A DNA stretch of 64,000 nt from Verrucomicrobiales bacterium. Lineage in GTDB: Bacteria > Verrucomicrobiota > Verrucomicrobiia > Verrucomicrobiales > DEV007. Positions 1-64,000 of this stretch are shown here, one piece after another. Numbering within the stretch: position 1 is the stretch's first letter; each line of letters starts with the position of its first letter. The stretch covers positions 248,001 to 312,000 of the forward strand of contig JARGPJ010000001.1 of assembly GCA_029212615.1 (NCBI GenBank). Reading direction: 5' to 3'. Position numbers and translations under genes: made by a program. The notes beneath the pieces were generated by a model. It did not search any database. It was not told the DNA's origin and worked only from the letters and a program-made list of their open reading frames with translations.

Positions 1-2661
1 TCCTCAGGCGTCCTCGAACTTGCCAACTACGTCACGATCAATATTACCGACAGCCTCTCACGCGTAAACGGCGTCGGCAGCACCAACGTCTTCGGTGCCG
101 CCGACTATGGCATGCGGGTCTGGCTCGACCCGAATCGACTCGCCAACCTCAACCTCTCCCCTGACGACATCGCCGCGGTCATTCGAGCGCAGAACATCCA
201 GGCCGCCGCCGGCGGCATCGGTCAGGCACCAACCTCAGACGAACAGCAACTCGCCTACTCGATCCAGGCACAAGGTCGCTACACGACCGTCGAAGAATTC
301 GAAAATATCGTCATCCGGGGTGAATCCGATGGCAGCCTTCTGAGATTGCGCGATGTCGCCCGCGTCGAACTCGGCCGCCAAAGCTACACCGGAACGAATA
401 CCCTCAATGGGAATCCGGCCGTGATTTTCGCCGTCTATCAGACCCCCGGATCAAATGCTCTCGAAGTCGCCGAGAATGTGAAGTCGAAAATGATCGAGAT
501 CTTCGATACCGCGCCCGCGGACATGAAATACACCCTCGTGAACGACTCGACCGAATTCATCGCCGTCTCACTTGAGGAACTGGTCGTCACTTTAATGGTT
601 GCCCTCGCTCTTGTCATCCTCGTGGTCTTCGTCTTTCTACAGGACTGGCGCGCCACCCTTGTTCCTGTCATCGCGATTCCGGTGTCACTCATTGGAACTT
701 TTGCGGTGTTCTCTATGATCGGCTTTTCGATCAACACCATCTCACTGTTCGGCCTCGTCCTTGCCATTGGCGTAGTCGTGGACGACGCCATCGTTGTCAT
801 TGAGAATGTGAAGCGACACCTCAGCGACGGACTCTCAGCCATCGAAGCGACCCGCACCACGATGAAAGAGGTTCAATCCCCTATCATTGCGACAACACTT
901 GTCCTCATGGCCGTCTTCGTTCCCGTCGCCTTCGCCGGCGGCATCGAGGGACGTCTCTACCAGCAGTTCGCCCTCACCATCGCGATTGCCGTTGGCATTT
1001 CCTCCATCAATGCGTTGACCCTTTCCCCTGCTCTCTGCGCAACCTTCCTCAAGGCCGACGATCCGAAGAAACGGAAGTTCATTTTTTTTCGCTGGTTTGA
1101 CAAGCTGTTCGACAAAGTCACCGGAGGCTTTGTCTCCAGCTCCGCTTTCTTTGCTAAACGCCGGATCGCCACCGTTCTGGTTCTCGCGATTATCAGTGCC
1201 GTGGCCGTGATGATTTTTCAACGCACTCCGACCGGATTCATTCCGAACGAAGATCAGGGCGTTGTCTTCGTCGATGTGCAACTACCGAATGGCGCTTCGC
1301 TTGCCCGCACGGACGCATTCATGAGCGAAATCGAATCGCGCATGATGCAAATGCCCGGTGTGCAAAACGTTATTGCGGTGCGCAATTTTTCCATCCTCGC
1401 CGGTACTGCATCGAACGTTGGATTTGCAGTGGCCGAGCTTGAACACTGGGAGAAGCGCACGGATCCGGGCCTCAGTAGTGACGCTGCCATCGGGCGCCTC
1501 TTTGCCGAGCTCGGTACCATACCCGGCGCGACGGTCCTTGCTTTCAGCCCGCCTCCGATTCGCGGCATGGGCAGCAGCGCCGGCTGGGAAGCTGTCGTTC
1601 AGGATACTCAGGCAAGGGCACCCGATGAACTTGCCGCCGCCGTGGGTGCCGTCGTTTACGAAGCCAATCAAAATCCTAAAATCTCCCGCGCCTCCAGCAC
1701 CTGGAAAGCGAACGTCCCGCAGATCAAAATCAGTGTTGACCGTGACCGTGCCCAACTCCTCGGCGTCCAGACCGCCTCGATTTTCGACACCCTCGGTGCC
1801 TATCTCGGTGGCCAGTACGTAAACGACTTCACCCAGGTCGGACGCGTCTACCAAGTCATGATGCAGGCCGACGAAGAATTCCGGAATGATCCCGACGATA
1901 TCGGAGACCTCTATACACAGAACGCCGCAGGGGAAATGGTCCCCCTCTCCGCTCTTGTCGACATCAGTGATACTCTCGGACCGGAAACGATCACCCGCTA
2001 CAACCTCTTTCGGTCCGCCTCATTACGCGGATCACCGGGTGCCGGCGCCAGTTCCGGCGACGCCATGAGCGCCGTTACCGAGACCATGAATGACACCCTA
2101 CCCGAAGGCATGACCTTCAGCTGGACGGGTGCCTCGCTGCAGGAAATCAATTCCGCGAGTATCGCCCCTCTCCTGCTCATCTGCCTTGTCGCCGTCTACC
2201 TTTTTCTCGTCGCTCAATATGAAAGCTGGTCTATTCCGATGTCAGTTCTCTTCATCACGCCGATAGCCGTAGTCGGCGCGCTGCTTGCCTTACTGATGCG
2301 CCACCTCGCGATGGACCTCTACGGCCAGATCGGGTTGATCATGCTCGTCGGCCTCACCACCAAACAGGCCATCCTCATGGTTGAGTTCGCCAAAGAAGCC
2401 AACGAACGCGATGGGCTCAGTGTGATCGAAGCCGCGAAGCAGGCCGCCCGCCTCCGCTTTCGCTCAGTCATGATGACCGCCCTCTCCTTCATCCTCGGTG
2501 TCTTCCCCCTTGTTATCGCCTCCGGCGCCGGTGCCAATTCAAGGCAATCCCTCGGCACCGTTGTCTGCGGGGGCATGCTTCTCGCTTCGTTTTTTGGGAC
2601 GCTCTTGATCCCGGGCTTCTTTACGCTGATGCGCCGGGATAAAAAAGTGATTGAGGAGTAG
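1..2661 (+). CDS. RND multidrug efflux transporter permease (HAE-1/AcrB type), 5' truncated by window edge
   Basis: This is an inner-membrane proton-driven pump subunit that exports hydrophobic or amphiphilic compounds through a periplasmic adaptor and a TolC-type channel. The frame is open from base 1 with no stop, so the gene begins outside the window; the first ATG (112) is internal to the conserved porter domain. About 886 residues are visible of the usual 1,030-1,060. The paired aspartates of the proton relay are visible in the motif GVVVDDAIVVIENV (codons at 781-786). Membrane segments cluster before and after it, and a second cluster lies near the C terminus. Family assignment is firm; substrate is not readable. 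The adaptor is expected upstream, outside the window. No outer-membrane channel gene follows; the next gene is a sulfatase. Confidence 0.95.
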   Translation, partial: SSGVLELANYVTINITDSLSRVNGVGSTNVFGAADYGMRVWLDPNRLANLNLSPDDIAAVIRAQNIQAAAGGIGQAPTSDEQQLAYSIQAQGRYTTVEEFENIVIRGESDGSLLRLRDVARVELGRQSYTGTNTLNGNPAVIFAVYQTPGSNALEVAENVKSKMIEIFDTAPADMKYTLVNDSTEFIAVSLEELVVTLMVALALVILVVFVFLQDWRATLVPVIAIPVSLIGTFAVFSMIGFSINTISLFGLVLAIGVVVDDAIVVIENVKRHLSDGLSAIEATRTTMKEVQSPIIATTLVLMAVFVPVAFAGGIEGRLYQQFALTIAIAVGISSINALTLSPALCATFLKADDPKKRKFIFFRWFDKLFDKVTGGFVSSSAFFAKRRIATVLVLAIISAVAVMIFQRTPTGFIPNEDQGVVFVDVQLPNGASLARTDAFMSEIESRMMQMPGVQNVIAVRNFSILAGTASNVGFAVAELEHWEKRTDPGLSSDAAIGRLFAELGTIPGATVLAFSPPPIRGMGSSAGWEAVVQDTQARAPDELAAAVGAVVYEANQNPKISRASSTWKANVPQIKISVDRDRAQLLGVQTASIFDTLGAYLGGQYVNDFTQVGRVYQVMMQADEEFRNDPDDIGDLYTQNAAGEMVPLSALVDISDTLGPETITRYNLFRSASLRGSPGAGASSGDAMSAVTETMNDTLPEGMTFSWTGASLQEINSASIAPLLLICLVAVYLFLVAQYESWSIPMSVLFITPIAVVGALLALLMRHLAMDLYGQIGLIMLVGLTTKQAILMVEFAKEANERDGLSVIEAAKQAARLRFRSVMMTALSFILGVFPLVIASGAGANSRQSLGTVVCGGMLLASFFGTLLIPGFFTLMRRDKKVIEE

Positions 2662-2817
2662 AGTGTTGGTCGCGCGAAAACCAGGCCCTACCGCCTTTCC
2701 TCTATAAGTTCCCTCAAGGGAAGATAATTGCCACGGTTCATTCACTGATACAGAGGACACCGCAGGTTTACCTAGCCGGGAATTCTAACATACCAATAAT
2801 ACTGTCGCCAGAAATCC

Positions 2818-4509
2818 ATGAAATCCACTCTCTCAATCCTAATCTTCTCGACGCTTTTTCTTTCCCCTTGTCGAGCGGCAGATGAAAATCGACCGAACTT
2901 CGTGTTCATTCTAACCGACGACCAATCCTACGGGATGATGGGCTGCGACGGCAACAAAATCACCCAAACGCCGAACCTGGACCAACTTGCGAAAGACGGC
3001 GTATTCTTCGACCGCGCCTACATTACCAGTGCAATCTGCACGCCCAGCCGAATCTCGATCTTCCTGAGTCAGTTCGAACGCAAGCACGGGGTGAATTTTA
3101 ACTCGGGCACAAGCGTTGCCCCGGAAGCGTGGGCAAAGTCCTATCCCCTCGTAATGCGCGACCACGGCTACTATACGGGCTACGTCGGCAAGAACCACGC
3201 GCCGATTGGCGAAGGCGGCTATGATAGCGGATTGATGGAGGAATCGTTCGATTACTTCTACGCGGGACATGGACACATCGGCTTCTACCCGAAAGATAAA
3301 CACGAAATTTTCGACGGAGCAAAGTCGGACACGCAAGTGGAGATCATTCAGGAAAGCATCGATGATTTCCTTTCCAACAAACACCGCCTCGACGGCGCGA
3401 TTCATTTTCTGGAGAACCGCCCCGACGACCAACCGTTCTGCCTCAGTATCTGCTTCAACCTTCCTCACGGAGCAGGAACGAGCACGATGCGAATGCGCGA
3501 AACCGATGATGAAATCTACAAAACGCTTTACCGCGACATCGAAATCCCCATGCCGGAGCACTACGTGGCAAAGGCGGATATCCAAACACCAAAACTTCCT
3601 GATCATGTCCTCAAAGTCGAAGAACGTCAGACGGGTTACGATTACGTGAATGAGCCTGAAACGAACCGGGAGCGGATTATACGTCAGATGGAGGCGATGA
3701 CGGGAATTGATCGGCTCGTCGGAAAAATGCGGGCCAAGCTCAGCGCTGAAGGCCTTGATGAAAATACGATTCTTATTTTCACCTCCGACCACGGCCTCTT
3801 CATGGGCGAGCAGGGGCTTGGCGGAAAGGCTTTGTGCTATGAAAAGACAACGCACGTACCTCTGATTGTATTCAATCCTACTGGACCTTCGAATTCACAC
3901 GGCCGCCGATCAGATGAGTTTGCCCAGAGTATTGACATCGCCCCCACGATACTGGACTACGCAGGGATTGAATCGCCCGGGGAATTTCAAGGAAAGAGCA
4001 TCCGTGAACTGGTCGATCGAAAGGGTGCTCCCGTTCACGACTTCATTTTCACCGAGAATCTCTGGTCCACCCATTTCGGGAACCCACGCGTCGAAGCGGT
4101 CCAGGACAAAGAATGGAAATACATTCGCTACTACGCCAATGAGAGTTTTCCCGCGTCGAAAAAAATGAGTGTTGCGAAGGAAATGGGATTTCCGGTGAAC
4201 AGGATCCTCTATGCCGTTTCTGATGAATACATCGCGACATACCGGCACTACGCAGAGTCATCACTCGCCGGAGCAAAACCGATTCATGAAGAGCTCTATT
4301 ACCTCGCTGATGACCCCACCGAACTTCACAATGTGATCAATGACCCGAGCAACGCCGCAGAGCTTAAGCGACTCCTCGGCGCCTGGAAAGAACGCCTCAC
4401 CTACGCACGCGGCACAGCTTCACCTAAAGTGCTTCGCTACACCGAACTCAGTGAACTCGAGCGTAAACTTGATGCATTGAAAGCGGATAAGTTAACAAAC
4501 AAAAAGTAG
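2818..4509 (+). CDS. Secreted sulfatase (arylsulfatase A family, S1)
   Basis: It is expected to hydrolyse sulfate esters, probably on sulfated polysaccharides, after export. Residues 1-20 form a signal peptide ending near CRAAD. The metal-binding DDQ motif follows at about residue 34. The formylglycine-generating motif C-T-P-S-R lies at 74-78, with Cys74 as the residue that a maturase would oxidise. A second metal and substrate region with TSDHG lies near residue 322. At 563 residues it has full S1 length. It ends 77 bases from the convergent end of an AraC/XylR-type regulator. Sulfatases are abundant in marine Verrucomicrobiota and Planctomycetes. Substrate cannot be told from sequence alone; heparan- or glucosamine-sulfatase-like subfamilies are alternatives. 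No maturase gene is in the window. Confidence 0.93.
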   Translation: MKSTLSILIFSTLFLSPCRAADENRPNFVFILTDDQSYGMMGCDGNKITQTPNLDQLAKDGVFFDRAYITSAICTPSRISIFLSQFERKHGVNFNSGTSVAPEAWAKSYPLVMRDHGYYTGYVGKNHAPIGEGGYDSGLMEESFDYFYAGHGHIGFYPKDKHEIFDGAKSDTQVEIIQESIDDFLSNKHRLDGAIHFLENRPDDQPFCLSICFNLPHGAGTSTMRMRETDDEIYKTLYRDIEIPMPEHYVAKADIQTPKLPDHVLKVEERQTGYDYVNEPETNRERIIRQMEAMTGIDRLVGKMRAKLSAEGLDENTILIFTSDHGLFMGEQGLGGKALCYEKTTHVPLIVFNPTGPSNSHGRRSDEFAQSIDIAPTILDYAGIESPGEFQGKSIRELVDRKGAPVHDFIFTENLWSTHFGNPRVEAVQDKEWKYIRYYANESFPASKKMSVAKEMGFPVNRILYAVSDEYIATYRHYAESSLAGAKPIHEELYYLADDPTELHNVINDPSNAAELKRLLGAWKERLTYARGTASPKVLRYTELSELERKLDALKADKLTNKK

Positions 4510-4586
4510 CATCCAGTGCCCGGACCACGGAGCAAAGATTTCGTTTCGGAACAGGTGAACCCGTGCACGATGAACGCCGCCTCCCG

Positions 4587-5744
4587 CTACTTCTTCCGCT
4601 CAGTGCCGGATACTTTGCGGTAGTAGGACGGCGATTCGCCTGTGATTCGTTTAAAGACAACCGCCATTCGTTCGGGATCGTTGAAACCCGAGAGTTCGGC
4701 GATCAGCGAAACCGGGTGATTGGTTTCAGCAAGGAGGCGCTTCGCCCGGTTGACTCGCAACTGGCAGATCATTTCCCAGGGCGTGCAGCGGTAGTGCTCG
4801 TTGAACTTTCGTTCAAGGGTACGACGGGCGACCCTCAGTTCATCACACATTTTGCCAACACTGATGGAATCCTGAACCCGCTCGGAGAGAAAGGACATCG
4901 CTCGACGAAGCAGAGGATCATCAACCGCAAAGTGATTGGCCGAGTGTCGCATGACGACTCCTCCGGGAGCAATCAGGAGCGCTCTTTCTGTGTTCAAAAT
5001 TTCCCCCGAGGTAAGCCGTTGCATCGATTCTCCCACGACTTCTCCGAGCGCACCCCAGGGGATCGCGACGCTCGACAGCATAGGGTGAGTCAAACCACAG
5101 ACGAGTTCGTCGTTGTTGGCCCCGATCACGGAAACTTCTTCAGGAACCTTCAGCGCGGCCTGCTGGCAGGCACCACACAGAAATCGTCCGAGCGGATCGT
5201 GAACCGCGAACACTCCCACCGGCTTCGGCAGGGAGGCAATCCAGCGCTCCAACTCGCCGCTGGGCCGGACAAATGATTCACTGTAGCGCGTGTCCTCAAA
5301 ACCGGTCTCGGTGTGAATTGAAAACTCCATCCCTTTTTCCAGCGCGGCCGCGAACCCTTCGATTCTCTGATCCGAATACGGCAGCCCGTTGCCGAGACAG
5401 GCGAAGCTGCGGTAGCCGGTTCGAAGGAAGGTCTGAGCAGCCTCGCGTCCTACCGCCCAGTCATCGACGTCGACACTGACGACGCCGGGATAGGAGAAAT
5501 CGGTATCGACAATCACCGTCGGAATCTTCAACCCCAGATTGAGGAGCGCCTCCGTCGTTTCCGGCAGCCATTCAGTGATCAGACCGACAGGCTGCATCTC
5601 TGTGAGCAGCTTCTCCAGCTCCTCGATCGAACGGTGAATGCTCAAGACTCTATAGTCCTGCTGGCGACGGACAAAAGGCGCCAGGGATGGTGTCAATCTA
5701 CGGAGAAAGACTTCGGACATGACGATGGCGACCTGGTGATTCAT
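4587..5744 (-). CDS. AraC-family transcriptional regulator with LacI/XylR-type ligand-binding domain
   Basis: This is a cytoplasmic transcription factor. The first ~275 residues resemble the periplasmic-binding-protein-like sensor of XylR/LacI regulators (start MNHQVAIVMSEVF, later VSVIGANNDELVCGLTHP, a typical LacI core stretch). The last ~100 residues are a double helix-turn-helix AraC domain (KMCDELRVARRTLERKFNEH, then AELSGFNDPERMAVVFKRI). This XylR-like arrangement is common in Verrucomicrobiota and Planctomycetes, where such genes often sit beside sulfatases and glycoside hydrolases. It faces the sulfatase tail to tail and the desaturase head to head across a 327-base gap. The ligand is probably a sugar, by family; the target is inferred only from proximity. 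Confidence 0.93.
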   Translation of the reverse strand: MNHQVAIVMSEVFLRRLTPSLAPFVRRQQDYRVLSIHRSIEELEKLLTEMQPVGLITEWLPETTEALLNLGLKIPTVIVDTDFSYPGVVSVDVDDWAVGREAAQTFLRTGYRSFACLGNGLPYSDQRIEGFAAALEKGMEFSIHTETGFEDTRYSESFVRPSGELERWIASLPKPVGVFAVHDPLGRFLCGACQQAALKVPEEVSVIGANNDELVCGLTHPMLSSVAIPWGALGEVVGESMQRLTSGEILNTERALLIAPGGVVMRHSANHFAVDDPLLRRAMSFLSERVQDSISVGKMCDELRVARRTLERKFNEHYRCTPWEMICQLRVNRAKRLLAETNHPVSLIAELSGFNDPERMAVVFKRITGESPSYYRKVSGTERKK

Positions 5745-6071
5745 GCAAATTCACCGTCGGCAAGGATTGACGCAAATCAACAGAATCAATACTTAGGTGC
5801 GGATTCAATCGCGGGCACACCCAATTCAAAACCCCCTGCTCACTCAATCGCCGAAGGCCGCTTTGCCGAGGGTTTGGCCGAACGAGGGAATATCCCGGTA
5901 ATACGGTCCCACTCGTGAACATTATCCCCCTCATCACAAATTTTGCGCAAGCATCCCCAATGGAAGAGTTGCTCCCGGCTCTCTTATTCCTCATACTGCC
6001 ACAACACCCGATGTTCGATCTCCGCTTCCGGAATCGACACTTAGGTCAAAACACAACCCACCTAATTCTTC
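5745..6071. promoter_or_regulatory. Divergent intergenic region between regulator and desaturase
   Basis: These 327 bases separate two divergently transcribed genes and must hold both promoters. Reading forward there is TTGACG at 5767-5772, followed after 15 bases by AATACT; this is a poor match in spacing, so it is only a candidate. The same spot holds a short inverted repeat TTGA-N6-TCAA (5767-5780) just upstream of the regulator start, which could be a regulator site. The octamer ACTTAGGT occurs twice, once on each side of the gap's centre. An open frame of 156 codons runs across the gap but overlaps the desaturase out of frame and resembles nothing, so I do not call it. Confidence 0.3.
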
Positions 6072-7166
6072 ATGAAATCCGGGGAACCAGAAGAAAAATC
6101 CACAACAGAAAAGGATGGCGAAAAAACCATCCAGCCAACGATTGCGGAATGGAAGGCTGCCATATTAGAATTTCAAAAACCGAATGCATGGCGAGCGAGC
6201 TGGCAGATCCTCAATACGATCGGAGGCTACGCAGGACTCTGGGTAATCATGTATTTCAGCATCTCCTTCTCATGGTGGCTCACGATCCCTCTCGCGATTG
6301 TCGCAGGAGGCTTTCTTATCCGAATTTTCATTATTTTTCACGACTGCGGACATGGCTCATTTTTCAAGTCACGCACGGCCAATGATATATGGGGCTTTAT
6401 CACGGGAGTGATTACCTCCACTCCCTACTACCAGTGGCGCTTTGATCACGCCGTCCACCACGCCACCACGGGGCACCTGGATCGGCGTGGCGTCGGCGAT
6501 ATCTGGACCCTGACAGTCGAGGAATACCTGAAATCATCTCGATGGAAGAAATTCTCCTATCGCCTTGCAAGGAATCCGATCGTGCTGTTCGTCATCGCGC
6601 CTCTCGTCATCTTCGTAATTCTACAGCGCATCCCCTCACCCGGCGCCAAACCACGCGAAAAAACATCTGTCTGGATCATGAATGCGGCCGTCGTAGCTCT
6701 CGCGGTCGGGTTGATTTCAATATTCGGCTTTCTCCCCTGGCTCTTCATTCAACTGACGATCATGTCGGTAGGAGGGGCCGCTGGAGTCTGGCTTTTTTAT
6801 GTCCAACACCAATTCGAAGATACCTACTGGGAATCCTCCGGCGACTGGGACTACACTGCCGCGGCCCTTCAGGGCAGCTCCTTCTACCGGCTTCCGCGCA
6901 TCCTTCAATGGTTCTCCGGCAATATTGGGTTTCACCATATCCACCACCTCAGTCCAAGAATTCCAAACTACAATCTTGAGCGCTGCCACCATTCGCACCC
7001 CATGTTCTCCAGCGTCCAACCCACCACGCTTTTCGGCAGTCTCAAATCTTTGACCTTCCGTCTTTGGGACGAGAAGACGAGAAAACTGATCAGTTTCCGA
7101 GAGCTCAAGAGACAAAGAATGAAGGAGAAATCAAAAATAAATCACGATGACCAAGCTAATCCGTGA
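6072..7166 (+). CDS. Membrane fatty acid desaturase (omega-6 / DesA type)
   Basis: It is an integral membrane di-iron enzyme that introduces a cis double bond into acyl chains, using oxygen and electrons from a carrier. All three histidine boxes are present: H-D-C-G-H at 90-94, H-A-V-H-H with a further His at 126-135, and H-H-I-H-H at 288-292. Hydrophobic segments lie at about 50-90, 165-185 and 200-245, fitting the family's four-helix layout. At 364 residues it is typical. The N-terminal ~30 residues are polar and charged. The start at 6072 gives a full N terminus. It stands alone, divergent from the AraC-type regulator. The bond position cannot be predicted from sequence alone. Confidence 0.93.
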   Translation: MKSGEPEEKSTTEKDGEKTIQPTIAEWKAAILEFQKPNAWRASWQILNTIGGYAGLWVIMYFSISFSWWLTIPLAIVAGGFLIRIFIIFHDCGHGSFFKSRTANDIWGFITGVITSTPYYQWRFDHAVHHATTGHLDRRGVGDIWTLTVEEYLKSSRWKKFSYRLARNPIVLFVIAPLVIFVILQRIPSPGAKPREKTSVWIMNAAVVALAVGLISIFGFLPWLFIQLTIMSVGGAAGVWLFYVQHQFEDTYWESSGDWDYTAAALQGSSFYRLPRILQWFSGNIGFHHIHHLSPRIPNYNLERCHHSHPMFSSVQPTTLFGSLKSLTFRLWDEKTRKLISFRELKRQRMKEKSKINHDDQANP

Positions 7167-7190
7167 AAGCCTCCGTCTTATCATCGGCTT

Positions 7191-7216
7191 CCCGCGCCGC
7201 ACCAGCGGGCTTTCTT
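7191..7216 (+). terminator. Weak candidate terminator after desaturase
   Basis: A 5-bp stem CCCGC/GCGGG (7191-7195 with 7205-7209) with a 9-base loop is followed by CTTTCTT. It is short and the T tract is interrupted, so it is a weak candidate. Nothing else is recognisable in the 271-base convergent gap 7167-7437. Confidence 0.3.
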
Positions 7217-7437
7217 CCTCAGGAAAGAGCGGTTGTCCTTCGCCACTCCCGGTTTGTAATCCCATTAGCAGGCAAAAATAACCAGGAGCTTTTTGCCTCA
7301 GAGGTTCGGTAAAAACATACAAAATCAAGCTACAAGGAACAGACATTCAACTTGCTGCCGATTATTACATAAAGCTCCACATTACCCCGGAATGACCTGC
7401 ATATCTCGCCGGGTGAATAGTCGGAAGCCTTTCTCTA

Positions 7438-8160
7438 TCACTCAAAATAAATCAACCGACTGAGAAAAGAGTTCGAAAGAACCTCGTTGAAATGAATCAC
7501 CCCGCCTCCTGCGACGAGAAAGTATAGCATCAATACCCACAAAATTGCACCCCCTACCTCCTTCAGATACCAGGGATTACCCAACAGCGCCGGGCCCGTC
7601 CGCCGACGCGTTCTCACGGATTTCGACGATTTTCGTTTCCGGCGTTTTCCCTTCTTCCCCGACGAAGTCAATAAAGTGGCAAAAACGGCAAACGCGCCAC
7701 GAGTGATCCCCCATCCCAGCAAAAATACACCTTTAACTAACAAAAACACCACCAGGCCAGCCAGCAAAAGCACCTGAAGAGGAAGCCTGAGAAGAGGTCG
7801 AATCAGACAATGGAAAACCCAAAGCGCAGCACTGCGAAGGTAGTAAACAATACCTCCGGTGCGCCCCCCGGACCGGGCAATAGCACGCCGCGCTATTCGG
7901 ATAGCCTCGTCGAGCTCCAGTTCAAAAAATTCACGTGTTGTGTTCGTCCGATACTGATCAAGCTGGCGGTGCAGAAGGGTCTCCGCAAGATGGCAGTCGA
8001 CCGACTCACTCCACCAGACGACTTCGAAGGGCGTTGGCACTCCGGTCGCACTCGAAATTTCGGCCGCCCGCGCATTCGGATCGCGCTCTGTCCTGCCTAT
8101 TTTTAAATGAAATTCCGAGAGCGACGGATTCTGAAGAATGTAAATGTATCCGGGATTCAC
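7438..8160 (-). CDS. Membrane-anchored GIY-YIG-like (T5orf172/Mug113) domain protein
   Basis: Residues 1-95 match the T5orf172 branch of the GIY-YIG nuclease fold. GYIYIL (4-9) and KIGRT (20-24) stand for the GIY and YIG elements; SATGVPTPFEVVW (37-49), a conserved Glu60 and the REFFEL stretch (76-81) complete the core. The rest is unusual. Hydrophobic stretches at about 104-165 and 203-220 look like membrane helices, separated by a strongly basic stretch (169-187, mostly Lys and Arg). The cytosolic nuclease-like domain would therefore be tethered to the membrane. It lies 80 bases downstream of the efflux operon on the same strand. Whether it cuts DNA is unknown; many T5orf172 proteins are uncharacterised. 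Confidence 0.85.
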   Translation of the reverse strand: MNPGYIYILQNPSLSEFHLKIGRTERDPNARAAEISSATGVPTPFEVVWWSESVDCHLAETLLHRQLDQYRTNTTREFFELELDEAIRIARRAIARSGGRTGGIVYYLRSAALWVFHCLIRPLLRLPLQVLLLAGLVVFLLVKGVFLLGWGITRGAFAVFATLLTSSGKKGKRRKRKSSKSVRTRRRTGPALLGNPWYLKEVGGAILWVLMLYFLVAGGGVIHFNEVLSNSFLSRLIYFE

Positions 8161-8240
8161 GGGGCGAGGAAACAGGGTCAGTAGACAATACCCTCAAAGA
8201 GTGGATTTCACCAGCCCGAGGGAAACCTGACTCAACAGAT

Positions 8241-9653
8241 TCAACGTTCAGAATCAGGAATCGGAATCTCCCATCCCCCACCGAGAGCCTCGATCAACTG
8301 CACGGTGGCGAGAAGTCTTGCTGATCTCGCTTGAACAAGACTTCGCTTCTCAGTAAGAGCGGTACGCTCAGCATCGACTACCTCAAGGTAGCTCACAAGT
8401 CCTCCATCGTAGCGCTTCTGCGAAAGCCTTGCGGCCCGGTCGGCTGATGAAGAGGCCTGAAGATGAGCGGCTATCTCACGGTCGAGAAAACGAATCCCGG
8501 AGAGCGCATCCTCCACATCGCGAAATGCGCCGAGAACGGTTTCCCGATAGATTGCGACAGCCTCATCCGAATCAGCAAAAGCACGATTCTCCTCCCAGGC
8601 AGATCGACCTGCATTGTAGATCGGCACTCTGATCTGTGGACCAATACTGCCGAAAAAACTCGTTGGATCAAAAAAATCAGCCAACTCCAGACTCGAAAGC
8701 CCGCCCACGCCGACCAAATTGATGCTGGGCAAGTAGGAAGCCCGCACCGCGCCGATACGGGCGGCGGCCGCTCTCATCCGGGAATCAGCTGCAGCAATAT
8801 CAGGACGGCGGGACAACAACTCGGAGGGCAGGCCGGAAGGGATCTGCGGCGGCGATTGAATCCCGCCGGAAGGAAGCTCAAACGATCCCGGGACTTCGCC
8901 GCAAAGAAAGGCGAGAGCATTAAAATAGGTTGCCCGGGTTCGCTGAAGTCCGAGGAGCTGGGCCCGGGTCGTCTCCAACTCTGTTTCTGCTCTCGCAAGA
9001 TCCAGATCTGTCGTTTCGCCACCACGAACCCGCGCGTCAATGAGCCTCCAGTTCTCCCTCCTCAATTCAACACTCTGCTTCAGCACTGCAATCTCTGAAT
9101 CGATGAAGCGAAGGTTGAAATAAGTCCGTGCCAATTCGGACCGCAGGGACAACTTTGCCGCTGCCCAGTCAGCCTCAGCCGCTTCCGTCTCGGCGATCGA
9201 GGCCTCCACCGTCCTCCTGACACGTCCCCAAAGGTCAATCTCGTATTCGAGATTCAGCGCACTTCGGAATTCATTGTAAGTGAGATCAGGAGGCACAAAA
9301 ACTCCGCTGGCAGAATCCCGCTTATTCGTCACCGAAGTATCTCCGTAAATGGTCGGAAGCTGATCCGCTTTTGCGAGGCCCAACTCTGTTCGCGTGCGAT
9401 CATATCTGGCGAGTGCCGCCGCGAGGGAAGGGTTGTCTTTATCCAGCTTCTCAATCAGGCGCCTGAGCCCGGCATCATCGAAACAGTCCCACCAGCGCCC
9501 TGCAGGAAGCAGGGCATATCGAGTCGACCCGTTTTGATACGACTCCCCTGCCGGAATGCTTGAGTCCCCCAACTCGGAAGGGTCCACGACACAACCACCC
9601 GTTCCCAGTGCAAGAACTAGAGCAATACTTAAAGTGGCGAAGGAGCGAAACAT
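8241..9653 (-). CDS. Outer-membrane efflux lipoprotein (NodT/TolC family)
   Basis: This is the outer-membrane channel of the tripartite pump encoded with the next two genes. The N terminus is a lipoprotein signal with lipobox GTGGC and acylated Cys21. The body shows the two repeated long coiled-coil halves of the OEP family, for example ARTYFNLRFIDSEIAVLKQS and the later AFRDVEDALSGIRFLDREIA. At 470 residues it is standard for NodT-type factors. It is the last gene of the operon, 12 bases after the permease stop. Family assignment is secure; cargo is unknown. Confidence 0.95.
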   Translation of the reverse strand: MFRSFATLSIALVLALGTGGCVVDPSELGDSSIPAGESYQNGSTRYALLPAGRWWDCFDDAGLRRLIEKLDKDNPSLAAALARYDRTRTELGLAKADQLPTIYGDTSVTNKRDSASGVFVPPDLTYNEFRSALNLEYEIDLWGRVRRTVEASIAETEAAEADWAAAKLSLRSELARTYFNLRFIDSEIAVLKQSVELRRENWRLIDARVRGGETTDLDLARAETELETTRAQLLGLQRTRATYFNALAFLCGEVPGSFELPSGGIQSPPQIPSGLPSELLSRRPDIAAADSRMRAAAARIGAVRASYLPSINLVGVGGLSSLELADFFDPTSFFGSIGPQIRVPIYNAGRSAWEENRAFADSDEAVAIYRETVLGAFRDVEDALSGIRFLDREIAAHLQASSSADRAARLSQKRYDGGLVSYLEVVDAERTALTEKRSLVQARSARLLATVQLIEALGGGWEIPIPDSER

Positions 9654-9665
9654 GAATTCAAAAAC

Positions 9666-12600
9666 TTAGACAGCTGCCATCTCACTGGAAGCATCGGCCC
9701 CGGTCTCCGGCAGATCATCCCCGTCCCGGCGGATCGCGAACATCGCACTGAGCACCGTGGGAACAAGAAAAAGAGTGAATACGGTCGAGACAATAAGACC
9801 GCCGACGACGACGGCGCCAAGACCGCGATACAACTCCGAGCCGGCCCCGGGGAGAAGAACAAGCGGAAGCATCCCGCCGACACTGGTCAAGGTACTCATC
9901 AAAATCGGACGGACCCGGCTTTTGACTGATTCCTGAATCGCCTCGAGCGGATCCAGGTCCGGATCATCGCGCATGAAGTTCAAGGTCTGGTGCACGATAA
10001 GAATCGCATTGTTCACCACCACCCCGGCAAGAATGACAAAACCGAGAATACTGAGCATGTCGAGGTTCTGAATCGGCGCATAGCGGTCGACGACGCTGAC
10101 CCAGTGAACGAGGGCGAGCCCGACAAAGCCGCCAAAGGTGGCAAGCGGAACACTGATCATGATTACCAGCGGATAGGTCCAGCTTTGAAACAGAATAACA
10201 AGGAGAAGGTAGATCACGAAGAAGGCGAGAAATAGAGTACTCGAGACAGTGCCGAGGAGGCTGCCATCACCCAGCAAAACAGTCTTGATTTCATTAAGCT
10301 TGCCCGCCGAACCGGACAGATTAACTCCCACCGAGGCCGGAATCACTCCCCCCTCGCGCAAACCTCCGACGGTTCCCTCAACCTGCTGAATCGCATTCTC
10401 TAGCGGCATCCCGGGAGGCGGGGTCAGTTCGATCGTGACGGCACGCAATCGATCAACATGACGAATCTCATCTGGACCTCGAACCCGCTGAAGGGAAGCC
10501 ACACTGGCAAAATCAACCACGGCTCCTCCCGGCGTTGCCACCGGCGCCTCAAGAAGTTGTTCCAAAGCATCCTTTCCCCGTGAATAGCGGCTCAGGATCT
10601 TGATATCTTTCAATTCACCGCTCTCCTCGTAGTCGCGAAAAAGGAGAATGCCGTCGCCGTTTGCCTGCACCGCAAGCCCCAGATCTGTCCGGGTCATTCC
10701 GAGTTCACGCAGTCGCTCATCATTTGGAATAATCCGGAGCTCTGCCAGCGGCAGGGAGAAATTTGGCGGCTCAGGCTTTAAAGTTCCCGGTCCGAACTGG
10801 CCCATCAAGGCACCGAAAAGCGCTCCAGCCGAACCGCTCACCTGATCGAGGTTGTCTCCGGTCAGGTCAATTTTGATCGCCGACCCGGTCGCCCCCCCGA
10901 CTCGAAACAGAGGCATTTGAAAAGCAAAGGCGATCGTATCCGGCGCCGATACTCCCGAGGTCGCATAGTTCATCAGCGGCACCGCGTCCTTCGCTCGCTT
11001 CTTGTCCTGTGAAATCGCTCCGTGAAACATCCGACCCTCAAAACTGACAAGAAAGTAATGCTCGAGAGGAGGCGGCATCACCGTGGACTCAGGAGGAGCA
11101 CCCATCCCGATCGGAACAGGCTCACGTTCATCATATGGCTCCAACCTGTCTCCGTTCGCTGCTTCAACGACCTCTTCAATTCCGAATTTGTTCTCTGTCG
11201 TCTCCCAGGAAGGCTTCATTCTGGCCTCGATCCGCTCACCCATTTCAGAAAGTTGATTCAGGTTATAGCCCGGCGGAGGAAAAAGCAGACCAAAGGCTAT
11301 GTTCCGGTTACCCGTCGGGAGATAATCAAGCGGCGGCAGAAGCACGCGTGTTCCGAGGATAGTAACGAGACTGAAAATTCCGATGATGGCAATACGACGG
11401 GTCCACGTCTTTGTCCCCATCGCGACAAGTGTGGCGATTTGAAGCGGCAAAGCCTCGATCAAACGAATAAGGGGATCCAGAATCGCGGAGAAAAACCGGC
11501 CAATGGCCGTCTTCGACCCTGAATTATTTACATCACTCCGATGCAGAAACCGGGCGGAAGCAGCGGGAATCACCGAAATCGAGACGATCATGCTGAGACC
11601 AACCGCAGCCATGATTGCGAGGGCGATATCACGGAAAAGCTGTCCCGCAGTTTCCTGAATTAAAAGAATCGGAAAAAAGACCGCAAGGGTTGTCAGAGTC
11701 GAGGCGACTACCGCCCCGGCGACCTCGCGCGTGCCGTCAAGCGCAGCGACGGGAGCTCTTTTTCCCATCTCGAGATGACGATAAATGTTTTCGATCACGA
11801 CAATCGCATTGTCGACGACCATCCCCACGGCGAAAGCAAGCCCTGCCAGGGAAATAATGTTAATAGAGCGCCCCAGGGCCACAAGGACGACAAAGGAGGC
11901 AATCACCGAAACAGGGATCGCAATTGCAATGATGCCGACACTTCGAAATGAGCGGAGGAAAAAGAGAAGCGTGAAAGTCGCCAGCAATCCCCCGAGGAGA
12001 AGGTTGGATTGCACGAGGTCCACCGCGTCACGAACATAGGTGGTTGAGTCGTAGGTATTGATCAATTCAAGGCGTCCATTGAGCCCCAGCTCCTGCGCTT
12101 TTTGCTCCAGTAATCCACCGGGAGCATTGAGCGCATCCACTTCGCTGAGGAGAGCCCCCATCGTCTCGAGGAGGTTGGCTCCACGCTCCAGCTGAAAATT
12201 AAAAAACGGCATTTTATAGCCGCGAGCCCTCGCCCAACTCGACGGTTCCTTGTATGCCGATTCGACCGTTGCAATATCACGGAGAAAAACCGGCCCTCCC
12301 TCATTCCTCGAAAGCACCATTGCCTCTACATCTTCAGGACTCTGGAAACGGCCCATGCTGCGAACCCGGATATCACGCTTTCCCTCTTCAATCCGACCGG
12401 CAGAGATATCCACATTCGCCGATTCGATTGCCGCTTTCAGATCCGAATAGGTAATCCGCCGATTGGCCATCGCAATCGGGTCGACATTGATGTGCAGTTC
12501 CGATTGCACCGCGCCCCGAATACCGACCTGGGAGATGCCGGGGACTCGATCGAAACGCGGTTGAAGGCGACGCTCCATGAAATCGAACAAGAGCGATGAA

Positions 12601-13046
12601 TCATACTCAGGATCAGTCGAAGCTAATCCGATCCAGGAAATATAATCCACCGACTCCGGGTCGACCCCCTCCACAACCGGCTGGAGCACTCCATCCGGAT
12701 AGCCCGGGACTTCGTCCAGTTTTTGCAACACTTCGGAGAGCGCTCCGTCAATATCTGTCCCCGTTTCAAATTCCAGCCTCACCGTCCCCTGCCCCGCAGC
12801 GCTGATCGACGTCATCGCAGAGAGCCCCGTCACCTCGCCGAGAACTTTCTCCTGTTCCTCCACGATATCACTTTCAATCTCCTCCGCCGACGCGCTTTCC
12901 CAACTCGTGACCACTGACACGACTACGGATTCGACCTCCGGAGTCATCCGGATCGGCACCTCAGTTACCGCAAGTAATCCTGCAAAAACGCTGAGGAGAA
13001 CCGCGACGGCAACGGTGATAGGTTGCTGGATAGCCTTTTCAATCAT
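9666..13046 (-). CDS. RND efflux transporter permease subunit
   Basis: It is the inner-membrane proton-coupled pump of the tripartite system, homologous to AcrB. The N terminus MIEKAIQQPITVAVAVLLSV is the classic first helix, followed by a large porter domain and helix clusters around residues 345-490 and 900-1110. At 1,126 residues it is 60-90 longer than AcrB; the additional length includes a loop around 640-700 rich in Pro and Gly. The proton-relay motif reads GMVVDNAIVVIEN, with Asp-Asn instead of the Asp-Asp seen in the first pump of this window, a pattern found in other RND subgroups. The gene starts 16 bases after the adaptor stop and ends 12 bases before the channel gene, forming one operon. 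Confidence 0.95.
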   Translation of the reverse strand: MIEKAIQQPITVAVAVLLSVFAGLLAVTEVPIRMTPEVESVVVSVVTSWESASAEEIESDIVEEQEKVLGEVTGLSAMTSISAAGQGTVRLEFETGTDIDGALSEVLQKLDEVPGYPDGVLQPVVEGVDPESVDYISWIGLASTDPEYDSSLLFDFMERRLQPRFDRVPGISQVGIRGAVQSELHINVDPIAMANRRITYSDLKAAIESANVDISAGRIEEGKRDIRVRSMGRFQSPEDVEAMVLSRNEGGPVFLRDIATVESAYKEPSSWARARGYKMPFFNFQLERGANLLETMGALLSEVDALNAPGGLLEQKAQELGLNGRLELINTYDSTTYVRDAVDLVQSNLLLGGLLATFTLLFFLRSFRSVGIIAIAIPVSVIASFVVLVALGRSINIISLAGLAFAVGMVVDNAIVVIENIYRHLEMGKRAPVAALDGTREVAGAVVASTLTTLAVFFPILLIQETAGQLFRDIALAIMAAVGLSMIVSISVIPAASARFLHRSDVNNSGSKTAIGRFFSAILDPLIRLIEALPLQIATLVAMGTKTWTRRIAIIGIFSLVTILGTRVLLPPLDYLPTGNRNIAFGLLFPPPGYNLNQLSEMGERIEARMKPSWETTENKFGIEEVVEAANGDRLEPYDEREPVPIGMGAPPESTVMPPPLEHYFLVSFEGRMFHGAISQDKKRAKDAVPLMNYATSGVSAPDTIAFAFQMPLFRVGGATGSAIKIDLTGDNLDQVSGSAGALFGALMGQFGPGTLKPEPPNFSLPLAELRIIPNDERLRELGMTRTDLGLAVQANGDGILLFRDYEESGELKDIKILSRYSRGKDALEQLLEAPVATPGGAVVDFASVASLQRVRGPDEIRHVDRLRAVTIELTPPPGMPLENAIQQVEGTVGGLREGGVIPASVGVNLSGSAGKLNEIKTVLLGDGSLLGTVSSTLFLAFFVIYLLLVILFQSWTYPLVIMISVPLATFGGFVGLALVHWVSVVDRYAPIQNLDMLSILGFVILAGVVVNNAILIVHQTLNFMRDDPDLDPLEAIQESVKSRVRPILMSTLTSVGGMLPLVLLPGAGSELYRGLGAVVVGGLIVSTVFTLFLVPTVLSAMFAIRRDGDDLPETGADASSEMAAV

Positions 13047-13062
13047 CTTCTCTCGTCCGCTA

Positions 13063-14310
13063 CTAAGGCTTTATCTCTGACCGCCCTTCAGGAGCTGAAT
13101 CCGGCTCCGAAATCATGAGTGGTGTTCCCGGAAAAAGTCGTTCATTCCCTTCAACCACGACACGGTCACCGGGCTTCAATTGCTCCGAAGTCAAAAACGC
13201 GAGGTCGCCTTTTCGAAAGATTACCGCAACCGGAACCTTCACTGCGACCGGCAACCCCTCAGCGGGGGCGGCCTTGTACACCGAAGCCCCCGTGATGGTT
13301 TCAATCACCGCATCCACCGGTACCGCGAGGCGCTCCTCTTTTGCTCCCACCGGAATTTCCGCCCGCACAGAAAGGCCGGGGACAAGCACGCCATCGAGGT
13401 CATCGATCTCGGCAATAACAGGAAAGAGTCGGGTTGTTATATCAACATCAGCAACTTGTCGGATCGACTTCGCCTCTACCCGCAGTCCACTGCCGTCCGC
13501 CACGATCTCCAACGAGGCATCACTTGAATTAATTTGCCCCGCAAACCTCTCCGGAACATTGATCCACGCCTCCACTGTTCCCGTCGAAACAAGAGTCACC
13601 ACCGCCTCACCCGGCGCAAGCCACTCTCCTGCATCGACGTGACGCTCCACCACTATACCATCGAAGGGCGCTTTAACCGAAAGGTCCTCCAATCGAACAC
13701 GTAAAAGTTCGAGAGCACTCTCGGAGGCCTTCTGCTCGTCCCCGGCAGCCTTTGCCCGCGCTTCCGCCACCGAAGCTTCCCGCTTTGAATCAAGAAACTC
13801 GCGCTCGGAAACAGCGCGCTGCGCAAAAAGACCTTCTTTCATTTTAAGGTCGCGCGTCGCCCGCTCCGCTTCCGCGATTCGTTCTTCGACCCTCGCGGCG
13901 GCAGCCGTCGCCATCGCCTCGCGCTCCTGCAGTTCAGCCTTCATGCGTCGTGCATCGACTCTCAACAACGGCGCGCCCTGTTTCACTTTATCCCCCACAT
14001 CGACGAGTACCTCGTCCACCTTGCCGGATTCCTGAGCAGCAACAGCGGCACGGTCCACCGCCCGCAGGCTTCCAGTCACCTCCCGACGCTGTTGAACCGG
14101 CTGTAAGGTTACCGGCGCGACAAACACAGTCGCCGGTGGAAACCCCTGTGGCGCCCCTCCTGCAGGTGCTGATGCTCCGACAGGCTCCGCTTTCCTCAAG
14201 GCCTGAATCCCGAGCCAAAGTCCCGCAAAAACGACAATAGCCAATACAATCCATCGCCAGGAGCCGCCTCCTGATTTCTGCTTTTTCCCGGATAAATTCT
14301 CTTCTTTCAA
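13063..14310 (-). CDS. RND efflux periplasmic adaptor (HlyD/MFP family)
   Basis: It is the membrane-fusion subunit linking the permease to the outer-membrane channel. A single N-terminal membrane anchor (WRWIVLAIVVFAGLWLGIQA) is followed by a lipoyl-like half motif (AAVAAQESGKVDEVLVDVGD), a coiled-coil hairpin rich in Ala, Glu and Arg, the second lipoyl half (VKAPFDGIVVERHVDAGEWL) and the beta-barrel and membrane-proximal domains. The frame is open back to an ATG at 14493, but that would overlap the divergent DUF2237 gene and adds a sequence unlike any adaptor. I therefore prefer a TTG at 14310 (or 14352), giving about 415 residues; the exact start is uncertain. First gene of the operon. Confidence 0.9.
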   Translation of the reverse strand: MKEENLSGKKQKSGGGSWRWIVLAIVVFAGLWLGIQALRKAEPVGASAPAGGAPQGFPPATVFVAPVTLQPVQQRREVTGSLRAVDRAAVAAQESGKVDEVLVDVGDKVKQGAPLLRVDARRMKAELQEREAMATAAAARVEERIAEAERATRDLKMKEGLFAQRAVSEREFLDSKREASVAEARAKAAGDEQKASESALELLRVRLEDLSVKAPFDGIVVERHVDAGEWLAPGEAVVTLVSTGTVEAWINVPERFAGQINSSDASLEIVADGSGLRVEAKSIRQVADVDITTRLFPVIAEIDDLDGVLVPGLSVRAEIPVGAKEERLAVPVDAVIETITGASVYKAAPAEGLPVAVKVPVAVIFRKGDLAFLTSEQLKPGDRVVVEGNERLFPGTPLMISEPDSAPEGRSEIKP

Positions 14311-14425
14311 CTCACTGCACTTGGTTTGGATTCTTCGGGCTGCTACTTTCAATCGATACGAAGCTGATACAAGCGGAAGCCTTTCATTTTGAAAAAACGG
14401 TAAACCAACTGACAGTGAGATCAAT

Positions 14426-14806
14426 ATGGCACCGGAAGACAATAAAAACGTCCTTGGAGGAGAGTTAATCCCCTGCAGCATGGAACCCCTCACCGGCTTC
14501 TACCGCAATGGCCAATGCCAGGTTGGACCTGAAGATCACGGCTGCCATGCCGTTTGCTGCGAACTCACCGAAGAATTCCTGGCCTACAGCAAGTCAGCAG
14601 GGAATGACCTTTCAACACCCATGCCTATGTACGGCTTTCCCGGTCTGAAACCGGGAGATCACTGGTGCGTCTGTGCCGGCCGCTGGAAAGAAGCCCTCGA
14701 TGCCGGCTACGCCTGCCCGATTATTCTTGAGGCCACTTCCGAAGCCGCGCTCAAGTATGTGTCCCGAAGTATTCTCGAAGAGTATGCCGTGATTGAAGAG
14801 GTCTGA
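14426..14806 (+). CDS. DUF2237 family protein
   Basis: This is a 126-residue cytoplasmic protein of the DUF2237 family, recognised by its start (NVLGGELIPCSMEPLTGFYR), the cysteine-rich DHGCHAVCCELTEEFL stretch, and the LKPGDHWCVCAGRWKEAL block. The family is widely conserved in bacteria and some eukaryotes, but its biochemical role is unknown. The several invariant cysteines suggest metal binding or redox chemistry; that is inference. Its stop codon abuts the stop of the convergent hydrolase with no base between them. It starts divergently from the efflux operon. Confidence 0.92.
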   Translation: MAPEDNKNVLGGELIPCSMEPLTGFYRNGQCQVGPEDHGCHAVCCELTEEFLAYSKSAGNDLSTPMPMYGFPGLKPGDHWCVCAGRWKEALDAGYACPIILEATSEAALKYVSRSILEEYAVIEEV

Positions 14807-16036
14807 TTATTCTGAAACGTAATCCAGCGTCAGTTGCTCCATTCCGGGCTTCAATTCAAGTTCGACAGGAGATTCGTCCTCCGGACTCAGCGAATCGAGA
14901 GTGACTGATTCATCTGTCGGATCTCCCGTTGACTCCCATATACTTCCTTCGAAAGAAATCCTCGCCTTGCCTGCGACCGGGCCAAGGTCTGCCGGAGCTG
15001 CAAATTTACCCCGTCTCACGCGAATCGAGGTAATTGGGAAATGCTCGTTTTCAGGATAGAAAGTCAACATCCCCCAACTGACGGGCTCACCATCCAGCGT
15101 CACGACTCCCTGAAGTGGCAGCCGGGGCTGCGAAGGTGAGAAGAAAGAACTAGCTCGCAACCAGTTGGCGAGCAGCCCGGACCACGTCCCCAGGACAGGA
15201 TCTCCACGATAGAGGCCGACGCCGTGGGGACCATCCTGATAACAATGAAGCTCAGCCGAAACCCCGTTTTCGCGAAGCGCGAGATAGAACCGCACCGCAT
15301 TCTCGGCGGGAACCGCGGTATCAGCATCGGTTTGGAACAAAAAGGTTGGAGGCGTTTCGGCGGTGACGTTCTTCTCCGAGGAAACCGAAGCGGCGAGCCT
15401 TTCATCGCCCGCCTTCTCCGTCCCCAGCAAATTCCTCCGGGAACCACTGTGAGTAATTTCGCCATCCATGCTGATGACAGGATAGCAAAGAACCGCAAAA
15501 TCCGGGCGGGCGCTCACCTCGTCGACCGCATCCTGCGCCTCATACACCTCACGATCATACAAGGTCGCAGCCATACTCGCGAGATGGCCTCCCGCGGAAA
15601 ATCCCATCACCGCAATACGATTCGGGTCGAGTCCATACTCTGCAGCATGCGCACGAACATAACGGATCGCACGTTGCACATCAGCAAGCTGGGCGGGGTA
15701 ATGATAGCCCTGCGATCCGAGACGATAGTGCAACACAAACGCAGAGACACCCTGTTCATTAAACCACTTCGCCGGCTGATGCCCTTCATGATCAATGGCC
15801 AGCCCCCCGTACCCTCCCCCGGGACATATCACAACAGCGGCGCCGCTGTGATTGTCACGCCCGTCTGTTGAATACAACTGAAGCGAAGGTAAAGCCGGCT
15901 TCTCTGTTCCAGCCTCCTCCTCATTTTGAAACGGCATTTCACCGCTGCTCCACAACCATACCTTCTCCTGTCCCTGAGCCGTCAAGCCGACTGACAGGAC
16001 AATCCAAATACCAAAAAGAGATAAATTTAATTTCAT
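14807..16036 (-). CDS. Secreted alpha/beta hydrolase (esterase/BD-FAE type) with C-terminal beta-sandwich extension
   Basis: It is an exported serine hydrolase, probably acting on ester bonds of acylated carbohydrates. A signal peptide covers about residues 1-22. The oxyanion motif PGGGYGG and the nucleophile elbow GFSAGG are clear; Asp of DTAVPAENA and His of GPHGVG complete the likely triad. The hydrolase core ends near residue 295. The remaining ~110 residues begin with LPLQGVVTLDGEPVSWGMLTF and look like the transthyretin/carboxypeptidase-regulatory-like beta domain frequent in Planctomycetes and Verrucomicrobia surface proteins. Its start overlaps the yceH stop by 4 bases, so the two are translationally coupled. 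The substrate is not readable. Confidence 0.9.
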   Translation of the reverse strand: MKLNLSLFGIWIVLSVGLTAQGQEKVWLWSSGEMPFQNEEEAGTEKPALPSLQLYSTDGRDNHSGAAVVICPGGGYGGLAIDHEGHQPAKWFNEQGVSAFVLHYRLGSQGYHYPAQLADVQRAIRYVRAHAAEYGLDPNRIAVMGFSAGGHLASMAATLYDREVYEAQDAVDEVSARPDFAVLCYPVISMDGEITHSGSRRNLLGTEKAGDERLAASVSSEKNVTAETPPTFLFQTDADTAVPAENAVRFYLALRENGVSAELHCYQDGPHGVGLYRGDPVLGTWSGLLANWLRASSFFSPSQPRLPLQGVVTLDGEPVSWGMLTFYPENEHFPITSIRVRRGKFAAPADLGPVAGKARISFEGSIWESTGDPTDESVTLDSLSPEDESPVELELKPGMEQLTLDYVSE

Positions 16037-16743
16037 ACGCCCAGGTTCGATTTGAGCTCTTCCATTTCAGACTTGAGGCTGAGCAGCTCTGATTTCAACG
16101 ACTGAATCTCCTCCTCCATCTCCTCTCTCCAGATCGATACCGGAACAGCCGCTTCGCCCTTAACCGGGACTTCCGCGGCAACTGCCGATGGAGCTACCTC
16201 ACCACACCAGGTGTGGTTGTAGGTAACGACACGACGTCCACCCCCGGCAGGAATCCTCTTCACAAGCGGCTCCGGCTCATACTCCTCCATCAGTGCCAGA
16301 GCGGATTCGACTTTCTCGACATCAACAAAAGAATGAAGCCTCTCGGTACGCTGCCTCAGTTCGCCCGCAGTTTGCTGCCCCCGAAGCAAAAGCACACAGA
16401 GAAGAGCCTGCTGCCCCCTCGTGATGTACGGAAGTTTATTCTCCAGCGTATGCCGGCACTTTGGAACGCGGGCTCCTGACTGATGCACAAGAATCGCCAG
16501 CTTCTTATAGCGGAGACCCTCCATCGCTTCCTCCACCTCATCCGTTCCCAGGTCCATGACCGGCTCACGATTACTGGACTGATTGCACGCAGAATGAAGG
16601 CTGTTCGGAGTCAGCGGATAGTGATCCGGAGTCGTCGCCTCTTTCTCAAGAAGACAGCCGAGGACCCTTGCCTCGTTCAAAGTCAAAAAGGGTTCGTCAA
16701 CCGATCGTTCGACCGGCTCGCCATTGGGGGTTTCGTCTGACAT
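16033..16743 (-). CDS. YceH family protein (DUF480)
   Basis: This 236-residue protein matches the YceH family: LNEARVLGCLLEKEATTPDH and YPLTPNSLHSACNQSSNREP are diagnostic, followed by a second winged-helix-like half (LLRGQQTAGELRQRTERLH). The structure of the family is a tandem winged helix, but the function is unknown. The C terminus (about 205-236) is a Glu/Leu/Lys/Ser heptad-rich tail that should form a coiled coil. It sits 10 bases after glcD and overlaps the hydrolase start by 4 bases. Confidence 0.93.
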   Translation of the reverse strand: MSDETPNGEPVERSVDEPFLTLNEARVLGCLLEKEATTPDHYPLTPNSLHSACNQSSNREPVMDLGTDEVEEAMEGLRYKKLAILVHQSGARVPKCRHTLENKLPYITRGQQALLCVLLLRGQQTAGELRQRTERLHSFVDVEKVESALALMEEYEPEPLVKRIPAGGGRRVVTYNHTWCGEVAPSAVAAEVPVKGEAAVPVSIWREEMEEEIQSLKSELLSLKSEMEELKSNLGV

Positions 16744-16753
16744 AAAAAGGAGG

Positions 16754-18154
16754 CTATTCGATAAACTTACCTGGATTTAAGATTCCGTTAGGATCAAGAG
16801 TCTTCTTGAGCTGTCGATGAACGTCGACCGCCACGGGGGAAACGGCATCCTTGAACCACCGCTTCTTCGCGAGACCGACACCGTGCTCTCCCGTGATTTT
16901 CCCATCATTTTCAATGATCCAACGAAAGAGAATATCCAGCGCTGCGTCCGCCTTCTCGCGTGCCGCTTTGTCGGTATCGTAATCCTTCACCATCAGGTTA
17001 GTGTGAATATTTCCATCCCCGGCATGACCGAAACAGGCAACCGGGATGCCGGTGTCTTCCTCCAACTTCCGGGCAAACTTAACCAACTCAACCAGCTTGG
17101 ACCTCGGGACGACAATGTCTTCATTGAGCTTGATCAGTCCGGTCGCGCGAAGGGAATAGGAAAACTCGCGGCGCAATTGCCAGATTGCTTCACAGGATTC
17201 CCTGTCACGCGCCTCATCCACCGCCAAAGCACCTGAAGAAGCCACCAATTCGTGAAGCTTCTCAAGATCCTGCAAGACCGTCTCCCTGCGCCCGTCGAGT
17301 TCCACTATGAGGTGTGCATTTCCCTCCGGCAGCGTTTCCGGCCCGAGATAATCACGGGCGGCCTTGAGAGTAAATCCATCCGTGATCTCCAGACCGGACG
17401 GCTGCCACCCGGAATTCAGGATCGTCTGCACCGCTTCGGCCGCCTCTTCAAACTCAGCAAAAGTAGCCGTCAGCATCGCCCGCGCCTCCGGGTGGGGAAT
17501 GAGACGCAGGGTCGCTTTCGTGACCACACCCAGCAATCCTTCCGAACCCACAAACATTCCGATCAAATCGAGCCCGGTTTTATTTTTATGGCAACGACCT
17601 CCGGTTTCCAGAACCTCGCCATTCGGCAGCACCACCTCAAGCCCGAGAATGTAGTGCCTCGTCACGCCATATTTAACGCACCGGGGACCGCCTGCATTCG
17701 TCGCGATCGTTCCCCCGATCGAACATTCCTTCAGGCTCGCCGGATCCGGCGGGTAGTACCAGCCCTTCTCCCGGGCCGCCTCGAGAATGTCATTGAGGAT
17801 CACGCCGGGTTCGACCACAGCGACCCCGTCCGACGGATTTATCTCCAGAATTCGATCCATCTTTCGAACCGACAACAAAATCCCACCCTGCACCGGGACA
17901 CAGCCGCCAACGTAACCGACCCCCGCACCTCGAGTCGTTACCGGAATCCGCCTCTCATTGGCAAACTTCAAGGTCGCGACCACATCATCACGATTCTGAG
18001 CATGAACGACCACATCAGGAAGAGAAGCGGCATGCCAGCGGTCTTTTCCAAATTCCTCTCTGACCGAATCCGAAGTGACAACCTTGTCCTCACCCAGGAC
18101 CGCGACCAATTCATCAACCCACTCCGCTTTCAACTTTTCGATAACCACTCCCAT
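16754..18154 (-). CDS. glcD: FAD-linked oxidase, glycolate oxidase GlcD / D-lactate dehydrogenase type
   Basis: It is a cytoplasmic flavoprotein that oxidises a 2-hydroxy acid such as glycolate or D-lactate. The PCMH-type FAD-binding domain fills the first ~220 residues, with TRGAGVGYVGGCVPVQGGI and SIGGTIATNAGG binding the flavin. The C-terminal half carries the FAD-oxidase C domain with FGHAGDGNIHTNL and GEHGVGLAKKRW, including the substrate-side histidines. At 466 residues it has standard GlcD length. There is no separate GlcE or GlcF gene nearby, so it may be a stand-alone D-lactate dehydrogenase-like enzyme. Its start overlaps the end of the diacylglycerol kinase gene by 25 bases. Confidence 0.93.
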   Translation of the reverse strand: MGVVIEKLKAEWVDELVAVLGEDKVVTSDSVREEFGKDRWHAASLPDVVVHAQNRDDVVATLKFANERRIPVTTRGAGVGYVGGCVPVQGGILLSVRKMDRILEINPSDGVAVVEPGVILNDILEAAREKGWYYPPDPASLKECSIGGTIATNAGGPRCVKYGVTRHYILGLEVVLPNGEVLETGGRCHKNKTGLDLIGMFVGSEGLLGVVTKATLRLIPHPEARAMLTATFAEFEEAAEAVQTILNSGWQPSGLEITDGFTLKAARDYLGPETLPEGNAHLIVELDGRRETVLQDLEKLHELVASSGALAVDEARDRESCEAIWQLRREFSYSLRATGLIKLNEDIVVPRSKLVELVKFARKLEEDTGIPVACFGHAGDGNIHTNLMVKDYDTDKAAREKADAALDILFRWIIENDGKITGEHGVGLAKKRWFKDAVSPVAVDVHRQLKKTLDPNGILNPGKFIE

Positions 18155-18513
18155 AATTTTGGCAAATAGACGATAACTCCCACCGATGCCGCTGCAACTG
18201 ATGCAATGAGGACTCCCCCTGCCGCCGCATCTTTAGCCCGACGGACACCCGGATCCATTTCGGGGTGCGCGACATCAGCAAGGTACTCGATTGACGTATT
18301 CAAGACCTCTGCGACGAGCACAAATCCCATGCAGAGAATAATCGCAAGCCATTCAAAGGAGGAGATCTTCAAAACAAAACCTAACACAATCACCGCCACA
18401 GCCACAGCGAGATGAATTCGAAAATTACGCTCACTCTTAAAGACGGATTCGATCCCCCGCAAGGCATCCACAAAACACCTTACTAAATTTGTTTGGCCTG
18501 ATGACTCACTCAT
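18130..18513 (-). CDS. Diacylglycerol/undecaprenol kinase family membrane protein
   Basis: It phosphorylates a membrane lipid alcohol (diacylglycerol or undecaprenol) with ATP at the inner membrane. Three hydrophobic segments are visible in 127 residues (about 31-48, 52-70 and 98-116). The family signature reads AEVLNTSIEYLAD, followed by AKDAAAGGVLIASVAAA; the Glu and Asn bind metal and nucleotide in DgkA. It heads a run with glcD, yceH and the hydrolase, the last four genes on this strand before the divergent dehydrogenase. Substrate choice between the two lipids is open. Confidence 0.9.
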   Translation of the reverse strand: MSESSGQTNLVRCFVDALRGIESVFKSERNFRIHLAVAVAVIVLGFVLKISSFEWLAIILCMGFVLVAEVLNTSIEYLADVAHPEMDPGVRRAKDAAAGGVLIASVAAASVGVIVYLPKLWEWLSKS

Positions 18514-18581
18514 AAATAGCTTGGCGGGAAAGGGGATTCAGTTACACCTTTAAGAAACCTTGAATAAGAGAAGATAAGCCC

Positions 18582-19580
18582 ATGAGTAAAAAAACTGCAA
18601 AGAAGAAAACGGCCCGTCGTCCCGGCACGAAAAAAATCGGATTTGTCGGTGTCGGAAGAATGGGAGCCAACATGGCCCGTCACCTCAATGACCTCAACTA
18701 CAACGTCACTGCCGTTTATGACGTTTATCGGCCGGCGGCAAATGAACTGGCAGACGAGATCGGCGCAACGGCATTCACGAAACTTGCCGACGTCACCGCC
18801 AATGCAGACATCATTTTCACCGTCGTGACCGACGACGCGGCGATGAAAAAAATCTTCACGGGCAAAGCAGACAACCTTCTCACCAAGGCCGCAGGAAAAA
18901 CCTTCATCAACTGCGCCACTCTCAGCCCTGAGACACAAAAAGCAGTGGCGACAGCCGCGAAACGGCGCAAGGCCAGCTCCATCGAAGCCTGCATGGCGAG
19001 CAGCATCAGCCATGCTCGTAACGGGGAACTTTACCTCATGATTGGCGCCGATGACGACGTCTTCACAAAGAACAAGAAGCTTCTCGATGATCTCAGCCTG
19101 AACCTTCGACACATCGGAAAGATCGGAAAAGCCGCCGAGGTCAAAGCCCTCGTCAACATGGTCATGAACATCAACACGGCCGGCCTTGCTGAAGGCCTTG
19201 GTCTCGCCAAGTCTCTCGGGCATGATCTGAAAATGATCTGCGAAGTCTTTTCACAGACCGGTGCCAATTCCCGCGTCCTCGAAACAGACGCGGACGACAT
19301 GATCGATCGTGATCACGAATGCTGGTTCTCTGCCTCTCACGCGGCAAAAGACTCCGGGATTGCCGGGGGACTCGCCCGATCGAAGAAGCTTAATCTTCCG
19401 CTCAACGCAGCCACGACCGCTCAGTACAAACGCATGATCGAGCTCGGGCTTGGCGATCTCGACAAGTCCGGCATTGCTGAACTCACCTTTCCCGGACGTG
19501 CCGGCACGAAGAAAAAAACCGCCAAACGCAAAACAGCGGCGAAAAAGAAGGTGACCACGAAAAAAGCAGTGAAAAAATAG
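18582..19580 (+). CDS. NAD-dependent beta-hydroxyacid dehydrogenase (3-HIBADH/GLYR family) with lysine-rich tails
   Basis: The Rossmann core starts at residue 18 with the dinucleotide motif GVGRMG (23-28). The C-terminal helical domain carries the catalytic Lys188 and Asn192 of the KxxxN motif. Family members reduce or oxidise 3-hydroxy acids (tartronate semialdehyde, 3-hydroxyisobutyrate, succinate semialdehyde). The usual substrate loop (APVSGG type) reads EACMASSISHARNG, which is divergent. Both ends carry extra basic tails: residues 1-18 contain nine Lys/Arg, and residues 310-332 contain twelve Lys and one Arg, like histone H1 or bacterial AlgP-type tails. The core length is normal for the family. 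It is transcribed alone and followed by a good terminator. Confidence 0.92.
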   Translation: MSKKTAKKKTARRPGTKKIGFVGVGRMGANMARHLNDLNYNVTAVYDVYRPAANELADEIGATAFTKLADVTANADIIFTVVTDDAAMKKIFTGKADNLLTKAAGKTFINCATLSPETQKAVATAAKRRKASSIEACMASSISHARNGELYLMIGADDDVFTKNKKLLDDLSLNLRHIGKIGKAAEVKALVNMVMNINTAGLAEGLGLAKSLGHDLKMICEVFSQTGANSRVLETDADDMIDRDHECWFSASHAAKDSGIAGGLARSKKLNLPLNAATTAQYKRMIELGLGDLDKSGIAELTFPGRAGTKKKTAKRKTAAKKKVTTKKAVKK

Positions 19581-19612
19581 TGCCTCTCAGCGGGCAGCAA
19601 TGAATCAATCCG

Positions 19613-19645
19613 ACAGGCGCATCCACGGTTGCGCCTGTTATTTTT
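19613..19645 (+). terminator. Intrinsic terminator after the dehydrogenase gene
   Basis: A perfect 9-bp stem ACAGGCGCA/TGCGCCTGT (19613-19621 with 19630-19638), an 8-base loop and TTATTTTT follow. It overlaps the last codons of the convergent gene. Confidence 0.8.
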
Positions 19646-20276
19646 GCAACATCTTGTCTAACATACCGCTCATCATCTTGCCCATCTCCTCGCGGGGGAC
19701 ATCAGGGTTCTTCTCCCGGAATTCCCTCATCTTACTGAAGAGTTTATCCCGCTGATCTTCGGAAAGGCTCATCATTTTCTCGCGCACCTCGGGAGATGGT
19801 CCTCGACCTTTTCCGTCGCCTTTGCCTTTCCCTTTGCCGTCACCTCTCTCTCGACCATCCCCGCGGGATCCGGCCCCGGGCTTCGATTCCCCGGGCTTCA
19901 ATTGCCACTCAGCGTAACGCACCGTCACGACCTCACCCCCGTCGACAGAGACTTTCGCCGCCACTTTTTCAAGGTCCTCGTCTGACTTTAACTCAACCAT
20001 TTTCCAGCCCTGGGAATTGAGCTGACTCGAGACGACATAAGACTCTTTCGTCTCTTTATTAATCAAGGTGGCAACCTGGTCATCATCGACCCTCGCAATA
20101 CCGGTCAAAATAAGGGAATCACTCAAATTTATCGACCGGGAAAAGGGGGACTGCCCCTCTAGATCTTTGAAATCACCTTCGCCGACTCCGGCGGGCAAAA
20201 AGGAATCATTCGCCTCCAATGAAGCGAATAACAAAAGGGTGAAAACGATCCATGGCGCGTTTTTCATCATGCCCAT
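19638..20276 (-). CDS. Hypothetical exported protein with Gly/Lys low-complexity linker
   Basis: I do not recognise a characterised family. Residues 1-22 form a signal peptide (KNAPWIVFTLLLFASLEA). A small beta-rich region follows (about 40-125, with SLILTGIARVDDDQVATLIN) that resembles GspC-like or SH3-like folds only in pattern. Residues about 135-162 are a Gly/Lys/Asp/Arg low-complexity linker (GDGKGKGKGDGKGRG). The C-terminal ~45 residues are charged and helical with several Met-Met pairs. Its ATG overlaps the stop of the AAA ATPase gene by one base (TAATG), so it is probably coupled to it. An alternative start lies two or three codons in (ATGATG). Confidence 0.75.
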   Translation of the reverse strand: MGMMKNAPWIVFTLLLFASLEANDSFLPAGVGEGDFKDLEGQSPFSRSINLSDSLILTGIARVDDDQVATLINKETKESYVVSSQLNSQGWKMVELKSDEDLEKVAAKVSVDGGEVVTVRYAEWQLKPGESKPGAGSRGDGRERGDGKGKGKGDGKGRGPSPEVREKMMSLSEDQRDKLFSKMREFREKNPDVPREEMGKMMSGMLDKMLQK

Positions 20277-21994
20277 TAAACTCCTCTTTCGCCGAAGGGT
20301 TTCAATTCGGGGGAATAATCACGAAAAACATCCGGCACAAAATCGAGATCACTGGCTTCCTTCACGGCGAGACCGATCTGAAAATCCATGATCTCTTTGG
20401 GGATTGGATTCTGGTATTCATCGAGACAATCACGCAAGGCTTCTGTCGCGCTCAAGCTCTCGGTCCTTACCTGACGATATACTTTCACTGCAATCGATTC
20501 CGCAGCACCGGGAGTCACTAACGATGGCACCAAAGGCAGGATCTCCTCTGGACAGACTTCAGGAAGGTCCAGGTCATGTTTTCGAGCGAGAGCACGAATG
20601 AGAAGATAAGCCTCACTCGCCTCATGCGCGGGAAACAACGGAATTTTCACATCGACGCGACCGGGGCGTTTCAGATCGACTTCAATCAGGTCAGGTCGAC
20701 TCGACGCGAGGATCCAGAGAATGCGCCCCCGGTTCGAGCTGTTACTCATCTCTTTCGCCATCATCGAATAGACCCTCCCGGAGACACCTGAATCGCCTGA
20801 TCCGGAGTCGCGACTGCCGAGGGCTTGATCCGCCTCATCGATGAAAACAACACAGCGACCGAGTGCATGAAGGAGACCGAAAATCTTCTCGAGATTCCCC
20901 TCAGTGCTCCCCACCCAGCGATCACGAAAATTCTTCAATTTCACGACGGGAACACCTGCCTCACCGGCAAGACATTCGACGAGGTAGGTTTTCCCGGTTC
21001 CGACCGGACCACAAAGTAAATAGCCCATCGGCATCGCCGCAAGATCATTGCGGTGCCACAGCGCAATATCCTGACGAACCCATGTTTTCACCCCCTCACT
21101 TCCGTAGACATCATCCAATGTGCGCGTCGGCTCGAGAAACTCAATCAAGCCCCTCGCATCGCGCTCGACGAGAGATTTCTTCAGGTCCGCGAGATCGGTT
21201 TCTTTCAGCGCTGCCTTCTCGTATTCTCTGCGCTTCAAAAGAGATTCGATCGAACTCACTGTTGCCCCCGCGAGTCGTGATGCCGGCACCTCAGGATTCC
21301 CCGAAAACTCACTCAGCGCATTCGGAAAGGCCTCTTCGAAATAGCTGAACGCCTCAATCAACTGCGCGGGTTCGGGCATCGGGATCTCAATCCGCGCAGC
21401 CCGCTGATTGTGCGCAAGCAGGTGGTTAAGATCATTCAAGTTCTCTGAAACAAGAAAGACCGCGAGATTCTGATCCACGAAATGAGTCTCATGCGACCAC
21501 GAGCGCACCACTGAAGCCATCGAGTTTAACTGATAATCACGCGTCTGTTTGGAAACCGGAAAAACCAACTCCGCAGACTTGATGATCACAGCGATTGAGT
21601 GATTCCGCCCTACTGTCGCTGAACTTTTCTCTGTGCCGGGAGACAAACCACGCAGGTTCACGCAGAAACGTAAAAACTGATCAATGTAGCCAATGGCGTT
21701 CGGCGGGTCATTCGGCATTTCACCGGCAAAAGACAGCGTCTCAAACCATTCTCCCCCAGCCTCGATACGAAGCCCGGCCCCCAACTCGTAACTGAGGACG
21801 AGATCAAATTTCTCAAGTTGTACTCCGGTAAGGTAATCGATCAGATTCCCGATCCCGGAAGATCCGCCCTCCTTCGAGGGCAGAAGGAGCCGATCACTGA
21901 CATTGCCATGAATCACAAATTGATTCGCCGCGCTCGACAGATAGAGATCGCGTATTTCTTCGGCCCAGGCAGGTTTCGTTTTTTCCTCACTCAT
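20276..21994 (-). CDS. AAA+ ATPase, Ycf46-like two-domain architecture
   Basis: This is a 572-residue cytoplasmic ATPase. The C-terminal AAA module is intact: Walker A GPVGTGKT (329-336), Walker B VVFIDEAD (382-389), sensor ASSRPD (430-435) and the arginine-finger region RPGR (443-446). The first ~280 residues form a second, degenerate ATPase-like domain without a P-loop (AVIIKSAELVFP at about 135 replaces a Walker B). This arrangement is that of Ycf46, a cyanobacterial and plastid AAA protein linked to inorganic carbon or stress. The name is a structural analogy only. It lies between an S4 RNA-binding gene and a coupled exported protein in a five-gene run. Confidence 0.88.
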   Translation of the reverse strand: MSEEKTKPAWAEEIRDLYLSSAANQFVIHGNVSDRLLLPSKEGGSSGIGNLIDYLTGVQLEKFDLVLSYELGAGLRIEAGGEWFETLSFAGEMPNDPPNAIGYIDQFLRFCVNLRGLSPGTEKSSATVGRNHSIAVIIKSAELVFPVSKQTRDYQLNSMASVVRSWSHETHFVDQNLAVFLVSENLNDLNHLLAHNQRAARIEIPMPEPAQLIEAFSYFEEAFPNALSEFSGNPEVPASRLAGATVSSIESLLKRREYEKAALKETDLADLKKSLVERDARGLIEFLEPTRTLDDVYGSEGVKTWVRQDIALWHRNDLAAMPMGYLLCGPVGTGKTYLVECLAGEAGVPVVKLKNFRDRWVGSTEGNLEKIFGLLHALGRCVVFIDEADQALGSRDSGSGDSGVSGRVYSMMAKEMSNSSNRGRILWILASSRPDLIEVDLKRPGRVDVKIPLFPAHEASEAYLLIRALARKHDLDLPEVCPEEILPLVPSLVTPGAAESIAVKVYRQVRTESLSATEALRDCLDEYQNPIPKEIMDFQIGLAVKEASDLDFVPDVFRDYSPELKPFGERGV

Positions 21995-22016
21995 TGCTTC
22001 CCTCGAGCCTAGCCGA

Positions 22017-22478
22017 TCAATTCGGGCGCGTAAATGATTTCACAAAGGCTTCAAATGATTCCCGCTCCTCGACCGCTTCCTCCATGATTTCCTCAAGCTC
22101 ACGGCGCTGTCGCTTCGTCGGTCTCCCTGAGCCACTCTCACGCCGGGGAGTAGCTTCCCGCGCCTGCGCCATTGCCTCAGCGGCCGCGTCGTAGACCTCC
22201 TGCGGGGTATGATCGATCAGGAAATCGTCCACCACCGCTGCACCGACCCGTTTCGACAGGATCGCTCTCACTTCAAGCGAACGGGTCAAGATTCCCCGAC
22301 GAACCTCCAATCGATCACCCACTCTGACATGACGCGAGGGCCGACAACGCTGACCATTGATCACGATCTGTTCTTTCTTACAGGCAGCCCCGGCCAGATC
22401 CCGGGTCTTATACAGCCTCACCGCCCAGGTCCACACATCAACCCGCACACTTTCCCCGTCTGTCTTTCCCCTACCCAC
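22017..22478 (-). CDS. S4 domain RNA-binding protein (HslR/Hsp15-like)
   Basis: It is a small RNA-binding protein of 153 residues. The S4 domain fills about residues 12-65 (VRVDVWTWAVRLYKTRDLA, then GQRCRPSRHVRVGDRLEVRR). The tail is Arg/Glu rich with a basic SGRPTKRQRRELEE stretch. In E. coli the homologue Hsp15 recycles stalled 50S subunits carrying nascent chains; the same role here is inference. It starts 10 bases after ispE and ends 22 bases before the AAA gene. Confidence 0.9.
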   Translation of the reverse strand: MGRGKTDGESVRVDVWTWAVRLYKTRDLAGAACKKEQIVINGQRCRPSRHVRVGDRLEVRRGILTRSLEVRAILSKRVGAAVVDDFLIDHTPQEVYDAAAEAMAQAREATPRRESGSGRPTKRQRRELEEIMEEAVEERESFEAFVKSFTRPN

Positions 22479-22488
22479 AATTCAATGA

Positions 22489-23361
22489 TTAGACAGTTCG
22501 ACCAAGATAAGTCCAGGTATTGCTTCCATATCGCTCCATTGCAGCGGCCTCTAACTCATTCCCGTTCGTCCCCTCATCAAGAATCGCCAGCATGGTCGAT
22601 CCCGATCCCGAAAGCAGAGAGCCAACGACCCCGGGACGTGAGGAAAGCCAATGCTTCATTTCCCCGAGAACGGGAAACTTTTCAAAAACCGGCCTTTCAA
22701 GGTCATTCGTCAATGCACCCCACTCAAACTTCTGAGGCTCGTAGGAGAACCCCTCATATTCACCGGAATTCGCCCAGTGTTGATAGGCCCACGCCGCGGC
22801 AATACCGAAGGCAGGCTTGACGAGGAAAACACGCAAAGAAGGCATCACCTCATCCACCGGTTTGACAATTTCCCCCCGTCCCCCGCAATCGCACGGACGA
22901 TTGTATACGAAAAAAGGCACGTCTGATCCGATCCTTGCTCCGACTTCCGCGAGTTCCTCTTCAGACAAAGTTAATGCCGCCATCTCATTCAAGGCTCTCA
23001 GGACCGCGGCGGCGTCACTGCTCCCTCCTCCGAGTCCGGCCCCCGACGGAATATTTTTTTCGAGGTCGATTGAGACAGCGAGCGTTTTCCCTACCTTCTC
23101 CTCGAGTGCTCGAACCGCCTTCACGACAAGGTTGTCTTCCCCCGCAGGAAGCGACGGATCTGAACAGCGCAACACCACATCGTTATCTTCGCGCCATTGC
23201 AGTTTGAGGTAATCGCAAAGCGTCAAAGCCACCATTCGAGTCTCAATCTCATGGAATCCATCATCACGTTTCCCCATGACCCTGAGCCAAAGGTTCGTTT
23301 TCGCCGGAGCCTCGATCTCAAAAGCACCGCTCATGTCAGGGAATTCATTCATGCCTCCCAA
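22489..23361 (-). CDS. ispE: 4-diphosphocytidyl-2-C-methyl-D-erythritol kinase
   Basis: It phosphorylates CDP-methylerythritol in the MEP pathway of isoprenoid synthesis. The GHMP-kinase ATP loop reads PSGAGLGGGSSDAAAVL and the N terminus APAKTNLWLRVMGKR matches the IspE substrate strand. The late motif GSLLSGSGSTMLAI is the third GHMP motif. At 290 residues it is full length. Its start overlaps the end of the upstream pgeF-like gene by 13 bases. Confidence 0.95.
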   Translation of the reverse strand: MGGMNEFPDMSGAFEIEAPAKTNLWLRVMGKRDDGFHEIETRMVALTLCDYLKLQWREDNDVVLRCSDPSLPAGEDNLVVKAVRALEEKVGKTLAVSIDLEKNIPSGAGLGGGSSDAAAVLRALNEMAALTLSEEELAEVGARIGSDVPFFVYNRPCDCGGRGEIVKPVDEVMPSLRVFLVKPAFGIAAAWAYQHWANSGEYEGFSYEPQKFEWGALTNDLERPVFEKFPVLGEMKHWLSSRPGVVGSLLSGSGSTMLAILDEGTNGNELEAAAMERYGSNTWTYLGRTV

Positions 23362-24023
23362 CCAATAACGGCAAAGAGCCGTCCCGTCTGCCCCATTTCA
23401 ATTCGGTAACTGTAATATCGCTCCAGGTCCGAGCTCGTACAAACACCGCAGTCGTAAACCTGTGAAGCCGGCACTCCCGCCGCAACGCAATCATCAACGA
23501 TCTGTGCGGCAAAATCGATCTCGTATGCAGGCGGGCGAATACACGGGGCGATCTGGACCACGATATCTCCGGGATTCGACCCATATTTTTCCTGCATCAC
23601 CCTGATCGCTTCGGGGGCGATTCCCAATTCGGTCCCCTTCTTTCCGGAATGCACCACCGCAGCAACCCGCATCACCGGATCAGCTAGAAAGACCGCACCA
23701 CAGTCCGCCACAAAGATTCCCAGATACTGACCCGCTGTTCCCGTCGTCAGCCCGTCGGTTTCGCCAAACCGGTTCGCTTCCGGTGCCTCCGCCGGATCAA
23801 TCGCAGCCACTGATTTTCCGTGGACCTGCTCCCCGGTGGTGAGATGATTGCGGTCAATGCCGAGTTCACGAAGCTGATTGACGTGATGTTCCTCCAGTCG
23901 CAGCAATGCTGTTTCCCGGTCAGTCTTAACATCAATGTCAGGGTGACGGGTAATGAAACCATGAGTAAGACCACTGATCGCTGAAAGCGCAGGATAGGTC
24001 TCAATAAACGGGGAATCGATCAT
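23349..24023 (-). CDS. Purine nucleoside phosphorylase / peptidoglycan-editing factor family (YfiH, PgeF)
   Basis: It belongs to the multicopper-polyphenol-oxidase-like YfiH family (DUF152). Members act on purine nucleosides, and the E. coli homologue keeps L-Ser out of peptidoglycan precursors. Diagnostic stretches are LTTGEQVHGKSVAAID, DGLTTGTAGQYLGIFVADCG (metal-binding Cys) and VAAVVHSGKKGTELG (metal-binding His). At 224 residues it is slightly shorter than the usual 240-260. It heads the ispE-S4-AAA run. Confidence 0.92.
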   Translation of the reverse strand: MIDSPFIETYPALSAISGLTHGFITRHPDIDVKTDRETALLRLEEHHVNQLRELGIDRNHLTTGEQVHGKSVAAIDPAEAPEANRFGETDGLTTGTAGQYLGIFVADCGAVFLADPVMRVAAVVHSGKKGTELGIAPEAIRVMQEKYGSNPGDIVVQIAPCIRPPAYEIDFAAQIVDDCVAAGVPASQVYDCGVCTSSDLERYYSYRIEMGQTGRLFAVIGWEA

Positions 24024-24082
24024 ACGTTGGAACAGAAGAGGGTCAGGTCATTCACCCTACCCTGTTGGACAAAGTTAGCAGA

Positions 24083-24586
24083 TCACTGCTTCATACGATA
24101 TTTATACGTTTTAATTGCCAACTCCAGTTCGGCAATTTCCTTCTGAACCCGACCAAGTTGCTCGACACGGCTTTGATGCAGCAAATCATTCAGCGTCTTT
24201 GAGGATATCTCCTCAAGGATAACCTGTTTTTTAATTTTAAGATCCTCGATCGCTTTTCGTCGTGTCACCACATAGTTGTCTTCCTTCGGCTCAACCTTCT
24301 CCACTTTTTCAATTTTCGGTGGAGCCTCAGACTCGCGCAAACCAAGGCAGAAAAGGCGATCTTTCAGCGAGAGCGTTTCAATCGGAATCTCGAAACGCTC
24401 ACCTCCGGGTACTCGATCCACTGTGATAGTTCCCCCCTCATGCCCTAAAATCAGAACTTTAATTTCTCTACCGTCCTCATTCTGCAGCGTCCTCTCGATC
24501 GGGTAACCCGGACGAGTATACTCAACCATGAGAAACCCCACTCCTGTGATAAAAATCGCGATCAACAGTAGCTTGCCCAGTCTCAT
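24083..24586 (-). CDS. Hypothetical membrane-anchored protein with SHD1-like segment
   Basis: An ATG at 24586 starts a plausible membrane anchor (LGKLLLIAIFITGVGFLMV); an in-frame ATG at 24712 only adds sequence of non-protein character. The resulting 167-residue protein has a stretch at about 30-75 (REIKVLILGHEGGTITVDRV, then FEIPIETLSLKDRLFC) whose pattern resembles the SLA1-homology-like SHD1 repeat common in Planctomycetes and Verrucomicrobia. A Lys/Glu-rich linker follows. The last ~60 residues are a heptad-patterned coiled coil (QSRVEQLGRVQKEIAELELA). No function can be assigned. Confidence 0.75.
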   Translation of the reverse strand: MRLGKLLLIAIFITGVGFLMVEYTRPGYPIERTLQNEDGREIKVLILGHEGGTITVDRVPGGERFEIPIETLSLKDRLFCLGLRESEAPPKIEKVEKVEPKEDNYVVTRRKAIEDLKIKKQVILEEISSKTLNDLLHQSRVEQLGRVQKEIAELELAIKTYKYRMKQ

Positions 24587-24735
24587 GATGAAAGCATGGC
24601 TTGAGCCTTGATCCCAGGCAAGAGAAACTCCAGTAAACAGTTGAAGGCCCACGCCGTTCGAACTTTTGCTCCCGACCGGAGCGCCCGCGTGCAAAGCTGG
24701 CGAGATCTCCATTCTGCGCTACCTTCCGGCCCCTT

Positions 24736-26703
24736 ATGTTAGCAGTCGACAAAGTTTCCATCGAGTACGGAGCACGCTCCCTCTTCAAAGATCTCTCCTT
24801 CACGGTCAGAGCGAAAGAGCGCTGGTCTCTCGCCGGACCGAACGGAGCCGGGAAATCCACTCTCATGAAGATCATCGCGGGGATCGAGCAGGCTGATCGC
24901 GGCCGGATCACGAAAGCGAAACAAACGACTGTCGGCTACCTTCCTCAGGAAGGCGTCCACCACAAAGGGACCACCGTCTTTGAAGAAGTGGAAAAAGCAT
25001 TCGACGACGTAAAGCAGCTCCAGGACGAACTAGCTGAGGTTGAATCCCAACTCGAAACAGCCGACCCGCAATCAGACGCTTATGGCGACCTTCTTGAGGT
25101 GTTCGGGGACATTCAGCTCCGGCTTGAACACCACGACATAAGCAAAATGAAGCCCCGTATTGCAACCGTGCTCGGCGGCCTCGGCTTCAAGGAAAAGGAC
25201 TTCGGGCGCCAAACCGGGGAGTTCAGTGGCGGCTGGCAAATGCGGATCGCGATGGCAAAGCTTCTCCTTCAGGAGCCTTCAGTGCTTCTTCTCGACGAAC
25301 CGACAAACCACCTAGACATCGAAACGGTCCAGTGGCTCGAACAATGGCTGCGCCAGTACGGAGGAGCCATGATCCTGATCTCGCACGACCGGAGCATGCT
25401 GGACAATCTCACGAATCGGACCCTGGCTTTTGAAAACGGAGGCGTCGAGCAATACTCCGGTAACTACTCTTTCTATCTCCGTGAACGGGAAGCCCGGAAA
25501 GAACAAACGCTCCGCGCCTACAGCAATCAGCAGAAGGAAATCGAAAAAGCGGAAAAACTCATCAATCGTTTCCGGGCGAAGGCCTCAAAAGCGAAGATGG
25601 TGCAGTCCCGCATCAAGCAACTCGACAAGATCGAACGGATCGAAATTGAAGACGAAGCCGCCACGGTCGACTTCCGCTTTCCTCAACCCGAACGAAGTGG
25701 TCAAACCGTCGTTAAATTCGAGAATCTAGAGAAGCACTACGGCACGAATAAAGTCATCGACGGATTCAACTTTGCAATCGAACGGGGTGACAAGATCGCC
25801 ATCGTCGGGGTGAACGGAGCCGGAAAATCAACTTTCTCCCGCATCGCTGCCGGAACCGAAGAAGCCACCGGCGGCACCCGCACCGAAGGGCACAATGTCA
25901 GCATCGCCTATTTCTCGCAAACGCACGCTGACGAACTCGACCCCGACAAAACGGTGCTCGAAACGATGGAAGGCAACGTCACCAAACAGGCGGCGGGCAA
26001 TCTGCGGACACTCCTCGGAGCCTTTCTTTTCCGCGGCGATGACGTCTTTAAGAAAGTAAGCGTCCTCTCCGGCGGCGAGCGCGGTCGTCTCGCCCTCGCC
26101 AGAATGCTCCTCCAGCCGGCCAACTTCCTGATCCTCGATGAGCCGACCAACCACCTTGACCTGCACTCGCAGGAGGTATTGCAGAAGGCGCTTCTCGACT
26201 ACACCGGCGCCTATGCCATCGTCTCTCACAACCGGTCCTTTCTTGACCCCGTCGTCACCAAGGTGCTTGAGTTCATCCCCAACCAGCCCCCGAAAGTTTA
26301 TTACGGCAATGTCAGCGCCTACCTCGAAAAGAAACATGCTGACATCGAGGCGGCAAAGGCACGTCACGGCGGGTCAGCCCGAAGCAATGCCAAAACCGCT
26401 GAAAGCTCAGGAGGAGGGAACCGGAAAGAACAGCGACGGCTGGAAGCGCAGGCCCGCGAAGCACGCAACGCAAAACTGAAGCCCCTTAAAACTGAATTTG
26501 AGACGATCGAAAGCGAGATCAGCCAATTCGAGGAGGAGAAAGAAAAACTGACAAACAAACTCGCCGATCCTGAATTCTTCAAACAGGGCGAGGCGTCTGC
26601 CGCGGCAATGAAACGCTTCTCGGAAATTGAAGCCCTGCTTGAGACCCGTTACTCCAAATGGGAAGATCTCAGCACCAAAATCGAAAAGTTGGAATCGAAC
26701 TGA
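24736..26703 (+). CDS. ABC-F family ATPase (translation factor type)
   Basis: This is a soluble twin-cassette ATPase without membrane domains, of the ABC-F class that acts on ribosomes (EttA, Uup, YbiT and resistance relatives). Cassette one has Walker A GPNGAGKST (34-42), the signature FSGGWQMRIA and Walker B SVLLLDEPTNHLD. Cassette two has GVNGAGKST, LSGGERGRLALAR and FLILDEPTNHLD. A charged linker rich in Lys and Glu lies between them, and the last ~100 residues (after a Gly/Ser stretch) form a coiled coil as in Uup and YheS/ABCF3-like proteins. At 655 residues it is on the long side. The subfamily cannot be fixed by eye. Confidence 0.94.
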   Translation: MLAVDKVSIEYGARSLFKDLSFTVRAKERWSLAGPNGAGKSTLMKIIAGIEQADRGRITKAKQTTVGYLPQEGVHHKGTTVFEEVEKAFDDVKQLQDELAEVESQLETADPQSDAYGDLLEVFGDIQLRLEHHDISKMKPRIATVLGGLGFKEKDFGRQTGEFSGGWQMRIAMAKLLLQEPSVLLLDEPTNHLDIETVQWLEQWLRQYGGAMILISHDRSMLDNLTNRTLAFENGGVEQYSGNYSFYLREREARKEQTLRAYSNQQKEIEKAEKLINRFRAKASKAKMVQSRIKQLDKIERIEIEDEAATVDFRFPQPERSGQTVVKFENLEKHYGTNKVIDGFNFAIERGDKIAIVGVNGAGKSTFSRIAAGTEEATGGTRTEGHNVSIAYFSQTHADELDPDKTVLETMEGNVTKQAAGNLRTLLGAFLFRGDDVFKKVSVLSGGERGRLALARMLLQPANFLILDEPTNHLDLHSQEVLQKALLDYTGAYAIVSHNRSFLDPVVTKVLEFIPNQPPKVYYGNVSAYLEKKHADIEAAKARHGGSARSNAKTAESSGGGNRKEQRRLEAQAREARNAKLKPLKTEFETIESEISQFEEEKEKLTNKLADPEFFKQGEASAAAMKRFSEIEALLETRYSKWEDLSTKIEKLESN

Positions 26704-26839
26704 TTCCCGTATTCAACAGCGCCCGGCTTCATCCTTCCTGCCCCTTGGCCTATTTTCCCGCCGGTCACCGGTGAATACAGTCATCCCGTCACAGCCACCG
26801 CTCCAGACCGCTTGAGCTTCGGTTATTGCAATAGTAAAT

Positions 26840-26880
26840 GATTGTTGAATTTATATTGAATCTGGATATGGTAATTTAGA
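26840..26880 (+). promoter_or_regulatory. AT-rich candidate promoter for the small lipoprotein
   Basis: The 60 bases before the lipoprotein ATG are strikingly AT-rich against the local background. TTGAAT followed after about 16-17 bases by TATGGT/ATGGTA is a plausible sigma-70-like pair. No other evidence. Confidence 0.3.
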
Positions 26881-26891
26881 AATATTTTGAT

Positions 26892-27173
26892 ATGAAACTC
26901 ACTCTTGCCGCACTTTTTGCCCTGACTCTGATTTCCTGTCAGAATCGTGACACCGCCGTCCCTTACGGTGCGGGAGAAACCCCTCCCACTAACTACGGTG
27001 ATTCGGTCCCTCAAGGAGCCCGCCAACCAACAACAAGAGATCACCGTCGAGGTGTCCATGACGGGAAATTCGACGCCCGTAACGGCTACCGCTATGCGAT
27101 CCGGGGCGGTAACAGCGGAAACGAGGCCTATGTTGACGGTTACGCCGAAGGCTACCGCTCATTCGGGCAGTAA
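26892..27173 (+). CDS. Small hypothetical lipoprotein
   Basis: It is a 93-residue protein with a lipoprotein signal: charged MKL start, hydrophobic core and lipobox LISC (Cys16). The mature part is Gly, Tyr, Asn and Arg rich (NGYRYAIRGGNSGNEAYVDG), with repeated G-Y and Y-x-E-G-Y elements near the end. No family is recognised. It is preceded by an AT-rich promoter-like stretch and followed closely by polA. Confidence 0.75.
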   Translation: MKLTLAALFALTLISCQNRDTAVPYGAGETPPTNYGDSVPQGARQPTTRDHRRGVHDGKFDARNGYRYAIRGGNSGNEAYVDGYAEGYRSFGQ

Positions 27174-27249
27174 ACGGCTCTCCCCCGGCTCCCTTCGGAA
27201 TCCTTAGAAATCCCCTTGTCAGAGCGACATGGGTCGGTACTCTTGCCGA

Positions 27250-30057
27250 ATGGCATCCCCCTCGAAACGTCTCTTCCTGCTCGATGGGATGGCTCTCATC
27301 TATCGAGCCCACTTTGCTCTGATCCGAAGCCCCATCTACACTTCGGCAAGGGTCAACACCTCGGCTACCTACGGCTTTGCCATGGTCCTCCTCGATCTCC
27401 TCGAGAAGCAGAAGCCAACACATCTCGCGGTCGCCTTTGACACGAGCGACCCGACGCCGCGACATGAAATCTACCCGGAGTACAAAGCAAACCGGGATGC
27501 GATGCCGGAGGACCTCGCCCTCCAGCTTCCCCACGTGAAACGCCTCGTGCGCGCCTTCAACATTCCTGTCATCGAATGCCCCGGCTGGGAAGCAGACGAT
27601 GTCATCGGAACCCTCTCCCGTCAGGCCGACTCGCTCGGTGACTACGAGACCTTCATGGTGACACCGGACAAAGATTTCGCCCAGCTGGTTACTCCCACGA
27701 CAAAAATCTACAAACCCGGCCGCCAGGGTTCAGAAGTTGAAATTCTAGACGTCGCGGCGATTTGCGAAAACTGGCAGGTCGAAGATCCACTCCAGACCAT
27801 CGACATCCTCGGACTCTGGGGAGATGCTTCGGACAATATTCCGGGCGTTCCCGGGATCGGTGAAAAGACCGCTAAGAAACTTGTCGCTCAGTTTGGCAGT
27901 ATCGAAGGACTTCTCGAACATACCGATCAGCTCAAGGGAAAGCAGAAGGAGAACGTCGAAGGCAACCGCGAGCAGGCCCTGCTCTCCAAAAAGCTGGTCA
28001 CGATCATGACTGACGCCCCCGTCGGGGTCACCTTTGATGAAATCGAAATCAGTGAGCGAAACGATGAAGAGCTGAAATCACTTTTCGTGGAGTTCGAATT
28101 CAACTCTCTGGGCAAACGTCTTTTCGGAAGCGATTTTGAGGCCGGCCGTGGTCATACTACCAGCGAATCAGAGGACGGACTCAGCGCAGAGTTGAAGACC
28201 GTTACCGATTTCAAAAAGAGCTATCACTTTCTGAGAAGTGAGGACAACGAAGGGAGGAAACACCTGATTAATCTCCTCGATGCTCAACCCTCTTTCTGCT
28301 TTGACCTCGAAACCGATTCGCTCGACGAAAAGACAGCGGCCGTCATCGGGCTCGCCTTTTCTTGGAAGGATCATGAAGCTTACTATGTCGAGGTTCCTTC
28401 CGGCAAGGCCGGTAGATCTGTCCTCGAAGAATTTCGAAGCCTCTTCGCTGATCCATCGAAAGAAAAAGTCGGCCACAACCTGAAGTTCGACATCGGGGTC
28501 TTGCAATGGCGGGGATTCTCTGTCGTCACTCCCGTCTTCGACACCATGCTTGCCCATACCGTGATCGAACCGGATCAACGGCACAAGATGGACTACCTCG
28601 CTGAATCGATGCTGGGCTACAAGCCGATCGCATTCGATGAAGTCTTCGGAAAAAGCAGCGAAAAAACCGGCCAAATGAGTCTCTTCGACGAAGCCGAAAT
28701 GTCAGGAGCTGACGAAGACACCGGCCCTGACTTCGAAAAGATCGCTGAGTATGCCTGCGAAGATGCTGACATCACCTGGCAACTTGCAAAACTCCTTCGC
28801 GGGAAGATTCGTGAGGTTCATCAGGAGCCGGTTCTCAACGAAATCGAATGCCCTCTCATTCCGGTACTGGTGGAAATGGAAGCCGAAGGAATTCGGGTAG
28901 ATCCCGCCACCCTCAAAGACATAGGCGTCATCCTCGGCGATAAAATTGAAAGCTTCCAGAAGGCGGTCTTTGAAGCAGCCGGCAGCGAGTTTAACATCAA
29001 CTCACCCAAGCAGGTCGGGGAGATCCTGTTCGACAAACTCAAACTGGTCGAGAAGCCGAAAAAGACCAAGACGGGCCAATATAAAACTGACGAACAAACC
29101 CTGACTTCGCTCGCGGTAAGTCATCAAATCGTTCGGGATCTTCTCGCGCATCGTGAAGCGGCAAAATTGAAAAGCACCTACGTCGACGCCCTTCCCAATG
29201 CGATCTTTCCGGGAACCGGAAGAATTCATACGACCTTTCATCAACTGATGACAGCAACGGGCCGACTTGCCTCGAACAATCCCAACCTTCAAAACATCCC
29301 GATTCGTTCCGAGCAGGGGCGTGAAATTCGCCGCGCCTTCGTGCCGCGGGATGATTCATTCACCCTCCTCGCTGCTGATTACTCACAAATCGAACTCCGC
29401 GTCATGGCTTCACTTTGTCAGGATCCGGCCATGATCGAAGCCTTTCAGAACGATCAGGACATTCACACAACGACAGCGGCTCGCGTTTTTGGCGTCACCA
29501 ATGATGAAGTCACCTCTGACATGCGCCGTACCGCCAAGATGGTGAACTTCGGAATCATCTATGGCATCTCCGCCTTTGGGCTTTCCCAACGTCTCAACGG
29601 CGAAGTTTCGCGCAGCGAAGCTTCGCAGATCATCGACGAGTATTTCCGTCAATATCCCGGCGTGAAGCAGTTTCAGGAAAAGACCATTGAGCAGGCGAAA
29701 ACCGACGGTTATGTCGAAACCCTGAGCGGACGCCGCCGTTATCTTCGGGACATCGATTCCCGCAACGGCATGATCCGCTCCGCCGCCGAACGAACCGCAA
29801 TCAACACCCCGATCCAGGGAACGGCCGCCGACATGATCAAGATCGCGATGGTTCGGGTCGCCAACCTGCTCAAAGAAGGTGGCTACGAAACCAAAATGCT
29901 TCTCCAGGTTCATGATGAACTTGTCTTCGACCTTAAAAAGAAAGAAGCGGATGAATTGATCCCCAAAATCGAATCCGCAATGAAAGAAGCCCTGCCGTTA
30001 AGCGTACCCATCGTCGTCGAATCAGGGACCGGAGAGAACTGGTTGGAGGCGCATTAG
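27250..30057 (+). CDS. polA: DNA polymerase I
   Basis: It fills gaps and replaces RNA primers in lagging-strand and repair synthesis. Three domains are visible. The 5'-3' nuclease (about 1-290) has FLLDGMALIYRAHFA, AFDTSDPTPRH and the helix-hairpin-helix GVPGIGEKTAKKL. The 3'-5' exonuclease (about 320-520) keeps the Asp and Glu of FDLETDSL, so proofreading is likely. The polymerase domain has motif A LLAADYSQIELRVMAS, motif B RRTAKMVNFGIIYGISAFGL and motif C LQVHDELVFDL. The O-helix has Phe at the position that excludes dideoxynucleotides in E. coli Pol I. I chose ATG 27250 over 27229 because homology begins right after it; length is 935 residues. Confidence 0.96.
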   Translation: MASPSKRLFLLDGMALIYRAHFALIRSPIYTSARVNTSATYGFAMVLLDLLEKQKPTHLAVAFDTSDPTPRHEIYPEYKANRDAMPEDLALQLPHVKRLVRAFNIPVIECPGWEADDVIGTLSRQADSLGDYETFMVTPDKDFAQLVTPTTKIYKPGRQGSEVEILDVAAICENWQVEDPLQTIDILGLWGDASDNIPGVPGIGEKTAKKLVAQFGSIEGLLEHTDQLKGKQKENVEGNREQALLSKKLVTIMTDAPVGVTFDEIEISERNDEELKSLFVEFEFNSLGKRLFGSDFEAGRGHTTSESEDGLSAELKTVTDFKKSYHFLRSEDNEGRKHLINLLDAQPSFCFDLETDSLDEKTAAVIGLAFSWKDHEAYYVEVPSGKAGRSVLEEFRSLFADPSKEKVGHNLKFDIGVLQWRGFSVVTPVFDTMLAHTVIEPDQRHKMDYLAESMLGYKPIAFDEVFGKSSEKTGQMSLFDEAEMSGADEDTGPDFEKIAEYACEDADITWQLAKLLRGKIREVHQEPVLNEIECPLIPVLVEMEAEGIRVDPATLKDIGVILGDKIESFQKAVFEAAGSEFNINSPKQVGEILFDKLKLVEKPKKTKTGQYKTDEQTLTSLAVSHQIVRDLLAHREAAKLKSTYVDALPNAIFPGTGRIHTTFHQLMTATGRLASNNPNLQNIPIRSEQGREIRRAFVPRDDSFTLLAADYSQIELRVMASLCQDPAMIEAFQNDQDIHTTTAARVFGVTNDEVTSDMRRTAKMVNFGIIYGISAFGLSQRLNGEVSRSEASQIIDEYFRQYPGVKQFQEKTIEQAKTDGYVETLSGRRRYLRDIDSRNGMIRSAAERTAINTPIQGTAADMIKIAMVRVANLLKEGGYETKMLLQVHDELVFDLKKKEADELIPKIESAMKEALPLSVPIVVESGTGENWLEAH

Positions 30058-30149
30058 CGCACCAGCCTCCCGTGAATCGCGTCGCTTGAAATCCGAAATA
30101 ACGACGAGTATCTTCTGCGAAGTTCACTTTACTTTCCTGTCCACGACAC

Positions 30150-31127
30150 ATGCCTTTCCCGCATTCCGATTCGCGGCTTTCACGCCGCCGCGCCCTCTCT
30201 CTCGCGGGAGGGACAGGTGCTGCCCTTTTTCTCAGTCATTGCCGGACCATGACCGACGGGGGGTCAGCGACAGCCGTTTTGCGTCCACCAAGACTACCCT
30301 GGTCAACGGTATTTAAAGGCGATGGCAAATTTAAGGAACTCTGTGGAAAGGCGAAAAGAGAACAGTGGGCCTCCCTGCCGATTAACGCCCGCACCGCCGC
30401 CTTCGGGAAGGCACTTTGCGGCACAGCCTACGTGAACTACACGCTTGAAGTCGACGACCGGATCGAGTCACCCACGGTGAATTTTGAGGGACTCGATTGC
30501 TGGACGTTCTACGAAACCTCTCTCGCGATGGCACGACTCGTGAAGAACCCTCCTTCACTCTGGACACGTGAAGCGCTTCTTCACTACATCGAACTGGAAC
30601 GATATCGCAACGGCCGATGCGACGGCACCTACGTGAGCCGGATGCATCACCTCGAAGAGGTATTTGCGAACAATGAACAACGCGGTCTCGGGAAGAATGT
30701 CACCGCTTCCCTGGGTGGCATCCCCCTGCGCCGACGGGTCAAGTACATGCAAACAGGAGCCGCAGTTCGCAGTTCACGCTACCTGCGAAACGATCCGTCA
30801 ATGGTCACCGCCATGGCAAAAATAGAAGACCAGATTTCCACTCTGCCCGTGACCTACATTCCAAACTCCAGGGTCGCCTCAATCGAATCGAAGATACAGG
30901 ATGGTGATGTCCTCGCGATCGTCTCGAACTGGCATTCGACCTACACCTCACACGTCGGGCTTGCGAAGCGTGACGGCGCCACCTGCCGCTTTATGCACGC
31001 CTGCTCATCCCGCAGTAAAGGGCGCTGCTGCATCGTGGATACGCGCATCTCACAATACCTCCGGGAGAAGAGCACAAACATCGGCCTGATCGTGTTTCGC
31101 CCCGGCGAAGCCCCCATGATCGGCTGA
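30150..31127 (+). CDS. DUF1460 family lipoprotein (N-acetylmuramoyl-L-alanine amidase-like, NlpC/P60 fold)
   Basis: It is probably an exported cell-wall hydrolase of the DUF1460 family, whose solved members are NlpC/P60-like amidases. The N terminus combines a twin-arginine-like SRRRALSLAGG with a hydrophobic core and a lipobox ending LSHC, so it may be a Tat-exported lipoprotein. The catalytic Cys lies in NFEGLDCWTFYETSLAMARL. The later block GDVLAIVSNWHSTYTSHVGLAK holds the His of the active site, as in the family. At 325 residues it is typical. It follows polA by 92 bases on the same strand; cotranscription is possible. Confidence 0.9.
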   Translation: MPFPHSDSRLSRRRALSLAGGTGAALFLSHCRTMTDGGSATAVLRPPRLPWSTVFKGDGKFKELCGKAKREQWASLPINARTAAFGKALCGTAYVNYTLEVDDRIESPTVNFEGLDCWTFYETSLAMARLVKNPPSLWTREALLHYIELERYRNGRCDGTYVSRMHHLEEVFANNEQRGLGKNVTASLGGIPLRRRVKYMQTGAAVRSSRYLRNDPSMVTAMAKIEDQISTLPVTYIPNSRVASIESKIQDGDVLAIVSNWHSTYTSHVGLAKRDGATCRFMHACSSRSKGRCCIVDTRISQYLREKSTNIGLIVFRPGEAPMIG

Positions 31128-31151
31128 AGGCTCAGCCCCCTCTTCGCCTCA

Positions 31152-32132
31152 TTAACCGGGCTTCGTTTCAAAATCCTCTGCCTCGTTTACTACCGCCCCG
31201 TCGAGAAAGGACTCGAGGTTTCCGAAGGTGGTATCGATCAAACGGCCAATCGAAGCGGTCGTCGCCCAGGCGACATGCGGGGTGATGATGCAGTTCGGCG
31301 CTTTCAGTAGAGGATTGCTCTCGGGCGGAGGTTCGTAGGAAAGAACATCCACCGCTGCCGCCCGGATGTGCCCCGACTCGAGGGCGGAGGCGAGGGCCGC
31401 CTCGTCAATCAACTCACCCCGACCCGCATTAATCACACGGCTCCCCTTTTTCATGAGGGACAAGCGCTCTTCATTGAGAAGGCGGGAGGTCTGTGAAGTC
31501 AACGGACAGTGCAGGGTCACCACATCACAGCTCTCCAGGAGTTTCTCGAGATTCATCGCCGTAAATCCATCCCGATCGCCCTGCCCTTCTCTCGATCGAA
31601 TGATGACCTCCATGCCGAAAGCAGAAGCGATTTTTGCCACTTCCTGCCCGATTCTCCCATAGCCGATGATCCCCAGACGCAGGCCCGCTAACTCCTCCAG
31701 CGGCTCGTCCCAGAAACAGAAATCGGTCGCGGCTGACCACCGCCCCTCATGCACACTGGCGGAAAGTGAGCCGGCGTGATTCGTCATTTCCAGCAGCAAA
31801 GCAAAAACATGCTGAGCCGTGGCGGCGGTACAATAGTCCGGGACGCTCGTGACGGTTATGCCCCTCTCTCGTGCCGCCGCAATATCAATCATGTCGTAGC
31901 CGGTTCCAAGAACCCCCACGTATTTCAACTTCGGCAGCCGGTCGAAGAGTTCCGCATCAAAGGGGCATTTGGTCGTGATAACCATCTCGGCATCACAGGC
32001 TCTTTCATACATCTCCGATGGCGCGCTGCGATCATACGAAGTGACCTCCCCCATCGTACCAAGCCAGGCACGCTGCCTTTCTGTCATGCTGAGTGTTCCA
32101 ATATCAAGGATAACGATGCGGGGCTTCTTCAT
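31152..32132 (-). CDS. D-2-hydroxyacid dehydrogenase (NAD-binding)
   Basis: It is a cytoplasmic reductase of 2-oxo acids (hydroxypyruvate or glycerate dehydrogenase type). The NAD motif GIIGYGRIGQEVAK, the catalytic Arg in NAGRGELIDEAAL and the catalytic His in ITPHVAWAT are present. The frame is open upstream to 32426, but the extra N terminus crosses the tsf terminator and overlaps tsf, so I start at ATG 32132 (MKKPRIVILD), giving 326 residues, the family norm. It lies downstream of tsf on the same strand but beyond its terminator. Confidence 0.93.
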   Translation of the reverse strand: MKKPRIVILDIGTLSMTERQRAWLGTMGEVTSYDRSAPSEMYERACDAEMVITTKCPFDAELFDRLPKLKYVGVLGTGYDMIDIAAARERGITVTSVPDYCTAATAQHVFALLLEMTNHAGSLSASVHEGRWSAATDFCFWDEPLEELAGLRLGIIGYGRIGQEVAKIASAFGMEVIIRSREGQGDRDGFTAMNLEKLLESCDVVTLHCPLTSQTSRLLNEERLSLMKKGSRVINAGRGELIDEAALASALESGHIRAAAVDVLSYEPPPESNPLLKAPNCIITPHVAWATTASIGRLIDTTFGNLESFLDGAVVNEAEDFETKPG

Positions 32133-32191
32133 TTCTAGATCCGTAGAGAGTCTTACCGCTTGAGAACGCAGTAATGGTGCCGTTAGACCAC

Positions 32192-32222
32192 AAAAAAACC
32201 CGACCTCGTTTCCGAAGTCGGG
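32192..32222 (-). terminator. Intrinsic terminator of the rpsB-tsf transcript
   Basis: Reading the minus strand, a CCCGAC/GTCGGG stem (32217-32222 with 32199-32204), extended by 3 bp beyond one mismatch, is followed by seven T (32192-32198). It lies 31 bases past the tsf stop. Confidence 0.9.
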
Positions 32223-32253
32223 CTCTTTGAAAGTTTTGCTCTTAGCAAAAGGC

Positions 32254-33141
32254 TTAGCCTTCAACCTCTTCACCAACGGCAAATCGGGCGAATTTAGTGA
32301 CCGTGATCTCGTCACCGGACTCTTTCGCAACCGCGTCGATGAGGCTCTGGATTGACTTGTCACCGTCTTTGATGAAAGCCTGCTCAAGAAGGCAGTTGGT
32401 GCTGTAGAATTTACCCATTTTACCACCGATGATTTTTTCGATGATTTCAGCAGGCTTGTCCTTCATTTGCTCACGGAAGATATCCTTCTCGTTCTCGACA
32501 AGCGCTTCAGGCACTTCGTCACGAGTGATGCAGATTGGCTGTGCCGCTGCAATTTGAAGAGTGAGGTCCTTGGCCAGAGTGCGGAAGCCTTCACTCTGAG
32601 CGGTGTCAGCCTTTCCGGCAGTCATCTCAAGGAGCACACCAACGCGGCCTGCCATGTGAATATAGGAAGCAACAGCGCCTTCACCGGCGAGTTCATACTT
32701 GGCAAAACGGGCAAGCCCCATGTTTTCGCCGAGTTGACCAACCTTGGCCTTGATGAATTCGTCGAGTGTGTCCGCATCACCAGCGTATGGCTGTGCGAGA
32801 AGCTCTTCAACCGTCGCGACAGAATCGCTTGTCGCGATGTGGTCGATGATCGCTTCAACGAAGCTGGTGAAGTTTTCATTTTTAGCCACGAAGTCTGTTT
32901 CGCAGTTCACTTCGACGAGGATGCCCGTCTTCTCGCCATCAATGATGCGGGAAGCGATCACGCCCTCTTTCGCCGCACGGCCTGCTTTCTTCTCAGCGTC
33001 AGCAATCCCTTTCTTACGAAGGATTGTTTCCGCTTCAGCAATGTCGCCATCTGCCTCAGCGAGAGCAGATTTGCAGTCCATCATGCCCGCATTCGTTTTA
33101 TCACGAAGTGTTTTAATCAGTTGAACAGTAATTTCAGCCAT
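32254..33141 (-). CDS. tsf: Translation elongation factor Ts
   Basis: It is the guanine-nucleotide exchange factor that recharges EF-Tu. The N-terminal UBA-like domain reads ITVQLIKTLRDKTNAGMMDC and the signature region GKTGILVEVNCETDFVAKNE follows. I start at ATG 33141 (MAEITV) because the 16 extra codons up to 33189 fall in the rpsB-tsf spacer; length is then 295 residues. It follows rpsB by 93 bases, the usual bacterial pairing, and is closed by a terminator. Confidence 0.97.
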   Translation of the reverse strand: MAEITVQLIKTLRDKTNAGMMDCKSALAEADGDIAEAETILRKKGIADAEKKAGRAAKEGVIASRIIDGEKTGILVEVNCETDFVAKNENFTSFVEAIIDHIATSDSVATVEELLAQPYAGDADTLDEFIKAKVGQLGENMGLARFAKYELAGEGAVASYIHMAGRVGVLLEMTAGKADTAQSEGFRTLAKDLTLQIAAAQPICITRDEVPEALVENEKDIFREQMKDKPAEIIEKIIGGKMGKFYSTNCLLEQAFIKDGDKSIQSLIDAVAKESGDEITVTKFARFAVGEEVEG

Positions 33142-33234
33142 AGTCTTAGGATGTGTGAAGGTAATCAATCGCCGGAGCGGATTCCGCAACTGGGAGTCCG
33201 TGGCAATTTTGTTGGATGAGATTCCGAATCGGAA

Positions 33235-33915
33235 TTATCGAGCGACCGCGACGACAGGCTCGATGAGCTTCTTGAGCACGACACGAATCGAACGGATCGC
33301 ATCGTCATTTGAAACGATGGGATAGTCGATGATGTCAGGATCAGCATTTGAGTCGACCATTGCCACGATCGGGATGCGAAGCTTACGGGCTTCATTGATC
33401 GCGTTGTACTCGCGTGCAGAGTCGACGATGACAACAGCATCAGGAAGATTCGCCATCTTGCGAATACCGGAAAGACGAAGACGAAGCTTACCCTTCTCAC
33501 GGTTGAGGGAAGCGAGCTCTTTCTTGCTCATCTTTTTGAAATCAGGGGACTTCTCGAGGTTTTCGAGAGACTCCATCCGTCCAACAGAGCGACGAACTGT
33601 CTCGCTGTTGGTGAGCGTTCCACCCAACCAGCGGTGGTTGATGTAAAACTGGTTGGTTGCTTCAGCCGCCTCGCGGACAGCATCCTGCGCCTGGCGCTTA
33701 CATCCAACAAAAAGGATTTTCTTGTTCTTGGAAACGAGATCGGCAAGGAACTTACCGGCTGTATCGATCTGCTCGATCGTTTGCTCGAGGTCGATAAGGT
33801 GAACGTTGTGCTTTTCACCAAGAAGATAGCTGCGCATCTTCGGATTCCATTTGCGGGACTGGTGACCAAAGTGGACGCCCGCTTCGACGAGTTCAGTAAT
33901 GAGTTCGTTTGACAT
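33235..33915 (-). CDS. rpsB: 30S ribosomal protein S2
   Basis: It is a small-subunit protein near the mRNA exit channel. The family signatures LVEAGVHFGHQSRKWNPKM and the later AVVIVDSAREYNAINEARKL are present. At 226 residues it is on the short side of 225-260. The 225 bases upstream contain the rpoC terminator and a leader of about 170 bases, so rpsB-tsf is likely to have its own promoter. Confidence 0.97.
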   Translation of the reverse strand: MSNELITELVEAGVHFGHQSRKWNPKMRSYLLGEKHNVHLIDLEQTIEQIDTAGKFLADLVSKNKKILFVGCKRQAQDAVREAAEATNQFYINHRWLGGTLTNSETVRRSVGRMESLENLEKSPDFKKMSKKELASLNREKGKLRLRLSGIRKMANLPDAVVIVDSAREYNAINEARKLRIPIVAMVDSNADPDIIDYPIVSNDDAIRSIRVVLKKLIEPVVAVAR

Positions 33916-34086
33916 ATTTTTAAGTCGGCCCTTTTAGCAGGTAACCGAAGGTATTTCGAAAAGCGCCATCGTTAGCCTTATGACTCCCCGACCCGCTTTA
34001 AGACAGGTCGTTCGCTTCTCTTTTCTTGTTATTTCGATGGACAGGAAGGGGCGCCACTAAAGCGGCAATTCCCCTGTTTTCAAGGG

Positions 34087-34119
34087 AAAAACGGGGTGCC
34101 GGCTCTCACCGGCACCCCG
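34087..34119 (-). terminator. Strong intrinsic terminator after rpoC
   Basis: Minus-strand reading gives an 11-bp perfect stem CGGGGTGCCGG/CCGGCACCCCG (34109-34119 with 34092-34102), a 6-base loop and then GTTTTTCCC. It ends the rpoBC transcript 22 bases after the stop codon. Confidence 0.92.
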
Positions 34120-34140
34120 CTTCCAAACTAGATAAGAGAC

Positions 34141-37100
34141 TCAGGCGAGTTCTTCGACGGTCTCCTCTTCGTCCGCAGTCTCTTCAACCGCCGGAATGAG
34201 GTCTTCCGCCTTGGCGTATTCCTCGACCTGAATGTTCCGCGTCGTGTGGAAACCACTTCCCGCAGGAATAAGGTGTCCCATGATGACGTTCTCTTTGAAT
34301 CCAAGAAGGTAATCAATCTTACCAAGCGTGGATGCCTCAGTGAGAACCCGTGTCGTGTCCTGGAAGGAAGCCGCAGAGATGAAGCTGTCCGTCTCAAGAG
34401 ACGCTTTGGTGATACCGAGAAGAACCGGCTCACCTTCAGCAGGCTTACCACCCTGTTCCACGATGTCAGCATTGATTGCCTCGAAATTAGCCTTCTCGAT
34501 TTGATCACCCCAGAGGAACTGCGTATCGCCCGGATCTGTGATCCGAATCTTACGAAGCATCTGGCGAATGATGATCTCGATGTGCTTATCGTTGATCTCA
34601 ACACCCTGGAGACGGTAAACGTCCTGAACCTCGCTAACGAGGTGTTCCATGAGCGCGTGTGGCCCTAAAATCTCAAGAATGTCATGCGGGATGACCGCTC
34701 CTTCAGTCAGCTTCTGGCCTTTATGGACGGTATCACCCGGCTGGATGAGATAATGCTTACCCAGTGGGATAAGGTGCTCTTCCTGTTCACCGGTGTCCGG
34801 ATCAGTGACGAGAAGCTTACGCTTCGCACGAACCGTTCCACCGAGTGAAACCTCACCGTCGATCTTAGCGATCTCAGCAACTTCTTTCGGCTTCCGTGCT
34901 TCGAAAAGCTCAGCAACACGCGGAAGACCACCGGTAATATCCTTTGTCTCGGAAACCTTACGCGGCGTCTTCGCCAGCTGACCACCACCGTCCACTTTCT
35001 GACCTTCCTTCACCGAGAGGTGAGCACCGGTCGGAATAGAGTAGGTCGCAAGCTCGTCACCCGACTTCGGATCAACGATGAGAATCTGCGGGTGCAGGTC
35101 CTCTTTGTGCTCAATCACAACCAATCCCTTGGTATTCGTTTCCTTATCGATCTCAGTGTCGAGCGTAATGCCCTGAATCATGTCGCGGAAGACGATCTTA
35201 CCGGCTTTCTCCGTGATGACTGGAACACTGTAGGGATCCCATGTCGCCAAGGTCTCGCCTTTCTTGATCTCTGCATTGTCAGGAATCCGAATTTCCGATC
35301 CACTGACGACATTGTATGACTCAAGCTCGATACCATCTTTGCCATGGATCGAAATCGTTCCATTCTTGTTCAGCGCGACGAAAGTCTTGTCAGGTGTCTC
35401 AACCGTTCTCAGGTTGTTGTAGTGAACGACACCCTTGGCTTTCACCTTAATAATCGGCTGCTTGAATGTTCCTGAAGCAACACCACCCACGTGGAAAGTA
35501 CGCATCGTGAGCTGTGTTCCCGGCTCACCGATGGACTGTGCGGCAATAATTCCGACTGCCTCACCATCTTTCGCCATGACATTGGTTGCGAGGTTCATGC
35601 CGTAGCACTTCGCACAACAACCGCGTCGGCTTTCACAGGTAAGAACCGAACGGATCTTCAGCTGTTCGTGACCGATATTGTAAAGCTTAAGTGCGACATC
35701 TTCGTCGATCATGTCACCCGGCTTCACGACCGTCTCATCTCCGTTGACTACTTTCTCAGCGGCAACACGACCGTAGATTCGAGTCTTCAGATCAACCACT
35801 TCCTCATCACCCTCGTAGATCGACTTCACGGTAATTCCGTTCGCCGTTCCACAATCAGTTTCGGTAATGATCACATCCTGAGCCACATCAACCAACTTAC
35901 GGGTCATGTAGCCTGAGTCAGCCGTCTTAAGCGCGGTATCCGCAAGTCCCTTACGGGCACCGTGCGTCGAGATGAAATACTCGAGAACGGAAAGACCGGA
36001 ACGGAAGTTCGAAATAATCGGACGTTCAATAATCTCACCGGAAGGCTTAGCCATGAGACCTCGCATGCCGGAAAGCTGCTTAATCTGTTGACGGTTACCA
36101 CGGGCCCCGGAATCGACCATCATGAAGAGCGGGCTCGGAAGGTCCTTACCATCATTGTGCTCAATCGTGCGGAAAAGTGCCTTCGTGATCTCGTCACCGG
36201 CGTGAGTCCAGATATCAACGATCTTGTTGTATCGCTCCTTATTGGTGATGACACCGGCACGATACTGATCATTCGCCTTCTGAACCTCTGCAGTTGCCTG
36301 GGCAACCTCCGTTTCTTTCTCGTCAGGAATGATCATGTCGAAGATACCGACAGAAATTCCGGAGCGGGAAGCTTCTTTGAAACCGAGAGACTTAAGCAAG
36401 TCGAGAGACTTCACGGTGCCGTCCTGACCAGCGGTCTGGTAACAACGCCAAATGATGTCCGAGAGCTGTTTCTTACCAGCCGTCTCATTGAAAAAACCGA
36501 GCTCTTCAGGCCAAATTTCGTTGAAACGCACACGACCTGCGGTCGTGATAAGAATCTTGCGCTCCGTATCTCCGTAGCGACGACCTTCGGTGCCGAAATC
36601 CGGGTTCCGCATGCGGATCGGATCATGCATGTCGATCGAGCGGTTTGCGACCGCAAATTCGACTTCGGAAGTATCAGCAAACAAAGGAAGTGTCTGCTCC
36701 TTGTCCGGATCACGGAGAGGAATCTGACGGCAGTAGGTCAGGAAGTAACTACCGAGAGTAATATCCTGAGAAGGCGTCGTGATCGGCTTACCACTCGAAG
36801 GAGTGAAGATGTTGTTCGGAGCCAGCATGAGCATGCGTGCTTCCATTTGCGCCTCAACGGAAAGAGGCACGTGAACCGCCATCTGGTCTCCATCAAAGTC
36901 AGCGTTATACGCCGTGCAAACAAGTGGGTGAACGCGAATCGCAGACCCCTCAATGAGAACAGGCTCGAATGCCTGAATTGAAAGGCGGTGAAGAGTCGGC
37001 GCACGGTTCAGGAGAACCGGATGCCCCTTGGTAACTTCTTCAAGAATATCCCAAACCTCAGGCGTCTTGCGCTCGATGAGCTTCTTCGCACTGCGAACCG

Positions 37101-38304
37101 TGTGAACATATCCCAGCTCCTTGAGTCGACGAATGATGAATGGCTCGAACAGAACGAGAGCCATTTTCTTCGGAAGACCGCACTGGTGAAGACCGAGGTC
37201 CGGTCCAATCACGATGACGGAACGCCCGGAGTAATCAACACGCTTACCGAGAAGGTTCTGACGGAAACGTCCACCCTTACCTTTGAGCATATCGGAAAGA
37301 GATTTAAGCGCACGGTTTCCGGCTCCTGTCACGGCGCGTCCATGACGACCGTTATCAAAAAGGGCGTCAACCGCCTCCTGAAGCATGCGTTTCTCGTTTC
37401 GGATAATCACATCAGGAGTCTTCAGTTGAAGAAGATTCTTGAGACGGTTGTTCCGGTTGATGACACGTCGATAGAGATCGTTCAGGTCGGACGTCGCAAA
37501 ACGACCGCCTTCAAGTGGAACGAGAGGACGAAGATCAGGAGGAATAACAGGAAGCACCTCAAGAATCATCCATTCAGGACGAGTCTTCGAGTAGTGGAAT
37601 CCCTGAGCAAGCTTGAGTCGCTTCGCCAGCTTCTTTCGAACCTGCTTCGAGCGGGTTTTACCCATGGCCTCTTCCAACTCGACAATAACGTCGGGAAGAT
37701 TAATACGGCTGAGGAGGTCACGGACGGCTTCCGCACCCATACCGGCCTGGAAGTCATTCACCCCGTACTCTTCCTCCGCATCGCGGAATTCGAGTTCCGT
37801 CAGAAGCTGACCCGGCTCGAGCGGTGTACTTCCCGGCTCGATAACAATGTAATCTTCGTAGTAGATGACGCGCTCCAGCTGGCGGGCACTCATGTCGAGC
37901 ATGAGACCGATGCGTGAAGGCATGCACTTGTAAAACCAGATGTGGCTGACAGCGACAGCAAGCTCGATGTGCCCCATCCGCTCACGACGAACGCGGCTGA
38001 GGGTCACTTCGACACCACAACGGTCACAGACGGTGCCCTTGTGTTTGATTCGCTTGTATTTTCCGCAGGCACACTCCCAGTCCTTGGTAGGACCGAAGAT
38101 GCGTTCGCAGAAAAGACCGCCTTTTTCAGGCTTGAAGGTCCGGTAGTTAATTGTTTCCGGATTCTTCACTTCTCCGCGACTCCAGGCACGAATCGTTTCA
38201 GGATTCGCGACCGTAATGCGGACGTGGTCGAAACTGTCGGACTTGCGTTCAAGACCGAAGATTTCGTCCAGATGGGTTTCAGAGCTGAGTGTTGGGACTG
38301 ACAC
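34141..38304 (-). CDS. rpoC: DNA-directed RNA polymerase subunit beta'
   Basis: It is the catalytic large subunit of RNA polymerase. The zinc ribbon [20 protein letters not shown] lies near residue 70, the active-site Mg loop [12 protein letters not shown] near 460, and the second zinc site [11 protein letters not shown] near 890. At 1,387 residues it matches the proteobacterial-like length without the large lineage insertions of cyanobacteria. The acidic C terminus ([14 protein letters not shown]) is typical. It follows rpoB by 47 bases. Confidence 0.98.
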
Positions 38305-38351
38305 GGTACTAATGGGCTAAGGTTCGGAAAGGTGGACTGAAAAAAGGAGGA

Positions 38352-41300
38352 TTAAATATTGATCGCAAGGCTGTCGGAAAGGATGTCTTCCGGGGAGCGC
38401 TCGGATGAGCCGACGCGAACGTCGAGACCGAGACTCTGCATCTCTTTGATCAACACGTTGAATGACTCAGGGGTTCCTGCGTCGAGGGTGTTATCCCCTT
38501 TCACAATGGACTCGTAAATTCGAGTTCGACCCTGAACATCATCGGACTTAACCGTGAGAAGTTCCTGCAAGGTGTAGGCGGCGCCATAGGCTTCAAGAGC
38601 CCAGACTTCCATCTCACCAAATCGCTGTCCACCATACTGGGCTTTACCACCCAGAGGCTGCTGAGTCACCAGCGAGTATGGACCGACCGCACGAGCGTGG
38701 ATCTTGTCCTGAACGAGGTGACCGAGCTTCAGCATGTAAATGATACCAACGACGATATCCTGATAAAAGGCCTCACCGGTTCGACCATCGTAGAGAGTCG
38801 ATTTACCGTTGGTGCCGATCCATTCAAATCCTTCAGTCGCTTTCGCTTCTTCCAGATACTCGACAATCTGCGCCTCGGGAATACCGTCAAACACGGGAGT
38901 CGCGACCTTGAAGCCAAGAGCTTTCGCAGCTACTCCAAGGTGAGTCTCGAGCATCTGCCCGACGTTCATTCGGCTCGGAACACCGAGTGGGTTCAGACAA
39001 ATATCGATCGGTGTTCCGTCTTCGAGGAATGGCATGTCCTCTTCAGGAACGATCGTTGCGACAACCCCTTTGTTACCGTGGCGACCCGCCATTTTGTCAC
39101 CGACAGAAAGCTTGCGCTTCTTGGCGACGTAGACTTTGACCTCCTTGATGACGCCCGGGTCGACCTCATCACCGGATTCGATCCGGTCGAGTTGGCGTTC
39201 CCGCTCCATGTCGATGTCAGCAAACTTCTGCTCGTAGCTCGAAATAATGTCGAGGATCTTGTTACGGATCGGACTCGGATCAATTTCAACATTGGAGTAA
39301 TTATCAGCAAGCTTACGAAGAAGCGTCTTCGTGATTTTACGGTTCGCAGGGATGATGATCTCACCGGTGCGTCCGTTGACGACATCGAGCGGAATTTTTT
39401 CGCCGAGAAGGACATCGGAAAGCTTTTCCGTGAGCTGCTCAGTAAGCTCTTCCTGACGACGCCTGTGCTCGTCAATGATTTGCTTCTGCTGCTTCTGCTG
39501 CTCCTTGGGATCAAGCTTCTCTTTAGAAGTCGAGTTACGGGAAGAAACCCGGACATCCATGACAATACCCACACAACCCGATGGAACCCGGAGCGAAGTG
39601 TCTTTCACGTCAGCCGCTTTCTCACCGAAGATGGCGCGAAGGAGGCGCTCTTCCGGAGCCAGCTCAGTTTCGCTCTTCGGCGTGATCTTACCGACAAGAA
39701 TGTCACCGGGCTTCACTTCTGCACCGACCCGGATAACGCCGTCAGGACCGAGATCCTTGAGCGCTTCTTCACCGACGTTTGGAATATCACGAGTGATCTC
39801 CTCAGGACCGAGCTTGGTGTCACGGGCCCCGATGTTAAACTCATCAACGTGGATCGAAGTGTAGACGTCCTCTTTCACAATGCGCTCAGAGATGACGATG
39901 GCATCCTCGAAGTTGTATCCGTTCCAGGGCATGAAAGCGACCAGCACATTCTTACCGAGTGCGAGCTCACCATTTTCGGTGTTCGGTCCGTCTGCAAGCA
40001 CGGTACCGGCCTTTACCTTGTCCCCACGGAAGACGATCGGCTTCTGATTGATGCAGGTTCCGGCGTTCGAACGCATGAACTTGCGAAGAGGATAAACATA
40101 GGTGCCATTCTCAGGATCACTCTTCAGCTTGAGAGGATTCGTGAGAAATTGCGCCTCGGAGCATGGAAGCTCGCCGTCCTTCGTAATCACGATGATCTCA
40201 GCCGTGGCTGCCGCGATCGTTCCGTTACCCTCAGCAACGACAACGGCGCGTGAATCACGGGCAACCTTTCCCTCCATCCCCGTGCCAATGTAAGGCGACT
40301 CGGAAACGAGGAGAGGAACCCCCTGACGTTGCATGTTTGAACCCATGAGCGCGCGGTTCGCATCATCGTGCTCAAGGAATGGAATCAGACTCGCAGCGAC
40401 TGAAACAAGCTGCTTCGGAGAAACATCCATGTAGGTCGATTCAGTCGGGACCACTTCGATAAATTCGCCGAGATGTCGTACTGTAATCAGTTCAGTAAGG
40501 AAATTACCTTTCTCATCAATCGGGTTATTCGCCTGGGCAATAAGGTAGCTTTCCTCCTGATCGGCCGTGAGGTAATCAATCTTCTTGGAAACCTTGCCTT
40601 TAATGATACGGCGGTAAGGAGTCTCAATGAAACCAAACTCGTTGATCCGGGCATAACAACTCATTGAGTTAATCAGACCAATGTTTGGTCCCTCCGGAGT
40701 CTCAATCGGGCAGATACGACCGTAGTGGGACGGGTGGACATCTCGAACTTCGAATCCGGCACGATCACGGTTCAGACCACCGGGTCCGAGCGCGGAAAGA
40801 CGACGCTTGTGAGTCAACTCGGACAAGGGGTTGATCTGATCCATGAACTGACTCAACTGAGAACGGCCGAAGAAGTCACGGACAACGGCAGCCAGCGCTT
40901 TTGGATTCACCAACTTCGAAGGCGTCATGCCATCGAGGTTAATGTCGAACAAAGTCATGCGCTCTTTGACGAGACGCTCGGTACGGGCAAGACCGACGCG
41001 GCACTGGTTGGCGAGAAGCTCACCTACTGCACGAATACGACGACTACCAAGGTGATCGATATCATCAAGGACACCTTCTCCCCGGCGAAGGCCGAAGAGG
41101 TAGGACATCGCAGCGATGAAGTCATCATGAGTGATGACGCGCTCATTCTCGTCGACCGGAAGACCAAGCTTCTGGTTGATCTTGTAACGTCCCACACGAG
41201 TGAGGTCGTATTTCTTAGGATCAAAGAAAAGTCGCTTCAGAAGCGCACGGGCATTAGCCACGGTTGGTGGATCACCAGGGCGAAGACGACGATAAATATC

Positions 41301-42206
41301 TTTCAACGCCTCCTCTTCGTTACAGGCGGGATCTTTCTTCAGCGACTTGATGAGAAGATCATCATGAGAAGTTGTCACCACTGGAAGAGACTTAACCCCG
41401 AGACCGTGAAGCTGGGCAATAACCGCTTCAGTAAGCGGCTCGTATGCCTTCGCCACAATCATATCACCATCGCAAACGTCTTCAAAAATGACCTTATTTG
41501 CGAGTTCCGCCTCATCCATCTTCGGATCGACCTTCAACTTATCGATATCGAAGAACTGACGAATGATGTCTTCGTCGGTCGGGTAACCGATCGCGCGCAG
41601 GAACGTCGTCGCGAGGAACTTACGACGGCGGCGGCGACGGTCGAGGTAAACATAAAGCAAGTCGTTCGTATCGAACTGCACTTCCATCCAGGAACCACGG
41701 TCAGGAATGATGCGGAAACCGTAAAGAGTTTTACCATTGAGGTGAAGGTTCGTCTCGAAGCAAACACCGGGTGAACGGTGAAGCTGGCTGACAACAACAC
41801 GCTCAGCACCATTGATGACGAAGGTTCCGCGGAGAGTCATCATCGGAAGCTCACCCATGTAAACACGTTCCTCTTTCGTTCCCGACTCATCCGTGAGCGC
41901 GAAGGTCACATAAAGAGGAGCACTGAATGTCTCACCATCGCGAAGGGCTTCGAGAGCCGTCAACTTAGGCTCACCGACTTCGTAACGGGAAAAATCGAGC
42001 GTAAACTTCTCGTCATAACTCTGAATAGGGAAAACCTCCTGAAACACAGACTGAAGTCCCGTCGATACTCGATCAGTAGGTGCGACCTCCTGTTGCAGAA
42101 ACTCTTTATAGGAATCGAGTTGGACCTCAATGAGGTTAGGCGTGTCGACCGCCTCTTCGATCTCCCCGAAATACTTACGTTCAAGCTTCTTAGCTGCTGC
42201 TGACAT
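38352..42206 (-). CDS. rpoB: DNA-directed RNA polymerase subunit beta
   Basis: It forms the other jaw of the RNA polymerase cleft and the rifampicin pocket. The rifampicin region reads [20 protein letters not shown] and is of the sensitive type (Asp, His and Ser positions intact; position 529-531 equivalent LSALGPGGL). Other marks are [15 protein letters not shown] and [12 protein letters not shown], and the C terminus [16 protein letters not shown]. At 1,284 residues it is full length. The 314-base spacer from rplL holds two RNA hairpins described separately. Confidence 0.98.
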
Positions 42207-42338
42207 GTTGGGCGTGGTAGTTATGTGTAAAAAGTCGAATTAGCGGCTGCGGCCTTCCTTTCTTTCAACGTCGGATCGTGATTTCCGTACACGACAAAAC
42301 GTTGATAGGCTGGAAGCCCGTCCGTCTAACAACCGCAA

Positions 42339-42382
42339 GACGACGAAGCCCGGCCGCTTCTAAGCAACCGGGATTCGACGTC
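42339..42382 (-). other. Long imperfect hairpin in the rplL-rpoB spacer
   Basis: Three helical blocks pair in register: GACG/CGTC, CGAA/TTCG and CCCGG/CCGGG, separated by single A/A and G/A mismatches. An inner GCTT/AAGC closes the tip. The element spans 44 bases, 133 bases before the rpoB start. In E. coli an RNase III site lies in the same spacer; the same role here is inference. Confidence 0.55.
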
Positions 42383-42462
42383 TAAACTAAATTTGCGATG
42401 ACTTGGATGACACTTGGTCTGCTGTGATTACGGTTCAGTATCAGTATTTATTAAATAAATTT

Positions 42463-42507
42463 GAGAAAAAGTTCGATCCGCAGCGGGAAATCCACCGCGG
42501 ATCGAAC
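42463..42507 (-). terminator. Attenuator-like intrinsic terminator between rplL and rpoB
   Basis: Minus-strand reading gives a perfect 11-bp stem GTTCGATCCGC/GCGGATCGAAC (42497-42507 with 42471-42481), a 15-base loop and then TTTTTCTC. It lies 14 bases past the rplL stop and upstream of rpoB, where E. coli has a partial terminator that lowers rpoBC expression relative to the ribosomal proteins. Confidence 0.85.
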
Positions 42508-42520
42508 CGTAAATCCTCGT

Positions 42521-42901
42521 TTACTTGAGTTCGATGGTCGCACCAGCTTCTTCAAGCTTGGACTTCATCTCCTCAGCTTCGTCCTTGGAAGCGCCCTCTT
42601 TGAGTGGTGCAGGAGCACTCTCAACAAGCTTCTTCGCGTCAGCAAGACCAAGACCGGCAACCGCTTCGCGGACCGCCTTAATTACTGCAATCTTATTCTC
42701 ACCGAAGGAAGTGATCATCACGTCAAAGGAGTCTTTCTCCTCTGCCGCTGCTTCACCGCCACCAGCAGGACCAGCGACGGCCACGGCTGCAGGTGCTGCG
42801 GCGCTAACGCCCCACTTTTCTTCGAGAGCTTTAACAAGGTCAGCAACCTCAAGGACAGTAAGTCCGCTCAACTGTTCTACTAATGTATCTGTATCTGCCA
42901 T
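42521..42901 (-). CDS. rplL: 50S ribosomal protein L7/L12
   Basis: It is the multicopy stalk protein that recruits translation GTPases. Start at ATG 42901 (MADTDT), since the 14 extra codons up to 42943 lie in the spacer; this gives 126 residues. The N-terminal dimerisation helix ([20 protein letters not shown]), an Ala/Gly/Pro hinge (about 40-60) and the C-terminal domain ([20 protein letters not shown]) are present. It is the last ribosomal gene before the attenuator. Confidence 0.97.
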
Positions 42902-42998
42902 TTTTTTAGTTGGGTATCGCCGCGACGGAAAGCGTTCCGACAATTAAGTTGCTGCGCTCAGCATTCGGCAAGGAACCCGGTTTGTTTTTTGGATAAGC

Positions 42999-43023
42999 GG
43001 GCCACTCATTGAAAGTGACCCGA
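42999..43023 (-). other. RNA hairpin in rplJ-rplL spacer
   Basis: Minus strand: CGGGTCACT pairs with AGTGGCCCG (9 bp, one G-T) around a 7-base loop, 16 bases after the rplJ stop. No T tract follows, so it is not a terminator; it may affect mRNA stability or processing between L10 and L12. Confidence 0.45.
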
Positions 43024-43039
43024 AAGTATAAAAGGTGAA

Positions 43040-43552
43040 TTATCCCTGATCGGCTTTTGCCTGAAGGACACGGGCAACAGATGAACCCGGCTCGTTGAGG
43101 ACCCGGGCAAGCATTGTGCCGGGCTGATTGAGAACTCCGAGAAGAGTCGCCTGAAGAACTTCCATCGGCGGAAGATCAGCGAGCGCCTTCACTTTCGCTT
43201 CATCGAGGAGCTCACCATCGAGCACTCCACCGCGAATACCGGGCTTCTCATTTTCTTTTGCAAAATCCTTCAGCGCCTTCGCTGCCGCACAAACATCGCT
43301 TTCGCCAGTGACGACCGCGGTTTGACCGGTAAGGAATTCGCTTAGACCCTCAGGATACTCAGCGCTGTTAGCCGCCTGGCGAACAAAGGTGTTCTTAGCG
43401 ACCTGAAACTTCGCTCCCTGAGCTTTGAGACGCTTTCGCAAATCTTCAAACTGAGGAACCGTCATGCCTGAATAATCAGCCACGAGGAGAAATGGGGATT
43501 CGTTGATCTTGGTCAGGATCTCGTCAATAATGACCTGCTTGACTTCTTTCAT
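43040..43552 (-). CDS. rplJ: 50S ribosomal protein L10
   Basis: It anchors L7/L12 dimers to the 50S stalk. The start MKEVKQVIIDEILTKINESP, the central LLVADYSGMTVPQFEDLRKRL and the C-terminal stalk helix are typical; length is 170 residues. Only 42 bases separate it from rplA, so the long L10-binding leader seen in E. coli is not in this position. Confidence 0.97.
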   Translation of the reverse strand: MKEVKQVIIDEILTKINESPFLLVADYSGMTVPQFEDLRKRLKAQGAKFQVAKNTFVRQAANSAEYPEGLSEFLTGQTAVVTGESDVCAAAKALKDFAKENEKPGIRGGVLDGELLDEAKVKALADLPPMEVLQATLLGVLNQPGTMLARVLNEPGSSVARVLQAKADQG

Positions 43553-43594
43553 CGTCTTGAAATAGGTAAAATTTAAGTAGTAGCTACCGGCTGA

Positions 43595-44290
43595 TTAATT
43601 CCAAGCCGAGACATCAATTGTCACGCCCGGGCTCATGGTGCCCGCAAGAGCGCCATTCACGATGAAAACACCCTTGGCCGTTGCCGGACGGGCACCATTA
43701 ACTGACTCGATAACGGCACGACCGTTTTCGACGAGGTCAGCCTCTTCAAAAGAGACCTTCCCGATGGGAACGGAAATGTTCCCGTTCTTATCAAGCTTAA
43801 AGTCAACACGACCAGCCTTCACTGCCTTCACCGCACCGGCAGTATCGTCAGTCACCGTTCCCGTCTTGGGATTCGGCATAAGACCGCGAGGCCCGAGCTG
43901 CCTACCAAGCTTACGAACTTCGGACATGGCCGCCGGAGTAGCGACAACAGCGTCGAAATCCATCATACCACCTTGAACCTCTTTGATGAGAGCCTCAAAT
44001 CCAACATGATCCGCTCCGGCGTTTTTCGCCTGAGTCGCCGCATCGCCTTCCGCGAAGACAAGCACCTTAACATCCTTACCGCTACCATTAGGAAGCGGAC
44101 AAGTGCCACGGACCATTTGATCCGATTGACGGGGATCAACCCCCATGCGGAAGGTGAGAGTGACCGACTGGTCAAACTTCGGGGCCGGGAATTTCTTCAC
44201 CAGTGAAACCGCCTCTTCGATGGAGTAGACATTTTCCCTGTCTACCATCTCAGCGGCCTTAAGGTATCGCTTACTTCTGTGTTTTGCCAT
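43595..44290 (-). CDS. rplA: 50S ribosomal protein L1
   Basis: It is the L1-stalk protein controlling E-site tRNA release and, in many bacteria, a translational repressor of rplKA. The signature GRQLGPRGLMPNPKTGTVT and the TLTFRMGVDPRQSDQMVRG region are present. Length 231 residues is standard. Confidence 0.97.
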   Translation of the reverse strand: MAKHRSKRYLKAAEMVDRENVYSIEEAVSLVKKFPAPKFDQSVTLTFRMGVDPRQSDQMVRGTCPLPNGSGKDVKVLVFAEGDAATQAKNAGADHVGFEALIKEVQGGMMDFDAVVATPAAMSEVRKLGRQLGPRGLMPNPKTGTVTDDTAGAVKAVKAGRVDFKLDKNGNISVPIGKVSFEEADLVENGRAVIESVNGARPATAKGVFIVNGALAGTMSPGVTIDVSAWN

Positions 44291-44353
44291 TATATAGGGT
44301 GCAGTTCAAACGGGCGCTTAACCCTCCTGCGATTTGGATTTAACTCCGAAAAA

Positions 44354-44779
44354 TTAGTCGACGATTTCGAGACCCATCTGACGGGCCGTGCCGGCAAGGA
44401 TGCGACAGGCCATCTCCTCGTCATCAGTGTTCATGTCTTCGATCTTCACTTTAACCACCTCAAGAAGTTTGGCACGACTGAGCGTCCCAACCTTCACCTT
44501 GTGAGGCTCACCGGAACCGGAAGCAATATTTGCCGCCTTCTTGAGAAGCACCGCTGCCGGCGGCTTCTTGGTCACAAACGTGAAACTCTTATCCGCATAG
44601 ACACTGATTACGACAGGAAGAAGATCCCCTGCGCTCTGCTGTGTCTCGGCGTTGAACGCCTTACAGAACTCCATGATATTGACCCCGGCCTGACCGAGCG
44701 CCGGACCAACGGGAGGCGACGGGTTCGCCTGACCTGCAGGAATCTGCAATTTCAACTGTTTTACAACTTCTTTAGCCAT
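44354..44779 (-). CDS. rplK: 50S ribosomal protein L11
   Basis: It binds the GTPase centre of 23S rRNA. The N terminus [20 protein letters not shown] and C-terminal [10 protein letters not shown] are diagnostic. ATG 44779 (MAKEVV) gives the standard 141 residues; the ATG at 44818 is too far upstream. Confidence 0.97.
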
Positions 44780-44831
44780 CGTGCTTTCTTGTTTAAAAAT
44801 TAACTGTTTACTGATCAAACAGGATCAACCA

Positions 44832-44851
44832 CTCAACTCTACAGGGTTGAG
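44832..44851 (-). promoter_or_regulatory. Hairpin in the rplK leader
   Basis: Minus strand: CTCAAC pairs with GTTGAG around an 8-base loop, 14 bases after the nusG stop and 52 bases before rplK. In E. coli L1 binds the rplK leader to repress both genes. Whether this hairpin mimics the L1 site on 23S rRNA cannot be judged without a model search. Confidence 0.35.
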
Positions 44852-44864
44852 CAGCCCCTCCCGA

Positions 44865-45434
44865 TCAGCCATTTTCCACTTGCCAATATTCGAGGGGGAC
44901 CAGGGTCTCCCGTCCGAAAATATTCACCGATACCATGACCTCGCCCTTCTCCTCGTTGACCTCGGCGATAATTCCCGTCTGACCCTGGAAAGGACCATCA
45001 GAGACCAATACCGTATCACCAACCTCATAAGCAACCGCCGGCATCACACTGCCCTCGCGCTCCTTAATCTGAGCAAGCATCCCCTCAACCTCATGCATCG
45101 GCATTGGCATCGGGTAAGTCTTCGTTCCCGCAAAATTGATCACCCCGTCCGTTTCCTGAATAAAATACCAGGATCGATCAACGAGCGTGTTGTCATCGTG
45201 AAGCAAATGCATGTTCACGATAATGTAACCCGGGTAGAACTTGCGATTCGCCTCGCGCTTCTGCCCTGACTTAACCTCTGAGACCCTCTCCTCCGGGACA
45301 AGAACCTCGAAAATCACATCACCAAGCTCCTCTGCTTCGATGCGCCGCTCAATGCTGTCACGCACCTTCAACTCCTGTCCGGAGAGAACGTGAATCACAT
45401 ACCATTGATCTTTGGGGGCTGGAATAGTCGGCAT
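44865..45434 (-). CDS. nusG: Transcription termination/antitermination protein NusG
   Basis: It binds RNA polymerase and couples it to Rho or the ribosome. The NGN domain starts WYVIHVLSGQELKVRDSIE and contains RKFYPGYIIVNMHL; the C-terminal KOW domain reads VGDTVLVSDGPFQGQTGIIA. At 189 residues it has standard length. It follows secE by 19 bases. Confidence 0.97.
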   Translation of the reverse strand: MPTIPAPKDQWYVIHVLSGQELKVRDSIERRIEAEELGDVIFEVLVPEERVSEVKSGQKREANRKFYPGYIIVNMHLLHDDNTLVDRSWYFIQETDGVINFAGTKTYPMPMPMHEVEGMLAQIKEREGSVMPAVAYEVGDTVLVSDGPFQGQTGIIAEVNEEKGEVMVSVNIFGRETLVPLEYWQVENG

Positions 45435-45453
45435 AGCGAACGGTTACAAAAAA

Positions 45454-45669
45454 TTAAAATCCGGTGGTGAGAAAGGTCATGAACTGGCGCATCGCAAAAT
45501 CGACTGTCGCCACATAAGCCCCCAGAAGAACCATCGCAATCATGACCACAACGGTTGAGTCAATGAGCTGCTTATACTTCTTGAAGCCCTTCTCCTTAGG
45601 ATCCCACGGCCACGTAGCCTTCTTGAGCTCCGAGCGAACCTCACCAAAATATTTTCCCAGTTTGTTCAT
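45454..45669 (-). CDS. secE: Preprotein translocase subunit SecE
   Basis: It is the small essential clamp of the SecYEG channel. Single membrane helix (VVMIAMVLLGAYVATVDFAM) preceded by the amphipathic SecE helix with KYFGEVRSELKKATWP, the family signature. ATG 45669 gives 71 residues; the in-frame extension to 45741 runs into the tRNA-Trp gene. Confidence 0.95.
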   Translation of the reverse strand: MNKLGKYFGEVRSELKKATWPWDPKEKGFKKYKQLIDSTVVVMIAMVLLGAYVATVDFAMRQFMTFLTTGF

Positions 45670-45707
45670 ATCAATTTGTGAATCGGATTTCGAAGGTCGG
45701 CCAATAA

Positions 45708-45783
45708 TGGCAGGGCAGCCGAGACTCGAACTCGGAACCAACGGTTTTGGAGACCGCTACTCTACCAATTGAGCTACTACCCT
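45708..45783 (-). tRNA. trpT: tRNA-Trp (CCA anticodon), 3' CCA encoded
   Basis: The cloverleaf folds fully. The acceptor AGGGTAG pairs with CTGCCCT with one G-U, there is a D-loop with GG, the anticodon loop CTCCAAA sits on a 5-bp stem, and the T-arm loop is TTCGAGT. The discriminator is G and the CCA end is encoded (45708-45710). Its position between tuf and secE is shared with many bacteria. Confidence 0.97.
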
Positions 45784-45813
45784 ATCTAAAAAAAATTCTT
45801 CTATCGGCGGAAA

Positions 45814-45841
45814 GAGGGGAGCCGACGAATCGGCCCCCCTC
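45814..45841 (-). terminator. Second hairpin after tuf, TTCG tetraloop
   Basis: Minus strand: GAGGGG and GCCGA pair with TCGGC and CCCCTC around a TTCG tetraloop, giving 11 Watson-Crick pairs plus one G-T. TTT follows and an eight-T run lies farther on (45787-45794). It may be a back-up terminator or a 5' processing structure for the tRNA-Trp transcript. Confidence 0.65.
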
Positions 45842-45851
45842 CAACACCTAA

Positions 45852-45882
45852 ATTAAAAAGCCCGGGCAACTCAAGCCGCCCG
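45852..45882 (-). terminator. First hairpin after tuf, intrinsic terminator
   Basis: Minus strand: CGGGC pairs with GCCCG around a 10-base loop, then GGCTTTTTAATTT, 16 bases past the tuf stop. Confidence 0.65.
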
Positions 45883-45898
45883 AACCGCAATGAGATGA

Positions 45899-47083
45899 TT
45901 AGTCAAGAATCTCGGAAACACGACCCGCACCAACAGTGCGTCCACCCTCGCGAATCGCGAATCGGATCGTCTTCTCCATCGCAATTGGAGTAATCAACTC
46001 AACAGTGATAGCTACATTATCGCCAGGCATCACCATCTCAACACCTTCAGGAAGGTCAACAGAACCAGTCACATCCGTGGTACGGAAGTAGAACTGAGGA
46101 CGGTAGTTGTTGAAGAAAGGAGTGTGACGACCACCCTCATCCTTTGAAAGAACATAGACCTCAGCCTTGAACTTTTTGTGAGGAGTAATGGAACCGGGCT
46201 TAGCAATAACCTGACCACGCTCGAGCTCGTCTTTCTTAAGACCGCGAACAAGCAGACCAACATTATCACCGGCACGACCTTCGTCGAGAAGCTTACGGAA
46301 CATCTCGATGTCAGTAACCGTTGTCTTTTGAGTGTCACGAATACCGACAATCTCAACTTCTTCCATCTTCTTCACGATACCACGCTCAACACGACCGGTT
46401 GCAACCGTTCCGCGACCCTCGATCGAGAACACGTCTTCGATAGGCATAAGGAAGTCCTGATCAACAGGGCGCTCAGGAAGAGGAATATACTCATCAACAG
46501 CCTCCATAAGCTTGGCGATGTTTTCCTGATGAGTCGCATCACCCTCAAGAGCCTTGAGAGCAGAACCGCGAACGATTGGGATATCGTCACCCGGGAACTC
46601 ATACTGGCTGAGAAGCTCACGAACTTCCATCTCAACGAGATCGAGAAGCTCTTCGTCATCAACCTGATCAACCTTGTTCAGGAACACCACGAGAGCAGGA
46701 ACACCGACCTGACGGGCAAGAAGGATGTGCTCACGAGTCTGAGGCATTGGACCATCAGCAGCAGAAACCACGAGGATCCCGCCGTCCATTTGCGCCGCAC
46801 CAGTGATCATGTTCTTCACATAATCAGCGTGTCCCGGGCAGTCCACGTGTGCGTAGTGACGATTATCCGTCTCATACTCAACGTGAGCTGTTGAAATTGT
46901 AATACCGCGCTCGCGCTCCTCAGGAGCACCGTCGATCTCGTCATAGGCACGCTTCTCGGCGAAACCCTTCTCAGCGAGCGTCGTAGTGATCGCCGCGGTG
47001 AGAGTCGTCTTGCCGTGGTCAACGTGGCCGATCGTGCCCACGTTTACGTGAGGCTTGTTACGTTCGAATGATTCTTTAGCCAT
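45899..47083 (-). CDS. tuf: Translation elongation factor Tu
   Basis: It delivers aminoacyl-tRNA to the ribosome as EF-Tu-GTP. The G motifs are [21 protein letters not shown] and NKVD, with switch [15 protein letters not shown]. Domains II and III are complete ([31 protein letters not shown]). At 394 residues it has standard length. tRNA-Thr lies upstream and tRNA-Trp downstream. Confidence 0.98.
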
Positions 47084-47215
47084 TGTCGTTTGGTTTTTTT
47101 AGGTTGTTGTTGTCGTTTAAATTCGACTATCCAGCGACAGCCGGTCATTTAAACTACCGCTGCGGATTCGCTTCGTATTGGTCTCGTCTTGTTTTTTCCT
47201 GTGACTCTAAGTAGA

Positions 47216-47290
<75 letters not shown>

Positions 47291-47363
47291 CTTTCAGCAC
47301 CTTGAGCATCAGGAACTAAAAGTCCCATAACTCAGGCTGCCATTTTTGCAAAAAAGCCAATAA

Positions 47364-47404
47364 GCCTCAGGCAACCTTACCTTTCGGGAAGGGAGCTTTG
47401 AGGC
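47364..47404 (-). terminator. Structured hairpin upstream of tRNA-Thr, possible terminator
   Basis: Minus strand: GCCTCA pairs with TGAGGC, and inside it CCTT-C-CC pairs with GG-T-AAGG around a GAAA tetraloop. A six-T run follows after 8 bases (TTATTGGCTTTTTT). It may end read-through from the upstream phosphodiesterase gene or be a leader structure. Confidence 0.5.
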
Positions 47405-47498
47405 CGCAGAGCATTCCAGCAAAATTAGCCGCGAAAACTACTCGACCGGATCGATCTGTCAAAAAATTATTGCCAATTCCTTAAAAATTTCGTTGGAG

Positions 47499-47522
47499 GG
47501 CCGGAAACAGGGCGTTCCGGCC
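47499..47522 (-). terminator. Candidate terminator after the YmdB-type gene
   Basis: Minus strand: a perfect 8-bp stem GGCCGGAA/TTCCGGCC with an 8-base loop begins 4 bases past the stop. The T-rich stretch (ATTTTTAA) comes only after about 10 bases, so efficiency is doubtful. Confidence 0.55.
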
Positions 47523-47525
47523 AGC

Positions 47526-48332
47526 TCATTTTGCCTCAAGAGGCGGGATATCGCGGCTAAATCGAGTGATTTCAAGAGCCGCCCCGCTCTCTTCATCCAC
47601 TCCGATGATAGCTCCCCGGAGGCCCACAATCCCTTTCGCGACGGGGAATCGCCTCGGCATCGACGTTTTGAAACGCTCGACGATCGGCTCCACCTCGCGC
47701 CCGAGCACCGAATGCAGCGGCCCACACATGCCCGCATCCGTGAGATACGCGGTTCCCCCTTCGAAAATCTGCTCATCAGCGGTTTGAACGTGCGTATGAG
47801 TGCCCACTACTGCCGAAACAAGGCCATCGAGACATCTTCCCATCGCAATCTTCTCGCTCGTTGTTTCAGCATGGAAGTCGAGAAAAATGACTTTTACGCC
47901 CTCCTCTTCACGCAACCGGCGCGCTTCCGCCTCAGTGGCGGAGAACGGATTCTCCAAAGGCGGTTGAATAAACGTCCTCCCCTGAGCATTCATCACCGCA
48001 ACCGGCCCCTTCGATGTTTCAAGAACCATGGTGCCACCCCCCGGGGTTCCCTCCGGATAGTTCATCGGCCTCAAAACTCGGGGTTCCAGGCTGAGAAAAT
48101 CAATAATCTCAGGTTGGTCCCAGATATGATCTCCGGTCGTAATGACCGCGATACCCGCCCTCATCAAATCAATGGCAATTTTTGGAGTTATCCCGCGCCC
48201 ACCGGCAGCGTTCTCTCCATTTGCGACGATGAAATCGATCCCCTCCTCCTCTTTGATTCCCGCCAAATTCGAAATAACGGCCTTTCGGCCCGGTTCCCCG
48301 ACAATATCTCCTAGAAATAAAATCCTCAGCAT
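47526..48332 (-). CDS. TIGR00282 family metallophosphoesterase (YmdB type)
   Basis: It is a di-metal phosphodiesterase; the Bacillus homologue YmdB hydrolyses 2',3'-cyclic nucleotides or cAMP and affects biofilm and motility decisions. Metal-ligand motifs are LFLGDIVGEPGR, VANGENAAGGRGI, TTGDHIWDQ and FLDFHAETTSEK, with VVGTHTHVQTAD near the end of the active site. At 268 residues it is standard. It begins 30 bases from the divergent amidase gene. Target nucleotides here are unknown. Confidence 0.93.
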   Translation of the reverse strand: MLRILFLGDIVGEPGRKAVISNLAGIKEEEGIDFIVANGENAAGGRGITPKIAIDLMRAGIAVITTGDHIWDQPEIIDFLSLEPRVLRPMNYPEGTPGGGTMVLETSKGPVAVMNAQGRTFIQPPLENPFSATEAEARRLREEEGVKVIFLDFHAETTSEKIAMGRCLDGLVSAVVGTHTHVQTADEQIFEGGTAYLTDAGMCGPLHSVLGREVEPIVERFKTSMPRRFPVAKGIVGLRGAIIGVDEESGAALEITRFSRDIPPLEAK

Positions 48333-48362
48333 GCTTCACTTCCTTCGACGGAAATTCGTTCC

Positions 48363-49715
48363 GTGGAAACCAAAATCTTCAGCGCGATGCGTCCGGCTCA
48401 ATTCCAGTTCCATCCTACCGGCCCGCTCTATGCCTGCTGTCTCGGATTGATTTTGCTAGCGAACCTTCAAGCGCTCCCCGCAGAAGATCCCCCTCCCCCG
48501 CTTCCGACCGTCCCTCCGACAGACTTCTCGCCACCCCCGCCCTACATTGCAAGGCTCGGCACCTCGCCGGACTGGTCGAGACTTGATGAATTTCAGGAGA
48601 CAATCAGCCGGGAGGAATTCGTCTACCTCCTTGATCACTGCTACGCAAGAAGCCGTGAAGAGTACTCCGGATTGATTCATATTCAGGCCGACCGCGCCCT
48701 GATCATGAAGCAGTCGACCTTTCCCGAGGCGGGATGGTATGAGCTCAAGTTCCGAAATCAAAATCACCTCTCCTCGGCAGCTCCGGTCTACTGGAGAGAT
48801 CCCACTGAATTGCCCGACCTCGCGGCGAATTCACCCCGCCCCCTCGCCGGCATCAACATCGCGATCGATCCCGGTCACATCGGCGGAAAATGGGTCACCT
48901 GGGACGATCGACATTTTCGTATAGGCAAAGACACCATCGAAATTCGTGAAGGCGAAATGACGCTCAAGGTCGCCCGCATCCTCCACCGGGACCTTTCCAT
49001 TCTCGGAGCGAATGTCTTTTTGACGAGGGACTCAAATGAGCCGGTCACGAGGGACAGAGTCGACACCCTGCAGGAGGAAGCCCGTCTTTATCTCCACAGC
49101 CGCAACAAAGTGCCATCAAGCGGACTTATCGCGAGCACGTCAAAGGCCATGTTCGCCATTTCGAGCGAAATCAGAGCACGCGCGGACATCCTCAATGAGA
49201 GCATCCAGCCCGATCTCGCGCTCTGCCTGCACTTCAACGCCTCCCCATGGACATCGCGACGACCATCCTTCCGCTCCCCCAACCATCTGCACCTCCTCAT
49301 TAACGGCTGCTACTCCGGGGGAGAAATGAAAGAGGACGATACGCGATATGAAATGATCCTGAGAATCCTGAATCGGGTCTATCACGAGGAGCTGGCACTT
49401 GCCGATGAAATTTCAAAAACGATGGAAACAGAAACCCGCCTTCCTGCTTTCCACTATGACGGAACCAACGGGATGGCCATCAATGACAACGACCTCGTCT
49501 GGGCACGCAACCTGCTCGCGAACCGGGCCTTTTATTGCCCCGTGATCTTTTTCGAACCCTATTGCATGAACCACCGCGAGATCCACGCCCGCGTTCAGGA
49601 GGGCGAATATCCCGCCCTTCGTGATATCAACGGGATCTACCGCAAAAACATCTACCAGGAATATGCTGACGGCATCACCGCGGGATTAGTAAACTACTAC
49701 CGCGGTAAACGCTGA
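48363..49715 (+). CDS. N-acetylmuramoyl-L-alanine amidase (Amidase_3 family), exported
   Basis: It should cleave the amide between muramic acid and the stem peptide of peptidoglycan. The zinc ligands sit in AIDPGHIGGKW (His), the Glu of IREGEMTLKVARIL and LCLHFNAS (His), and the last Glu is expected in IFFEPYCMN. A signal peptide with CCLGLILLANLQALPA precedes a ~100-residue N-terminal domain of unknown role. The catalytic domain has long inserts, giving 450 residues against ~200 for a bare domain. The start is GTG 48363 or ATG 48387; the second puts the signal closer to the N terminus. Confidence 0.88.
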   Translation: METKIFSAMRPAQFQFHPTGPLYACCLGLILLANLQALPAEDPPPPLPTVPPTDFSPPPPYIARLGTSPDWSRLDEFQETISREEFVYLLDHCYARSREEYSGLIHIQADRALIMKQSTFPEAGWYELKFRNQNHLSSAAPVYWRDPTELPDLAANSPRPLAGINIAIDPGHIGGKWVTWDDRHFRIGKDTIEIREGEMTLKVARILHRDLSILGANVFLTRDSNEPVTRDRVDTLQEEARLYLHSRNKVPSSGLIASTSKAMFAISSEIRARADILNESIQPDLALCLHFNASPWTSRRPSFRSPNHLHLLINGCYSGGEMKEDDTRYEMILRILNRVYHEELALADEISKTMETETRLPAFHYDGTNGMAINDNDLVWARNLLANRAFYCPVIFFEPYCMNHREIHARVQEGEYPALRDINGIYRKNIYQEYADGITAGLVNYYRGKR

Positions 49716-49732
49716 CAGCAGCAACTCCCTCC

Positions 49733-52700
49733 TCACGGGTATAATTCAGGTTCAACCCCAATCGAACCGGTAATTCTCTGAATATACAGCTCCGGGTTAG
49801 CTTCAGAATCAGCCAGTGATGCCCGCGTCTCTTCAAGCCGTGTCGCGAGACCGAGGCGTTCGGCCTCTTTCGCATAATTTTCCTTTTCAATAAATTCCTC
49901 GAGACAGCGCACATGATCTCTGATCATTTTCAGCCTCAGGTCTTTCTTCGCAACAAGTCGCGCGCGATACCAATCACTGGCAAGCACCCTCTCACGCTCG
50001 AAAAGCTGGCGAACTTCGGGATCATGGATGGATTTTCCTTCAAAGTCTCCGTGAGCCATGATGTGGAGAAGGGCCTTAAGCGGAGGAATTGCCAGATCAA
50101 TCCCACCATCTTCAAAGTAGCTCTGCGCCACCTTCTGGTGAGTCTCCGTGATGTTTTTGATGCCATCAACAAACTGCTCATGACTCTGAAGTTCAGGCCG
50201 TAGCATTTCCTCGGTGAACACGCTGCGCGGTTCCGCAAACATCCTGCCGAAGAATGTCTCAACAAATTTCCAGGTAATGCGATAACCGAGTCGGCTCGCC
50301 TCAATCGATTCCCCCTCTTCGTCAAAATCCCTCAGCGCTTCGAGATAACCTTCTTTGATCAGAAACTTCGGGCATCGCTCATGCAAAAACATCCGACTCC
50401 AGACTTCCGGGACAACCAGGCTGATATCATGATCAACCCGATAGTTCGGACCAATATATCCTGCCGCCGTGCTGAATCCTTCATAGCCACTTACGATATA
50501 GCCTAACAAAGCAGCATTTAAATCCACTACCGGGAGCAGCGCATTGAACGGCCCTTTTGTTAAAGCCCCTTCAGAACCGGCTCCGGTCGTCGAAGGCGAT
50601 TTGCCGGTCAGACTCGCGACGAAATCCATGAACAACTCAGGAAGCTCCTGATAATGAATCGGACCGAAAACAGCGAGCGGTCGAATCCCGTTTTCATAGT
50701 CAGCAGGGTTGTTGCGCCGACCGGGCAAAACTGCATGCACTGGATTCAAGACCGGTGTTTCGGTTCCGAGGCGGCGATAAAGCCTTGAACCGAGATCGCC
50801 GAGATACTCCCCCCTCGGATTCTCAAGGTCGGGACGATTTTGAAGATAGCGAGGATTCTGACTCGGCTTACCATCGACCAACCGGGGGTGCGCCGAACTG
50901 ATGATGTATTCCGGGCTGCTTTTCGCTTTCACGAAATCCTTGAAGATCTTCTTAATCGGCTTGGTGAACTGATCGAAGCGAATCGCATCTTCCACGATCG
51001 CTTTTCCATCCTCGCGGGATTTCGGCTCGTAATTGGAAAAGAAATTCCCCCCCTTCGAAAAGTCGATTTCCGTTTGCTTGTCATAGCCCCGGTGAATCGC
51101 TTCGTCCGGGCGCTGAAAAAGTCGATACTCACAGTTCACCGAAAATTTGTAACTGGGAAATCGAACATCGGGATGGAGGAGCGATTCATCGATCCCGGAT
51201 CCCGGCACCGTAAGTGACGCTGTAATATCGTCCTCCCGCTGAAGTTTCGTCGCAGCCGCAAAGTCTTTCCGCAGTCCGAACATTCGCCACGAACCATCTT
51301 TCATGTAACCCACCCTGAGATAGCGCGTCATCACCGCATCGAGCCGGTATTTCAGGAGAAATCCGGACTCACCGTTCACCATATCGACGCGAAAACGGCT
51401 TCGCCAGTTGTCTCCCCAGGTTGGCTTCCAGTATCGCTTCAGGGTTAAGATAAAATCCCTAACGGTCCGTGGAATCGTCGCGATGAATTCATTGTAGTCG
51501 TCGGTGAAGGCGTCACTCTGAGAAAAAAGTCGCATGACCGAGCCTAAAGAACGCTCAGGGTCAAGGATGTTGCGGCTTGCTTTGCCGGGTTCATTGGGAT
51601 GCTGAAAACGATCGCCATAATCACGCTTAAGCAGCTGCTCGACGAGGAACATGTCCTGTTCGAAGCGAGGCATGATGACCGGCCCCTCTTCCATCGCATC
51701 GGCAAGGGACTTTGAAATTTCAGATTTACCGCCCCCGGAAACGGTACAGGGCTTGTGGCAAAACGTTCCCTCCGCATTTGTTCCCACGAGTCGCCAGCGA
51801 GTCCCCGCCGAAGGCTTTTTCATCTCCACTTTGTAGCCGGAAGGCAAAAGATAGGTAATCTCCGGCTGCAAGGGGATGCTTTGAGGTTCACCGCCTTTCG
51901 TCCAACTCACCGTCTGCTGATGCAGATCCAAATAGGCATCTTCAGGCACATAGACAATGTCAGAATAGTTAAGATCGATGGCATATCCCTCCTCTTTGAC
52001 CTCAATTTGATCCGCATACCTCTCCACCACTTCAGCAAAAGTATGGTCCACTTCACGGCGGAAATCACTGAGAGAAAAATGCTCGCCCAGATCAAAGCTT
52101 GGAAACACAAGGGCGCCGCCGGCGTGCTCTTCCTCAGCGAGGCCGTAAAGATTGGTCGCATAGCTGATCTGAGTCTTCACCTCCTTCTTGCAATAACCGA
52201 AGTAGTTGTCAGCAATCAGCGTCACAACGACCCCCTTTTCATCACGTGTCGTCAGCTTGAAGGCCGAACCGTTATTGTAGCACTCATCTTCCGACTCCCA
52301 GCACATCCCCTGCGCCTTTTGCTGATCGGTCGCCTCTGAAATATGGGGAAGGCCCACGTCCTTCTTCTTAATCGTGGTGAGATGCGGAGCCAGAATCACG
52401 CAACCGGAGTGCCCAGACCAATGACGAACATCAAGACGAGCATCGTTTTCAGGAAGAAATGGATCACCCGCATTCCCGAAAATAGTCTCTACGAAGTCGA
52501 GATTGCTGACGAGATTTCCGGGGACAAAAAACCGGGTCTCCATCGTCTTCTCTTCCGAAAATCCGGGCACCTCAGGGCTGATAATCGGTCGCAGCATGAG
52601 TGAAACAAACGCCTTCACCGGCTCTTTCTCTTCTGCCGTGAACGGAATCGTCATAAGACTCTCAGGAGGATTCAGCGCCGCCTTGAGCATGAGTCCAAAC

Positions 52701-53257
52701 GTCTTCCTGGGGACTACCAGTTTATCAGCGGCGATAGGAAGGCCGCCCTCAGCGACGTGAAAGACACCTTTTGTCGTTCGACGGTCACTCGCCGGATTGT
52801 GGCAGACGCCCTGCCAGGTCCGGAAACTCGACACAATATCAGATTCGAATTTATCGCCATCAGCCGGAAGTGAGAGAAGCCGTGCAAGTCCGTGCCGTTC
52901 AAGAACCAACGCATTAGGGAGCATTGATTCATCAGCGGCAAAGGTATCCGTGCCCTCCAGATACCCCGTCAGCCAATCACAAATGTGTTGATCGACCGGA
53001 CAGCGATAATTGTCTAACACCCGAAGTCTCTCCTGGAAATTCAGGATGAGCGACCGCGCCATATCAAGGAATGGATAATCCTCTTCTTCTCCCACAATGG
53101 GAAAACCGCGTGAAGCCAATTTTAAATTGATGTAGTCACGAGCGCGGCTGTCATTTTGCTTTCCGGGCTTTTCCGACTTCCCGTCGAAGCCTATGCGATC
53201 TTTGAGAGATTTTTTCTTCATCGTGAGAGTTTGAGAGGATTCATGCGCAAATCCCAT
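49733..53257 (-). CDS. Large 1,174-residue protein, candidate PPi-type phosphoenolpyruvate carboxykinase
   Basis: No signal peptide or membrane segment is seen, so it should be cytosolic. Its size matches the 1,100-1,200 residues of PPi-dependent PEPCK of Entamoeba and Propionibacterium, which forms or uses PEP, oxaloacetate, phosphate and PPi. A PEPCK-like phosphate loop is visible as CHKPCTVSGGGKSEISKSL (500-518, Lys511-Ser512). An Arg pair in HAVLPGRRNNP (841-851) resembles the GGRRP substrate loop of GTP-PEPCK, and the order of the two motifs is conserved. Another glycine-rich block SLTGKSPSTTGAGSEGALTK lies at 882-901. The last ~60 residues are helical and charged. The start could also be ATG 53221 (MKKKSLKD). 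The assignment is from memory of the family and motif pattern, not a search; otherwise this is a hypothetical protein. Confidence 0.6.
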   Translation of the reverse strand: MGFAHESSQTLTMKKKSLKDRIGFDGKSEKPGKQNDSRARDYINLKLASRGFPIVGEEEDYPFLDMARSLILNFQERLRVLDNYRCPVDQHICDWLTGYLEGTDTFAADESMLPNALVLERHGLARLLSLPADGDKFESDIVSSFRTWQGVCHNPASDRRTTKGVFHVAEGGLPIAADKLVVPRKTFGLMLKAALNPPESLMTIPFTAEEKEPVKAFVSLMLRPIISPEVPGFSEEKTMETRFFVPGNLVSNLDFVETIFGNAGDPFLPENDARLDVRHWSGHSGCVILAPHLTTIKKKDVGLPHISEATDQQKAQGMCWESEDECYNNGSAFKLTTRDEKGVVVTLIADNYFGYCKKEVKTQISYATNLYGLAEEEHAGGALVFPSFDLGEHFSLSDFRREVDHTFAEVVERYADQIEVKEEGYAIDLNYSDIVYVPEDAYLDLHQQTVSWTKGGEPQSIPLQPEITYLLPSGYKVEMKKPSAGTRWRLVGTNAEGTFCHKPCTVSGGGKSEISKSLADAMEEGPVIMPRFEQDMFLVEQLLKRDYGDRFQHPNEPGKASRNILDPERSLGSVMRLFSQSDAFTDDYNEFIATIPRTVRDFILTLKRYWKPTWGDNWRSRFRVDMVNGESGFLLKYRLDAVMTRYLRVGYMKDGSWRMFGLRKDFAAATKLQREDDITASLTVPGSGIDESLLHPDVRFPSYKFSVNCEYRLFQRPDEAIHRGYDKQTEIDFSKGGNFFSNYEPKSREDGKAIVEDAIRFDQFTKPIKKIFKDFVKAKSSPEYIISSAHPRLVDGKPSQNPRYLQNRPDLENPRGEYLGDLGSRLYRRLGTETPVLNPVHAVLPGRRNNPADYENGIRPLAVFGPIHYQELPELFMDFVASLTGKSPSTTGAGSEGALTKGPFNALLPVVDLNAALLGYIVSGYEGFSTAAGYIGPNYRVDHDISLVVPEVWSRMFLHERCPKFLIKEGYLEALRDFDEEGESIEASRLGYRITWKFVETFFGRMFAEPRSVFTEEMLRPELQSHEQFVDGIKNITETHQKVAQSYFEDGGIDLAIPPLKALLHIMAHGDFEGKSIHDPEVRQLFERERVLASDWYRARLVAKKDLRLKMIRDHVRCLEEFIEKENYAKEAERLGLATRLEETRASLADSEANPELYIQRITGSIGVEPELYP

Positions 53258-53331
53258 GCCTATCCATGAACGAAAACAGGACGATAAGCCAAGCTAATTT
53301 TGAAACAATGTGTGCGGAAATCGGCACAATC

Positions 53332-54006
53332 TCATTCGACGGATTTATTCGTCTCCTGAAAGGTCATGACCGTCTTTCGAAAAAGCGGAAAATGCGTCAA
53401 TTTCGTCTCCCGTAACGTCCAGGTAAGGACCTGATGGAAATGATCCTTACCTTCGATGAACGTATTCAGGTAAGCGATTCCAGTGCCATCGATATTGCCC
53501 TCAAGCTCGTTCTGCAAAGCCGTGAGTCCACCCACTTCCAGCGAAAGCAACTCCGTCTCAATCGCGTCGACGAGCACTTCCTTCATCTGCTCATTGATCG
53601 TCCCGGCATAGTCGCGAATACTGAACTCGTCGACAAATTCGCTCTTCTCTTCAGAAATCACGATGAGAAACTGTGACCCGATGAGGTTACCGATCTGGAG
53701 ACTCGCGACCTCATTCTCGAGGTTTCTCACGCTCCAACTTCCCGGAGCCATGATCTCGACGAGCCCGTCCTCGCTCACGAAAGGACGCGGCTCGTTCATT
53801 TCCGCAAACTCGGCAGCCCCCTTCTTCCCAGCGTACACCAATGAAGTCACTAGAGCTGCCAATCCGAGTAAACCGGCCAGGACCGCTACCACAGTCCACC
53901 CCGTTGACTTTCTCGTGATCGCCAGAGTCAAGGCAACCACAAACAGAATCGGCAGGGCAACCATGAGCATGCACCCAACGATGATGAATATGGAAACAAC
54001 CTCCAT
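53332..54006 (-). CDS. Hypothetical membrane protein, two N-terminal helices plus soluble domain
   Basis: Residues about 4-30 and 37-60 are membrane helices separated by a short basic loop (ITRKSTG). The remaining ~155 residues form a soluble domain (SEDGLVEIMAPGSWSVRNLE, later SLEVGGLTALQNELEG) whose pattern is like PsbP/Mog1 or DUF1795-type folds; that is a guess. No function can be given. It stands alone between the large protein and the divergent queD-like gene. Confidence 0.75.
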   Translation of the reverse strand: MEVVSIFIIVGCMLMVALPILFVVALTLAITRKSTGWTVVAVLAGLLGLAALVTSLVYAGKKGAAEFAEMNEPRPFVSEDGLVEIMAPGSWSVRNLENEVASLQIGNLIGSQFLIVISEEKSEFVDEFSIRDYAGTINEQMKEVLVDAIETELLSLEVGGLTALQNELEGNIDGTGIAYLNTFIEGKDHFHQVLTWTLRETKLTHFPLFRKTVMTFQETNKSVE

Positions 54007-54107
54007 TCAGACAGAAAAGCGCCTTTACCGGACAGTGTAAAGATTCCTCTTGAAGCCACTTGCGAAAAGGCTCACTGACAGGGACATTCGTCTCCCCCTG
54101 AAATCCC

Positions 54108-54563
54108 ATGTCCTATCGTATTTGCAGAATCTTTGAGATCGAAAATGGTCACATGTTAAGCAAGCACCCTGATAAGTGCCGCTTCCCCCACGGCCATTCC
54201 CGCAAGGTCGAATGTGTTCTCGAAGCACCCGATCTCGATGAACGGGAAATGGTCTGCGATTTCAAAGTCGTGAAGCTTATCCTCAGCGACTATCTCGATC
54301 AATACGATCATGCGATGTGCATGAACACCGACGACCCCGCCTATGCGGAGTTCAAAGAACGCTATGGTGATCGCGTTATCGGCTACCAGTCAGAGGATCC
54401 CACGACCGAAATTCTGGCGCGGGACATTTTCAAACACCTTAGCGATTCACTGGACTTATACCGTTCAGGCGAGACAAAAGAATTCCCCCTCCGGGATTCT
54501 GTCAGGGTTGTTCATGTGAAAGTCTGGGAGACGTCCAGCTCCTGGGCCGAATATTCCGGGTAA
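54108..54563 (+). CDS. queD: 6-carboxytetrahydropterin synthase family (QueD/PTPS)
   Basis: It converts dihydroneopterin triphosphate to 6-carboxytetrahydropterin on the way to queuosine. Zinc ligands are His of NGHML and the two His of PHGH; the catalytic Cys sits in KCRFPHGHS, and the Asp-His pair is YDHAM. PTTEILA and VKVWET match QueD. At 151 residues it is longer than E. coli QueD (121) because of an insert near residues 70-100. No other queuosine gene is in the window. Other PTPS roles (biopterin) cannot be excluded. Confidence 0.87.
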   Translation: MSYRICRIFEIENGHMLSKHPDKCRFPHGHSRKVECVLEAPDLDEREMVCDFKVVKLILSDYLDQYDHAMCMNTDDPAYAEFKERYGDRVIGYQSEDPTTEILARDIFKHLSDSLDLYRSGETKEFPLRDSVRVVHVKVWETSSSWAEYSG

Positions 54564-54571
54564 GCCCGGGT

Positions 54572-55180
54572 TCAAATCTCAGCCCGCGCTTTCAGGAACT
54601 CCGCCTTCAGCACCTCGTAGTCCGTCGCAACCGGAAACTGCGGGAATTCATCGATCACGTTTTGCGGGGGGCAATAGAGGATTCCCCGATCCGCCTCGGT
54701 GAGCATCGTTGTATCATTGTAGGAATCACCGGAGGCGATCACTTTAAAATTGATCTCGTGAAAGCGCTTCACCGCCTCCCGTTTCTGGTCCGCCATACGG
54801 AGATGGTAATCCGTGATCGTTCCGTCTTCATCCAGCCCGAGCTTATGGCAAAAGAGAGTCGGGTAATCGAGCTGCCTCATCAATGGTTTGGCAAACTCGT
54901 AGAAAGTGTCGGAAAGGATCACGACCTGAAACTCTGACTTCAACCAATCGAGAAATTCTTTGGCTCCATCGAGCGGCGTCAGGGTATCAATCACCTGCTG
55001 CACATCATGAATCGTGAGATCATTCGCGGCGAGAATATCGAGGCGCTGGCGCATGAGCACATCGTAATCGGGAATATCACGGGTCGTCGCGAGCAACTCT
55101 TTGATGCCGGTTTTTTCAGCGACGTTGATCCAGATTTCAGGGATGAGGACTCCCTCGAGGTCTAAGCAGGCAATTTCCAC
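54572..55180 (-). CDS. thrH: Phosphoserine phosphatase / homoserine phosphotransferase ThrH
   Basis: This HAD-superfamily enzyme dephosphorylates phosphoserine and can pass the phosphate to homoserine. The nucleophile motif reads CLDLEGVLIPEIW (the second acidic residue is Glu, as in ThrH), motif II VVILSDTFYEF, Lys in DQKREAVKRF and motif IV ASGDSYNDTTML. At 202 residues it matches Pseudomonas ThrH. It faces queD tail to tail with 8 bases between. Confidence 0.92.
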   Translation of the reverse strand: MEIACLDLEGVLIPEIWINVAEKTGIKELLATTRDIPDYDVLMRQRLDILAANDLTIHDVQQVIDTLTPLDGAKEFLDWLKSEFQVVILSDTFYEFAKPLMRQLDYPTLFCHKLGLDEDGTITDYHLRMADQKREAVKRFHEINFKVIASGDSYNDTTMLTEADRGILYCPPQNVIDEFPQFPVATDYEVLKAEFLKARAEI

Positions 55181-55330
55181 GATTCGATACAGGTTAGTTC
55201 AAAGGACGTTTCCTCTATCCTACCGCGAAATTCAATCTGATTCTCCCGTGACCGCCTCATGACCAAGTTCAACATCTATCGGTAGATTCCCTTGATTAAT
55301 GCCCGAATCTCGACTTCGTGAAGGTTGATC

Positions 55331-56077
55331 ATGTCGACTGAAACGAAACAAGTCCTCGGTGTTATTCCTGCTCGCTGGGGATCGACCCGCTTTCCAGGGA
55401 AACCTCTGCACCTCATTGCCGGTAAAGCACTCGTGCAGCATGTCTGGGATCGCTGCCTCGAGTGTAAAAATCTCTCGCACCTTACCGTCGCGACCGACGA
55501 TGACCGCATCGCAGACGCGGTTCGCGCCTTTGGAGGGCATGTCACGCTCACGCGATCTGATCACCCCAGCGGTACCGACCGGGCCGCCGAGGTCGCCACC
55601 GCTTTTCCTGAGATGAGCCACATCATCAACATTCAGGGAGATGAGCCACTGATCAACACAGAGCTGATTGATCGGCTCGCCGGCGACCTTCTCGCCCAAC
55701 CCGGCCTTCCCATGATCACGGCGGCCAACCCTATTTCCCCCGGCGACCCCGTCCTTGAGGATTCGAACGTGGTCAAAGTCACGATCGATGCCAACGGCAA
55801 CGCCCTTTACTTCTCCCGGAGCCTGATCCCCCACCCGCGGAACACCCCGCCGGGTCTCATGTATTTCCGACACAAGGGTATTTATGGTTTCCGCCGGGAC
55901 TTCCTCTTCGACTTTGTCAGCTGGGAACCCTCTCTTTTAGAGCAAACCGAAGGACTCGAACAGCTGCGCGCCCTTGAAAATGGCGGGCGCATCCGGGTCG
56001 TTTTAACCGACGACGAGTCGCCCGGCATTGACACACCAGAGCAGGCGGCGATACTCCACCAACAATTGACTCAATGA
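55331..56077 (+). CDS. kdsB: 3-deoxy-manno-octulosonate cytidylyltransferase
   Basis: It activates Kdo with CTP for lipid A-core synthesis. The N terminus [17 protein letters not shown] is the CMP-Kdo synthetase signature, with [23 protein letters not shown] and the [11 protein letters not shown] region following. I start at ATG 55331 rather than the TTG two codons upstream; length 248 residues. Its stop overlaps the pyrG start by 4 bases (ATGA), so translation is coupled, and the product of pyrG (CTP) is its substrate. The same pair occurs in Chlamydia. Confidence 0.96.
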
Positions 56078-57675
56078 AGTACATCTTCGTCACAGGAGGA
56101 GTGGTAAGCTCCCTCGGAAAAGGACTCGCAGCAGCCGCTCTCGGCACGCTGCTGGAGCAGCGTGGACTCAAGGTCCTCATGCAAAAGTTCGACCCCTATC
56201 TCAACGTTGACCCGGGCACAATGAGCCCGTTTCAGCATGGCGAGGTCTACGTTCTCGATGATGGAGCGGAGACCGACCTCGATCTCGGGCACTATGAGCG
56301 CTTCACAAGCGGACGCCTTTCCCAGCTGAACAACCTCACCAGTGGACAGGTCTACGAAAACGTAATCAAAAAGGAGCGAAAAGGCGACTATCTCGGCGCA
56401 ACCGTCCAGGTAATTCCTCACGTCACCGACGAGATCAAACAACGAATTTATGATGTCGTCGAATCCACAGATGTCGACATCATCATCACTGAGATTGGCG
56501 GTACCACCGGCGACATCGAAGGCTTGCCCTTCCTCGAGGCCATTCGCCAGTTCAAAGACGAAGTCGGCCACGAGAACGTCGCCTACATGCACGCAACCCT
56601 GATTCCTTTTATCAAGGCGGCAGAGGAGCTGAAAACAAAGCCGACTCAACAGTCAGTGGCAAAATTGCGTGAAATCGGTATCGCGCCCGACGTCATCATC
56701 TGTCGCTCCGAGTACCCCATCGATAGCGAGATCAAACGCAAGATCTCAATGTTTTGCAACATCAAGCCCGAGGCGGTCGTTCCCTTTGTCGATATTCACG
56801 GCTCCATCTACGAAGCGCCGTTGAAACTCTACGATCAGCATCTCGACTCCATCATTTGCGAACGCCTCGGGCTCGAAACCGAAGAACCGGACCTTATTGA
56901 GTGGCGGAACATGGTCGACCGTATCGTCAATCCCACTCACACCGTCAGAATCGGTGTGGTGGGCAAATACATTGAGTTGCAGGACGCCTACAAATCCATC
57001 TATGAGTCCCTCACTCATGCCGGTGCCGCAAATGATACGAAAGTTGAAGTCGTCCGCATCGACTCCGGCGACATCGAAGAACATGGCCCCGAGAAATACC
57101 TCGACGATGTGGCCGCCATTCTCATTCCCGGTGGCTTCGGCGATCGAGGCATCGAAGGTAAAATCACGGCAGCCCAGTATGCCCGCGAAAACAACCTTCC
57201 GTTCTTTGGCATTTGCCTCGGCATGCAAATTGCGACCATCGAATTTGCAAGGAATGCCTGCGGTCTCGTCGGAGCCCACAGCACTGAGTTCGAACCCCTC
57301 ACCCCGCATCCTGTCATCGGCCTGCTCGAAGAGCAGAAAGAAATCGAAAACATGGGAGCCACGATGCGACTTGGCACCTGGGAGGCAAAGCTTTCTGAAG
57401 GCAGTCGCTCTGCAGAACTCTACGGTGCCAACACCGTGAACGAGCGCCACCGCCACCGCTACGAATTCAATCAAAATTACAAGAGCCAACTGGAAGACAA
57501 AGGATTCCGCCTCGTCGGCACCTCGCCTGACGGACTTCTCGGAGAGATCATCGAGATTCCCGATCACCCCTTCTTCATTGCTGTTCAATTTCACCCCGAG
57601 TTCCAGAGCAAGCCCACCAAGCCACATCCTCTTTTCAAAGGGTTTGTTGCCGCGGCCCTGGAGAACAGGAAGTGA
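56074..57675 (+). CDS. pyrG: CTP synthase (glutamine hydrolysing)
   Basis: It aminates UTP to CTP. The synthetase domain starts [20 protein letters not shown]; the glutaminase domain carries the catalytic Cys of [11 protein letters not shown] and the His-Glu of [10 protein letters not shown]. Length 533 residues is standard. It supplies CTP for the coupled kdsB and for RNA and phospholipids. Confidence 0.97.
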
Positions 57676-57924
57676 TCCGGCTTTAAGCAAAGTAAGCAAA
57701 GGCGGGCCGAACGCTTCGCCGGCTATACCGAAAAGGTCAGATCCCGGAAGATTGTGGCGTTCCAGAAAGAGGCATTCCAGGCTCATCCCCGGGCCCGGAA
57801 TACGCCCTCTTCAACTCTTCCCGAGCCCCCTGACTACAACAGGAAGCCCCCACATGAAATCGAGGGCAACGGGTGAACCGAATGCCCCCTCTTCGATTTC
57901 AGCTGAAGCCCTCGCACGGACACG

Positions 57925-60039
57925 TCAAGCGACCAGACCGCTTCGCTCCAACAATGCATTCAGATCCGGATCACGCCCCATGAAATCACGAAACAACTCC
58001 CCGGCTTCCCGGGAATTTCCGCGACTGAGAATCCTGGATCGAAATTCTTTTCCAACCTCCGGACTGAGAACGCCTGCCGCTGCGAAGCGGGTGAAAGCAT
58101 CAGCGTCGAGCACTTCAGCCCACTTGTAGGAGTAATACCCGGCGGCATACCCTGTTGCACTCGCAAAGAGATGCGTGAAGCGACGCGCCATCGTCGGTGG
58201 ATTTGTCGCAAAAGGCATGAGGTAGCCGTTGAGAATCTCTCGAACCAACTCATCCAGATCTTCACATTCCACCACTTCTTCAGATCGAATGTGCAATTCC
58301 AGATCCATCTTTCCAAAAGCGAGCTGGCGCATTTGCCCCATTGCCGACTGAAAATTTCTCGCCCCGAGCATCTTCTGAAACAACTCTTCCGGAATCAGTT
58401 CACCCGTTTCATAGTGCTTGGCAAAGAAATCGAGACTGACTCGCGACCAACAAAAATTCTCCATGATCTGAGACGGCAATTCCACAAAATCCCACACTAC
58501 ATTCACCCCGTTGAGCGACTTGATCTCGACTTCACCCAGGAGATGATGCAGGAGATGGCCGAACTCATGAAATACCGTCTCAACCTCACGATGAGTCAGC
58601 AGAGCAGGCTTGTTGGCTGATGATGGCGTGAGATTCCCACAGATCAAGCCAAGGTGCGGAACACGCGGCTTCCCGTCCTTCGCCGGTGCACCGGTACGCA
58701 AATAGTTCATCCAGGCCCCGCCACGCTTTTCTTCACGCGGATGCCAGTCGGCGTAGAAGGAACCCAACAGCTCACCGCTCTCTTCATCGCGCAGCTCGTA
58801 AAATTTCACTTCAGGATGCCAAACCTCGACCCCTTCGCCGGACGGAGACTCGCCCGGCTTCGCATAGACAGAGTCTCTCTCAACGATTTTGAAACCGAAA
58901 ATCTGCTCGGTAAGCCGGAACATCCCCTCGATCACATTACCGATCGCAAAATAAGGCCTCACCTCCTCCTCGTCGAAATCATACTGCGCCTTGCGAAGTT
59001 TTTCCGCCCAGAACGCGACGTCCCACGGCTCGAAAACGCCACCCCAGTCAGGTTCATTCTCAAGACGAAATACCTTTAACTCCTCGAGCTCACGCTCAAA
59101 AAACGGCATCGTCTTCCGGGCAAGATCCTCGACAAAATGAAGCGCTGTCTCACCTGTTTTTGCCATGCGTTCTTCGAGAACCTGATCCGCAAAATTATCC
59201 TTCCCGAGGAGCTTTGCTTTCTCCTGCCGCAACCTCAGAATCCCCCGAATGAAATCCGAATTATCGAACTCCCCTCCCCGACCCACCGTGATGCTGCCGC
59301 GCCAAACCTCTTCACGAAGCGACGCGTCCTCCGCATACTCAAGGATCGGGAAATACACCGGAGCTTTCAAGGTGATCCGGTAAACCGGATTCTCCTCACT
59401 CCCGAGCCCCTTTGCTTCAGCCTCTGACTGAAGAACAGCCTTTGCTGTTTCGGGAAGCCCTTTGAGACGGGAATCATCTTCAAGAACGAGATCCCAGGCA
59501 TTGGTCGAATCGAGCACATTCTCCGAAAATTTCTGCGTCATTTCCGCTAACTCAGACTGGACTTCTTCGAGATTGGTCTTTTTAGCCGCTGGCAGATCGG
59601 CACCACTTCTCACAAAGTCTTTCACCGTCTCATCAAGATATCGGGCACGCACCCCCTCAAGAGCCTTTGCCTCCTCCGTCTCTGAATAGGCTTTGATCCG
59701 TTTCCAGAGAGCATCATTCAACGCGATACGGGAATAGAATTGAGTCACCTTGGGCAACATCGCATTGTAGGCTTCGCGAAGCGCATTGCTGTTTCTCACC
59801 GAATCAAGATGACCCACCAGCCCCCAGCTGCGCGACAACTCCTCAGTCGCCTGCTCAAGAGCCAGAAGCGTGTTGTCAAAAGTCAGATCCGCCGGGTCAA
59901 AGTCTTCACAGAGAGCATCAATACGCTTTTGAGCTTCGTCGAGCGCCAACTGAATATCAGCTTGAATCGCCTCCGGAACGAGAGTGGACCACTGAAAATG
60001 AAAATCGTCCTGCAGGAAAGGATGTAGGGGTTGAGACAT
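57925..60039 (-). CDS. M3 family oligopeptidase (oligopeptidase A type)
   Basis: It is a cytosolic zinc metallopeptidase that degrades short peptides, including cleaved signal peptides. The zinc motif is [15 protein letters not shown] with the downstream Glu of [17 protein letters not shown]. The long helical N-terminal half is typical of the M3 clamshell. An ATG at 60039 (MSQPLHP) is preferred to a TTG two codons upstream, giving 704 residues. It is convergent with pyrG over 249 bases in which I see no feature. Confidence 0.94.
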
Positions 60040-60089
60040 GGCCAAAGATGAAGCCTGTCTCGGGCCGCGTAAAGGGGCGGCCGCAAGAA

Positions 60090-60698
60090 TTATGCAGGAC
60101 GTTCAGCAACAGCTGATTCAACACCGGAACGCGTCCGACCGAGCAGGACAACAAGTCCTGCGATGCCACACCAGATTGAATCGGCAATAAGCGCATTACG
60201 CAAAAACATCCACGCCGGAGGATTGATACCGGGAACACCCGATGTCTGTGCCTGCCACCATCCCGCGAGCGATTTCTCATAGCCTGCAAAAACCATCCAA
60301 CTGAAGGTATTGGCGAACACGTAAAACAAAACGCTGCAGAGCATGGTCCCGCACCACATCATCGGCCAAATTTTACCCGACCGTCCGGCACGACCCGCGA
60401 GCCAGGCGACGGCGAGGTAGAAAACCGCTGACATGAGCGTGTATCGGCCGATCCCACCGCTCCCGTGCCACACCCCTAAAATGAGATCGCTTGCTACCAA
60501 TAGCACTACCGGAATCCACCAGAAACGAGCACCGAGCAGGAGCGCTCCTCCAAAGGCAATCGCCATGAGAGGCGCTGTATTGCCGAGAAAATCGACGTGG
60601 GAAACGGCGACCCGGTAAACTACCGTGAGGAGGAGAAGAGAGCCGATCAAAGCAATGCTTCGACGGGAAAGAGGAGTTTCCGTGGCGGATCCGATCAT
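60090..60698 (-). CDS. DUF6580-type integral membrane protein
   Basis: It is a 202-residue protein with about five membrane helices (about 13-30, 40-70, 82-100, 108-130 and 170-192). [20 protein letters not shown] resembles the start of the DUF6580 family, which has ECF transporter S-component-like topology. No substrate is known. It is preceded by the trxA terminator and followed by the peptidase gene 50 bases on. Confidence 0.8.
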
Positions 60699-60701
60699 GC
60701 T

Positions 60702-60743
60702 TAAAACTTAACAGAGTTCAGTCAACGACTTTACCCTGTTAAG
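60702..60743 (-). terminator. Intrinsic terminator after trxA
   Basis: Minus strand: CTTAACAG pairs with CTGTTAAG (8 bp) around a 21-base loop with a small inner GTC/GAC, followed by TTTTAAG. It lies 9 bases past the trxA stop. Confidence 0.65.
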
Positions 60744-60752
60744 GAAAAAGGT

Positions 60753-61082
60753 CTAGGCGAGAGAATTCAGTTTCTCGATGATCGCATCCTTCATCATGAT
60801 GCCGGTCTTGGTTTCTTTTACCTCTCCGTCTTTCATGAAAATCAGCGTCGGAACCGCACGAATACCGAACTTCATCGCCAACTCACGCTGGTCCATGACG
60901 TCGACTTTAGTGACCTTGCCTGCTTCGCCGATTTCAGCAGCAACTTCGTCGAGAACCGGGGCAAGCATCTTGCAGGGTCCACAATGCTCAGACCAAAAAT
61001 CGATAACGACTGGGGTGGAAACGCCTTCCGCCTCTGTGGCGAAGTTATCACTGGTGAGATTTACGATAGATTCGTGAGCCAT
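60753..61082 (-). CDS. trxA: Thioredoxin, HCGPC active site
   Basis: It is a small dithiol reductase (109 residues) of classic thioredoxin length and fold: VIDFWSEHCGPCKML, then VTKVDVMDQRELAMKFGIRAVPTLI with the cis-Pro76 loop. The active-site motif is Cys34-Gly-Pro-Cys37, but the residue before Cys34 is His33 instead of the near-invariant Trp. Both cysteines are present, so redox activity is expected, perhaps with shifted potential or partners. Confidence 0.95.
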   Translation of the reverse strand: MAHESIVNLTSDNFATEAEGVSTPVVIDFWSEHCGPCKMLAPVLDEVAAEIGEAGKVTKVDVMDQRELAMKFGIRAVPTLIFMKDGEVKETKTGIMMKDAIIEKLNSLA

Positions 61083-61211
61083 GGTATGTTGTAAGTAAAT
61101 TGCGTGTAAACGGAACAGGTCGCCCGCCTATGGATTCAGTCCTATAAAAACAGGAACCGGGCAAGCACGAATACGACGCTTAACCCAGAAAGAACCTTTC
61201 AAAAAAGCTAC

Positions 61212-61236
61212 AAAAAAGCAGCAAAGCGCCCTGCTG
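61212..61236 (-). terminator. Intrinsic terminator after the Thr/Pro-rich gene
   Basis: Minus strand: CAGCA pairs with TGCTG around an 8-base loop, followed by C and six T (61212-61217). Confidence 0.65.
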
Positions 61237-61275
61237 GAGACACTCCTGCTAATGAGATGAATTGACCGACTGAGA

Positions 61276-62205
61276 TCAGCCGCCTGCACCCATCTTGGTG
61301 AACAACTCGATACCGAGTACCAAAAGGGCGAGGATGAGAACAATGATTGCAAATGGCATGAGTCCGGATTCTTCGTATTCTTCCTCCCATTCCTCCTCCA
61401 CCTCTTCGGCGGTCGATTGAATGTTAGGCTTATCAGAAAGAGGGCGAGTCGCCGGGCCGCCAGCGGCACCGGGCTTAGTCATCTTAACCGTCGCTTGAGG
61501 CAATGGCCTCGCGGCACCCGGCTGCTGAGGAGCAGCAACAGGTCCAGGGCCTCGGCCCGGCGTTTTCGAAAGCGGAATGGTCTTCGCTCCGACAGGTGCT
61601 GCAGGTGCGGCGGCGGCGACAGGAGCAGGTGCTGCAGCCGCGGCTGCAACCGAGACAGGAGCAGTTGCCCCCATTGGATCAGGCCCTTTTGCCGGCCCTA
61701 CCGGTGCCGTTTTACCTAATGGGTCGGGCCCTCTCGTCAAAGGAATCGTCTTCGCAGCACCCGGCGGCGGCGTCGGTGCGGCAGGAGGAAGAATCCCCCC
61801 GGTACCACCGCCACTTGGGGCCGGGGCCGGGGGCGGAGTGGGAGCCGCAGGCGGCGTCGGCGCGGCAGGTGCTGTGGGAGCACTTGGCGATGGAGGAGTG
61901 GAAACCCCGGCAATGGGAGCCGTCGTCGGCGCATCGGCAGGAAGAGGCCGGGTTGCGTCAATCGGAGCTGTCGACGAAGTATCGGCAGGCAGAGGTGTGG
62001 TCGCGTCAATCGGATCAGTTTTCGGACTCGACGGTGGAACCGGAGCAGTAGATGGCCCACCGGCAGGAAGAGGCGCGGTCGATCCCTTAGGCGCCACTGG
62101 CCCTGAATCTTCTGTTTGTGCACGCAAGCTGATACGGACTGTTTCCTTCTTCAATGGAACAGTCGATGTGCTAACCGATGGCTTCGGTGGTTTCTGATCG
62201 CTCAT
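61276..62205 (-). CDS. Thr/Pro/Ala-rich tail-anchored membrane protein with T-x-P-[LIV] repeats
   Basis: This 309-residue protein has no recognised enzyme domain. Residues 1-260 are low-complexity Pro/Ala/Thr/Gly sequence in which T-x-P-[LIV] occurs 13 times (Thr at 15, 43, 53, 63, 69, 79, 85, 95, 153, 166, 181, 209, 253), plus ARPL at 232. The N-terminal KKETVRISL (19-27) recurs, as I recall, in other Verrucomicrobia proteins of this type. A dense acidic block (266-279, mostly Glu) precedes one hydrophobic helix (282-300), so the bulk is likely cytosolic and tail-anchored. Regularly spaced threonines could be phosphorylation sites; that is inference. Confidence 0.8.
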   Translation of the reverse strand: MSDQKPPKPSVSTSTVPLKKETVRISLRAQTEDSGPVAPKGSTAPLPAGGPSTAPVPPSSPKTDPIDATTPLPADTSSTAPIDATRPLPADAPTTAPIAGVSTPPSPSAPTAPAAPTPPAAPTPPPAPAPSGGGTGGILPPAAPTPPPGAAKTIPLTRGPDPLGKTAPVGPAKGPDPMGATAPVSVAAAAAAPAPVAAAAPAAPVGAKTIPLSKTPGRGPGPVAAPQQPGAARPLPQATVKMTKPGAAGGPATRPLSDKPNIQSTAEEVEEEWEEEYEESGLMPFAIIVLILALLVLGIELFTKMGAGG

Positions 62206-62318
62206 ACAAACAAGTTTTAAAAATTTAGCCTATCATTAAGGCCTGCTAGGCCGCTTCATGTCAACAGCTTAATCCGAACTAAGACTCGAAAATGCTCTTT
62301 TTCGCAACGAAATCTGGA

Positions 62319-62332
62319 TGATTGTACAATCA
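62319..62332. promoter_or_regulatory. 14-bp perfect palindrome upstream of the M20 peptidase gene
   Basis: TGATTGTACAATCA reads the same on both strands and lies 23 bases before the peptidase ATG, in the divergent spacer. It has the shape of a dimeric repressor site; no matching regulator is known in the window. Confidence 0.4.
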
Positions 62333-62355
62333 ACGCCCCGAGGGCAAGACTATTC

Positions 62356-63504
62356 ATGATCACCGCCACTTCCGCTACCGGGCTACTGCAAGAATTCATC
62401 CGCATTCCCAGTGTCAATCCTGATGGAGCTCCCGGGCAAAACGCCACCGGCGAAGCCGCGATGGCGAAAGCCGTAGGGGACTTCCTTATCGGATGCGGTG
62501 CCGAAGTGATCTTTGAAGAGGTCCTGCCGGGCCGTCCCAATGTGATCGGACACTTTCCGGGGCGATCAACCGGCCCGGGCCTCCTCTTCGCCCCCCACAC
62601 CGATACCGTCAGCGTTCAGGGAATGACCATTGACCCCTTCGCTGCAGAAATCCGCGATGATAAAATCTTTGGCCGCGGAGCCTCCGACACGAAAGGAACC
62701 ATGGCAGCAATGCTTTGGGCCCTCTACGAATTAAAGGATCAGCTACCCACGCTGAAGCTACCGGTCAGCTTCGTCGGCCTCATGGGCGAGGAAGCCGGGC
62801 AACCCGGCTCAAAACATTTCGCACGTGCCCATGCTCAGGATTACTCCTTCGCGATAGTGGGAGAACCTACCGAACTGGAAACTGTCCATGCCCATAAAGG
62901 CTGCGTATGGATCGAACTGTCGACAGCAGGCCGCTCCTGCCACGGCTCGACCCCCGAACTCGGAGAGAATGCGATACGAAAAATGATGCCTCTCCTCATG
63001 AACCTGCTCGAACAACTGGAAAACGCACTCAGCGACTACGCTGACCCGACCCTGGGTGCTTCGACTGTCAGCCTCGGCAAAATGGAAGGCGGGACCAGCC
63101 CTAACATTGTCCCCTCATTGTGCCGTGCCATCCTCGACTTCCGCGAGACTCCCGCCCTCCATGCCGCAGGTGGAAGTGTTGAGCTCGTTAAATCCATCCT
63201 TAAAACGCTCGACCCCTCAGGAAGCATCCGGCTTAACGTGATAGGAGACTCCGTCCCCCTTCTCACCGATCCCGGCATTGAAGGGGTCAAGCGCCTTCAA
63301 TCGATCGGTTCAAAAATTACAACCGCACCCTGGTTTTGTGATGCAGGCCGCCTTGGCGAATGCGGGCTTGCTGCCGTCGCCTGTGGCCCGGGAAGTATCG
63401 CCCAGGCACACACCAAAGACGAATTTCTCAGCATCAATGACCTCAACGCAGGCGTGGCATTCTATCGTCAGTTCCTCGAAACCTACTCAGCAACGACTTC
63501 CTGA
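62356..63504 (+). CDS. M20 family metallopeptidase (ArgE/DapE/ACY1 type)
   Basis: It is a cytosolic di-zinc amidohydrolase acting on N-acyl amino acids or peptides. Zinc and catalytic motifs are LFAPHTDTVSV, GRGASDTKGTMAAML, GLMGEEAGQPGSKH and the late AQAHTKDEFLS. The dimerisation domain begins near GRSCHGSTPELGENAIRKM. At 382 residues it matches ArgE and DapE. With no arginine or lysine gene nearby the substrate is open. Confidence 0.92.
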   Translation: MITATSATGLLQEFIRIPSVNPDGAPGQNATGEAAMAKAVGDFLIGCGAEVIFEEVLPGRPNVIGHFPGRSTGPGLLFAPHTDTVSVQGMTIDPFAAEIRDDKIFGRGASDTKGTMAAMLWALYELKDQLPTLKLPVSFVGLMGEEAGQPGSKHFARAHAQDYSFAIVGEPTELETVHAHKGCVWIELSTAGRSCHGSTPELGENAIRKMMPLLMNLLEQLENALSDYADPTLGASTVSLGKMEGGTSPNIVPSLCRAILDFRETPALHAAGGSVELVKSILKTLDPSGSIRLNVIGDSVPLLTDPGIEGVKRLQSIGSKITTAPWFCDAGRLGECGLAAVACGPGSIAQAHTKDEFLSINDLNAGVAFYRQFLETYSATTS

Positions 63505-63531
63505 TCAGGCAGAATCCGGCACTCCCTATAC

Positions 63532-63562
63532 AAAAAAAGCCGCCCTCTCGGACGGCTTTTTT
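63532..63562 (+). terminator. Bidirectional intrinsic terminator between convergent genes
   Basis: AAGCCG-C-CC pairs with GG-A-CGGCTT around TCTC, with A7 before and T6 after, so it works for the M20 gene and for the convergent TIGR04073 gene. Confidence 0.9.
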
Positions 63563-63580
63563 AAAATCTCTGAAGAAAAC

Positions 63581-63997
63581 CTACCAGGTCCTTCCGCGCG
63601 TGTAGCCCGGAGTGGTAAGAAATCCGATTTGCGGAGGAAATTCCTCATAACCGGACATCGGAAGGTAATTGATGCTTTCCATCGCCGGGCGGTAGCTGTC
63701 TTTGTAAAGCGGACGCTGCCAATTGATCACCTCGTAAAAGCCATACTTAAGCCGGGCACCTGTCCTCTGGACCCCAACGAAGAAGCCTGCGGTGAAAATT
63801 CCCACATTCTGCTCCGTGTGCAGCTGCTGCCACTCCATCATCGTCGTCGGAATCTCCTGCCAGCCGTATACGATGTTCGCCACTCCACGGCTGAATTTAC
63901 GCGTCTTCGTGTACTTGGACTTCGGGGGCTCGTGGATGTCGGCCAGACCGATGGAACCCACTGCAACCAGCAATAAAACGGCTAAAATTTTCTTCAT
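63581..63997 (-). CDS. TIGR04073 family (exosortase-system-associated) exported protein
   Basis: It has a signal peptide (MKKILAVLLLVAVGSIGLA) and a mature part of ~118 residues with KFSRGVANIVYGWQEIPTTM and FFVGVQRTGARLKYGFYEVI, which match the TIGR04073 pattern. Family members are found in genomes with exosortase/PEP-CTERM sorting, but their role is unknown. No exosortase gene lies in the window. The gene ends 19 bases beyond the shared terminator. Confidence 0.85.
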   Translation of the reverse strand: MKKILAVLLLVAVGSIGLADIHEPPKSKYTKTRKFSRGVANIVYGWQEIPTTMMEWQQLHTEQNVGIFTAGFFVGVQRTGARLKYGFYEVINWQRPLYKDSYRPAMESINYLPMSGYEEFPPQIGFLTTPGYTRGRTW

Positions 63998-64000
63998 AAT

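Follow-up and report, generated by a model that had tools for sequence, protein, structure and literature searches.

In Escherichia coli, as at the locus described here, genes for ribosomal proteins adjoin those for RNA polymerase, yet the two products are needed in different amounts. The original report on E. coli is said to be that of Barry in 1980. According to later accounts, an attenuator in the E. coli rplL-rpoB spacer uncouples the ribosomal proteins from the polymerase subunits (PMC4670729), the same spacer is an RNase III substrate (PMC2777011), and the autogenous control of rpoBC is separate from that of rplJL (PMC10931766). L10(L12)4 is described as controlling the rplJL leader RNA autogenously in both E. 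coli and Bacillus subtilis, with a kink-turn in the B. subtilis leader (PMC10931766). In marine cyanobacteria, cluster 245 is a predicted structured rpoBC leader that its authors likened to the E. coli attenuator (PMC1242208), and Lacto-rpoB RNA (RF01709) is a structured RNA of the Lactobacillales named for rpoB (PMC2864571).

The window, i.e., the whole 64,000-nucleotide stretch of DNA that was analysed, carries on its minus strand genes in the order EF-Tu-like, secE-like, nusG, rplK, rplA, rplJ, rplL, spacer, rpoB and rpoC, the names being assigned from translations alone. The coding region of rplL (bL12; 42521..42901, minus strand), which has a single match in its own genome and is the last gene of the ribosomal-protein part, is followed by rpoB, coding for the RNA polymerase beta subunit (38352..42206, minus strand), and then by rpoC (34141-38304, minus strand). 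Since the rplL stop ends at 42521 and rpoB starts at 42206, the spacer between them is 314 nt long, and its predicted fold of -119.9 kcal/mol compares with -82.0 +/- 6.2 in 100 shuffles (z -6.1). In E. coli K-12 the spacer measures 319 nt and folds 8.0 standard deviations below its shuffles. A preliminary description of this DNA had likened the region to E. coli in place, which is borne out, and the size matches as well: the two organisms share the same spacer at nearly the same length (314 vs 319 nt), a terminator-like, attenuator-like hairpin soon after rplL (40-65 nt past the rplL stop in E. coli), and further strong structure. Within the window's genus, rplL was detected in 29 of 33 genomes, and rpoB comes after it at 28 of these 29 loci, own genome included. 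The spacer holds two hairpins, and both are RNA structures under selection, because pairing is kept in relatives with strong two-sided changes. The bacteria carrying the second of them, the element of main interest here, are mostly uncultured Verrucomicrobiales.

The rplL stop codon is separated by 12 nt of spacer from hairpin 1 (42470..42508, minus strand), a terminator-like stem of 17 bp with a 5-nt loop, followed by a U-rich tract, UUUUUCUC, read from the sequence at 42463..42470 (minus strand). The perfect 11-bp stem with TTTTTCTC named in the preliminary description is indeed there on the minus strand (42507-42497 paired with 42481-42471, and TTTTTCTC at 42470-42463), the full count of 17 bp taking in G-U pairs and the inner part. 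The shape of an E. coli-type attenuator, a GC-rich hairpin with a U-tract just after rplL, is thus found at 42508-42463, the span of hairpin 1 plus its trailing TTTTTCTC. Hairpin 1 has the most pairs among 19 terminator-like sites in 34000-48000, a number of sites that is itself not above chance (shuffles 15.3 +/- 3.5). In an alignment of 24 of the 29 same-genus hairpins (A5, hand-trimmed, with L013, L017, L019, L025 and L029 excluded), 95.1% of cells are paired and 9 of 12 pairs show two-sided changes.

The hairpin after rplL is commoner than its U-tract across the order, in the spacers sampled. All 83 spacers, from six families of the order, have a hairpin of at least 11 pairs in their first 110 nt (of 60 loci outside the genus, L062, L078, L083, L094, L110 and L118 were omitted, as their rplL end was unlocated by the script). 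In this first count, a hairpin further from rplL sometimes has more pairs than the adjoining one (e.g., L023). A stricter count, based on hairpin energy after trimming of outer A-U pairs, replaces the first count of U-tracts and finds a post-rplL hairpin at -15 kcal/mol or below in 81 of the 83; L066 and L105 fall short because their outer A-U pairs were trimmed, yet both have long hairpins by the first count. A T-run of at least 4 lies within 12 nt of hairpin 1 at 22 of 29 same-genus loci, compared with 11% of random 12-mers. Elsewhere in the window's family a T-run follows the post-rplL hairpin at 10 of 27 loci, and in other families at 4/7 (f3), 2/9 (f2), 1/8 (f4), 0/1 (f5) and 1/2 (f6), giving 40 of 83 spacers overall and 18 of 54 outside the genus. 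Given these T-run counts, the reading of hairpin 1 as a likely intrinsic terminator or attenuator, plausible from its shape, fits the window and its genus, whereas across the order the U-tract is the rarer of the two features. The attenuator put forward in the preliminary description therefore stands as to terminator shape and as to the U-run within the genus; it does not stand as a general feature, the U-tract being found at only a third of the loci beyond the genus. In the rest of the order, the rplL message may be ended or protected by other means.

Hairpin 2 (42339..42382, minus strand), the core element before rpoB, has the general form GACG-N-CRAA-U-upper stem-loop-C-UUYG-Y-YGUC, as delineated by covariation and by the covariance models R1 and R2. 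The window's own copy is a 44-nt hairpin of three blocks with two 1x1 mismatches, GACG-U-CGAA-U-upper stem-C-UUCG-U-CGUC, located on the minus strand just where the preliminary description had placed a three-block hairpin. Its stem comprises about 19 pairs, is interrupted by the two mismatches and is capped by a short loop; the hairpin ends 132 nt ahead of the rpoB start. The core is present in 27 of 28 same-genus rplL-rpoB spacers, the exception being L025 (genome G019); L013 (genome G025) has no standard core either. Among 26 same-genus sequences, 96.2% of hairpin 2 cells are paired and 9 of 19 pairs show changes on both sides; none of 500 shuffles reaches this paired percentage or the covariation score, controls slid by 1 to 3 columns are 30-52% paired, and RNAalifold recovers 17 of the pairs without a given structure. 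The 10 sequences from outside the genus, each taken from its rpoB locus, are by themselves 94.7% paired, with two-sided changes in 8 pairs, and all 37 sequences, from six genera, are 95.6% paired (11 of 19 pairs two-sided, 87 cells; slid controls 28-50%). A clean two-sided change is seen at one pair of the CGAA/UUCG block, which is G-C throughout the genus and A-U in 8 of the 10 other sequences. These figures are to be read with the selection of sequences in mind. Alignment A1 was picked by regular expression (CGAA and CUUC..GUC motifs), leaving out L017 and L025, and L017 was added by hand in A2; A3 and A4 take in every non-genus genome with a model match except G053 (10 of 11), and the finding of these 10 by a genus-built model favours kept pairs and kept core letters. 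The preliminary description had called for a covariation check on relatives. With that check now run, compensatory changes are strong in both hairpins, and the outcome it held would count against the structures, namely none in relatives, does not occur because both covary strongly.

The substitutions also identify the molecule under selection. The paired columns contain 48 G-U and 5 A-C cells in hairpin 2, and 20 G-U and 2 A-C cells in hairpin 1; as G-U on one strand is an A-C mismatch on the other, the selected molecule is for both hairpins the rpoB-sense RNA. This bears on the idea that the conserved pieces act as DNA, hairpin 2 being an operator-like inverted repeat and rpoB having its own promoter. 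A conserved block does lie between the two hairpins (42411..42455, minus strand; genus consensus AAGAAA..CTTG..CAATCGTA..AGAG.AAGTG), and a relocated rpoB in genome G025, described below, needs transcription from somewhere. The block does not score as a sigma-70-like promoter, however: such a promoter, the type scored, exceeds shuffles at p<=0.1 in only 1 of 28 loci. Its pattern occurs at 16 places in the window, where 11.9 +/- 2.9 are expected. Moreover, element lengths of 52-67, a variation of up to 15 nt, and arms that covary with a one-strand G-U preference fit RNA, and we regard a DNA function as very improbable.

Between the middle and upper blocks of hairpin 2, all 37 sequences, drawn from six genera, have U opposite C. 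The pair above this mismatch is C-G, except for U-A in three and U-G in two sequences, and the third pair below it is G-C, except for A-U in eight. Three pairs are invariant as well, two of them A-U below the mismatch and one C-G above it (A3 columns 12, 13 and 16 with their partners). The outer mismatch is looser (U-U 14, C-U 12, A-U 6, C-C 2, U-C 2 and G-U 1) and is a pair in seven sequences. The invariant U-C mismatch hints at sequence-specific recognition of hairpin 2. This would be the most direct reading, because a stem kept for pairing only would hardly fix one non-pair while others covary, although it is weakened somewhat by the kinship of the sequences, the motif-picked genus set and the genus-based search model.

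Our tentative model, which we favour while giving it somewhat less than an even chance, is a two-part control of the spacer, in which hairpin 1 ends transcripts and the core of hairpin 2 is read by an RNA-binding factor that tunes rpoBC. The rplL-rpoB spacer would allow one transcription unit to yield different amounts of ribosomal proteins and RNA polymerase. Judging from its shape, hairpin 1 with its U-tract would end a share of transcripts after rplL. Hairpin 2, which would sit in the leader of the rpoBC message, carries in its arms the invariant core (CRAA-U-YC over GR-C-UUYG), and this may be recognised by a putative cognate RNA-binding factor, most likely a protein, such as a feedback regulator or a nuclease that chooses its sequence. 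Binding of the factor would then tune rpoBC expression. Hairpin 2 cannot simply cover the start site, because it ends 132 nt before it. The structures, the transcribed strand, the conservation, the invariant mismatch and the place ahead of rpoB are direct observations, and the two hairpins probably set polymerase output separately from ribosome output.

Since an RNase III gene is present in the own genome, scoring above the curated cut-off, the main rival to this model is that hairpin 2 is a plain processing site for RNase III or a similar enzyme, which parts the rplL and rpoB messages, with the mismatches directing the cut. The make-up of hairpin 2 (about 19 pairs, two internal mismatches, a short loop) suits such a role, and the E. 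coli spacer, an RNase III substrate, offers a precedent (PMC2777011). It is the invariant core that keeps this explanation from being our first choice, for the fixed sequence round the U-C mismatch exceeds the need of a substrate chosen by length and pairing. We consider plain processing possible, though on the doubtful side.

The distribution of the element is narrow. R1, built on 27 sequences, matches 38 of 74 genomes of the window's family and 6 of 18 genera (27 of 33 genomes in the window's genus, 11 of 41 in the rest of the family), and in the other 12 genera no R1 match was found with the stricter filters. Because these 12 genera lack an R1 match, a factor and its site would have to be a lineage-specific or fast-evolving pair; the missing recognisable version in the same 12 genera also counts against a plain processing site. 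Six genus genomes are without an R1 match (G019, G025, G011, G016, G018 and G024), the last four of them with no rplL match either. The preliminary description had entertained the same logic in a distant phylum, and here the searches with R2, built on 37 sequences, give no sign of deep conservation: nothing convincing appears outside one Verrucomicrobiales family in two sets of 288 genomes, one from the order and one from the phylum, both searched with stricter filters by which weak matches are lost. In the order R2 matches 33 of 288 genomes, 31 of them in the window's family; the other two matches are weak (E 0.0014 and 0.0023), and that in G264 lies opposite a continuous open frame. In the phylum it matches 6 of 288 genomes, own included, and only the own match is convincing. 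The best of the others (G484, E 3.2e-5) was rejected, as it lies inside a 436-codon open frame, and the remaining four have E 0.0018 to 0.0094 (G331 and G530 read for open frames only); from the definition of the E-value, a search of 288 genomes should yield about three matches at E<=0.01.

Matches within genomes point to rpoB. In all 31 genomes for which both are listed, the genome-wide match and the rpoB match share contig and strand, the former being 74-164 nt ahead of the latter. The own genome has no second copy of hairpin 2 at E<=0.01, only the antisense strand of the same site, and in most genomes the second match is likewise that antisense strand, at a lower score. G061 and G062 have one further partial match each (E 0.0087 and 0.0038). 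An extra weak match in G054 (E 0.0026) is a different hairpin between two other open frames and was taken as chance. In family f4, L103, L104, L106, L109 and L110 show by eye a different GC hairpin with a U-run (UUUUU, some with GUCUC) before rpoB; these terminator-shaped hairpins take the place in the spacer expected for hairpin 2.

In two genomes of the window's own genus, G019 and G025, hairpin 2 is only degenerate and gives no model match. In G025 a long open frame other than rpoB comes after the rplL hairpin and U-tract, and rpoB is on another contig, behind open frames other than rplL. This relocated rpoB is preceded by a leader hairpin and then UUUUCUCGUCUU, too diverged for a model match. 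As rplL and rpoB are apart here and each has its own hairpin, the arrangement suggests that hairpin 1 accompanies rplL and that hairpin 2 accompanies rpoB; it could also be a misassembly in this single draft genome. The rplL-rpoB spacer of G019 (L210/L025) is 756 nt long and contains a long imperfect palindrome (GGTTTGGGCTAGTGTGGCGGCGAGCG... and its complement) unseen in the other printed spacers of the genus. In G024 (L208, 711-1298), which has no rplL match, the rpoB frame runs upstream into a small unrelated gene to form a 1416-aa open frame. The small gene presumably codes for a RelE-type protein, and the arrangement may be an assembly chimera.

Hairpin 2 might itself be a transcription signal of the rpoBC leader, acting as a further attenuator or as a hairpin pause. 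The UUUUCUCGUCUU after the leader hairpin of G025 points this way, as do the different GC hairpins with a U-run, e.g., UUUUU(GUCUC), seen by eye before rpoB in some spacers of other genera and families. In the genus, however, the upper stem is followed by CUUCGUCGUC, which is not a U-run and is itself paired in the lower stem, so that we give a transcription signal only a slim chance.

Two further segments of the rpoB leader are conserved in the genus, one containing GUGUAC (42281..42300, minus strand) and one that is A/C-rich and lies directly before the rpoB start (42207..42230, minus strand; genus consensus AGACCAACC..CAGCGCC, from which the window has diverged). The sequence directly upstream of the rpoB start shows, by eye, no Shine-Dalgarno-like stretch. 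Consensus folds of the remaining leader differed among four groups drawn by eye. A suggestive candidate for an alternative partner of the hairpin 2 3' arm is found at 42322..42327 (minus strand), AGACGG here and GACGAC in many relatives. The 3' arm, CGUCGUC, could then be shared between the 5' arm and the downstream GACGAC, making a two-state switch. The best downstream partner sits at a nearly constant offset (13-16) in 23 of 27 loci, and a second partner near the rpoB start reaches p<=0.05 in 5 of 27 (four of the five from one by-eye group). The constant offset may just reflect kinship, however; only at 2 of 27 loci is pairing with the downstream GACGAC-type partner stronger than in shuffles at p<=0.05 (p=0.25 in the window itself), this partner is weak in several, e.g., L005, L007 and L011, and pairing within hairpin 2 already explains the invariance of the arm. 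Such a switch is in our judgement improbable. A bolder version combines it with recognition: hairpin 2 would be the site at which a lineage-specific polymerase feedback regulator binds by way of the U-C mismatch, GACGAC would capture the 3' arm, and binding would switch between the two folds. If true, polymerase dosage would be under a regulatory RNA of a new class, but we consider this reading unlikely.

The compensatory changes on the sense strand and the linkage to rpoB identify hairpin 2 as a conserved structured rpoBC cis-element; as an rpoBC leader element it is new and restricted to its lineage, but its kind is known. No Rfam 15 family reaches its gathering cut-off in the window apart from two tRNAs, and in the spacer the only Rfam candidate was ohsC, at 21.2 bits against a cut-off of 50. 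Lacto-rpoB RNA, which is located upstream of rpoB, has no Rfam match in the window, nor in the spacer up to E=1. The L10 leader has no Rfam match in the window at the gathering score; leaders bound by L10(L12)4 precede rplJ, whereas the window's element sits after rplL in the same operon. The element is unnamed in the literature searched, which covers few subscription journals.

In comparison with E. coli, the likeness is one of layout only. R2 does not match the E. coli locus (L211) up to E=1, and by this model there is no recognisable similarity in sequence or structure to the E. coli RNase III spacer; common descent of the two spacer sequences is not seen. Because the layout is common with E. 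coli and the sequence is not, the parallel is an analogy and not membership. Unlike in E. coli, the window's second hairpin has an invariant sequence core, and whereas attenuation and cleavage are established in the E. coli literature, for the window's region they would be predictions. Selection on the dosage of ribosome and polymerase may possibly be common to both phyla, one of the options that the preliminary description had raised. The cyanobacterial rpoBC leader likewise lies between rpl genes and rpoBC, in a different phylum, and is likened here by description alone. Overall, what the window contributes is a well-supported RNA element absent from Rfam 15, with a testable signature in its invariant U-C mismatch within a covarying stem. 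Control in the gap between rplL and rpoB, already known in E. coli and suggested for cyanobacteria, thereby gains a case from a different phylum.
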